This document shows positions 1-36,815 of a stretch of 36,815 nt of DNA, one piece after another. The stretch is from Clostridium sp. (lineage in GTDB: Bacteria > Bacillota > Clostridia > Lachnospirales > Lachnospiraceae). The stretch is from assembly GCA_023664605.1 (NCBI GenBank), contig JAMPFF010000029.1:1-36815 (forward strand), read 5' to 3'. Positions within the stretch are counted from its first letter, which is position 1. Each line of letters opens with the position of its first letter. Under the pieces are notes generated by a model. The model was not told the origin of the DNA. It made no database searches and saw only the letters and a list, made by a program, of their open reading frames with translations. The position numbers and the translations under genes are program-made.

Positions 1-114
1 GTAATGCTCTCTCTTACGAATTTCCTGTTGAATACCAGCTTTTGCACAGCTTCTTTTAAAGCGACGCAATGCACTGTCTAAAGTCTCATTTTCTTTCACG
101 ATTACGTTCGACAT
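1..114 (-). CDS. rpsU: Ribosomal protein S21, N-terminal part (truncated by window edge)
   Basis: Small-subunit ribosomal protein S21. The 38 visible codons read [19 protein letters not shown] and continue with [18 protein letters not shown], the characteristic bacterial S21 N-terminus (basic, with the SALRRFKR core). S21 proteins are usually about 58 residues, so roughly 20 residues lie outside the window. The ATG start is preceded by a strong GGAGG ribosome binding site at about 122-131. The gene diverges from tmcAL and has its own sigma-A-type promoter in the intergenic region. Identification is confident despite the truncation. Confidence 0.93.
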
Positions 115-209
115 TCCGCACCTGACCTCCCTTCAGTCCCTAACAAGTAACACGACTGATTGGGTTATTTCTTGCACAACTGTGCTGCGTGTATCTACAC
201 ACAATATAA

Positions 210-237
210 ATTATACCACAATCTGGATATGAGTCAA
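210..237 (-). promoter_or_regulatory. Sigma-A-type promoter for rpsU
   Basis: Reading the minus strand, TTGACT (232-237) and TATAAT (210-215) are separated by 16 bases. This is a near-consensus housekeeping promoter placed about 95 bases upstream of the rpsU start. The untranslated leader would therefore be about 85-90 bases. Confidence 0.7.
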
Positions 238-330
238 CTACTATTTTTCATTTGTTTTTCATGGTACACTGGCATAAGAAAACATCCCGGAACCGAAACA
301 AAACAAAAACAGAAAGAAGACGCCGACATT

Positions 331-1569
331 ATGAAAACAACAGGCATCATTGCGGAATATAATCCGTTCCATAACGGACACGCTTACCATATCGCGAAAG
401 CAAAAGAAATGACCGGAGCCGATTACTGCATCGTTATTATGAGCGGAAACTATGTGCAGCGCGGCGCGCCCGCCATCATGGATAAGGGTCTGCGTACACG
501 CGCGGCGCTGATGTGCGGAGCGGATTTGGTCATCGAACTGCCCGTCCACTACGCCGCTGCCAGCGCGGAATACTTTGCTGAGGGCGCCGCCGCCCTTTTA
601 GATAAGCTGGGCGTTGCCGATAGTCTCTGTTTTGGCAGTGAATGCGGCGACTTAAAATCCCTGCTTCGTCTTTCTGATGTTTTATTATCCGAAAATGCGC
701 AGTTAAAATCTCTTATCCGGGAAAATATAAAGGCGGGGTATTCCTATCCGCAGGCAAAAAGCCTCGCGCTTACCGGCGCCTTTCCACAACTTACAGACGA
801 AATTTTACTGATGCAGCAGCCGAATAACATTCTGGGCGTGGAATATCTGAAAGCCCTGAAAAAAAGGAACAGCCGTATCATCCCCTATACGATATCCAGA
901 GAGGGCGGCGGCTATCACGACGCCTCGTTGCAGTCCGTCCACAGTTCCGCGCTTGCCATCCGGAATTTCTTTATGGAAAACGGCGATATTTCCCTGTTAC
1001 AAGAACATATCCCCGCCGCTTCTTATGATGAACTTATACAGGCATACCAAAAATCTTTCCCGGTCTTAGCGGATGATTTTTCCGCCCTGTTGGCCTATAA
1101 GCTGATACAAACGCCGGATGATGACCTTAGCGTCTATTTTGATATTGATAAAGATTTCTCCGATAAGGTAAAAAAACTTTTTTATTCCTATACGGATTTT
1201 ACCTCCTTTTGCGATGCCTTAAAATCCAAAAATATGACTTATACCAGAATTTCCAGAAATCTTCTCCATATCCTGTTAAATATTTATCAGGAAGATATCG
1301 ACAATTTCCGCGCACGGGATTATGTTTTTTACGCCAGAATCCTGGGCTTTAAAAAAGAATCCGCCCCCCTGCTTACGGCAGTCAAAGCAAATTCCTCCAT
1401 CCCGCTTATCTCCAAACTGGCTAACGCCCCTGCCCTGATTTCTTCCCCATACGGACGCAGTATGCTCACACAGGAGATACAGGCGGATGACATATACCGC
1501 ATGGCAATACAGCAAAAATTCCACACTCATCTGCCAAACGAATACCAGCGTCAGATTGTTATTGTTTAA
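331..1569 (+). CDS. tmcAL: tRNA(Met) cytidine acetate ligase (TmcAL/YlbM family)
   Basis: A 412-residue protein of the family that makes N4-acetylcytidine at the wobble position of elongator tRNA-Met from acetate and ATP. The N-terminus MKTTGIIAEYNPFHNGHAYH carries the nucleotidyltransferase HxGH-type motif (HNGH). It is followed by the family-typical stretch MSGNYVQRGAPAIMDK and the segment CGADLVIELPV. Length fits the family (about 400). The frame stays open upstream to 160, but family alignment starts at this ATG and the extra 57 residues look like translated leader, so 331 is the chosen start. The gene is isolated on the plus strand and converges on the acyltransferase gene with only 4 bases between stop codons. 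Confidence 0.9.
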   Translation: MKTTGIIAEYNPFHNGHAYHIAKAKEMTGADYCIVIMSGNYVQRGAPAIMDKGLRTRAALMCGADLVIELPVHYAAASAEYFAEGAAALLDKLGVADSLCFGSECGDLKSLLRLSDVLLSENAQLKSLIRENIKAGYSYPQAKSLALTGAFPQLTDEILLMQQPNNILGVEYLKALKKRNSRIIPYTISREGGGYHDASLQSVHSSALAIRNFFMENGDISLLQEHIPAASYDELIQAYQKSFPVLADDFSALLAYKLIQTPDDDLSVYFDIDKDFSDKVKKLFYSYTDFTSFCDALKSKNMTYTRISRNLLHILLNIYQEDIDNFRARDYVFYARILGFKKESAPLLTAVKANSSIPLISKLANAPALISSPYGRSMLTQEIQADDIYRMAIQQKFHTHLPNEYQRQIVIV

Positions 1570-1573
1570 AATA

Positions 1574-2293
1574 CTACTCTGTCACTTTCTCAATATATTG
1601 TTTGATTCTGTCATGGACGATATCCGAAACCTGTGCGGTCGTCATCCCTTTATATTCCTCATAATAAAGCGGCGGCAGGTAATGTACCTGCGTTCTTACC
1701 GTCTTAATCGACCACTCCTCAAATACCTTATAGGAATCAATCAGAACCACCGGCACAATCGGCGCCCTTGCTTTCATTGCGCTTTTAAAACATCCCGGCT
1801 TAAATTCGCAGACCTTGTTATGGTTATGATAATATCCGCCCTCGGGGAAAATAATATACTTTCTTCCCGCCGCGACTTCTTCCGATACCTGCTGCATCAA
1901 TTTCACGGTCTGGCGCGCATCCTCTATTTTGAGCCGCTTTCCATGCACCAAATCAATAAACTGCGAGGTCAGTATCATATGGGATTTGGCATCATCAATG
2001 ACAATGGCGCACGGCCTATCATGCGTATGGACAATGCCGAGCGCGTCATATTTACCCTGATGGTTCGGAAACATCACATAACCACCCTCTTTCGGTAAAT
2101 TCTCCATACCGTATCCCTGTGTTTTAATATGTCCTGTTTTCATCATCCGCCGTACTGCCAGGCGGGCATAACCATAGCACTGCTCCTCCGTATATTTCTC
2201 CGGATGCTTCGCCATATATGCCATTTTCGGAATCATATAAAGTCTTGGCAGATTGCAGACTATTACCTGTATAAAACGTAACATATAAAACAC
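1574..2293 (-). CDS. Lysophospholipid acyltransferase, PlsC-type (1-acylglycerol-3-phosphate acyltransferase family)
   Basis: A 239-residue membrane-associated acyltransferase expected to acylate lysophosphatidic acid to phosphatidic acid, or a related lysolipid. The HX4D catalytic motif is present as NHQGKYD (H78, D83), and the second family block appears as FPEGG near residue 150. The N-terminus has a hydrophobic stretch (residues 3-25) that could anchor the protein. It follows the cardiolipin synthase gene by 12 bases, so the two probably form a phospholipid pair at the end of a longer operon. The start ATG has a GAAAGAGAG-like site upstream; a second ATG three codons in is possible. Substrate specificity cannot be told from the sequence. 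Confidence 0.85.
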   Translation of the reverse strand: MFYMLRFIQVIVCNLPRLYMIPKMAYMAKHPEKYTEEQCYGYARLAVRRMMKTGHIKTQGYGMENLPKEGGYVMFPNHQGKYDALGIVHTHDRPCAIVIDDAKSHMILTSQFIDLVHGKRLKIEDARQTVKLMQQVSEEVAAGRKYIIFPEGGYYHNHNKVCEFKPGCFKSAMKARAPIVPVVLIDSYKVFEEWSIKTVRTQVHYLPPLYYEEYKGMTTAQVSDIVHDRIKQYIEKVTE

Positions 2294-2305
2294 TCTCTTT
2301 CCATT

Positions 2306-3835
2306 TTACAATAACGGTGAAAACAGTTTTAACACCGGACCCAGCACATTCATCCTCATAAACTTCTTCTTACACCAGTCAAGCGTAATCTCTTCGCAGA
2401 CCGCAAAGGTATCTTCCATATCCTTTTTCAGTTCCATAACCGCATCAGCGCGGTATAAAAAGACGCCGCACTCAAAATGATGATAAAAACTCCGATAATC
2501 GAAATTAATCGTGCCTACAGCTGCTGTCTCGTCGTCGCAAAGCACACATTTGGAATGGATAAATCCGGGCGTATACTGGTATATTTTTACGCCCGCCTCT
2601 ATCAGATTCTGATAATTGGACTGCGTCAGTTTGTAAATCATCTTTTTATCGGGAATGCCCGGCGTGACAATCCGCACGTCTACGCCTCTTTTGGCCGCCA
2701 GTTTCAATGCCGTACATATTTCATTGTCAGTAATCAAATACGGTGTAAATGCGTAAAAATACTTTCTGGCATATCCTATCATATTTAAATAGACATTTTC
2801 CCCGACCGTCTCATCATCAAACGGCGTATCGCCGTAAGGCTGCACATACCCACTTCCCGTTATTTCCCCGTTAAAGCGGTAACGGTATAAACTGTAGTCA
2901 TTATCGGTTTGACGTGAAATATTCCACATTTGGAGGAACATTTCCGTAAAATTCCAGACGGCCTCCCCCTCTATGCGGATGCCGGCATCTTTCCAATAAC
3001 CGTAGACAGTCTCATAATTGATATATTCATCCGCTAAGTTAATGCCGCCGGTATAACCGATTTTACCGTCAATCACCACGATTTTTCTATGGTCTCTGTT
3101 ATTTAAAATAAGCGTCATAAACGGAATCAGTTTATTAAAGGCGACGCATTTGATGCCCTTTTGTTCGATATACTGGTCATAGCCCTTGGGCAGTTTAAAG
3201 ACGCTTCCCACGTCATCATAAATCAGCCTTACTTCTACGCCCTGTTTTACCTTTTTTTCCAGAATCTTTAAAACTTCATCCCACATCACGCCCTCTCCGA
3301 GAATAAAATATTCCAGGAAAATAAAGCGTTCGGCGCTCTCAAGGTCTTGTAACATCTGCTTCCAGTACGGAAGCCCGTCCGGATAATAGATAGTATCGGT
3401 ATGCTCCCATACCGGCGTTTTCGCATAACGGTTCAGATAATTGCTCTGATTCGCCACCGCCGGATTCTCGGCCCGCAGCTTTTCCATAATATCCTCGTTT
3501 TGAGGCATATTATTTCGCATCAGTTCATTCGATAAGCGTATACTATTACGCAGTTTCCGCGGAATAATAACATGTCCAAACGCCAGATATAAAATTCCGC
3601 CAAATAGGGGAAAAGCCAAAATCGGCACAATCCAGGCGAGTTTTACCGCAGGGTTATTCGGTTTCCAGATAAGGTAAAAGACAATGAAAATACTAAGCAC
3701 CCTGAGTACGATAGCAATTTCCACATAATGATTTGCCCACTGAAAAATTTCTAACAGGAAAAAGCCGACCTGCAATAATACAATCAGCGCCGTTATAAAA
3801 ACTCTGTTCAACACAAACTGTAATAATTTTCTCAT
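2306..3835 (-). CDS. cls: Cardiolipin synthase (phospholipase D family)
   Basis: A 509-residue membrane enzyme that condenses two phosphatidylglycerol molecules into cardiolipin. Two N-terminal transmembrane segments (about residues 5-60) are followed by two PLD-type HKD motifs. The first is HRKIVVIDGK with the trailing GYTGG, the second HSKCVLCDD with the trailing GTINFDYRS. Domain order and length match bacterial Cls. The frame can be extended upstream to a TTG at 3868. I prefer the ATG at 3835, because MRKLLQ begins the hydrophobic N-terminus and a GGACAAGGGTG stretch lies just upstream. It lies between a CDF transporter gene and the plsC-type gene. Confidence 0.93.
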   Translation of the reverse strand: MRKLLQFVLNRVFITALIVLLQVGFFLLEIFQWANHYVEIAIVLRVLSIFIVFYLIWKPNNPAVKLAWIVPILAFPLFGGILYLAFGHVIIPRKLRNSIRLSNELMRNNMPQNEDIMEKLRAENPAVANQSNYLNRYAKTPVWEHTDTIYYPDGLPYWKQMLQDLESAERFIFLEYFILGEGVMWDEVLKILEKKVKQGVEVRLIYDDVGSVFKLPKGYDQYIEQKGIKCVAFNKLIPFMTLILNNRDHRKIVVIDGKIGYTGGINLADEYINYETVYGYWKDAGIRIEGEAVWNFTEMFLQMWNISRQTDNDYSLYRYRFNGEITGSGYVQPYGDTPFDDETVGENVYLNMIGYARKYFYAFTPYLITDNEICTALKLAAKRGVDVRIVTPGIPDKKMIYKLTQSNYQNLIEAGVKIYQYTPGFIHSKCVLCDDETAAVGTINFDYRSFYHHFECGVFLYRADAVMELKKDMEDTFAVCEEITLDWCKKKFMRMNVLGPVLKLFSPLL

Positions 3836-3893
3836 ATGCACCCTTGTCCTATTTCTACTATAACACAAAAACGGAAACGACGCAAACGACGCG

Positions 3894-4766
3894 CTATGCG
3901 CGGTACGGATTTACATGCACCATACAGTGCTTGACATCCGGAAAATTCTTTTCTATTTTATGATGCACGCATTCCGCTATGGCATGTGTTTCATTCAAGG
4001 TTCTGTTTCCATCCGCCGCGATTTCAATATCCACATAGATTTTATTGCCAAACAGGCGGGTACGCAGCACATCAATCCCCAGCACGCCGCTTTGCGACTC
4101 TATGACCTGACGCATTTTGTAAATGGTTTCATCATCACATGCCTTATCTACCATTTTATCCACAGCGTCCTTAAATATATCATAGGCAGCTTTCATAATA
4201 AAAATACTGATGACAACGCTTGCCACACTATCAAATACCGGATAACCGATGCGGGAAGCGAAAATACCGAATAACGCGCCGACAGAGGATAAGGAATCCG
4301 AACGGTGATGCCAGGCGTCCGCCATAAGCGCGCCGGAGTTAATTTTTTTGGCCGCCGCCCTTGTATACCAGAACATCCACTCCTTGACCGCTATGGAAAG
4401 AATAGCCGCCGCAAGCGCCAGTATGCCCGGTATGGGAAGCTCTTCATAATGTCCGTCAAGAATCGTCATAAGTCCTTTATAGCCAATGCCGAAACCGGTA
4501 ATGCACAACACTACCGCCAGCACGATGGATGCAACGCATTCCAGCCTTTCGTGGCCGTACTGGTGGTCTCTGTCCGACTTCTTCGCGGACATCTGGACGC
4601 CTATCATAACAATAACCGTACTGAATACGTCCGACGCCGAATGCACCGCATCGGAAATCGTTGCGCCGGAAGACGCCACGATACCTGCTATCAGCTTTAA
4701 TAAGGACAATGCCATATTAACAATGATACTGACAAGCGAAACCCGCATTGCGATTTTCTTTTCCAT
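3894..4766 (-). CDS. Cation diffusion facilitator (CDF) family metal efflux transporter
   Basis: A 290-residue inner-membrane metal/proton antiporter. About six transmembrane segments fill residues 8-200, and a cytoplasmic alpha-beta domain (about 210-290) is typical of CDF proteins. The transport-site residues can be seen as H42-x3-D46 in the second membrane segment and H153-x3-D157 in the fifth. Known CDF patterns make an HD/HD site most consistent with zinc (or cobalt) export rather than manganese; this is inference. The gene follows sbcC by 20 bases with a GGAAAGG binding site. It is probably cotranscribed, although no functional link to SbcCD is evident. Confidence 0.9.
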   Translation of the reverse strand: MEKKIAMRVSLVSIIVNMALSLLKLIAGIVASSGATISDAVHSASDVFSTVIVMIGVQMSAKKSDRDHQYGHERLECVASIVLAVVLCITGFGIGYKGLMTILDGHYEELPIPGILALAAAILSIAVKEWMFWYTRAAAKKINSGALMADAWHHRSDSLSSVGALFGIFASRIGYPVFDSVASVVISIFIMKAAYDIFKDAVDKMVDKACDDETIYKMRQVIESQSGVLGIDVLRTRLFGNKIYVDIEIAADGNRTLNETHAIAECVHHKIEKNFPDVKHCMVHVNPYRA

Positions 4767-4786
4767 ACTTGATAACCTTTCCCTTT

Positions 4787-7111
4787 TTAACTTACAATTC
4801 CGGTATGGCTGCCGCCGCTTTTTTCTTTCGTGACAACAATCTGTTTCTCGATTTTTTCCTGTAAACTTGCCACATGGGAAATAATACCGACCAATCGGTT
4901 CCCCTCGGCAAGCCCCTGCAGCGTATGAATAGCCTGACTTAACGACTCTTCATCCAGATAGCCAAAACCCTCATCCACGAACATCGTATCCAATGAAATA
5001 CCGCCGGAAGCCGATTGTATTTCGTCCGACAATCCAAGCGCCATGGATAAGGAAGCGAGAAAAGCTTCTCCGCCGGATAATGTCTTAACGCTTCTTACCG
5101 TTCCATTATAATGGTCTATGACGTCCAGTTCCAATCCGCTCTGGCTTTTGATATTCTGCGGCGCCTGCGCCCTTTTTAATTCGTACTGCCCGCCGGACAT
5201 CTGCATGAACCTTGTATTGGCCCTGTCTATCATTTTATCAAAATAATCCATCTGCACATACGTTTCCAGCATGATTTTATCCCTGCCGGAAATATTCCCG
5301 TTTACCGTAGCCGCCAGTTCTCCGATATATCCCCACTTTTCCTCTATTTCCTGCAGCTTTTTCCCTTGTTTTTCAATAGCCTGCATCGTTCTTTTATTGG
5401 TCTGTATATGCAGCGTAAGTTCTTTCTGCTTTGTTAGAGCAAGCTGCCTTCTATCCGTTAAATCCTGTCTTTTTGCAAAAAGCGGCTCTGTCTGCGTCTC
5501 CTTTTCTTCTTTCATCTGCCCGGTCAACATCTCCTGCCTGTTTTGATACTTCTGATACTCTTTCTCTTCCTTTTTCCACAGAGCTTCCGCATCGGCAAGT
5601 TCCTTTTTTCTGTGCTGCGTTTCTTTTTCTTTTTCCTGCACGATGTTCTGCGCCTGCTTTTTACCGGTAAAAATAAGCAGGATGCCTTCGCTTTCTTCTT
5701 TATCCGCTTCCGCCGTCATTTGCCGATACTGCTCCGACGCATTTTCCAGTCTTCCTTTCACCGCGCCTGCCTGTTCGCTTGCCTGCCTTGCTTTTAGATT
5801 ACTCTCTTCCCACATTTTCTTGGCTTTTTCCACCGCTTCCTTGGACGGCGCGTTTTTCTTTTGCTGCGCAGGCGCAGGATGCGCCGGAGAACCACAGACC
5901 GGACAGGGCTTCCCATCCTCCAAATGCCCGGCCAAAATCCCCGCCTGTTCATCAAGATAACAGCGTTCCATCTCGTCATATTCCTCTTTGCGGCATCTGT
6001 TGAAAGCCGCCGCCTGCCGGTAGCTTTCTTCACTTTCCCGTACCTGCTCTTGCAGCATTTTTACCTGTTTGGCCATTGCCTCCCGCGCTTCTTTTCTTTC
6101 CAGCAAGACCAAAGAATCCTGATACTGTTTTTGCAGTTTTTCCTTTTCCTCTTCCGCCTTTTGAAATTCCTGCAGCTTCGTCCGATACTCTGTCTGCAAC
6201 GCTTCTATCCGGGGTTGTAACAGGGCAATCTGTTGATTCGTATATTCCAGTTCCTCTTTGCGCTTTTTCTGCTCATTTATCCTGCCGATAATCTGGTTTA
6301 TCTTCTCTAATTCCTTATCCGCCTCGTCTATCTGCTCCTGCAGGCAGGCCGCCTCTTTTTCCTCTTTCTCTGTCTGCACACGGATAAGCTCTGCTATCTC
6401 TGCCGGCGTCATTACCTTTTGATTTTGGCGCACCTCTTCCATGGCCGCCCCGAATTCGTCCTCCGTAGTCAAAACACCGTCAATATACTGCGCGATGCTT
6501 AATCTGACGCTTTCATATTCCGCCCGCAGTTTTCCGCTTTCGGACTTTAACCTCTCCTGCAATGCCTGATATGCTTTCGTATGAAAAATTTCCCTGAAAA
6601 TCTTGCTTCTTTCTTCCGTCTTTGCATATAAAAGCCTTAAAAAATCCCCCTGTGCTATCATGGCAATCTGTGTAAATTGATTTTTGTCCAGTCCGAGCAG
6701 CTTCGTTACCGCCTTTGTCACATCCCTGCTCTTCGTTACCATATGCCCGTCCGGATAAACCAATTCCGCCTCCGCCTTATTCAGCGTATATCCTTCGCCT
6801 TTTTTTAACGGCCTTTGATATTCCGGGTTTCTGGTAATCCGGTACTCTGCGCCGTGATAAGAAAACGTCATTTTCACATAGGTCGGCGTCTCCTTGGCAG
6901 CATATTGGGAACGGAGCATATCCGCCCCTCTTGCCGAGCCGCTTGCCTCCCCGTACAGCGCAAAGACAATGGCGTCAAAAATAGTCGTCTTACCCGCCCC
7001 GGTATCTCCCGTAATCAAATAAAGACCCCTTGTTCCCAATTTACTAAAATCAATGGATTCCTCCCCGGCATACGGGCCAAATGCCGATAAAGTCAATGTA
7101 AGCGGTCTCAT
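4787..7111 (-). CDS. sbcC: SbcC, ATPase subunit of the SbcCD DNA exonuclease
   Basis: A 774-residue SMC/Rad50-type ATPase that works with SbcD to open and degrade hairpin or protein-blocked DNA ends. Walker A is GDTGAGKT (35-42). A zinc hook CPVC lies at 403-406 inside long charged coiled coils. The ABC signature LSGGEAFLASLSMALG and Walker B followed by FVDEGFGYLD are near the C-terminus. The protein is shorter than E. coli SbcC (about 1050), mainly through shorter coiled coils. The start ATG overlaps the sbcD stop in an ATGA arrangement, which indicates translational coupling and decides against the alternative start 15 bases upstream. Confidence 0.95.
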   Translation of the reverse strand: MRPLTLTLSAFGPYAGEESIDFSKLGTRGLYLITGDTGAGKTTIFDAIVFALYGEASGSARGADMLRSQYAAKETPTYVKMTFSYHGAEYRITRNPEYQRPLKKGEGYTLNKAEAELVYPDGHMVTKSRDVTKAVTKLLGLDKNQFTQIAMIAQGDFLRLLYAKTEERSKIFREIFHTKAYQALQERLKSESGKLRAEYESVRLSIAQYIDGVLTTEDEFGAAMEEVRQNQKVMTPAEIAELIRVQTEKEEKEAACLQEQIDEADKELEKINQIIGRINEQKKRKEELEYTNQQIALLQPRIEALQTEYRTKLQEFQKAEEEKEKLQKQYQDSLVLLERKEAREAMAKQVKMLQEQVRESEESYRQAAAFNRCRKEEYDEMERCYLDEQAGILAGHLEDGKPCPVCGSPAHPAPAQQKKNAPSKEAVEKAKKMWEESNLKARQASEQAGAVKGRLENASEQYRQMTAEADKEESEGILLIFTGKKQAQNIVQEKEKETQHRKKELADAEALWKKEEKEYQKYQNRQEMLTGQMKEEKETQTEPLFAKRQDLTDRRQLALTKQKELTLHIQTNKRTMQAIEKQGKKLQEIEEKWGYIGELAATVNGNISGRDKIMLETYVQMDYFDKMIDRANTRFMQMSGGQYELKRAQAPQNIKSQSGLELDVIDHYNGTVRSVKTLSGGEAFLASLSMALGLSDEIQSASGGISLDTMFVDEGFGYLDEESLSQAIHTLQGLAEGNRLVGIISHVASLQEKIEKQIVVTKEKSGGSHTGIVS

Positions 7112-8250
7112 AATTCCATCTCCCACACTTCTCTTATCATATCAGACACATATTTTTCCTGCTTTTTTGACATTTCTTTCTGATTCTGCATCGCAAATAA
7201 TTCTTTTGCATAAGTAAGCGGCGATTTTTGTTCTACTGCCGCCATTTCGCCCGCTTCCATTATATTTTTTACCCTGGCGTTATCATAATCCAGTTTCATC
7301 AGATTCGGATAGATAACCCGCAGCTTGCCGAGCGCGTCAAAAATATCCGTTTCATCCGTCAAGGTAATGGCAACATAATCGTTGGTATTGGTTTTTTCAT
7401 AAAGGCTGCGGCTTGTCAGTTCTTCATAACTTCCCCGGATTTTACGCATATCGTGAAGCGGGGTAAGAGGAATCTCCCTTATCCTGACATCTCCTTTTTC
7501 GCATAACTCGACAACCACCGCCGCTTTTTGATGGGAAACTTCCGAAAAAGAATATTTAAGCGGCGTTCCGGCATAGCGGATTGTCTCCTTTCCCACCCAC
7601 TGCGGTCCGTGGATATGCCCCAATGCCACATAATCAAAATCCGCAAATAAAGAAGCGTCAACATTATCAAGCCCGCCGACCGAAATCTCCTCCGAATCGC
7701 ATCTTTTCGCACCGGTCACAAACTGATGCGCTACCAGAATATTTCTGCGCCCTTTATCTGTTTTTATCCGCTCCATCACAAGCGAAAGCGCCTCCTGATA
7801 GGAGTTGATCTCCTGCGCCTGTTCGGGAAAGACATGCCTTACATACGCAGGTTTGATAAACGGCAATAGATAAATATCTATCATACCATAGGCGTCCTTA
7901 CACGTTACGGGTTTTATATCCCCCTGATATACGCCCGCGACATAAACGCGGCTGTCCGCCAGAATTTCCGCACCAAAAGACAGTCTTTCCACAGAGTCAT
8001 GATTTCCGCCGATTAAAAAAACAGGAATCTTTTTTCCTGCAATCTCCGTCAAAAAGCGGTCAAATAGCTGCACCGCCTCCGTAGACGGAACCGTTTTATC
8101 ATAAATATCCCCGGCAATCAGAATCCCTTCTATCCGCTCGTTATCTATTATGTTGCCAATTTCACCCAGAATATGTTTCTGGTCTTCCAACATGGAAAAA
8201 TCATGCACCCGTTTCCCCAGATGCAAATCCGCCAAATGTAAAAATTTCAT
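7108..8250 (-). CDS. sbcD: SbcD, nuclease subunit of the SbcCD complex
   Basis: A 380-residue calcineurin-like metallophosphoesterase. The phosphoesterase motifs occur in order: DLHLGK, GDIYDK, GGNHDS, VAHQFV and LGHIHGPQ. These supply the two-metal site of an Mre11/SbcD nuclease. It pairs with SbcC in ATP-dependent double-strand end processing. Its stop codon overlaps the sbcC start by four bases. Four bases separate it from the upstream HPr-like gene, so these genes are almost certainly one transcript. Length is normal for the family. Confidence 0.95.
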   Translation of the reverse strand: MKFLHLADLHLGKRVHDFSMLEDQKHILGEIGNIIDNERIEGILIAGDIYDKTVPSTEAVQLFDRFLTEIAGKKIPVFLIGGNHDSVERLSFGAEILADSRVYVAGVYQGDIKPVTCKDAYGMIDIYLLPFIKPAYVRHVFPEQAQEINSYQEALSLVMERIKTDKGRRNILVAHQFVTGAKRCDSEEISVGGLDNVDASLFADFDYVALGHIHGPQWVGKETIRYAGTPLKYSFSEVSHQKAAVVVELCEKGDVRIREIPLTPLHDMRKIRGSYEELTSRSLYEKTNTNDYVAITLTDETDIFDALGKLRVIYPNLMKLDYDNARVKNIMEAGEMAAVEQKSPLTYAKELFAMQNQKEMSKKQEKYVSDMIREVWEMEL

Positions 8251-8254
8251 ACTC

Positions 8255-8491
8255 TTACCTTAAAAGATAGGGCGCAATGGCCTTTTCAATCTCCGATATC
8301 TTTTCATTCGTTTCCAATATCCTAAGTTCCACACGTTCAGACAAATCCATGGAAAAAATACCCATAATCGACTTGGCATCCACCACATACCTGCCGGAAA
8401 CCAAATCAAAATACCCCTCAAAATTGCTGATAACAGAAACAAACCCCTTCACACGCTCAATAGAATTTAAATCCAGCATATAACTTTTCAT
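8255..8491 (-). CDS. HPr-like domain protein lacking the phosphorylatable histidine
   Basis: A 78-residue protein with the HPr fold signature. The segment AKSIMGIFSMDLS (39-51) matches the conserved HPr region around regulatory Ser-46 (here S41). The region where HPr carries the PEP-dependent phosphohistidine (GIHARP) reads instead NSIERVKGF and has no histidine. It therefore cannot serve as a normal phosphotransferase carrier; a regulatory or structural role is inferred. The frame opens at 8575, but the ATG at 8491 has an AAAGGAG site and matches the HPr N-terminus. First gene of the run leading to sbcDC. Confidence 0.75.
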   Translation of the reverse strand: MKSYMLDLNSIERVKGFVSVISNFEGYFDLVSGRYVVDAKSIMGIFSMDLSERVELRILETNEKISEIEKAIAPYLLR

Positions 8492-8537
8492 CTCTTTATC
8501 CGCTCCTTTGTACCATTTTGTAAACACTGTATAGAAC

Positions 8538-8566
8538 ATCTTACACTTTTCTTCGCCAAATGACAA
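8538..8566 (-). promoter_or_regulatory. Sigma-A-type promoter upstream of the HPr-like/sbcDC operon
   Basis: On the minus strand TTGTCA (8561-8566) and TAAGAT (8538-8543) are spaced by 17 bases, about 45 bases before the HPr-like start codon. The -35 lies next to the end of the upstream dehydrogenase gene, so the HPr-sbcD-sbcC run can be transcribed independently. Confidence 0.6.
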
Positions 8567-8571
8567 CATTT

Positions 8572-9618
8572 TCAAATAAGCTGTTCATAAATACGCTCTA
8601 AAGCGCTCTCATCCAGCGTAATTTCATTTAATACCGTATGCCTCTCCGGTCTGGTTGCCGCCGCTTTCTGCCATGCATCCACAAAGATTTCTTTCGTAAT
8701 ATTCCAGTTCATCGGATTGATGTCAATCTCATATGCCCGTAAAACCTCCCGCAGCCTGATGGCGTTTCTTCCCTGTAACATACAACTGACAACGCTGCCA
8801 AGCGCCACCGCCATGCCGTGTGAAATGGATATCTGCGGATAATTTTCCTCCAGCGAATGGCAGAAAAGATGTTCCGAACCGCTGCTCGGCCTGGAATTTC
8901 CCGCAATCTCCATCGCCAGCCCGCCCATTACAAGGGCCTGTGTTAAAACCTTGATAAATTCCTTGCTCTTTAAAGATTTTTCTTCGTTATAGCAAAGCGA
9001 AGTCAGCGCCATATCGGAAATCATATAGGCAAAATCATCCACCCTTTCCCCCCGGTATGCCGCGTCCAACTTCCAGTCATACAACGCCGTATATTTGCTT
9101 AACGTATCGCCGATGCCGGACTTTAACTGGTGTGCGGGCGCATTCATAATCACGTTGATATCCACTAATATACCCGTCGGTATCTTACACCCTAACGTCT
9201 TTCTTGTCTTTTCATCAATATCTAAAACCGATACTGGGGACGCAAGGCTGTCGTTACTTAACGTGGTCGGCAGACAGATATAGGGGATTTTTCCTACAAA
9301 TCCGGCATACTTTGCAACATCCAAAACCTTGCCGCCGCCAATGCCGATAATCACCTCAAAGTTTTTCACAAAAACCGCGCGCGCCAGTTCCATCGCCTGT
9401 TCAAACGAATTTTTTTCAATCAAATACAATTCGCTATGCGGCAGATCCTTCTGCATTTCATCCAAATATTTCTGGATGATATTCTGCAATGTCTTTTCCG
9501 TGACAATCATTACTTTTTTATCCGTAATGTCCGGTACGCATTCCAGCAAAACCTCATCCAGATGTTCATAAATTCCCTCTTCAATAATCAAGCAATACGG
9601 TAAACTAAATCTGTTCAT
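8572..9618 (-). CDS. Iron-containing alcohol dehydrogenase family, AraM/EgsA-type sn-glycerol-1-phosphate dehydrogenase
   Basis: A 348-residue NAD(P)-dependent dehydrogenase of the family that reduces dihydroxyacetone phosphate to sn-glycerol-1-phosphate (B. subtilis AraM, archaeal EgsA). The nucleotide-binding loop is GIGGGKVLDVAKY, followed by PTTLSNDSLASPVSV, which is typical of G1P dehydrogenases. Metal ligands are visible as D171 (SGIGDTLSK), H250 (SSGSEHLF) and H267 (ISHGMAV). The ATG has a strong GGAGG site upstream. Substrate assignment rests on motif resemblance. Related glycerol or 2-deoxy-scyllo-inosose synthase-like members of the superfamily cannot be fully excluded. Confidence 0.75.
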   Translation of the reverse strand: MNRFSLPYCLIIEEGIYEHLDEVLLECVPDITDKKVMIVTEKTLQNIIQKYLDEMQKDLPHSELYLIEKNSFEQAMELARAVFVKNFEVIIGIGGGKVLDVAKYAGFVGKIPYICLPTTLSNDSLASPVSVLDIDEKTRKTLGCKIPTGILVDINVIMNAPAHQLKSGIGDTLSKYTALYDWKLDAAYRGERVDDFAYMISDMALTSLCYNEEKSLKSKEFIKVLTQALVMGGLAMEIAGNSRPSSGSEHLFCHSLEENYPQISISHGMAVALGSVVSCMLQGRNAIRLREVLRAYEIDINPMNWNITKEIFVDAWQKAAATRPERHTVLNEITLDESALERIYEQLI

Positions 9619-9702
9619 TATCTTATGTCCTCCCCTGTCTTATACTCTTTCTGCGATATTTGTGCCGGACGCCAGCGGCGGTCTGCACAATACTCGCGGT
9701 CA

Positions 9703-9717
9703 AAAATCTTTGATTTT
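9703..9717 (-). terminator. Weak AT-rich hairpin after the ZIP transporter gene
   Basis: Directly after the transporter stop the minus strand carries a perfect 6-bp stem (AAAATC / GATTTT) with a 3-base loop and a short T run. It may end transcription before the dehydrogenase gene, but it is AT-rich and weak. Confidence 0.35.
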
Positions 9718-9721
9718 CAGC

Positions 9722-10498
9722 CTAGCTTAACGCCACATCCAAAACCATCATAATCAAAAAACCAACCGCAAATCCAAGCGTCGCACCGTCCGAATCTCCA
9801 TCCGCGGACGCTTCCGGAATCAATTCCTCCACAACGACAAACAGCATGGCGCCCGCCGCAAACGCCAGTAAAAACGGCAGCGCCTTTTCCACCGCGCCCG
9901 TTATCAATATCGTCAAAAACGCGCCTATCGGTTCCACCACGCCCGATAAAACGCCGTACAGAAACGCTTTCTTTTTTCCCGTTCCGTTACTTTTCATCGG
10001 CATGGAAATAATCGCGCCCTCCGGAAAATTCTGAATCGCAATGCCCACGGCAAGCGCATAGGCACCCGCCATCGTAATTTCATGGCTTCCCGATACCACG
10101 CCCGCAAAGACAACGCCGACCGCCATGCCTTCCGGTATATTATGCAGCGTTACGGCAAGCGCAAGCATTGCCGTCTTTGTCAATCCGCTCTTTATGCCCT
10201 CCGGCTTTTCTCCCCCCAGATGCAGATGCGGAATCAGTTTATCCAGTCCGTACAAAAAAAGAATCCCTACCGCAAATCCTGATGCTGCCGGAACAAACGC
10301 CCACTGTCCGTAACTTTGCGACATTTCAATCGCCGGAATTAAAAGCGACCAGACGGAAGCCGCCACCATCACGCCGGAGGCAAAACCGAGAAGCGCCTTT
10401 TCCACCAACGGATTTATCCTGTTTCTCATAAAAAGCACACAGGACGCTCCCGCCAATGTTCCCAGAAAAGGAATCATAAGTCCGAAAAATAAATCCAT
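9722..10498 (-). CDS. ZIP family divalent metal transporter
   Basis: A 258-residue polytopic membrane protein, expected to import zinc or other divalent metals into the cytoplasm. The two metal-binding helices are clear: HNIPEGMAVG and the paired NFPEGAIISMP, followed by GVVEPIGAF. A His-containing loop HLHLGGE lies between membrane segments. Length suits bacterial ZupT/GufA-like ZIP proteins. The reading frame opens with a TTG at 10504. The ATG at 10498 sits at a proper distance from GGAGGG and is chosen. The gene diverges from a DtxR/MntR-type regulator, which suggests metal-dependent control. Confidence 0.9.
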   Translation of the reverse strand: MDLFFGLMIPFLGTLAGASCVLFMRNRINPLVEKALLGFASGVMVAASVWSLLIPAIEMSQSYGQWAFVPAASGFAVGILFLYGLDKLIPHLHLGGEKPEGIKSGLTKTAMLALAVTLHNIPEGMAVGVVFAGVVSGSHEITMAGAYALAVGIAIQNFPEGAIISMPMKSNGTGKKKAFLYGVLSGVVEPIGAFLTILITGAVEKALPFLLAFAAGAMLFVVVEELIPEASADGDSDGATLGFAVGFLIMMVLDVALS

Positions 10499-10610
10499 AA
10501 TCAAAGCCCTCCTGCTATATTATATGCACTTTTTTGTGAATGGCTATGGTCTGATGTCATACGCTTTCTTCCTTGTTTTCTCCCACTTACTCTACTGTTT
10601 TCTATGAAAA

Positions 10611-10636
10611 GATACTATACCATGATACTATACCAT
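10611..10636. repeat. Perfect 13-bp tandem repeat in the regulator/transporter intergenic region
   Basis: GATACTATACCAT occurs twice in direct succession (10611-10623 and 10624-10636). The second copy contains the -10 hexamer of the transporter promoter and the first covers the expected transcription start. This makes the repeat a candidate operator, most simply for the neighbouring DtxR-family protein. Binding is inferred, not shown. Confidence 0.7.
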
Positions 10637-10655
10637 ATCAGCCGCGCGGCGGCAA
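10627..10655 (-). promoter_or_regulatory. Promoter for the ZIP transporter gene
   Basis: On the minus strand TTGCCG (10650-10655) and TATAGT (10627-10632) are 17 bases apart. The -10 is embedded in a tandem repeat. The start codon lies about 130 bases downstream, leaving a long leader. Confidence 0.5.
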
Positions 10656-10697
10656 TATCGTACATATGTTTTCCACGCTGCCTTCCAAATTACGGAT

Positions 10698-10726
10698 TTG
10701 CAAACCGTCTCCATTTATGATACACT
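10698..10726 (+). promoter_or_regulatory. Promoter for the DtxR/MntR-family regulator
   Basis: TTGCAA (10698-10703) and TACACT (10721-10726) are 17 bases apart, and a TG dinucleotide one base before the -10 gives an extended -10. It sits about 40 bases before the chosen GTG start. Confidence 0.5.
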
Positions 10727-10764
10727 TTCTTTTAATGAAATTATCGTAAATGGGGGTATCTATT

Positions 10765-11127
10765 GTGAAAATACAGGAATCGGCTGAAAATTATCTGGAA
10801 ACTATTTTAATCTTAGCACAGAAGAAAGGCAACGTACGCTCTATTGATATTGCAAACGAACTGGAATTTAAAAAACCGAGCGTCAGCGTCGCCATGAAAA
10901 ACTTACGCGAAAACGGCTATATCAGGGTAGATGATAACGGCTTTATTACACTGACCGAGTCCGGCAGGCAGATTGCCGAAACCATGTATGAACGCCATAT
11001 TTTATTCTCCCGCTGGTTAATGGAACTGGGCGTAAATGAAAAAACCGCCGTCGAGGACGCCTGCAAAATGGAGCATGTTTTAAGTAAGGAAAGTTTTGAC
11101 GCCATTAAGAAGCATCTGAACGGATAA
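10765..11127 (+). CDS. DtxR/MntR-family metal-dependent transcriptional regulator
   Basis: A 120-residue winged-helix repressor with dimerisation/metal domain and no C-terminal SH3-like domain, as in MntR. The helix-turn-helix covers roughly residues 24-50. Metal-site positions align as N9, E12, H78, C100, E103 and H104, compared with D8, E11, H77, E99, E102 and H103 of B. subtilis MntR. The Cys followed by MEHVLS resembles the iron regulator DtxR (Cys102, Glu105, His106). The GTG at 10765 lies eight bases after a GGGGG site; an ATG at 10750 overlaps that site and is less likely. It diverges from the ZIP gene, its probable target. Confidence 0.88.
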   Translation: MKIQESAENYLETILILAQKKGNVRSIDIANELEFKKPSVSVAMKNLRENGYIRVDDNGFITLTESGRQIAETMYERHILFSRWLMELGVNEKTAVEDACKMEHVLSKESFDAIKKHLNG

Positions 11128-12487
11128 TACCTTTGTTTTTCCATCCTCCCTGCATATACCGCACTGCCGCTACCAATAAGGCGATTGTCCAGCCTGCGCA
11201 GAATGCCCACCAGATAATCTCTACGCCGACAACGGACGCAAAACAAACCGTCAAAAATAATCTGATAAAAAAACTCAATAACGTAGTTATCAAAAACCAA
11301 CTCATATCGCCGCTTCCCTTAAAAGTCGCTTTTACTAACATGAACGTGGAAAATACGATAAGAAAGGCGCCCACTACCCTGATATAATCGCTTCCCACCG
11401 CAATGACCTGCTCTATGTTTTCTTCCGATTCTTCTATAAAAATACCGATAATCCGCTGCGGAAACAGTTCAAAAATTCCCGTCATAACAAGTGAAAGCAT
11501 TCCGCAACTGATAATGGAAGCCCTAAGCCCCGGCCGGATGCGTTCTATTTTGCCCGCTCCTATATTCTGTCCTACATAATTGGAATAAGCATTACTGTAA
11601 TTAATCGGAATCGCCGTTGCCAGATTAACAACTTTTGCTGCCGCCGCGCTCCCGGCAATAACCGCCGCGCCAAAACTGTTAATCACTGCCTGTACAATAA
11701 CGGAACCTACCGATACAATCGACTGCTGTAACGCCGACGGCAGCGCAAAACGAAGCATCGCCATAAGAAGAGAGCTATCAAAAACAGGTATCGACTTATC
11801 ATGTGTAAAATCCGCCAGCAGTTTCGGCATATCCTTTATGGCAAGAAAAGCCGCCGCAAGCTGGGAAATCGCCGTAGCAAGCGCGGCCGCGCCAACGCTG
11901 CCGTGCAGTCCGATAATAAAAAACAAATCCAGTATCACATTAAGAACGGACGATATCACTAAAAATTTAAGCGGCGTTTTAGAATCGCCCAGCGCCACAT
12001 ATACCCCATTTAGCGCATTATACACAAAAATCGGAACGCAGCCCAGAAAATAAAAGCGCAGATAACTGACTCCCATGGCAAGAATTTCTTCCGGCGTATT
12101 TACAAGCAGTAAGACAGGCTTTGCCCCTATCCAGATAACAGCCGTGGACACAAGCGCAATGAATGCGGAAAAGATGGTGGAAGTTGTCATACACTGCCAT
12201 ATTTTCTCCGTTTTACCCGCCCCGAAATACTGCGCAATAACGATAGAACCTCCCAGTGCCAGACCGGTAGCAAGCTGTACAAATACCGCCGTAATACTGC
12301 TGGCGCTCCCGACCGCCGCCAGCGCATCCGTTCCCAGCCTTTTCCCAACAATAACCGTGTCTATCACATTATAGAACTGCTGGAACAGATTGGATAAAAT
12401 CATAGGAACGGCAAAAAGGAGAATCGTTTGAAACGGATTCCCCTCTGTCATCTTACGTATTTTTGTTCCGGTTTTGTTTCCTGCCAT
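11105..12487 (-). CDS. MATE family multidrug/cation antiporter
   Basis: A 460-residue protein with about twelve transmembrane helices. The N-terminal family block reads MTEGNPFQTILLFAVPMILS and NLFQQFYNVIDTVIVGKRLG, typical of MATE efflux proteins of Clostridia. It probably exports cationic compounds in exchange for sodium or protons; the substrate is unknown. The 3' end overlaps the convergent regulator gene by 23 bases, so both stop codons lie inside the other gene. A GAGGCG site precedes the start ATG. It is the last gene of a long minus-strand run and follows the UPF0210 gene by 32 bases. Confidence 0.9.
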   Translation of the reverse strand: MAGNKTGTKIRKMTEGNPFQTILLFAVPMILSNLFQQFYNVIDTVIVGKRLGTDALAAVGSASSITAVFVQLATGLALGGSIVIAQYFGAGKTEKIWQCMTTSTIFSAFIALVSTAVIWIGAKPVLLLVNTPEEILAMGVSYLRFYFLGCVPIFVYNALNGVYVALGDSKTPLKFLVISSVLNVILDLFFIIGLHGSVGAAALATAISQLAAAFLAIKDMPKLLADFTHDKSIPVFDSSLLMAMLRFALPSALQQSIVSVGSVIVQAVINSFGAAVIAGSAAAAKVVNLATAIPINYSNAYSNYVGQNIGAGKIERIRPGLRASIISCGMLSLVMTGIFELFPQRIIGIFIEESEENIEQVIAVGSDYIRVVGAFLIVFSTFMLVKATFKGSGDMSWFLITTLLSFFIRLFLTVCFASVVGVEIIWWAFCAGWTIALLVAAVRYMQGGWKNKGIIRSDAS

Positions 12488-12503
12488 TTTCGACGCCTCT
12501 TTA

Positions 12504-12526
12504 AATTCTAATTCTAATTCTAATTT
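12504..12526. repeat. Hexanucleotide tandem repeat at the end of the UPF0210 gene
   Basis: AATTCT is repeated three times (12504-12521) and followed by a partial fourth copy. The TAG stop codon of the UPF0210 gene (12520-12522) lies inside the array. Slippage here would alter only the stop region and the spacing to the MATE gene. Confidence 0.6.
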
Positions 12527-13884
12527 TTAAAACTGTGTATCGGTGCGGGAATCCTGCCGCCACGGTTGATAAACGCATCACAGGAAAACGCATTCACCGG
12601 CATAATCGGCGCATGGCCAAGCAATCCGCCAAATTCAACGGTCTCACCCACATCTTTGCCAATAACGGGAATCAGCCGAACCGCCGTTGTCTTCTGGTTT
12701 ACCATGCCGATTGCCATTTCATCCGCTATGATGCCGGAAATCGTTGTCTCTTTCGTATCGCCCGGAATGGCAATCATATCCAAACCGACCGAGCAGACAC
12801 AGGTCATAGCCTCTAATTTTTCCAATGTAAGCGCGCCCGCGCTTACCGCATCTATCATTCCCTGGTCTTCACTGACCGGAATAAACGCGCCGCTAAGTCC
12901 TCCTACATAGGAGGACGCCATCACGCCGCCCTTTTTCACCTGGTCGTTTAACAAGGCAAGCGCGGCCGTCGTTCCGGGCGCACCGGCATACTCTAAACCG
13001 ATTTCACACAAAATATCCGCCACGCTGTCACCGATAGCCGGTGTCGGAGCTAAGGATAAATCCACGATGCCAAACGGCACATGCAGCCTTTTAGAGGCTT
13101 CCTTTGCTACCAGTTGTCCGACGCGCGTTACTTTAAACGCCGTCTTTTTAATCGTTTCACAAAGCGTTTCAAAGTTTTCTCCTCTCACTTTTGTAAGCGC
13201 GGTCTTGACAACGCCGGGGCCGCTGACGCCTACATTGATAATTTTATCCGCTTCCGTTACGCCATGGAACGCACCCGCCATAAACGGATTGTCGTCCGGC
13301 GCATTGCAAAAGACAACCAGTTTAGCGCAGCCGAGAGAATCCGCCTCTTTCGTCGCCTGTGCCGTCTGCTTGATAATCTCCCCCATCAGCTTCACGGCGT
13401 CCATGTCGATACCTGTCTTGGTTGACGCGACATTCACCGAACTGCAGACGCGCTCCGTATCGGAAAGCGCCTGCGGGATGGAACGGATTAACAATTCGTC
13501 CGCCTTTGTCATACCCTTTGAGACCAACGCGGAATACCCGCCGATAAAATTAACGCCCACCTCATGCGCGACTTTATCTAACGTATGCGCAATGGAGACA
13601 AAGTCCTCTTTCGTTTTACATGCCGCCCCGCCGATTAAGGCAATCGGCGTCACCGCAATTCTCTTATTAACAATCGGAATCCCGTATTCTCTGGATATCT
13701 GTTCTCCGGTTGATACAAGGTCTTTTGCCGCTTCATATATTTTATGATAAATTTTCTCGTTTAATATCTTCAAATCCGAATCAATGCAATCCAACAGGCT
13801 GATGCCTAACGTAATTGTCCTGACGTCCAGATTTTCTTTTGTAATCATCTCATTGGTTTCCGCTACTTCAAATATGTTAATCAT
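12520..13884 (-). CDS. PFL/UPF0210 (DUF711) family protein
   Basis: A 454-residue cytoplasmic protein of the UPF0210 family, related in fold to pyruvate formate-lyase-type proteins but of unknown reaction. Family blocks include [14 protein letters not shown] near the N-terminus, [16 protein letters not shown], the glycine-rich [12 protein letters not shown], and [20 protein letters not shown]. In many Firmicutes and archaea this gene is paired with an ACT-domain protein, exactly as here, with 33 bases between them. The two may sense an amino acid together, which is inference from conserved pairing. A GGAAAGG site lies 5' of the ATG. Confidence 0.9.
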
Positions 13885-13917
13885 ACGAATACTACGCCTT
13901 TCCTTTCAGCCTGCTTT

Positions 13918-14190
13918 CTAAATTCTGTGCATCTGATTAAAAATCTCTTCTTTCTGACACTTAATAATAACGCCGATGCTTTCCCCAAGCGCCGCCAGTT
14001 CATCCGCAATGACGCCAAATTCTTTCTCTATTTGGTTCATATCCACAATCATCATCATATTAAAATAATCCTGTACGATAGTCTGTGAAATATCCAGAAT
14101 ATTAATCCTGTTATCCGCCAAATATGTACAGACTTTCGCAATAATACCGACCGTGTCCTTCCCTACTACTGTTATAATTGTCTTTTTCAT
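13918..14190 (-). CDS. ACT domain protein (UPF0237 family)
   Basis: A 90-residue single-ACT-domain protein. The start MKKTIITVVGKDTVGIIAKV and the following NINILDISQTI-like segment (RINILDISQTIVQ) are the standard ACT ligand-binding pattern. UPF0237 proteins resemble half of GcvR and probably bind an amino acid or other small ligand. It directly precedes the UPF0210 gene, its usual partner. The ATG is preceded by AAAGGAG. No DNA-binding or catalytic domain is attached, so it likely regulates its neighbour protein. Confidence 0.9.
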   Translation of the reverse strand: MKKTIITVVGKDTVGIIAKVCTYLADNRINILDISQTIVQDYFNMMMIVDMNQIEKEFGVIADELAALGESIGVIIKCQKEEIFNQMHRI

Positions 14191-14245
14191 TTTATAATGT
14201 ACTCCTTTCTCAGCCCTGCGATGTTTGCAACAGACGTGACAAACT

Positions 14246-15043
14246 CTATATTTCTATCATCTGCGACACTTCGCTTCGTTTGGCAATATAAATTGGAAAA
14301 TCGTCCGCCTGATACTTTGTATCGGACATCATAATTTCCACTTTTACCGTCTCATATGCAAGTTCCGGCAGATTATTGTCTTTGCTTAAATGCCCTAACA
14401 TAATTGCCTGCATGTCATCATTCAACAGCCTGCTTAATAATTTCCCCGACGCCTCATTCGATAAATGCCCTCTATCGCTTAGAATCCGCTGCTTTAAGTA
14501 GTACGGATAAGGCCCCGCCTGCAGCATATGAATATCATGGTTCGCCTCTACATACAATACGTTCAAATCCTTAAGGCACTCCACCGTATAATCCGTATAA
14601 CATCCCAAGTCCGTAATAATTCCTATCTTCTTTTTGTCATGGCTGATTCTGTATGCTACCGGTTCTACCGCATCATGCGAAGTCTGTATCGGATATAAGG
14701 CCATATCCTTTACCATACATTTTTCATCCGCATGAATGATATGGAACAGGCCATCGTCTATAGTTCCCAAAGAAGCCGTCTGTTGAATGGCCTGTATCGT
14801 TCCCGGCGTCGCATAAATCGGAATTCCGTATTTTCTCGCCAATACCCCCAGCCCGCTTATATGATCGGCATGTTCATGGGTAATAAAAATGGCGTCTATC
14901 TGTGATAAATGTAATCCCAGCGCCGCAGTTCCTTCTTCTATCCTTTTACCGCTAATGCCTGCATCAATCAAAAGATGCGTTGCATCAGAACCTACGTAAA
15001 TGCAATTTCCACTGCTGCCGCTGGCTATGCTGCATAGTCTCAT
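14246..15043 (-). CDS. MBL-fold metallohydrolase, WalJ/YycJ-like
   Basis: A 265-residue metallo-beta-lactamase-fold enzyme. The N-terminus MRLCSIASGSSGNCIYVGSD is typical of the WalJ/YycJ family, and the metal motif HEHADH occupies residues 56-61. Additional metal ligands fit TSHD (near 122) and GHLS (near 218). In other Firmicutes WalJ belongs to the walRK locus and has been linked to cell-wall or replication-associated functions with proposed exonuclease activity. Here walRK is absent and the gene lies 7 bases after an FtsA-like gene, within the polA-coaE run. The exact substrate is unknown. Confidence 0.85.
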   Translation of the reverse strand: MRLCSIASGSSGNCIYVGSDATHLLIDAGISGKRIEEGTAALGLHLSQIDAIFITHEHADHISGLGVLARKYGIPIYATPGTIQAIQQTASLGTIDDGLFHIIHADEKCMVKDMALYPIQTSHDAVEPVAYRISHDKKKIGIITDLGCYTDYTVECLKDLNVLYVEANHDIHMLQAGPYPYYLKQRILSDRGHLSNEASGKLLSRLLNDDMQAIMLGHLSKDNNLPELAYETVKVEIMMSDTKYQADDFPIYIAKRSEVSQMIEI

Positions 15044-15050
15044 AAGTATT

Positions 15051-17444
15051 TCAGTCTTTCCAATATATTTTTATAACATCACCGCTGTGAATCTGCTCCA
15101 TGTACTGCGCGCTTCTGCCGTTTAATTCCGTCGCAACGCCGCTTCCCTGTGGTACGGATAAATCAAAATCTATGTAGTCAAATACATCCACAAAGACATA
15201 GGAGGATTTTCCCTCCAGATGAATCGGCAATCCATTGACTATTACCTGTATCGACATGGGAATGCCGCTTGTCGGTGCGGCCGTATCCGCTGCTGTATTC
15301 ACATTTACCGTGCCTGCCGTCGCTGCCGTTTCTGCTGCTATATTCGCTCCTGCCATGTTCACATCCGTTGTGCCTGCTGCACCCGGTGTTCCTGATGTAT
15401 TCACATTGGCTGCATCCGCTTTTGCCGTGTCTGCTGCGCCTGGCGTATCCGTTGCACTTGCCACGCCCGCTGCTCCTGCACTCATGCCTGCCGAATTTGC
15501 TGCGCCCGTCGTGTCTGCCGCTTCTGTAGGCGTCACCGTTTCCATGCTGCCCGCCGCCTTAACCGCCTCGAATACATCCGGCTTCTCCCGCGGCTCGCTT
15601 TTTACATAGCTGCCGTCATCCTCCGGCAGATTCGCATAAGTGTCAGCCGCACCGCTGCCATAAATATCCCTGTCGGATAACTGCAGTCCTTCCATTGTCC
15701 AGATAACGGAAAAGTTCTCATATACCTTTGTATCCATATCCGCCAGTTTATTATTTACATAAATATTCAAATCCTGATTGATGATAACATCCATAAACTC
15801 TGCTATCTGTTTCACTGTATAATAGCCCAGAAATTCAATCTCGTCATTTTCCTGAATGCTGTAATAGCCCGACTGTAACTGTCCGTTTACCATTGCGAAC
15901 TTAGGCAGTTCAATCTTTGTCTCATTGACCTCTACCCGCATAACCGCACCGTATTCCGGCAGTTGATTGATGTCTAACGCCGCCGGTTCACCCGCCGTAG
16001 ACTGCGTAACGTTAATCTGGTCGTTTGCATGAATGGGCGTATAGATATCGGCCTCGGCTCCATTCACCATAATAACGGCCGCTTCGCCAAGCGCGCCTCT
16101 TGCCATACGCTGCTTGCCTCCCACCGAATAATTGAGCGCCTTACCCCGTCTTGGGAACAGTCCGTCGTTAGGAAACTCCGCCTGCATCGCTGCATCCACT
16201 ACCGCCAGTTTATTATTATCATAAAGCTTGACTCTCTGCTCATTAAAATATACAAAAATAAAGTTATTGCTCTGCTCATAGAAGCTTAAGCAAATGCCAA
16301 TCGGCGTTACCATTAAGGAATCTTTTCTTGCCTCTTCTTCATAAAATGATATCTGCTGCATCACTTCTTCGCCGCGTACCGCCACTCTTTCTTCCGGAAT
16401 ATCCAACTGCTTTGCCAGACTTTCCGTATACCCTTTTAATGTACCGCCGCCGCCGACTACAAATACGGCGCTGACCGCCTTAGAACCATTCAGTTCTCTG
16501 ATTTTATCGGCAACCTGCTTTGTCATATCCTCAAGGACAGGCGCGGTCACCTCCCGTATTTTTTCTCTGGAGATAATCTGTGTCAGACCTAAAATATCTT
16601 TATATTCAATCGTATCTTTTTCCCCTGATTCCCGTTTTATCTTCTCCGCCGTTTTAAAATCTACAAGGCAATGCTTGGCAATCACCTCCGTCAGTGCATC
16701 TCCCGCAATCGGAATCATGCCATACGCCACAATACTGCCATCATCCGTAATGGAAATATCCGACGTACCTGCACCAACGTCCACCAGCGCAATGTTTAAC
16801 ATACGATAAGTTTCCGGTATCGCCAACTGAATCGCAGCAATAGGCTCTAACGTCAAATTTGCCACTTTTAAATCCGCCAGCCCTACCGCTTTATAGAGTC
16901 CGTCCACGACATCATCCGGCAGAAAGGTTGCAATAATATCCACGCCGATGAATTTTGCCTTATGCCCCTCCAGCGTGGTAGTCGCATAATGGTTCAGATA
17001 ATAACGCACAACGGAATAACCGACACAGTAAAATTTTAAATCCGTCTCGTCCGTTTTTAAAAATTCCTCGTAAGCCTTCTCAACGCCGAGAGAATCCAAG
17101 GCATAAATATCTTCCCCGGTTATTTCCTTATCGGTCTGAAACTCACATTCCGCATGTGTTGTCATTGTCCGCAGCACGCGTCCTGCCGCCGCAATGCAGA
17201 CGTCCGTAAGTTTTCCGCCGATTTTTTCCTCCAAACGTATTTTTACCTCATGGATGGTCGCGCCGACCTTATGGATATCATGTATCTGTCCGTCCAGCAT
17301 GGCACGTGTATCATGCTCTCTGATACACTGCGCTACCACATGAAAACGCTCCCCGGTTTTATATCCTACCGTTCCTACGATACTTCTTGTTCCAATATCC
17401 AGTCCAAACACTAATTGCCCCGGAAATTTCATCATCTCTGACAC
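15051..17444 (-). CDS. FtsA/PilM-like actin-fold ATPase with extended C-terminal beta-rich tail
   Basis: A 797-residue protein. Residues 10-390 form an FtsA-type actin-like ATPase with phosphate-1 LDIGTRSIVG (15-24), phosphate-2 VDVGAGTSDIS (221-231) and adenosine motif VVGGGGTLKGY (329-339). FtsA itself is about 420 residues. Here residues 396-590 and 731-797 add beta-rich segments, each ending in a pattern like NG-x-A-x(1,2)-Y-x3-I-x2-GD/ND-x-I, which may be beta-grasp-like. An Ala/Thr/Gly-rich linker (640-727) separates them. The start is GTG, six bases after GGAGGA, and overlaps the coaE end by 13 bases. It probably acts in cell division or envelope assembly; the precise partner is unknown. 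Confidence 0.7.
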   Translation of the reverse strand: MSEMMKFPGQLVFGLDIGTRSIVGTVGYKTGERFHVVAQCIREHDTRAMLDGQIHDIHKVGATIHEVKIRLEEKIGGKLTDVCIAAAGRVLRTMTTHAECEFQTDKEITGEDIYALDSLGVEKAYEEFLKTDETDLKFYCVGYSVVRYYLNHYATTTLEGHKAKFIGVDIIATFLPDDVVDGLYKAVGLADLKVANLTLEPIAAIQLAIPETYRMLNIALVDVGAGTSDISITDDGSIVAYGMIPIAGDALTEVIAKHCLVDFKTAEKIKRESGEKDTIEYKDILGLTQIISREKIREVTAPVLEDMTKQVADKIRELNGSKAVSAVFVVGGGGTLKGYTESLAKQLDIPEERVAVRGEEVMQQISFYEEEARKDSLMVTPIGICLSFYEQSNNFIFVYFNEQRVKLYDNNKLAVVDAAMQAEFPNDGLFPRRGKALNYSVGGKQRMARGALGEAAVIMVNGAEADIYTPIHANDQINVTQSTAGEPAALDINQLPEYGAVMRVEVNETKIELPKFAMVNGQLQSGYYSIQENDEIEFLGYYTVKQIAEFMDVIINQDLNIYVNNKLADMDTKVYENFSVIWTMEGLQLSDRDIYGSGAADTYANLPEDDGSYVKSEPREKPDVFEAVKAAGSMETVTPTEAADTTGAANSAGMSAGAAGVASATDTPGAADTAKADAANVNTSGTPGAAGTTDVNMAGANIAAETAATAGTVNVNTAADTAAPTSGIPMSIQVIVNGLPIHLEGKSSYVFVDVFDYIDFDLSVPQGSGVATELNGRSAQYMEQIHSGDVIKIYWKD

Positions 17445-18037
17445 AAGTATTCCTCCAATTTCTCATCAATCTGTTTATATGCCGCCCCAAGGCTTTCATT
17501 ATTGTCAATCACGACTTTACAATGCTTTCTAAATTCCTCTTCCGATAACTGCTTTTGCAAAATACGCTCAATTTTTTCATCAGAATAGGCACGCAAAGTC
17601 CTTAACCTTTCTTTTCTGATATCCGTCCGCGTATGGATGTACCAGAGTTCATCTAAAATCTTATCATACCCGTCCTCTATTAAAAGCGCGGCTTCCACGA
17701 ATAGAAAATCAATTTTTCCCGCGTTTTTTTTCTCTGCAATCTCCCGTAAAATATACTCTTTCACTTCCGGATGTATTATCTGATTCACCCGGTTTAAAAG
17801 TTCTGTATCGCCGAAAATCTTCTCCGCCATCCGCGCTTTATGAATCGTTCCATCCGTATCTAAAATGTCGTCGCCCAGAAGCTTTACCAATTCATCATAA
17901 CCCTTCCTCCCGGGTTTTTCTATCTCATGCGCCGCTTCATCCGCCAATATAATATAACAGTTGTAATGCGCCTTAATATAGGAAAGCAGTTGCGATTTTC
18001 CCGTTCCCACGCCGCCCGTAATGCCTATTGTTTTCAT
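17432..18037 (-). CDS. coaE: Dephospho-CoA kinase
   Basis: A 201-residue enzyme for the last step of coenzyme A synthesis, phosphorylation of dephospho-CoA. It begins MKTIGITGGVGTGKS, containing the P-loop. The lid and substrate regions ADEAAHEIEKPG, HPEVKEYI and FVEAALLIEDGYD fit CoaE. Three consecutive ATG codons occur at the start (18043, 18040, 18037). The AAGGG site is best spaced for the third, which also matches the family N-terminus. It follows polA by 58 bases, a common arrangement in Firmicutes, and overlaps the FtsA-like gene. Confidence 0.94.
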   Translation of the reverse strand: MKTIGITGGVGTGKSQLLSYIKAHYNCYIILADEAAHEIEKPGRKGYDELVKLLGDDILDTDGTIHKARMAEKIFGDTELLNRVNQIIHPEVKEYILREIAEKKNAGKIDFLFVEAALLIEDGYDKILDELWYIHTRTDIRKERLRTLRAYSDEKIERILQKQLSEEEFRKHCKVVIDNNESLGAAYKQIDEKLEEYLCQR

Positions 18038-18095
18038 CATCATACCCTTTTTTTCAATGTGTGAATTTGCGCAGACGGCGCTAATTTTCAACCTG

Positions 18096-20840
18096 TCATT
18101 TCGCCTCGTACCAGGTCATTCCCGTATGCAAATCAATCTCCAACGCCACCGAAAGATTTGCCGCATTCTGCATCTCCTCCGATAAAATACGGCGTACCGA
18201 CTCTTCTTCCGGTGCGTACGTTTCTATCAAAAGCTCGTCATGCACCTGCAAAATCAAGCGGGAACGAAGTTTCTCTTTTTTCATCCGCGCCCATACATGA
18301 ATCATCGCGATTTTAATAATATCCGCCGCACTTCCCTGTATCGGGGAATTCATCGCCACACGCTCTCCGAAAGAACGCTGCATGAAATTAGTGGAAGATA
18401 ATTCCGGAATCGGTCTTTTCCTGCCAAACATTGTTGTGACATAGCCGTTTGCTTTCGCATCTTCCACAAGTTTATCCAGAAAACTCTTGATGCCCGGATA
18501 AGTCGCAAAATACTGTTCGATATATTCCGCCGCTTCCTTTTTAGAAATACTCAAATCCTGACTTAGGCCAAAGGAACTGATACCGTATACAATGCCAAAA
18601 TTGACCGCTTTCGCATTTCTTCTCTGTAAATCCGTCACTTCCTCGAACGGCGTATGAAAGACCTTGGACGCGGTAATCCTGTGGATATCCTGCTCCATCT
18701 GGTAGGCTTCTATCAACTGCTTATCATCCGACATATGCGCCAGCACACGAAGCTCTATCTGGGAATAATCTGCGTCCATAAACAAAAAACCGTCCTCCGG
18801 AACAAATACTTTTCTGATTTTTCTGCCAAGTTCCATCCGTATCGGAATATTTTGCAGATTCGGTTCGGTAGAACTAATCCTTCCGGTCGCGGTAATCGTC
18901 TGGTTAAAAGTGGAATGAATCCGATTACCATTATCAATATAAGCCGCCAGCCCGTCCGCATAAGTCGATTTTAATTTCGTCAGCCCCCGGTATTCCAAAA
19001 TATCGGAAACAACAGGGTACTCCAATGCCAGTTTTTCCAGTATATCCGCCGCCGTGGAATAACCGGTCTTTGTCTTTTTTCCACCGGGGATGCCCATTTT
19101 TTCAAAGAGGACTTCTCCCAACTGTTTGGGAGAATTGATATTAAACTGTATGCCTGCTTTTTCGTAGATGGTAAGTTCCAGCTGGGCTATCCGCCCCGTC
19201 AAAGCCTCTCCGTACGCTTTTAACTCGTCCGGACGAACCATAATGCCGGACTGCTCCATCTCATATAATACCTTTGTCAAAGGCATCTCAATATCATACA
19301 AAAGCAAAAGCATTCCCTGCTCTTCCAGTTTAGAACGAAGTATCTGCGCCGCCGTCAGACAGACATACGCCTGAAAGCAGGCAAAGTCCTGAAACTCCTG
19401 CGGCTTTTTCTCCATCGTGCATACATAGCTTTCTTTCCCGCAAACCTGGCTTACATCCGGAATCATTAACCCCAGATGCTCTGATGCAATCGCTTCCGTA
19501 TCGTAATCATTTTTTAGCGGATTTAGCAGATACGCCGCCAATAAAATATCAAAATACTTTCTTTCCCGATAAACTTCTAAGACATCCGTATCGTCCGCCT
19601 GCAAATCCGCATCCGGTACAGCTTCTATCATATCATAAATGTTCTTGATATCAAAGACGCTTAGTTTACATAACTTGTTTTCATTTACTTCCGTCAATTT
19701 TCCCGACAAATACTTTTTAGTCACAAGCCCCTGGCAGGGAATGAAATAAACCTCTTTTTCCGAAAGCGCCACCGCTATGCCCGCGCATTCGCCGTCTTCT
19801 TTGCCGTCGCACAAAACGGCAAGCCCGATTTCAATACCATTCGCTTTCTGCGCCGACGCGCCGCATAAATCCTTTATTTTGCCAAACAATTCTTCCACTT
19901 TTACAAATTCCGTTACCGTCTGGAAATATTCCGTCTGGGAATTTGTCACAACCGCATCTTTTTCAAATCGGGATAAAAGATTTTTAAATTCCAGTTGTTT
20001 ACATAATATATACGCCTCTTCCGTATAGAAATTGCCTGTCCGTGCCTTTTCTACCGATGAATCCGTAAAGGAAAAGTCAATATCGCCGTTGACGTTAATT
20101 GTCGCCAGCACTTTGCTTAAATCCGCCAGTTCTTTATTGTTAAGAAGCGACTCTTTCACGGATTTTTTCGTAATACTGTCCAAATTGGCATAAATATTTT
20201 CCAGAGAGCCGAATTGCACCATCAGTTCCGTGGCCGTTTTTTCCCCCACCTTAGGCACACCCGGAATATTGTCCGCCGTATCGCCCATCAACGCTTTTAA
20301 GTCGATAAACTGTAACGGCGTTACCTGATATTTTTCTTTCACATCCGCGGCATAATAGTCCTCTATTTCCGTTTTTCCCCCTTTGGTCTTGGGAATGCGG
20401 ATTTTAATATGTTCTGTGGCAATCTGTAAAAGGTCTCTGTCTCCGGATACCAGTGAAACTTCTATTCCGGCGGCTTCTGCTCTCTTTGCCAAAGTACCCA
20501 TAATATCGTCTGCTTCCAGCCCCGCCTTTTCCATCGTACAGATACCCATTGCCTGAAGCATTTTTTTCATTAACGGAACCTGCTGTCGCAGTTCTTCCGG
20601 CATCGGTTTTCTGGTTCCTTTGTATTCCTTATAAATTTCATGCCTGAATGTCGGTGCATGAACATCAAAAGCCACAATCAGAAAATCCGGCTTTTCTTCC
20701 TCTAAAATCTTAAACATAATATTTAGAAATCCGTAAACGGCATTCGTATGGACGCCCTGACTGTTACTCAAATCAGGAAGTCCATAAAAAGCCCTGTTTA
20801 AAATACTATGTCCATCTATTAAAACCAGCTTCTGACTCAT
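18096..20840 (-). CDS. polA: DNA polymerase I
   Basis: A 914-residue family A polymerase for Okazaki fragment maturation and repair. The N-terminal 5' nuclease domain (about 1-290) retains IDGHSILNRAFYG, VAFDVHAPTFRH, EADDIMGTLAK and GDRDLLQIA. Polymerase motifs are motif A DADYSQIELRVLAH, motif B RRNAKAVNFGIVYGIS and motif C LQVHDELLIE. The middle domain lacks the DxE motif of a proofreading exonuclease; at that place the sequence is GIEIGLAVLCDG. It is therefore probably without 3'-5' activity, as in Bacillus and Thermus polymerases. It is second in the run started by the zinc-finger protein gene, 24 bases upstream. Confidence 0.96.
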   Translation of the reverse strand: MSQKLVLIDGHSILNRAFYGLPDLSNSQGVHTNAVYGFLNIMFKILEEEKPDFLIVAFDVHAPTFRHEIYKEYKGTRKPMPEELRQQVPLMKKMLQAMGICTMEKAGLEADDIMGTLAKRAEAAGIEVSLVSGDRDLLQIATEHIKIRIPKTKGGKTEIEDYYAADVKEKYQVTPLQFIDLKALMGDTADNIPGVPKVGEKTATELMVQFGSLENIYANLDSITKKSVKESLLNNKELADLSKVLATINVNGDIDFSFTDSSVEKARTGNFYTEEAYILCKQLEFKNLLSRFEKDAVVTNSQTEYFQTVTEFVKVEELFGKIKDLCGASAQKANGIEIGLAVLCDGKEDGECAGIAVALSEKEVYFIPCQGLVTKKYLSGKLTEVNENKLCKLSVFDIKNIYDMIEAVPDADLQADDTDVLEVYRERKYFDILLAAYLLNPLKNDYDTEAIASEHLGLMIPDVSQVCGKESYVCTMEKKPQEFQDFACFQAYVCLTAAQILRSKLEEQGMLLLLYDIEMPLTKVLYEMEQSGIMVRPDELKAYGEALTGRIAQLELTIYEKAGIQFNINSPKQLGEVLFEKMGIPGGKKTKTGYSTAADILEKLALEYPVVSDILEYRGLTKLKSTYADGLAAYIDNGNRIHSTFNQTITATGRISSTEPNLQNIPIRMELGRKIRKVFVPEDGFLFMDADYSQIELRVLAHMSDDKQLIEAYQMEQDIHRITASKVFHTPFEEVTDLQRRNAKAVNFGIVYGISSFGLSQDLSISKKEAAEYIEQYFATYPGIKSFLDKLVEDAKANGYVTTMFGRKRPIPELSSTNFMQRSFGERVAMNSPIQGSAADIIKIAMIHVWARMKKEKLRSRLILQVHDELLIETYAPEEESVRRILSEEMQNAANLSVALEIDLHTGMTWYEAK

Positions 20841-20864
20841 CTGCCTATCCCTTTCCCATCTAAC

Positions 20865-21188
20865 CTATAAGCGGAACGCGATAATAAGCGCAATTAAAAT
20901 TGCCACCCCGACGGCAACTTCCAGGCACAGCAATGTATATTGCAGTCCATGGCGCACTTTCACCTGATGTCTTGCATCCTCCAGCTTTATCACCAATGCG
21001 TTCTGCAAGTTAAAATTATTCCCCGCTTCCAGCCGCTCCAGCCCTTCCGAAACCAGAAACTGGATGGAAAGTTCTTCCATACACTCCGGGCAGGTCTCAA
21101 TATGCTCTATAAACTGCTCCATCGCTTTACTATCCAGTTCATCCTGTAAAAATGCCGGAATCAGTTTTTCCTCTTCTTTGCAGTCCAT
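20865..21188 (-). CDS. Small zinc-finger (zf-HC2-like) membrane protein, possible anti-sigma factor
   Basis: A 107-residue protein with the HxxxCxxC zinc-binding pattern of anti-sigma factors (H29, C33, C36; an upstream Cys at position 3 may complete the site). One C-terminal transmembrane helix covers about 83-105. Such proteins usually hold an ECF sigma factor at the membrane, but no sigma gene is adjacent, so the partner is unknown. An AAGGGGCAAGG stretch precedes the ATG at 21188. The frame is open upstream to 21242, but that part reads through the probable leader. Cotranscription with polA is likely. Confidence 0.65.
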   Translation of the reverse strand: MDCKEEEKLIPAFLQDELDSKAMEQFIEHIETCPECMEELSIQFLVSEGLERLEAGNNFNLQNALVIKLEDARHQVKVRHGLQYTLLCLEVAVGVAILIALIIAFRL

Positions 21189-21230
21189 ATGTCTACAGCC
21201 TTGCCCCTTTCCAGAAAGTCTGCAATTTTT

Positions 21231-21259
21231 ATTATATACCATAACAATATCCTTTGCAA
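21231..21259 (-). promoter_or_regulatory. Strong sigma-A-type promoter for the zinc-finger/polA/coaE run
   Basis: On the minus strand TTGCAA (21254-21259) and TATAAT (21231-21236) are 17 bases apart. It lies between the lysozyme terminator and the zinc-finger gene and would drive the polA-containing run. Confidence 0.7.
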
Positions 21260-21299
21260 AGTCCTGTGGGAAGAAATATCTAAAACATTATTATCTAAA

Positions 21300-21325
21300 A
21301 AGCGCAGACCCGAAAGCCTGCGCTT
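21300..21325 (-). terminator. Rho-independent terminator of the lysozyme gene
   Basis: On the minus strand AAGCGCAG and CTGCGCTT form a perfect 8-bp stem around a 10-base loop. A TTTTAGATAAT run follows. It lies 31 bases after the lysozyme stop. Confidence 0.8.
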
Positions 21326-21356
21326 GATACTCCATATCTACTTTATCCTGCCAATT

Positions 21357-23042
21357 CTACTGTGCGGGCGCAGGCGCCGGAGCTGCCTGTGTCTGGGCAT
21401 CCGCCTGTTCCGGTACCGGTTCAGGAACAGGGGCAAGCGTAAGAACGCCCTGTGCATCAGCCTGATACAGCGTGCCGTTTAAATTAAGCTGCTGATTATT
21501 CACTATCAGCGCACCTGTCTCATCATAATAATACTGTTTTCCGTCCGCTTTTGTTACAATGCCTGTCTGCATCACGCCATTTTCGGCAAAGTAATATTTT
21601 TTACCCTCTATGTCCACGTCTCCGACAAGCATATGCCCATCTTTGGTCGAAAAATAATATCTGCCGCTCACATCATCAAGCCAGCCGTGCTGCATTGCCC
21701 CCGTATCAGGCGCATAGTAAAATCTGCCGTTTTCAAAATCTGCCCAGCCGGTAAGCCTTACGCCGTTGCCGTCGAAATTATATTCCTGACCGTCAATCGC
21801 CGCCCGGCCTCTTGTTACATCGCCATTTGCCGCCAGATAATATGTACCGCTTTCATCTGCAAACCAGCCATGCTGCATTGCGCCGCTATCGGGCGCATAA
21901 TAAAATCTGCCGTTTTCCAGATTTACCCAGCCGGTAAGCCTTACGCCGTTGCCGTCAAAATAATAGTTCTGCCCCTCAACTTCCACTTGTCCTCTTGCCA
22001 CGTCGCCGTTTGCCGTCAGATAATAGGTTCCGCTGCCGTCCGAAAACCAGCCGTGCTGCATCACGCCGCTCTCAGGCGCATAATAAAATCTGCCGTTTTC
22101 CAGATTCACCCAGCCGGTAAGCCTTACGCCGTTGCCGTCGAAATAGTAATTCTGCCCCTCAACTTCCGCCTGTCCTCTTGCCACGCTGCCGTCAGCCATC
22201 AGATAATATGTACCGCTTTCATCCGCAAACCAGCAGTTTCTCTGCAAAAATCCGCTGCCGTCCAGATAATATCTGGTATCGTTATAATTGACCCAGCCGC
22301 GCTGCATCTTATAACCTGCAAAAAATAACGTCTGTCCGTTTCTATCCAGAAAACCGTCCGAAATAATTAACGAAGAGAAATCCTTAAACTGATAATCAAT
22401 ATCCACCCTTGTGCTGACACCCGATACACTGCCGTGGGAGGAACTCTGCCAGAAAGATGCGCCGTTATATTCCAGATTATCGGCATACTGCGCTACCCAC
22501 TTATCATAACCAACGTTACCGATTCTCTGGTTAAACCAGTTTTTGCTGGAATATACCATCGGATAATACCCCGCCGCCGCTACCGTAGAGCAAAAAGTAT
22601 TCACAAGCGACTGAATCTGTCCCTGCGACAATCCCTTATGGCAGGAATCCTCGATATCGAAAACAACCGGAAAGCTGACCGTATAATTCTCCAGCCATCC
22701 GACTACCATATCGGCTTCATTCTTAGCCTGTTCCACCGTTGTTGCATAGGAATATACATAAACTCCGACTTTCAGCCCTGCATTCTGTGCGCCGCGCATA
22801 TTCGCATCAAAATACGGGTCCATGCCTGATTTGGTGCTGCCTGCCTTAATAAATGCAAAAGAAATGCCTGAAGAAGCGACACTGCCCCAGTTCACCGCGC
22901 CGTTATGCTTGGAAACGTCGATTCCCTTGGCAATGGCATTTCCGGCATTTGCCGCCTGTACATGGTTGACCGGTATCAGGCTCATGATACCGGCAAGCGC
23001 TAATGCTGCCACTCTCTTACTGAATCTGTTGAATTTTCTCAT
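21357..23042 (-). CDS. Secreted GH25 lysozyme with C-terminal cell-wall-binding repeats
   Basis: A 561-residue exported muramidase. A signal peptide (1-30, ending HVQA) precedes a GH25 domain (about 38-226). The family catalytic acids fit D42 (GIDVSKHNG) and the D129-x-E131 pair (VVFDIED). Residues 240-500 are GW-containing wall-binding repeats of the CW_binding/choline-binding type. Three units of 61 residues (270-330, 331-391, 392-452) are nearly identical. The C-terminus is Pro/Ala/Gln-rich. It should cleave the N-acetylmuramic acid/N-acetylglucosamine bond of its own or other peptidoglycan. AGGAGA lies six bases before the ATG. It is a monocistronic unit with its own promoter and terminator. 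Confidence 0.93.
   Translation of the reverse strand: MRKFNRFSKRVAALALAGIMSLIPVNHVQAANAGNAIAKGIDVSKHNGAVNWGSVASSGISFAFIKAGSTKSGMDPYFDANMRGAQNAGLKVGVYVYSYATTVEQAKNEADMVVGWLENYTVSFPVVFDIEDSCHKGLSQGQIQSLVNTFCSTVAAAGYYPMVYSSKNWFNQRIGNVGYDKWVAQYADNLEYNGASFWQSSSHGSVSGVSTRVDIDYQFKDFSSLIISDGFLDRNGQTLFFAGYKMQRGWVNYNDTRYYLDGSGFLQRNCWFADESGTYYLMADGSVARGQAEVEGQNYYFDGNGVRLTGWVNLENGRFYYAPESGVMQHGWFSDGSGTYYLTANGDVARGQVEVEGQNYYFDGNGVRLTGWVNLENGRFYYAPDSGAMQHGWFADESGTYYLAANGDVTRGRAAIDGQEYNFDGNGVRLTGWADFENGRFYYAPDTGAMQHGWLDDVSGRYYFSTKDGHMLVGDVDIEGKKYYFAENGVMQTGIVTKADGKQYYYDETGALIVNNQQLNLNGTLYQADAQGVLTLAPVPEPVPEQADAQTQAAPAPAPAQ
21687..22235 (-). repeat. Three 183-bp tandem repeats in the lysozyme gene
   Basis: Residues 270-452 consist of three 61-residue units with nearly the same sequence (CWFADESGTYY / GWFSDGSGTYY / GWFADESGTYY at their starts). 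The DNA is also nearly identical over long stretches, so copy number can change by recombination. Confidence 0.85.
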
Positions 23043-23115
23043 CTGTTCTCTCCTGTGTTCTCTTTGCTGATATCACTTTCTTGGAAACTCGATAAATATT
23101 ACGAAATTATTTCAT

Positions 23116-23129
23116 ATCTTTACAAAGAT
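23116..23129. promoter_or_regulatory. Inverted repeat in the lysozyme leader
   Basis: ATCTTT and AAAGAT form perfect 6-bp arms around two bases. The element lies about 25 bases after the expected lysozyme transcription start and could be an operator; no regulator is known. Confidence 0.35.
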
Positions 23130-23156
23130 AACACATTTTTTACGTTTTGTACATAT

Positions 23157-23184
23157 TTTATATGAGAAAAATTTTACTTGCCAA
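23157..23184 (-). promoter_or_regulatory. Promoter for the lysozyme gene
   Basis: On the minus strand TTGGCA (23179-23184) and TATAAA (23157-23162) are 16 bases apart. The -35 overlaps the -35 of the divergent tRNA promoter on the other strand. Confidence 0.6.
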
Positions 23185-23206
23185 CCATTTCCATGTATGA
23201 TATCAT
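23178..23206 (+). promoter_or_regulatory. Promoter for tRNA-Leu
   Basis: TTGCCA (23178-23183) and TATCAT (23201-23206) are exactly 17 bases apart and end 18 bases before the tRNA. The -35 is shared in inverted form with the lysozyme promoter. Confidence 0.65.
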
Positions 23207-23224
23207 ATAACTCGGTTATAAAAC

Positions 23225-23307
23225 GCTGGTGTGTCGGAATGGCAGACGAGGCAGACTCAAAATCTGTTGTGGGCAACCACGTGTGGGTTCAAGTCCCACC
23301 ACCAGCA
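23225..23307 (+). tRNA. tRNA-Leu (anticodon CAA)
   Basis: The acceptor arms GCTGGTG (23225-23231) and CACCAGC (23300-23306) pair completely, with discriminator A at 23307. The anticodon stem GCAGA/TCTGT closes a 7-base loop CTCAAAA with anticodon CAA at 23258-23260, reading UUG. The T arm GTGGG-TTCAAGT-CCCAC is canonical, and a long variable arm with a short stem identifies a class II (Leu-type) tRNA. The 3' CCA is not encoded. It is a solitary tRNA with its own promoter. Confidence 0.95.
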
Positions 23308-23324
23308 TTGAAATTATCACAACC

Positions 23325-25634
23325 TTATTCCACATCCGTTGTATGATTACGGGTGTTTTTTATTTCTTTTATTTTCCGTAATATCCTGATACCGTAACCC
23401 AGCACACAAGCCCAGATTACTTCCAATGCCATAAACACAAACGTCACATTGATGTTGCGGAACGAATATTCACCCTCTTGTGCGCCAATACCGGCAAGGT
23501 TGAGCGTAATGCTGCCTTTTATCGCATAAAGGCTGCCATAAACCAATAACAGGATGAAAAAGTCAAAACATATATAAGGAATAAACCATAACGCCATATG
23601 CCCATCTTTTTCCAGCCTGCCGCCCTGACTTATCAATAAAGCAATAAAGCCCGGCGCGAGTAAAATAATAAATATTAAGATTCCCATGGAAATGTCCTCC
23701 ATATTTCCTGTATTTCTGTCGGCGGCCGCTTTATCCGCCTCCGTCTCTACCGTCTCATTTACGGTTTCCTCTACCTTGCTTCCCTCTATCGGATATAAAA
23801 CCAAATCCGCCAGTATTGGATAGCCCTCCCAGAACGTAGTTCCGCTTTCAAAGCTTAAATCCGCCCATCCATAATGTGTGCAGATGCCTCTGATAACCGA
23901 TTCCGGAATCGTCTCGCCGTCCTTTACCCAATATACGCGGCCGGTACGCTCATCCTCAATATGCACCCTATGGTATGCGTCCGGATTCCTGACAAAATCC
24001 GTTACCAGCGCAATCCGTCCATTCATATACCATTTTAAATAAGCAATATTGATATCAAAACTGCCGGCATCGATACAGGCTCTTGTCATGCTTCCGTAAA
24101 TAATATTTTCCATACTGACGGAAGTCTTCACCGATTCTGCCATAACATCCGCTTTTTTATCCTGCCCTGCTAAGATTTCCATACTGTCTTCCAGTTTCGC
24201 CTGAACATCCTGTTGAAAATATGGTATCTTTGAAAGATGTTCCGGCATCCCGTCGCGATACAGGTTGAAATTCAGGTAAGCGTCTTTTTCCGATTTATTT
24301 CCCCACGACCAGTCAAAATCCCAGGCCGGTCCCGCGCACAGCTTTCCATTCTTTTCGTCAATATAATAGAATGTGCTGCGGACATTAATATCTTCTTCGT
24401 TTGTTATCTCGTCTATCAAGTACATAATCACAAAGGAATCGATATCAATATATTCCCGTAATTTTCGATACTCCTCCCTTGTGTCGCATTCGCTGATGAG
24501 ATTTTCAATCGTATTCATCCGTTCCGTCAGCCAGGCAAGCGATTCCTCCGAATTCTCTTTCGGATAGCGGATATCATACGCCAGTCCATACTGGTCGGTA
24601 AAACTGTCATTTTCTTCAGACACTACGTCAACTGCAAACAAATAAGAGCTTTCGCCCGCTATATCTACCCGGTTCTTTTCCACTTCAATCTGTTCACATA
24701 CCAGATAGCTGCCGCCGTATTCACCATTGAAATAAACGTCCACATATGTGGAATCAACCGCATACGGCAGACCTAAATCTCTCGCTAACTGGTATGCCAT
24801 TCCGTTTCTGATTCTGACCGGGTCAAACGCATTTGCCTGCAATACCCAATCCGTAGCCGTTCCCAGGGAAAGGAAATCCGCAGCCGCCTCTAAAGTGATT
24901 TTATAGGACTTTTTCATGGCTTCCAAACTGGACTGCCCTCTTGCATGAATCGACAGAGCGCCTGCGCTGTCAATCTTCCCATCAGCCAGAATACACACCA
25001 TTTTACCCGGTTCCTTATGCTCCTTGGACTCATTTAAGTATTCCATTGTGCCATTTGCCGTCTCAATAAAAACGGCCGGTAAAGACTCCGAACGCATAAA
25101 CTGTAAAGAATACACTATATCGTTTTCCTGTGCCTCATCCACGACACCGGATAAATGTGAAATACAAAGCGTATGCGGCTTTTCAGCGCTCCAGTCAGAA
25201 AGCCTGTCGCCATTTCCAATCTTTTTATTATCGATTGACAGTGCATATTCCGACTCGTCATAGCGCATCGTCAGTATATCGGACGCCGCACATGCCGGCA
25301 GATAAAAATAACACATGTCACCATTCATATATAATTTAATATCCTGTCTGATGGAAGCGTTTTCCATCTGCAAATAAATATCCAGATATCCGGCGTAATC
25401 ATAAGCATCCGCTTTTTCTGCGGCAGCGTCTGCAGCAGCCCCCTCCGGGCTTTCCTCAAACTCTCCCACCTGTCCTTCTATCTCAATATCCGGATTTTTT
25501 TCATTCCCAGCCTGTGCGTTATCGCCTAAATGGGTAAAAAGATAAATGCCGGATATAAAAATTGCTATCCAGATAATGCCATTTGCCGCTATCTGTGCAA
25601 AATGCCGTCCTTTTCTCTCATTCTTCTGCGCCAT
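23325..25634 (-). CDS. CotH-type protein kinase, membrane anchored
   Basis: A protein of about 769 residues with an N-terminal membrane helix (near 17-36), a large extracytoplasmic part and three C-terminal membrane helices. The middle carries the CotH domain: ARGQSSLEAMKKSYKITLE, then WVLQANAFDPVRIRNGMAY, then DVYFNGEYGGSYLVCEQIEV, and the acidic kinase motif GPAWDFDWSWGN. CotH proteins are atypical kinases; B. subtilis CotH phosphorylates spore-coat proteins. Here the fused membrane helices suggest action at the cell surface. The start ATG at 25634 overlaps the upstream CotH-like gene by 17 bases; a TTG at 25664 is an alternative. Last gene of the VTC-DUF4956 operon. Confidence 0.85.
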   Translation of the reverse strand: MAQKNERKGRHFAQIAANGIIWIAIFISGIYLFTHLGDNAQAGNEKNPDIEIEGQVGEFEESPEGAAADAAAEKADAYDYAGYLDIYLQMENASIRQDIKLYMNGDMCYFYLPACAASDILTMRYDESEYALSIDNKKIGNGDRLSDWSAEKPHTLCISHLSGVVDEAQENDIVYSLQFMRSESLPAVFIETANGTMEYLNESKEHKEPGKMVCILADGKIDSAGALSIHARGQSSLEAMKKSYKITLEAAADFLSLGTATDWVLQANAFDPVRIRNGMAYQLARDLGLPYAVDSTYVDVYFNGEYGGSYLVCEQIEVEKNRVDIAGESSYLFAVDVVSEENDSFTDQYGLAYDIRYPKENSEESLAWLTERMNTIENLISECDTREEYRKLREYIDIDSFVIMYLIDEITNEEDINVRSTFYYIDEKNGKLCAGPAWDFDWSWGNKSEKDAYLNFNLYRDGMPEHLSKIPYFQQDVQAKLEDSMEILAGQDKKADVMAESVKTSVSMENIIYGSMTRACIDAGSFDINIAYLKWYMNGRIALVTDFVRNPDAYHRVHIEDERTGRVYWVKDGETIPESVIRGICTHYGWADLSFESGTTFWEGYPILADLVLYPIEGSKVEETVNETVETEADKAAADRNTGNMEDISMGILIFIILLAPGFIALLISQGGRLEKDGHMALWFIPYICFDFFILLLVYGSLYAIKGSITLNLAGIGAQEGEYSFRNINVTFVFMALEVIWACVLGYGIRILRKIKEIKNTRNHTTDVE
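23331..23375 (+). terminator. Possible terminator for tRNA-Leu inside the convergent CotH gene end
   Basis: CAC-x2-CCGT (23331-23339) can pair with ACGGGTG (23349-23355) with a two-base bulge, followed by a long T-rich stretch. It lies 24 bases after the tRNA but within the last codons of the opposite-strand gene. Confidence 0.45.
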
Positions 25635-27036
25635 AGTACCTGTCCAGTACCTCCATTCTCTCAAGCAGATATTGCGTCAACTCTCCTATGCTCTCCTCAT
25701 AGTCGGCCGCATCTATACTATTGTTCCCGCTTCTGGCAATGAAACCTGTTGCATACAAATATTGTTTCTGCTCTTCTATTACCGTTGCCAAAACCTCGTC
25801 GCTAATAGCGGATTCTCTTAAACTTTGCCACAGTTTTTCCGCCTGCGCCGCCAGATATTCACATGTTTTTTCATCCGCAATCCCCAAATCGGCTCCTGTC
25901 AGAATCCGTTTTTCCCTCTGCCATGTCATATACTGCATCCGGTTAGGAAAAATGCCAAAACTGTATTCTATCTTACCCGGCACAAGATAGGACTCTCCCG
26001 CCTTATCATCACGGACAATATATAAATCATCCATAATATTTTCGTATGCATATGCGGCTTCCAAAAAAATGAAATACTCTATAAGATTATCCAAATGGGA
26101 AGCCTGCGTCATATAAAAGTTCTCATTATCATACGCTTTCTGAGTCTTATCCGCCTCTACATGAATCACTTCCCCGCTTTCGTCTAACAGCATGGAATCA
26201 TCATCTACACGGGGCGTTAATAAAAATAACCCCTTATATTCATCATTTACAATCAATTCCGCATATCTGCACGCTCTATCCAGTTTTTCCACGGAATTAA
26301 TACGGTTCCATAGAGTATAAGCCAGCATGGAACGGATATAGGTTTTGTCCTTGGCGCTTATCGCATATAATTTCCATGCGTCATATTTGCCCATATCCAG
26401 TAATGACAGCTTGCGGTTCATGATATTTTCCTGATTCACCAATTTAACCGTATAGGTCTCCAGATTTTGGCTGCACTTTATCAGACTGTCAGAGTCCTTA
26501 CCGGAAATGGCATTGATTGCTTTATCTTCCGGGTTCCATACTGCAATGCTGCCGCTTCCATATTCCGTTCCCGGCTCCGCTTCCATATACAGCTCGACAA
26601 CCGGCAGACCGGTAAAAACAATATTGCATACCGCATATCTTTCTTTTGTGGCTATCCAGACGGAAAAAGAATGCCCCTGACTGACGGCCTCTTTCTTATC
26701 TTTGGTATAATCATCCGCCTCTATCCAAATGGCAATATCTTCAGAAGCCGCGCTGATAACGCCGTTATACTTTTTTTCGGACACATCCTGACAGATATAG
26801 AAGCAGTTCGACTCCTTATCATAAGGAATTGGCTGCCTCTCAAACAATATTAACGCTTTTGCATTGTCTACCTGCTCCATATATACTTTATCAGCGCATA
26901 TATCCGCCAGTTTCTCTTTACTTTCTATGGTAACGCCGCAAAGCGTACTGCCTTCCAACAGATGAAATGCGCCTACAGAAAATAAGAGCAGTACAATAAA
27001 GACACTGCCCCAGATTATCTTTTTATCAGCCAACAT
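25618..27036 (-). CDS. CotH-like protein with degenerate kinase motif
   Basis: A 472-residue protein with one N-terminal membrane anchor (about 7-27) and an outside domain. I identify it by position-for-position resemblance to the CotH protein next to it. The segment KYDAWKLYAISAKDKTYIRS and then LAYTLWNRI corresponds to the CotH block after the conserved lysine. RYAELIVNDEYKGLFLLTPRV corresponds to VYFNGEYGGSYLVCEQIEV. At the place of the acidic WDFDWSWGN motif it reads KIEYSFGIFPN, so the metal-binding aspartates appear lost. It is probably a non-catalytic partner. It overlaps the DUF4956 gene by 11 bases and the CotH gene by 17. GGGGGAG immediately precedes the ATG. Confidence 0.6.
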   Translation of the reverse strand: MLADKKIIWGSVFIVLLLFSVGAFHLLEGSTLCGVTIESKEKLADICADKVYMEQVDNAKALILFERQPIPYDKESNCFYICQDVSEKKYNGVISAASEDIAIWIEADDYTKDKKEAVSQGHSFSVWIATKERYAVCNIVFTGLPVVELYMEAEPGTEYGSGSIAVWNPEDKAINAISGKDSDSLIKCSQNLETYTVKLVNQENIMNRKLSLLDMGKYDAWKLYAISAKDKTYIRSMLAYTLWNRINSVEKLDRACRYAELIVNDEYKGLFLLTPRVDDDSMLLDESGEVIHVEADKTQKAYDNENFYMTQASHLDNLIEYFIFLEAAYAYENIMDDLYIVRDDKAGESYLVPGKIEYSFGIFPNRMQYMTWQREKRILTGADLGIADEKTCEYLAAQAEKLWQSLRESAISDEVLATVIEEQKQYLYATGFIARSGNNSIDAADYEESIGELTQYLLERMEVLDRYYGAEE

Positions 27037-27697
27037 GCTCCCCCATTTCCAGCAGCCAGCTAACGCTCTCTACATTGTTTATTTTCCGCAATTCTTCCGT
27101 TGCCTCCTGCGAAATCTCTCCCTTAGCGTCCACTTCACAAATCAATTCGCAGCGGCTGTCACTAAAATTGGCCGAACGAACCTGCGGATGCCTGTAATGC
27201 TTTTTCAAACAGTCCAATATCTCATCCTGCTTTACATCTTTGCCTCCGTGAATCACAATCAGGTATTTTTTCTTCACCGCATAGTAAAAAGAACCGGCCA
27301 AAATAAAAAGCGCGATAATCAAGGTAGAAATCAGCGCCAGCTTATAAATCTGCGCGCCAACGCAAAGCCCTTCAATAATGGCCCAAAAAATATAGATGGT
27401 ATCCTGCGGGTCTTTAATTGCCGTACGGAATCTGACAATGGACAATGCGCCGACCATACCAAGCGAAATCGCTATATTACTGCTAATCATCAGCATAATC
27501 GTTGCGGCAATCAAAACCAAAACCACATTGCCGACATTAAATTTGGCATTATAACTGACTCCCTGATAGGCAATGCGGTAAGTCATAAAAATAATGGCTC
27601 CCACCAAAATTCCCATCATCAGAATAAAAACGATTCTGTCTGCCTGTAATGCCTCATTATTTGCGGTAAACCATTCCAAAATATCGCTTTTTGACAT
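27026..27697 (-). CDS. DUF4956 family membrane protein
   Basis: A 223-residue protein with about four membrane helices (near 22-40, 55-77, 100-115, 118-137) and a soluble C-terminal domain of about 80 residues. The segment GMVGALSIVRFRTAIKDPQD is the signature of DUF4956 proteins. Their biochemical role is not known. They are commonly encoded next to VTC-type polyphosphate polymerase and CotH genes, as here. The ATG has AGAGGAG seven bases upstream. It starts 24 bases after the VTC gene, and its stop overlaps the next gene's start, pointing to coupled translation. Confidence 0.88.
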   Translation of the reverse strand: MSKSDILEWFTANNEALQADRIVFILMMGILVGAIIFMTYRIAYQGVSYNAKFNVGNVVLVLIAATIMLMISSNIAISLGMVGALSIVRFRTAIKDPQDTIYIFWAIIEGLCVGAQIYKLALISTLIIALFILAGSFYYAVKKKYLIVIHGGKDVKQDEILDCLKKHYRHPQVRSANFSDSRCELICEVDAKGEISQEATEELRKINNVESVSWLLEMGEHVG

Positions 27698-27721
27698 TTA
27701 TTTGCTCCTCTCCGGTTCCTG

Positions 27722-28402
27722 TCATCCTATGGCAATCCGGCCCCTGCCGTATTTGCTGAAAGAAATGTTTACAAGATGGTACTTTGCCAGTATTCGTTTG
27801 ACGGATTCCAAAAGACAGCCGTCATATTTGACTTCCAGTATGACAAATTCCTCTTTCAATACCGGTAAAAAGGGGATTTTCTCATCCCATAAATCAAATA
27901 CGGTTTTGCTGCTTCTAATATTTTTATCAAAAGTCACTCTGATATTAAAATCGGGATAAACATACGCTTTTCTATCATATTCTATCACGGCCGCCGGACG
28001 ATATGCGCCAAGACGCAGCATGGAATATAAACGTTCTCCCTCCGCCCCGTATTGAAAAAGCGTCTCATAATCACCTTCTATGCACCGGCAGGCATCTTCT
28101 TTCGATACCGAAATACTTGTTTTTTTCTGATAGCTTCCGTTTTTTTCCTTTATTTCAAACTTCGCCGTATCCTGCCCTGTATCATATATCCTGAGCCTGA
28201 TTTTTTTACGTTTGTCTTCCCCGCTTATTTTTTCATACAAATCAATATCATTGATAGAATCAAAGTACAGACTTCTCACCATGTAATAAGACGACTGCGT
28301 ATGCGCATCCAGATCCAGTATCTGCTGTAAGTCATTCTGGAGCATAAGCGCATCCGCATATTTCATCATGAACTTTAATTCTCTCCGGCATACCGTTATC
28401 AT
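27722..28402 (-). CDS. VTC-domain protein (polyphosphate polymerase-like)
   Basis: A 226-residue soluble protein made entirely of a VTC domain, the tunnel-fold catalytic domain that makes polyphosphate from ATP in yeast. Conserved charged strands are all present: CRRELKFM at the start, KKIRLRIYD, AKFEIKEKNG, AVIEYDRKAYV, FNIRVTFDKNIR and FVILEVKYDG. No SPX domain or membrane part is fused. The start is uncertain: a TTG at 28411 lies four bases after AGGAG, and the ATG at 28402 lies 13 bases after it. I chose the ATG. It is the first gene of the VTC - DUF4956 - CotH-like - CotH run. Activity as polyphosphate polymerase in bacteria is inferred from fold. Confidence 0.85.
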   Translation of the reverse strand: MITVCRRELKFMMKYADALMLQNDLQQILDLDAHTQSSYYMVRSLYFDSINDIDLYEKISGEDKRKKIRLRIYDTGQDTAKFEIKEKNGSYQKKTSISVSKEDACRCIEGDYETLFQYGAEGERLYSMLRLGAYRPAAVIEYDRKAYVYPDFNIRVTFDKNIRSSKTVFDLWDEKIPFLPVLKEEFVILEVKYDGCLLESVKRILAKYHLVNISFSKYGRGRIAIG

Positions 28403-28409
28403 CTTTATC

Positions 28410-28438
28410 AATATACTCCTGTCTTATCCCCAAGTCAA
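28410..28438 (-). promoter_or_regulatory. Possible promoter for the VTC operon
   Basis: On the minus strand TTGACT (28433-28438) and TATATT (28410-28415) are 17 bases apart. The -10 ends only seven bases before the ATG of the VTC gene, so a transcript from it would be nearly leaderless. Confidence 0.45.
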
Positions 28439-28465
28439 CCGCACAGCCATATTTTATAACGTAAG

Positions 28466-29734
28466 TTATTTTATTTTATCAAAGACTTCAAAACAATCTA
28501 AGGTCGCAAAATAGTCTTTGGGCGTCTCTGCGCGCCTGATAAGTTCGACCTCTCCATTTTCTTTTAAAAGCAGTTCCGCAGACCTTAACTTGCCATTATA
28601 GTTATACCCCATCGCATGTCCGTGCGCTCCGGTATCGTGTATTACAAGATAATCTCCCTTTTCAATTTCGGGCAGCATTCTGTCTACGGCAAATTTATCA
28701 TTATTTTCGCACAAAGAACCCGTCACGTCATACTTGTGGTCACAGGGGACGTTCTCTTTTCCCAGCACTGTAATATGATGATATGCGCCGTACATGGCCG
28801 GACGCATCAGATTGACCGCACAGGCGTCTACGCCGATATATTCTTTATGGGTATGTTTTTCATGAATCGCTTTCGTAATCAGTTCTCCATAAGGAGCCAT
28901 CATAAAACGCCCCATCTCCGTATAAATCGCCACATCCCCCATACCGGCAGGCACAAGCGTTTCTTCATATACTTTCCGTACTCCCTCGCCTATTACTTTG
29001 ATATCATTCGGCTCCTGTTCGGGCGTATAGGGGATGCCGACGCCGCCGGAAAGATTAATAAAGGCAATATCCGCGCCCGTCTCTTTCTCCAGGCGCACGG
29101 CCACCTCAAAAAGCTGCTTTGCAAGCTGCGGATAATATTCATTCGTTACGGTATTGCTTGCCAGAAAAGCGTGAACGCCAAAATGTTTTACACCCTTTTG
29201 CTTCAAAATGCGGAAGCCTTCAAAAAGCTGCTCGGTCGTAAAGCCATACTTGGCATCTCCCGGGTTGTCCATAATGCCGTTACTCATCTGAAAAACGCCG
29301 CCCGGATTATAACGGCAGCTCATTGTTTCCGGCAGTTTACCTAAAATCTTTTCCAAAAAATCAATATGCGTAATATCATCCAGGTTAATGATTGCCCCTA
29401 TTTTGGCCGCATATTCATAATCTTCCACCGGCGTATCATTCGATGAAAACATCACATCATGCCCGTTAATCCCTATCGCGTTACTAAGCATCAACTCCGT
29501 TAAAGACGAACAGTCACAGCCACAGCCATATTCATGCAGAATACTGATTAAAAAGGGATTTGGCGTCGCTTTTACGGCAAAATACTCTTTAAACCCCTTA
29601 TTCCAGGCAAATGCCTCCTTAACCGCCTTTGCATTTTCACGGATTCCTTTCTCATCATAAATATGAAAAGGCGTCGGATATGTTTTTACAATCTCTTCTA
29701 TTTTTTCCTTTGTCACAAACGGTATTTTCTTCAT
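28466..29734 (-). CDS. lysA: Diaminopimelate decarboxylase family protein
   Basis: A 422-residue PLP-dependent fold III decarboxylase, expected to convert meso-diaminopimelate to lysine. The N-terminal PLP lysine is in EYFAVKATPNP and the active-site region continues CDCSSLTELMLS. The phosphate-binding glycines fit INLSGGVGIPY. The C-terminal block KYDVTGSLCENNDKFAVDR contains the substrate-side Cys. The last block reads GAHGHAMGYNYNGKLRSAEL. AAGGAG lies upstream of the ATG. It follows ung by 26 bases and may share its transcript. A different basic or carboxylated amino-acid substrate is possible, but the motif set best fits LysA. Confidence 0.85.
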   Translation of the reverse strand: MKKIPFVTKEKIEEIVKTYPTPFHIYDEKGIRENAKAVKEAFAWNKGFKEYFAVKATPNPFLISILHEYGCGCDCSSLTELMLSNAIGINGHDVMFSSNDTPVEDYEYAAKIGAIINLDDITHIDFLEKILGKLPETMSCRYNPGGVFQMSNGIMDNPGDAKYGFTTEQLFEGFRILKQKGVKHFGVHAFLASNTVTNEYYPQLAKQLFEVAVRLEKETGADIAFINLSGGVGIPYTPEQEPNDIKVIGEGVRKVYEETLVPAGMGDVAIYTEMGRFMMAPYGELITKAIHEKHTHKEYIGVDACAVNLMRPAMYGAYHHITVLGKENVPCDHKYDVTGSLCENNDKFAVDRMLPEIEKGDYLVIHDTGAHGHAMGYNYNGKLRSAELLLKENGEVELIRRAETPKDYFATLDCFEVFDKIK

Positions 29735-29760
29735 TGGTAAATAAATCTCCTTTTTCTATA

Positions 29761-30444
29761 TTAGCCCTCAATATTTTCAATCTGCCAATCTATCGGTTCC
29801 ACACCATTTTCCTCTAAAAAAGCGTTCGCCTGACTAAAATGTTTACAGCCAAAAAAGCCACGGTATGCAGACAGCGGACTCGGATGCGGTGCTTTTAATA
29901 TCAGGTGTTTTGGATTTGTCAGCATCGGAATCTTACTCTGTGCCGGACGCCCCCACAATAAATATACAATGGGACGCTCCTGCGCATTGACCGCATGAAT
30001 AACGGCATCCGTAAACTGTTCCCAGCCCTTTCCCTGATGAGAGTTAGCCTGATGCGCGCGTACCGTCAAGACCGTATTTAAAAGCAGCACGCCCTGATTG
30101 GCCCATTTCTCCAAATAGCCGTTGTCGGGAATATAGCAGCCTAAATCATCATGCAGTTCCTGATAAATATTCTGCAGAGACGGCGGTATTTCTTTCTGGT
30201 CCGGCGGTACGGAAAAACTCATGCCATGCGCCTGATGTTCATTATGGTACGGATCCTGCCCTAATAGTAACACTTTCACTTTATGTAACGGTGTAAAATG
30301 AAAGGCATTAAAAATATCATCCGCCGGCGGATAAACTACCACTCTGCTGTATTCTTCCTTGATAAACTGATAAAGCTGCCTGTAGTATGGCTTTTTAAAC
30401 TCATTCTCTAACGCAGCCGCCCAGTCATTACTCAACATTGCCAT
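29761..30444 (-). CDS. ung: Uracil-DNA glycosylase, family 1
   Basis: A 227-residue base-excision repair enzyme removing uracil from DNA. The water-activating motif GQDPYH (D64) and the DNA-intercalation motif HPSPLSAYRGFFGC are both intact. The GVLLLNTVLTV and WGRPAQ segments are also typical. The length equals that of E. coli Ung when started at the ATG at 30444, which has AGGTG five bases upstream. The open frame up to 30480 runs through a hairpin and is not used. lysA follows closely. Confidence 0.96.
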   Translation of the reverse strand: MAMLSNDWAAALENEFKKPYYRQLYQFIKEEYSRVVVYPPADDIFNAFHFTPLHKVKVLLLGQDPYHNEHQAHGMSFSVPPDQKEIPPSLQNIYQELHDDLGCYIPDNGYLEKWANQGVLLLNTVLTVRAHQANSHQGKGWEQFTDAVIHAVNAQERPIVYLLWGRPAQSKIPMLTNPKHLILKAPHPSPLSAYRGFFGCKHFSQANAFLEENGVEPIDWQIENIEG

Positions 30445-30463
30445 GATAACACCTGCTTTCTTG

Positions 30464-30486
30464 GGAAGAATGCTTTGCATTCTTCC
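30464..30486. promoter_or_regulatory. Perfect hairpin in the ung leader
   Basis: GGAAGAATGC and GCATTCTTCC form a 10-bp perfect stem with a 3-base loop, 20 bases before the ung start. It has no T run in either direction, so it is not a standard terminator. It may be an RNA structure or protein site in the leader. Confidence 0.5.
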
Positions 30487-30512
30487 GCTTCTTGGAGAAA
30501 TTTCCTATTATT

Positions 30513-30540
30513 AAAAAATCGAGCGCCAGCGCACTCGATT
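30513..30540 (-). terminator. Rho-independent terminator after hisF
   Basis: On the minus strand AATCGAG and CTCGATT form the stem base, extended inside by a GC-rich part, followed by TTTTTT and then AATAAT. It lies 24 bases after the hisF stop and ends the acidic protein-hisH-hisF unit. Confidence 0.85.
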
Positions 30541-30564
30541 CTGAAAATGATGCTTCTCTATTCA

Positions 30565-31326
30565 TCAGATTCTGACTGAAATGCCTCTGCCATGCAGATA
30601 CTTCTTTAAATCCCGTATTTCCATCTCTTTAAAGTGAAAAAGGGATGCGGCAAGTGCTGCTTCTACTTTCCCAATCGTAAAAGCATCATAAAAATGCTCC
30701 ATTGTTCCTGCACCTCCGGAAGCAATAACCGGAATTGACACATTCTCGGAAATGGCTCTTGTCAATTCCAAATCATATCCGGCTTTTGTACCGTCTCCGT
30801 CCATACTTGTCAAAAGAATTTCTCCGGCTCCCAACGTTTCCGCTTTCATTGCCCATTCCACCGCATCTATCTTCATATCAATACGGCCGCCGTTTTTATA
30901 GATGCTCCAACCGCTTCCATCGGCGCGCCGCTTCGCGTCAATGGCTACGACAACGCACTGGCTGCCGAATTTATCCGCCGCGTCAGCGATAAGAGACGGA
31001 TTCATGATGGCTGCCGAGTTTACCGAAACTTTATCGGCTCCCTCCCGCAAAATCGCCTTAAAATCCTCCACACTGCGGATGCCGCCGCCAACCGTAAACG
31101 GAATAAAGACTTTCTCGGCGACTCTTCTAACCATTTCCACAGCAGTCTTTCTCGCATCCGAAGAAGCCGTAATATCCAGAAAAACGAGTTCATCCGCCCC
31201 GGATTTATCGTAGGCGGCTCCCACTTCCGCCGGGTCTCCCGCATCTTTAAAATTGACAAAATTAACGCCTTTTACGACTCTGCCATCCTTCACATCCAGA
31301 CAGGGTATAATTCTTTTTGTGTGCAT
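30565..31326 (-). CDS. hisF: Imidazole glycerol phosphate synthase, cyclase subunit HisF
   Basis: A 253-residue TIM-barrel enzyme that uses ammonia from HisH to form imidazole glycerol phosphate and AICAR in histidine synthesis. Catalytic D11 (IPCLDVKDG) and D130 (VVVAIDAKR) are present. The phosphate-binding GGGIRS and SGGAGT segments are also intact. Length is standard. It follows hisH by 40 bases, with GAGAGGA upstream of the ATG. No other his genes lie in the window. Confidence 0.97.
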
Positions 31327-31366
31327 CTGGTGTCCTCTCTATCTCCTGTTCGGCATTTCCGGATAT

Positions 31367-31972
31367 TTACACTGATAGGAAATTTTTCAATATTGTCATG
31401 CCCACCTCTGAACTTTTTTCTGGATGAAACTGGCAGGCAAATATATTATCTTTCTCGACGGAAGCATGAATCGACACGCCATACTCCGTAACGGCCTTTA
31501 CAATCTCCGGTTCATCCGCCTGTAAATAATAGGAATGTACAAAATATACATATGACTGTTCGGGAACGTTCCTAAACAATCTGCCCTGATTCGGATAACT
31601 TAAAGAATTCCAGCCGATATGAGGAATTTTTAAATTGTCTTTTTCAGGAATCCTTACAATCTTTCCCGGTAAAATACCCAGCCCATCGACACCCGGACTT
31701 TCCTCGCTACTTTCAAATAACAACTGTAATCCAAGGCAGATTCCTAAAAACGGGGTCTTCTTTTCCACCACTTTCCGAATCGTATCTGTCAATCCATACT
31801 GATGCAGTTTCTCCATGGCATCGCCAAAAGCGCCTACCCCGGGCAAAATCACATGCTCTGCGGATAATATTTTTTCCGAATCACCGGTTATCCCGGCCGG
31901 CCTGCCAAGAGCCTCCACTGCTTTTTCCACGCTTTTGACATTTCCGGCATCATAATCAATAATCGCCACCAT
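31367..31972 (-). CDS. hisH: Imidazole glycerol phosphate synthase, glutamine amidotransferase subunit HisH
   Basis: A 201-residue class I glutamine amidotransferase that supplies ammonia to HisF. The triad is visible: C79 in FLGICLGLQLL, H183 and E185 in CQFHPEKSSE. The N-terminus MVAIIDYDAGNVKSVEKA is typical. An AAAGGATG site lies about 10 bases before the ATG. The gene starts 17 bases after the stop of the acidic repeat protein, so the three genes are likely one transcript. Confidence 0.97.
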   Translation of the reverse strand: MVAIIDYDAGNVKSVEKAVEALGRPAGITGDSEKILSAEHVILPGVGAFGDAMEKLHQYGLTDTIRKVVEKKTPFLGICLGLQLLFESSEESPGVDGLGILPGKIVRIPEKDNLKIPHIGWNSLSYPNQGRLFRNVPEQSYVYFVHSYYLQADEPEIVKAVTEYGVSIHASVEKDNIFACQFHPEKSSEVGMTILKNFLSV

Positions 31973-31989
31973 TTTACAAACGCATCCTT

Positions 31990-34635
31990 TTATCCATTAT
32001 TCTGTAAATTGTCCAGAATCTCCTGTTCCTCCGGTAAAATATCTTCCATTACCGCATCGGAGGTTTCTTCTTCTATGCTTTCATTAAAGTCTGTGCCGTA
32101 TATGATAGAATGAAGCATCTTTGTATAGGCAATGTCATCTTCGGATTCCAAAATCATTATAACAATTTCCTCGCTAAGGCCATAATCCGAAGAGAGTACA
32201 TCCAGTATATTTTGATAAACGCTTGTAACCTTATCTGTTATGTTATACTGTTCCGCCTCCGGTAATAACTCATAGTATAATGCCACGCCCTGTACCAGTA
32301 TATTCAGCGCCTTTACTTCATCATTGTCTATCTTTTTATAGTTTCTGTATGACGTCAACTTGCGTTCCATCTTCATAATAATGGTACTCTTTTGCATAAT
32401 GTTTGCTTCTTCTTCGCTCAAATCCTTGCCATACAGTAAATCATAAGCCTGCGAATAATTACCCATGTCATAGGCAACCTGTGCATCCCGTTTCTGCAAA
32501 TAAGTAGGCACAACAGAAGATAAAATTAAAACACCTGCCAGTATCGTTGCCGCAAACAAAATAATCGGTATTACCTTTTTCTTAGAGAGTTTCTTACCGG
32601 TATCCGCCTTTAATTCTTCTTCATCTACGGGCTTTTCTTTCTTTTCCTTTTTCGGCTTTTTCTTCTTTCCTTCCTTGCCGCCTTCTTCTCCTTCTTCACC
32701 GTCGCCTTTTTTGCCTTTTCCTTTTTTCTCTTTCTTTTCTTTCTTTTCCTTTTTCTTCTTTTCTTTTTTGGCGTTCTTATCCTCTGCGCTTAATTCTTCC
32801 AAAAGCTCCGTATTTTCATCCGCAGATTTTCCATCCTCAGCCTCTTCCTCTTCGTCTGTTTCGGTTAAAAATGCAAGAAATCTTGCAAAAAGCCCCGGTT
32901 TTTTCTCTTTTTCTTCTCCTTCAGCAGTTCCCGTACCATCCGCATCCGCTGTTTCTGACGGGTTATCCTGCAAGTCGTCACCCTTTTTCCCTTTTTTCCT
33001 GTTCTTTCTCTTCTTTTTCTTTTCTTTCGGTGTTTCTTCCTGCGCTTCCTCTGCTTCTCCGTTTTGTTCCGAAGCGCCGGCAGCATCTTCTGCATCCTGC
33101 AAGAACGCAAAATCGTCACCGCCATCTCCGGGCATATCGCCCTCCGAAGAATCCGAAACGCTCTCTAAAAGCGCCAGCATTTCATCATCAATTTCTTCTC
33201 CCTGCTCCGACTGGTCTAAGAGGTCATGAATTTCGGCAAGGTCATCTTCCATGCCGTCTTCCTCTAATGCAAAATCATCTGTTATGTTATCGGATTCATC
33301 TAATGACATATCGCCCGCGTCAGATTCTTCTAACAAGGCATCGTCAAGTTCCAACTCATCCAATGCCATATCATCTCCGCCCTCTTCGGCTAACATATCG
33401 TCCAGCCCCAAATCATCCAACGGTATATCCTCTTCTCCGGCTTCTTCCAATGCCAGGTCATCCACATCCGATTCTTCTAACGCCAAATCGTCCAGTGGTA
33501 ATTCTTCTTCTCCTGTTTCTTCCAAAGCCAATTCCTCTTCTGCCGTATCTTCTTCCATAGCAGCCTCCTCTGTTATCATTTCATCCATGCCCGACTCTTC
33601 TAACGCCAGGTCATCCGTTTCGGATTCTTCCAATGCTAAGTCATCCATTCCGGATTCTTCCAATGCCAGGTCATCTATTCCGGATTCTTCCGACGATAAG
33701 TCGTCTATCCCCAAATCATCCAACGACAATTCCTCCGCGCCGGACTCTTCTGCGGGCATTTCCACTGATAATTCCTCTGCCGGTAAACTATCCATATCCG
33801 GCTCTTCCAATGCCAAATCTTCTATTCCGGATTCCTCCAATGCCAAGTCATCTATTTCGGATTCCTCCAATGCCAGGTCATCTATTCCGGATTCTTCCGA
33901 CGATAAGTCGTCTATCCCCAAATCATCCAGCGACAATTCCTCCGCGCCGGACTCTTCTGCGGGCATTTCTACTGATAATTCTTCCGCCGGTAAACTATCC
34001 ATATCCGGCTCTTCCAATGCCAAGTCATCTATTTCGGATTCCTCCAATGCCAGGTCGTCTATTCCGGATTCTTCTAATGCCAGGTCATCTATTCCGGATT
34101 CTTCTAATGCCAGGTCATCTATTCCGGATTCTTCTGACGATAAGTCATCTATCCCCAAATCATCCAGCGATAATTCCTCCGCGCCGGACTCTTCTGCGGG
34201 CATTTCCACTGATAATTCTTCTGCCGGTAAACTATCCATATCCGGCTCTTCCAATGCCAGGTCATCTATTCCAGATTCTTCTGATAATAAGTCATCTATC
34301 CCTAAATCATCCAGCGACAATTCCTCCGGTTCATCGCTTGTTGCAGTATCATCCATAATGCTACCTTCAGTCATCATACCGTCTTCGGATTCATCCAGAT
34401 TAGCAACCATTTCGGCAAGCATCGCCTCCATATCTTCCATACCGGTGGAAGAGGACGTTTCTTTCTCACCTGCGTTTCTTACAGGCAATACCGGTTCCGG
34501 TTCTTCACCTGATAACATGGCAATAGCGCTTTTTTGCCTATCCGGGTCATTCAATTCTTTTTCAGAAGGACTTGCTACCTCTCCATTCATCATAGATTGT
34601 AATAAGTTTTCTAAATACTCTTCACTTGAACTCAT
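31990..34635 (-). CDS. Large acidic repeat-containing single-pass membrane protein of unknown function
   Basis: An 881-residue protein I do not recognise by family. A short N-terminus (1-100) is followed by an Asp/Glu/Ser/Leu repeat region (about 104-470). The repeat is built from ten-residue units of the type SGIDDLALEE and a conserved spacer PDMDSLPAEELSVEMPAEES. Lys/Glu-rich stretches lie at 537-551 and 621-670, separated by a hydrophobic patch GLFARFLAFL. One membrane helix spans about 689-711 and a C-terminal domain of about 170 residues follows. Lysines just before the helix predict that the acidic part is cytoplasmic. GGAGAG precedes the ATG. The gene is cotranscribed with hisHF and lies near cheV. 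A scaffold role is only a guess. Confidence 0.75.
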   Translation of the reverse strand: MSSSEEYLENLLQSMMNGEVASPSEKELNDPDRQKSAIAMLSGEEPEPVLPVRNAGEKETSSSTGMEDMEAMLAEMVANLDESEDGMMTEGSIMDDTATSDEPEELSLDDLGIDDLLSEESGIDDLALEEPDMDSLPAEELSVEMPAEESGAEELSLDDLGIDDLSSEESGIDDLALEESGIDDLALEESGIDDLALEESEIDDLALEEPDMDSLPAEELSVEMPAEESGAEELSLDDLGIDDLSSEESGIDDLALEESEIDDLALEESGIEDLALEEPDMDSLPAEELSVEMPAEESGAEELSLDDLGIDDLSSEESGIDDLALEESGMDDLALEESETDDLALEESGMDEMITEEAAMEEDTAEEELALEETGEEELPLDDLALEESDVDDLALEEAGEEDIPLDDLGLDDMLAEEGGDDMALDELELDDALLEESDAGDMSLDESDNITDDFALEEDGMEDDLAEIHDLLDQSEQGEEIDDEMLALLESVSDSSEGDMPGDGGDDFAFLQDAEDAAGASEQNGEAEEAQEETPKEKKKKRKNRKKGKKGDDLQDNPSETADADGTGTAEGEEKEKKPGLFARFLAFLTETDEEEEAEDGKSADENTELLEELSAEDKNAKKEKKKKEKKEKKEKKGKGKKGDGEEGEEGGKEGKKKKPKKEKKEKPVDEEELKADTGKKLSKKKVIPIILFAATILAGVLILSSVVPTYLQKRDAQVAYDMGNYSQAYDLLYGKDLSEEEANIMQKSTIIMKMERKLTSYRNYKKIDNDEVKALNILVQGVALYYELLPEAEQYNITDKVTSVYQNILDVLSSDYGLSEEIVIMILESEDDIAYTKMLHSIIYGTDFNESIEEETSDAVMEDILPEEQEILDNLQNNG
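33586..34317 (-). repeat. Nested tandem repeats encoding acidic SGIDDLALEE units
   Basis: Residues 107-350 of the acidic protein hold four copies of SLDDLGIDDL at residues 107, 156, 235 and 304. The intervals are 49, 79 and 69 residues, which differ by whole multiples of ten residues (30 bp). Each difference is due to extra SGIDDLALEE units. The DNA copies are very similar, so the length should vary by slippage or recombination. Confidence 0.85.
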
Positions 34636-34695
34636 AATCTCTCTCCAAATAATCTTTAATGTTCAGAAGCGGTTCCCGTGGAAGCCTCCCCTGCT

Positions 34696-34724
34696 ATTTT
34701 ATCACATACCCTCTCATTTAACAA
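34696..34724 (-). promoter_or_regulatory. Promoter for the acidic protein-hisH-hisF unit
   Basis: On the minus strand TTGTTA (34719-34724) and TAAAAT (34696-34701) are 17 bases apart, with TG one base before the -10. The -35 lies inside the last codons of the Sir2-like gene; the -10 is just beyond its stop. Confidence 0.6.
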
Positions 34725-35562
34725 ATCCATTTACCAAAAAATTGACAGATTTTTCTTTTATTCCTATTCCCCGCTCGCCCATATTTTCACCAAGCTGATA
34801 AAGTGAGGGATGAACACGGTATAAAAAGGACTTTTGATTATAATATACAATTTTTTCAAAAGGCCATCTGATAATGGACGGCAGTTCCATCCCTGCCCCT
34901 AATTCAATAACACATAATTTTTTATTAACAGTACCCTGTAACCATTTTGTATAGATTTCCCACTGTGACAAATATCCTTCCTGCGCATAATTGCTAACTC
35001 CAATCTGGTTAAACCTCTTCTTTTGACCACATCGGTCACATTTTGGCTCCCGTAATTCGCTCAAATTTGCTTCTTTATTGAAATACGATTTAACATTTTG
35101 GTATATTTCGTCATCCACTTCAAATAATTCTTTACTGCAATTAGCGTCGCACTGCATTTTCCGAAAACCGCCGCAAGGCGTAACAATTCTCTCTTCCTTC
35201 AATCCATGTTGGTATACGCAGTCATCCATCGCTATCGAAAGAATAAAATAATTTTTTCCTTCTATTATCGTCTTCAAATTCTCATAGGCATGATACAATC
35301 TATCATCCCGGTATTCTTCCAACGCCATTTTTTGCAGAAAAGGAACTACCCATCTATATTCCTCCCTGTCTGCAATTTCTCTTTCTATCTCCTGATAGCG
35401 TTTGTTTTGCAATAAAATATCCCAGTCATATTGAAATTCTTCCCCGATTCCGACAAGAACCATATCCGCTTCTTTACATCTTACAAATAATTCCGATAAT
35501 ATATGCTCCATTTTATTTTGCCGCTCTCTTTCATCTGCTTTACGCTGCATGGCAAATTCCAT
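34714..35562 (-). CDS. Divergent Sir2-superfamily (SirTM-like) protein
   Basis: A protein of up to 282 residues. The order of segments follows NAD-dependent Sir2 proteins of the SirTM-like branch. NYFILSIAMDD stands at the place of the TNVD motif, then EERIVTPCGGFRKMQC, a zinc-ribbon pair C-x3-C ... PKCDRCGQ, and ELGAGMELPSIIRWPFE, which matches the usual ELGVGxNTPxIIRxPFE. The GAGxS nucleotide loop is reduced to LVGIGEEFQYDW, and a Cys stands where the catalytic His is expected, so activity is doubtful. The start is uncertain: ATG codons at 35562, 35550 and 35511 all lack a good binding site, and the first abuts a terminator. Confidence 0.65.
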   Translation of the reverse strand: MEFAMQRKADERERQNKMEHILSELFVRCKEADMVLVGIGEEFQYDWDILLQNKRYQEIEREIADREEYRWVVPFLQKMALEEYRDDRLYHAYENLKTIIEGKNYFILSIAMDDCVYQHGLKEERIVTPCGGFRKMQCDANCSKELFEVDDEIYQNVKSYFNKEANLSELREPKCDRCGQKKRFNQIGVSNYAQEGYLSQWEIYTKWLQGTVNKKLCVIELGAGMELPSIIRWPFEKIVYYNQKSFLYRVHPSLYQLGENMGERGIGIKEKSVNFLVNGFVK

Positions 35563-35563
35563 T

Positions 35564-35595
35564 AAGTAAAGAAAAGCCGGGAACTCCCGGCTTTT
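35564..35595 (-). terminator. Rho-independent terminator after cheV
   Basis: AAAAGCCGGG (35572-35581) and CCCGGCTTTT (35586-35595) form a perfect 10-bp stem with a tetraloop. On the minus strand it is followed by CTTTACTT. It lies 20 bases after the cheV stop and directly before the Sir2-like frame. Confidence 0.9.
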
Positions 35596-35615
35596 GCCTG
35601 TATCTTATTGCAATT

Positions 35616-36515
35616 CTAATTCTCTAATACCAATCCGTCAACCACTCTCACCAGGTTTGCGATTTCCGGTTTGGAAAGCTGCGCGTCAGCACCCAATGCT
35701 TCACCTTTTCTCTTCATCTCATCATTTACCAAAGAAGAAAAAATAACAACCGGAATGTCTTTCGTTTCATCATCCTCTTTAATTAACTTCGTCAGTCTGT
35801 GTCCATCCATAATCGGCATCTCAATATCCGTAATGACACACTGCACATGTTCACTTAAAGTGCCTTCCCGTTTACAGTCAAGGATAACGTCATAGGCCTG
35901 CTGACCGTTCTCGGTATGGATTAAATTGGTATATCCGGCTTTATGTAAAGAATCTACTATCAATTTATTCAACAACGGAGAGTCTTCCGCTATCAAAATC
36001 GGCACATCATATCTTCCTCTTTCGCCAAGTTCATCTATCTCAGCCATCTTTAAGCCGGTCTCCGGATTGATGTCCGTCATGATTTTCTCAAAATCCAATA
36101 TGATTATCAATCTTCCGTCCAACTTAATAATACCCGTTGAAATTCCTTCCTCCGTTGAAGAAACAGTGGAATCCGGTTTAATAATATCTTTCCATGAAAC
36201 TCTATGAATACCGACAACAGAATCAACATGAAAAGCAACGTCCAACTGATTAAAATTAGTAATAATGAAAAGACCGCCCGCCTGTGATACGCCACGCTGT
36301 AAACAATTCTTCAAATCAATCGCCGTAATCATCGTATCACGCGGCATAAAAATCCCTTCGATACTGGGATGAGCATTCGGAACCGGCGTAACATCCATAT
36401 ATGTAATAATTTCCTTAATTTTTGCTACGTTAATTCCATAAGCATTGCCGTCCAACTTAAATTCGAGTACTTCCAACTCATTTGTTCCATTCTCAAGCAG
36501 AATCTTTGTATCCAT
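35616..36515 (-). CDS. cheV: Chemotaxis coupling protein CheV (CheW domain plus receiver)
   Basis: A 299-residue cytoplasmic protein. A CheW-like domain (about 10-150) couples receptors to the CheA kinase. The receiver domain (about 171-299) has the acidic pair E177-D178, phosphoacceptor D230 (VITDIEMPIMDG) and the conserved Lys in QLSKPE. The domain order is the standard CheV order, which suggests a motile or at least chemosensory organism. The ATG at 36515 is preceded by GAGGTGG at five bases; a GTG at 36524 overlaps that site. It is monocistronic between its own promoter and a strong terminator. Confidence 0.95.
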   Translation of the reverse strand: MDTKILLENGTNELEVLEFKLDGNAYGINVAKIKEIITYMDVTPVPNAHPSIEGIFMPRDTMITAIDLKNCLQRGVSQAGGLFIITNFNQLDVAFHVDSVVGIHRVSWKDIIKPDSTVSSTEEGISTGIIKLDGRLIIILDFEKIMTDINPETGLKMAEIDELGERGRYDVPILIAEDSPLLNKLIVDSLHKAGYTNLIHTENGQQAYDVILDCKREGTLSEHVQCVITDIEMPIMDGHRLTKLIKEDDETKDIPVVIFSSLVNDEMKRKGEALGADAQLSKPEIANLVRVVDGLVLEN

Positions 36516-36556
36516 GTAATCCACCTCTCACGCTATATAGTTTGCATTTTCTCATT

Positions 36557-36569
36557 AGAGATATTCTCT
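36557..36569. promoter_or_regulatory. Palindrome just downstream of the cheV -10
   Basis: AGAGA and TCTCT flank TAT, forming perfect 5-bp arms. The element begins a few bases after the expected cheV transcription start and could bind a regulator. Confidence 0.35.
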
Positions 36570-36579
36570 CACATATTGT

Positions 36580-36590
36580 ATTATATCACA
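36580..36590 (-). promoter_or_regulatory. Extended -10 promoter for cheV
   Basis: On the minus strand TGTGATATAAT gives a perfect TATAAT (36580-36585) with a TG one base upstream. The region where a -35 is expected is the T tract of the rRNA terminator (TTTTTT), so the extended -10 probably carries recognition. Confidence 0.55.
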
Positions 36591-36638
36591 GATTAAAATA
36601 AAAAAAAACACTATTTACAAAAAAGTATAAATAGTGTT
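36590..36638 (-). terminator. rRNA operon terminator
   Basis: On the minus strand AACACTATTTA (36628-36638 side) and TAAATAGTGTT (36607-36617 side) form an 11-bp stem. A run of about eight T and a further TTTT-rich stretch follow. It ends the ribosomal RNA transcript coming from the right. Confidence 0.85.
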
Positions 36639-36710
36639 CTTAGCATACCCTCAAAACCAAATACCAAAAATCTTTATCCGCTTCTTTAAGTCCGCTTCAT
36701 GTCATACCGC

Positions 36711-36757
36711 GGCAGAATCATCTATGATTCTGCCAACGATAATCCGCTCCGCGGATT
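36711..36757 (-). other. Two perfect hairpins just after the 23S rRNA
   Basis: GGCAGAATCA/TGATTCTGCC (36711-36734, 10-bp stem, 4-base loop) and AATCCGC/GCGGATT (36741-36757, 7-bp stem, 3-base loop) follow the 23S 3' end on the minus strand. They probably belong to the precursor trailer and its processing; no T run follows either. Confidence 0.55.
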
Positions 36758-36764
36758 TTCGTTT

Positions 36765-36815
36765 GGTTAAGCCCTCGACCTATTAGTACATATCAGCTCC
36801 ATGCATTGCTGCACT
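36765..36815 (-). rRNA. 23S ribosomal RNA, 3' end (truncated by window edge)
   Basis: The minus strand ends with ACTAATAGGTCGAGGGCTTAACC, split here as ACTAATAGGTCG and AGGGCTTAACC. This is the conserved 3' terminal segment of bacterial 23S rRNA. Upstream sequence ending in GCAGCAATGCATGGAGCTGA also fits. Only the last 51 or so bases are in the window; the exact 3' end is approximate. Confidence 0.88.

Follow-up and report, generated by a model that had tools for sequence, protein, structure and literature searches.

A VTC, DUF4956 and CotH operon in Clostridium as a possible bacterial counterpart of the eukaryotic VTC complex

The operon and its genomic setting

The window, a 36,815-nucleotide stretch of DNA from the gut-type bacterium Clostridium sp., carries a head-to-tail run of four minus-strand genes, from 28402 to 23325, encoding a VTC-domain protein, a DUF4956 protein, a CotH-like protein and a CotH protein (Table 1). 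This arrangement had been claimed in an earlier note, and the open reading frames bear it out. The reported 24-base gap and the overlaps of 11 and 17 bases are likewise correct when ATG starts are used. The same genome holds four VTC and four DUF4956 genes, paired at four places. Because each of these four pairs is accompanied by CotH, the association of the genes is more than chance.

A Pfam scan of five neighbouring genes found them to be unrelated, with no pel genes among those five, and no polysaccharide gene adjoins the operon. We place no weight on scans for regulatory signals, which gave 24 promoter-like sites (15.4 expected, sd 3.8), one of them with 10/12 matches at 28438-28410, directly before VTC, and four terminator-like sites (4.7 expected).

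Table 1. Genes and sequence features of the operon
Feature	Position	Strand	Remarks
VTC gene	27722-28402	-	ATG start; in-frame TTG at 28411; 226 aa
DUF4956 gene	27026-27697	-	223 aa
RFRTAIKD motif of DUF4956	27410-27433	-	Residues 89-96; predicted cytoplasmic loop, helices 3-4
ACT-like C-terminal domain of DUF4956	27044-27274	-	Residues 142-218
CotH-like gene	25618-27036	-	472 aa; N-terminal anchor
GKIEYSFG of CotH-like protein	25954-25977	-	Degenerate counterpart of WDxD segment
CotH gene	23325-25634	-	ATG start; TTG at 25664; 769 aa
NEEDINVRS segment of CotH	24375-24401	-	Catalytic positions kept, together with WDFDWSWGN
WDFDWSWGN segment of CotH	24297-24323	-	Catalytic segment
tRNA-Leu	23225-23307	convergent to operon	Downstream boundary of operon

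A candidate polyphosphate polymerase

The VTC domain lies far above its curated Pfam cut-off (6.7e-38; 131 bits against 23). The protein is soluble, with VTC as its only Pfam domain: neither the SPX domain nor the Vtc1-type membrane domain of the eukaryotic complex was detected in it by Pfam or hydrophobicity analysis, and it has no hydrophobic segment. A VTC profile of 27 relatives found yeast Vtc4 (3g3q) as its top PDB match, at 1.7e-17, while single-sequence PDB searches with the VTC, DUF4956 and CotH-like proteins gave nothing useful. The basic and acidic positions of the Vtc4 active site are conserved in a residue-by-residue alignment with 3g3q, and the 27 relatives share 18 invariant columns, including K67, R69, R71, E83, K85, K94, R144, R155, E190, K192, S216 and K217. 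Judged by the roles that we take these residues to have in Vtc4, the domain looks catalytically competent, in agreement with its earlier description as polyphosphate-polymerase-like. We therefore treat the protein as a candidate polyphosphate polymerase.

PPK1 is present in 9 of 20 genomes with VTC, including this one, and in 14 of 129 others. Consequently, polyphosphate synthesis in the cell cannot simply be assigned to VTC, and the idea that it is a plain substitute for PPK1 was rejected. The accessible parts of the literature searched (PMC7112168, PMC2879425, PMC10434189, PMC6848847, PMC12189002, PMC10657179 and PMC11677781) yielded no report of activity or polyphosphate synthesis by a bacterial VTC protein.

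DUF4956 as a remote relative of MgtC

The second gene encodes a membrane protein with five predicted helices and a C-terminal ACT/ferredoxin-like domain, and its DUF4956 domain (PF16316) exceeds the curated cut-off (3.8e-11; 43.4 bits against 30.6). A direct Pfam scan placed the MgtC family (PF02308) below its cut-off (E 0.31; 11.9 bits against 31.4), yet profile-profile comparison with hhalign matched DUF4956 to MgtC with a probability of 97.9 over 194 columns, and with 94.0 over 117 columns for the membrane part alone. The best of 20 control families reached 2.5. The value of 97.9 was repeated with 108 and with 28 distinct sequences; the MgtC set comprised 32 rows, representing 28 distinct proteins. 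These profile comparisons indicate that DUF4956 is a remote relative of MgtC/SapB, in the sense of homology and not of family membership. This link was not found in the accessible parts of the open-licence literature searched.

Residues R89, F90 and R91 are invariant in all 28 DUF4956 survey copies from the phylum of the window. RFR also occurs in six of nine copies from Pseudomonadota, being absent from the three of alphaproteobacterial type, and the Deinococcus motif is RYR. A larger set of 109 rows is biased for such counts, as its search pattern contains RF. The alphaproteobacterial type alone scores 0.6 against MgtC and 93.3 against the DUF4956 type of the window. Phosphate-gene neighbours are found mainly with this alphaproteobacterial type, which is without the RFR motif.

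An AlphaFold2 model of DUF4956 has a pLDDT of 84.9, with the RFR motif as its least confident stretch (block means 60-70), the last three residues excepted. PDB searches with the single sequence and with a DUF4956 profile found no solved relative of the membrane part. Given this, and the low model confidence at the conserved motif, a pore can only be inferred.

A kinase and a putative pseudokinase

CotH matches its Pfam family at 8.5e-36 (124.5 bits) and the CotH structure 5jd9 at 4.5e-10. Its extracytoplasmic kinase domain spans residues 229-485, and the five catalytic positions are occupied by D, S, W, D and D, as expected of a CotH kinase. Across 107 distinct CotH proteins, the second of these positions is N in 71 and S in 31. 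The adenine-packing aromatic is W, Y or F in 102 of the 107, which favours a nucleotide donor. The adenine-sandwich tyrosine lies in a region that aligns too poorly to be given weight (Y 41, F 11, W 6 and gap 27 of 108 rows).

An anchored, extracytoplasmic CotH had been proposed, and an N-terminal hydrophobic anchor is indeed present in 98 of the 107 proteins. In the window CotH, a single hydrophobic segment at the N-terminus is joined by three at the C-terminal end, a correction to the earlier note. Three C-terminal segments occur in just 2 of the 107, and their candidacy as a general link to DUF4956 was rejected.

The CotH fold is also that of the CotH-like protein, whose Pfam match of 4.7e-9 is confined to profile positions 34-109 of 322. 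It carries E, D, G, K and E at the five catalytic positions examined. Since all five differ, we regard it as a predicted CotH-fold pseudokinase beside an active-type CotH kinase. The glycine-rich strand is also absent from the alignment, and the conserved Glu is replaced by Pro. The proposal of two active CotH kinases is thus ruled out by the catalytic residues of the first. The adjacency of kinase and pseudokinase is kept in three diverged loci.

Conservation of the gene set

VTC and DUF4956 travel together. Both occur in the same 20 of 149 genomes of the window's phylum, with 28 copies each, and in the same 7 of 249 Pseudomonadota, with nine copies each. Partners of the 28 pairs are CotH (19), Cthe_2159 (5) and lamin-tail proteins (3), with none at one pair. 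The operon core is therefore VTC with DUF4956, and CotH is its commonest but replaceable partner. The gene set is real and recurs across phyla, and the combination itself, which the earlier note had placed in other Firmicutes as well, is already recorded in the accessible part of a published account (PMC7112168). All three families also occur in Corynebacterium glutamicum, a laboratory species.

No CotH lies near 9 of the 28 pairs, nor near three of the nine in Pseudomonadota. VTC/DUF4956 is consequently not solely for CotH, and the view of it as a mere feeder that exists to serve these kinases is rejected. The interpretation first offered is partly supported: the gene set stands, and exclusive service to CotH does not. 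The phosphate-polymer role draws support from other lineages, where phosphate-transport, phytase-like or phosphatase genes adjoin some alphaproteobacterial and Deinococcus copies.

We also compared the best 80 loci from a search with at least 587 matches. They favour the DUF4956 subtype of the window, since a portion of the RFR motif was built into the search pattern. Seven of these best 80 loci show no VTC gene. The contig ends near DUF4956 at L089, L121 and L139, and the 1.4 Mb genome of L139 has no VTC match anywhere. At L070, VTC is present only as a piece running off the edge of the stretch, 8 kb away, and L074, L144 and L147 have no VTC within the stretch examined. The neighbour scan covered those 101 of 139 listed neighbours that lie on the same strand. 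Seven of 19 plasmid matches were examined, one of which (Nonomuraea) is without annotation. The pooled protein sets include one duplicate record (L060 = L149).

Interpretation and alternatives

We put at about even the prospect that this operon encodes a bacterial equivalent of the eukaryotic VTC complex, to which a surface kinase unit is attached. In our best reading, it would make and perhaps export polyphosphate, coupled to surface kinases whose targets are glycans or proteins of the envelope. Co-occurrence and homology give good support to VTC and DUF4956 forming one unit at the membrane. The soluble VTC domain would then likely polymerise phosphate into polyphosphate at the cytoplasmic face. 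Plausibly, the polymerase is recruited by the MgtC-like DUF4956, whose RFR motif falls within a cytoplasmic loop predicted to be positively charged; an oligomer of DUF4956 would offer the polyanion a path across the membrane, and the ACT-like domain would sense or dock. Outside the cell, CotH would be the active-type kinase, next to a CotH-like protein that is likely a dead enzyme. FAM20A is a pseudokinase that activates or positions the kinase FAM20C, and the CotH-like protein may act on CotH in the same manner. Our suggestion that the kinase unit acts on glycans of the envelope, or on glycan-linked proteins, is a weak one, as is the idea that the reaction draws phosphate, energy or counter-ions from polyphosphate. 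Polyphosphate as the phosphate donor of CotH is the least secure step. Weighing against the reading as a whole are the PPK1 genes in 9 of the 20 VTC genomes, the seven loci that show no VTC gene, the absence of a polysaccharide gene adjoining the window operon, and the alphaproteobacterial DUF4956 type, which by itself does not resemble MgtC. A bolder and quite improbable version has polyphosphate exported through an MgtC-like pore to feed a CotH that the pseudokinase switches on. This kinase would use the polymer, directly or through regenerated ATP, to modify exopolysaccharide or surface proteins with phosphate in surroundings poor in free ATP.

A less likely alternative is that VTC and DUF4956 make and retain cytoplasmic polyphosphate, for storage or for Mg2+/phosphate homeostasis. 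DUF4956 would then serve as a membrane tether or as a regulator of the MgtC kind, and the secreted partners would share nothing with the pair but its regulation. What MgtC proteins are known for is the regulation of Mg2+, ATP synthase and phosphate, not pore formation, so that the resemblance of DUF4956 to MgtC counts towards retention, and phosphate-import neighbours fit storage. Shared regulation is consistent with a response-regulator and sensor-kinase cluster adjoining the module in 10 of 26 stretches (two of the ten pairs Pfam-checked). However, a partner of presumed secreted family (CotH, Cthe_2159 or lamin-tail) near 27 of the 28 pairs in the window's phylum exceeds what shared regulation would lead us to expect, and the set stays together though gene order changes across loci.

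We consider it unlikely that the module is instead an accessory of synthase-dependent exopolysaccharide systems, in which a membrane GT2 synthase would be under the control of VTC/DUF4956 or draw energy from it, with CotH phosphorylating the glycan or the machinery. Such a synthase lies downstream, as a GT2-HEAT extension, in 11 of the best 80 loci. A cellulose-synthase-like GT2 accompanied by PilZ is found at L142, borderline AlgX/DHHW-like genes occur both there and at L057, and the pel loci (PMC7112168) as well as the glycosyltransferase at the C. perfringens locus (PMC2879425) point the same way in the parts of these accounts available. Against this, a GT2 of this type lies within the stretch in 18 of the best 80 loci, a count without a matched background rate. 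The GT2 profile, a search confined to that family of glycosyltransferases, has no match in the window or at the other three copies in its genome (L016-L018), and the phosphate-gene neighbours in other phyla are left unexplained. The triphosphate-tunnel fold serves several activities, and the lack of a reported bacterial VTC activity in the accessible literature would suit a different enzyme of this fold, such as one for which a nucleotide or inorganic triphosphate is a signal to be bound or hydrolysed. This is very unlikely, as Pfam and PDB searches both lead to the VTC branch proper, Vtc4 being the foremost PDB match, and the basic tunnel positions are kept.

If the VTC-counterpart reading is true, bacteria possess their own version of the yeast machine that makes and exports polyphosphate. 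DUF4956, a family without an assigned function, gains an MgtC-like ancestry and a VTC partner from which it was almost never seen apart, making a bacterial route for polyphosphate across the membrane directly testable. The reading also bears on the role of MgtC-like proteins and on phosphate supply to kinases outside the bacterial membrane.

Comparison with known systems

The CotH fold and catalytic positions are common to the window CotH and the spore-coat kinase (5jd9/5jda), but the window protein is anchored, has extra membrane segments and belongs to a VTC/DUF4956 operon. CotH and its CotH-like neighbour resemble FAM20C/FAM20A as a kinase and pseudokinase pairing, of which they may be a bacterial analogue; here the pairing is one of gene adjacency. 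DUF4956 matches the MgtC/SapB profile over its full length, C-terminal ACT-like domain included, yet differs in being bound to VTC genes and in its RFR motif, found in that context in none of 32 MgtC rows.

In C. perfringens, the available descriptions of NELoc-2 (PMC2879425, PMC11677781) list VTC genes, behind each of which stands a gene named as tubulin/FtsZ-like, then CotH, a 685-aa hypothetical protein, HEAT and a glycosyltransferase. By position, the tubulin/FtsZ-like genes are probably DUF4956. That locus differs from the window in having two VTC genes and a resolvase, and a pseudokinase is not noted in those descriptions. The same three families form contiguous cotH-PPP-DUF4956 accessory genes of Gram-positive pel loci in streptococci, clostridia and bifidobacteria (Whitfield et al. 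2020, PMC7112168), an account whose accessible part does not treat VTC-DUF4956 coupling or MgtC. The window operon is without pel-type neighbours as far as scanned, and adds the pseudokinase.

The yeast VTC complex (Vtc4; 3g3q, 7ytj, 8i6v) makes its polymer on one side of a membrane and moves it across, according to the part of the account available (PMC10657179). In the window, by contrast, the polymerase is a separate soluble protein without SPX, and its membrane partner is DUF4956/MgtC-like instead of Vtc1-type helices. Common to both are a homologous polymerase domain with conserved active-site positions and a membrane partner for that polymerase.

VTC and DUF4956 as a core pair

The core of the gene set is VTC, a candidate polyphosphate polymerase, together with the membrane protein DUF4956. 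Across 149 genomes of the window's phylum, VTC occurs in 20 and DUF4956 in the identical 20, with equal copy numbers per genome (28 each); 27 of the 28 pairs lie no more than 2 kb apart, the remaining one being split over two contig ends. The pair recurs in the phylum of the L131 genome (G186), which is a Candidatus Thiodiazotropha and thus places this survey in Pseudomonadota. There, 7 of 249 genomes carry both genes (9 copies each, no more than 4 kb apart), and one additional genome has a VTC match under the curated cut-off. Among control genomes, the three with a VTC match are the identical three with a DUF4956 match.

In 80 loci picked via DUF4956 (the best 80 of at least 587 matches), VTC is present in 73 and CotH in 74. 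Three of the seven loci lacking VTC (L089, L121, L139) end near DUF4956, and the whole L139 genome (1.4 Mb) has no VTC match; L070 holds only a piece of VTC extending past the stretch edge, and L074, L144 and L147 have none inside the stretch read. The set keeps together in these best 80 despite changing gene order (VTC-DUF4956-CotH 25, CotH-VTC-DUF4956 22, CotH-DUF4956-VTC 10). In 81 loci that have a single VTC and a single DUF4956 (L060 and L149 being one record), distances of the two proteins correlate at 0.85; given CotH the value is 0.71, compared with 0.35 and 0.21 where CotH is one of the two proteins, all without species-tree correction.

The operon and its copies

In the window, four minus-strand genes with a 24-base gap followed by overlaps of 11 and 17 bases had been described, and our coordinates agree.

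Genes of the operon in the window
Gene	Position	Strand	Pfam
VTC	28402-27722	minus	over cut-off
DUF4956	27697-27026	minus	over cut-off
CotH-like	27036-25618	minus	over cut-off
CotH	25634-23325	minus	over cut-off

An unrelated decarboxylase gene lies 63 bases upstream, with uracil-DNA glycosylase and histidine-biosynthesis genes beyond, and a convergent tRNA-Leu bounds the operon downstream. Past this tRNA, a GH25 lysozyme-like protein carries eight Choline_bind_3 stretches (21357-23042).

The genome holds three further VTC-DUF4956-CotH sets, two on contig C6 and one on C64. The C64 DUF4956 is only 154 aa long and lacks the ACT-like domain, through either a frameshift or a genuine truncation (L018 3723-4187), and CotH of the second C6 copy appears as two overlapping ORFs close to a contig end (L017 6149-7742). 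A fifth CotH, on C76, has neither VTC nor DUF4956. Its surroundings (L019 7533-12708) include the genes for an MBOAT O-acyltransferase (Pfam 3.2e-32) and for a 342-aa protein that belongs to no Pfam family, and hint at a connection with glycan O-acylation.

Partners and phosphate-gene neighbours

The pair's third gene encodes a secreted-type partner, which is CotH in most cases. For the 28 pairs of the window's phylum it is CotH within about 5 kb (19), Cthe_2159 (5), lamin-tail (3) or none (1); among the nine Pseudomonadota pairs, six have CotH (in L209 by Pfam alone), two a PHO4 phosphate transporter and one neither, an IS110-type transposase piece following VTC there. Cthe_2159 proteins take CotH's place in L044 (8960-11299), L045, L047, L048 and L049. 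A response-regulator and sensor-kinase cluster adjoins the pair in L044, L045, L047, L050, L055, L059, L060, L061, L062 and L068 (checked by Pfam for L044 and L060); the module may thus respond to a signal from the envelope or from phosphate.

Seven of 19 plasmid matches were examined, one of them (Nonomuraea) lacking annotation. By annotation, Nitratireductor has DUF4956-VTC-Pit transporter-phytase-like, Shinella and Aminobacter DUF4956-VTC-phytase-like, Deinococcus VTC-DUF4956 near HAD acid phosphatase and phnDCE, Planococcus VTC-DUF4956-CotH, and Pseudobutyrivibrio CotH-VTC-DUF4956 flanked by glycosyltransferases. The neighbouring phosphate genes, which accompany a DUF4956 type that is more distant, are the strongest independent indication of a phosphate-handling role for the pair.

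Proposed function

Yeast Vtc4 (3g3q) is the top PDB match of a 27-relative VTC profile (E 1.7e-17). The alignment has 18 invariant columns, and the RxR, ExK, K, YxR, RxxxD, ExK and SK positions match up with active-site positions of Vtc4. The window protein has no SPX domain (Pfam) and no membrane segment. VTC and DUF4956 very probably form one membrane unit, which probably makes polyphosphate; its outward passage via DUF4956 is conceivable, at slightly under an even chance. The CotH-like protein is very probably catalytically dead, and the chances that it acts on CotH are evenly balanced. CotH proteins mostly keep an adenine-packing aromatic (W/Y/F in 102 of 107 distinct ones), which favours a nucleotide as donor; polyphosphate is an improbable phosphate source for CotH.

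Glycan context and known systems

A glycan or glycan-linked substrate is a tentative proposal, at clearly under an even chance. In 11 of the best 80 loci of at least 587 matches (L075, L076, L077, L080, L098, L114, L128, L129, L132, L137, L138; nine plus two from gene order listings, Pfam and a GT2 profile), CotH is followed by an unannotated protein of about 700 aa, a HEAT protein and a GT2 synthase. The one-anchor protein of about 700 aa (L075 10196-12274, between CotH and the HEAT and GT2 genes) reached no Pfam cut-off in the four scanned (L075, L077, L128, L137) or in the Planococcus one, and represents a putative, so far undescribed family whose operon is conserved. L142 contains a GT2 resembling cellulose synthase, with PilZ, and both L142 and L057 carry AlgX/DHHW-like genes whose scores are at the AlgX cut-off or very close to it. 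A GT8 gene adjoins DUF4956 in L070, and GT2-type matches occur in L070 and L071. Glycosyltransferase families top a list of 101 same-strand neighbours, the commonest with only five members. No polysaccharide or pel gene is among the five scanned neighbours of the window operon, and a search with the GT2 profile gave no match in the window or around the genome's other three copies (L016-L018).

The gene set itself is already published. The available portions of its literature mention neither strict VTC-DUF4956 coupling nor DUF4956's MgtC ancestry, and neither the phosphate-gene neighbours nor the pseudokinase. In PMC2879425, C. perfringens NELoc-2 is printed with an order similar to the 11-locus extension, and Whitfield et al. 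(PMC7112168) describe pel genes adjoined by cotH, a poly-phosphate polymerase and DUF4956.
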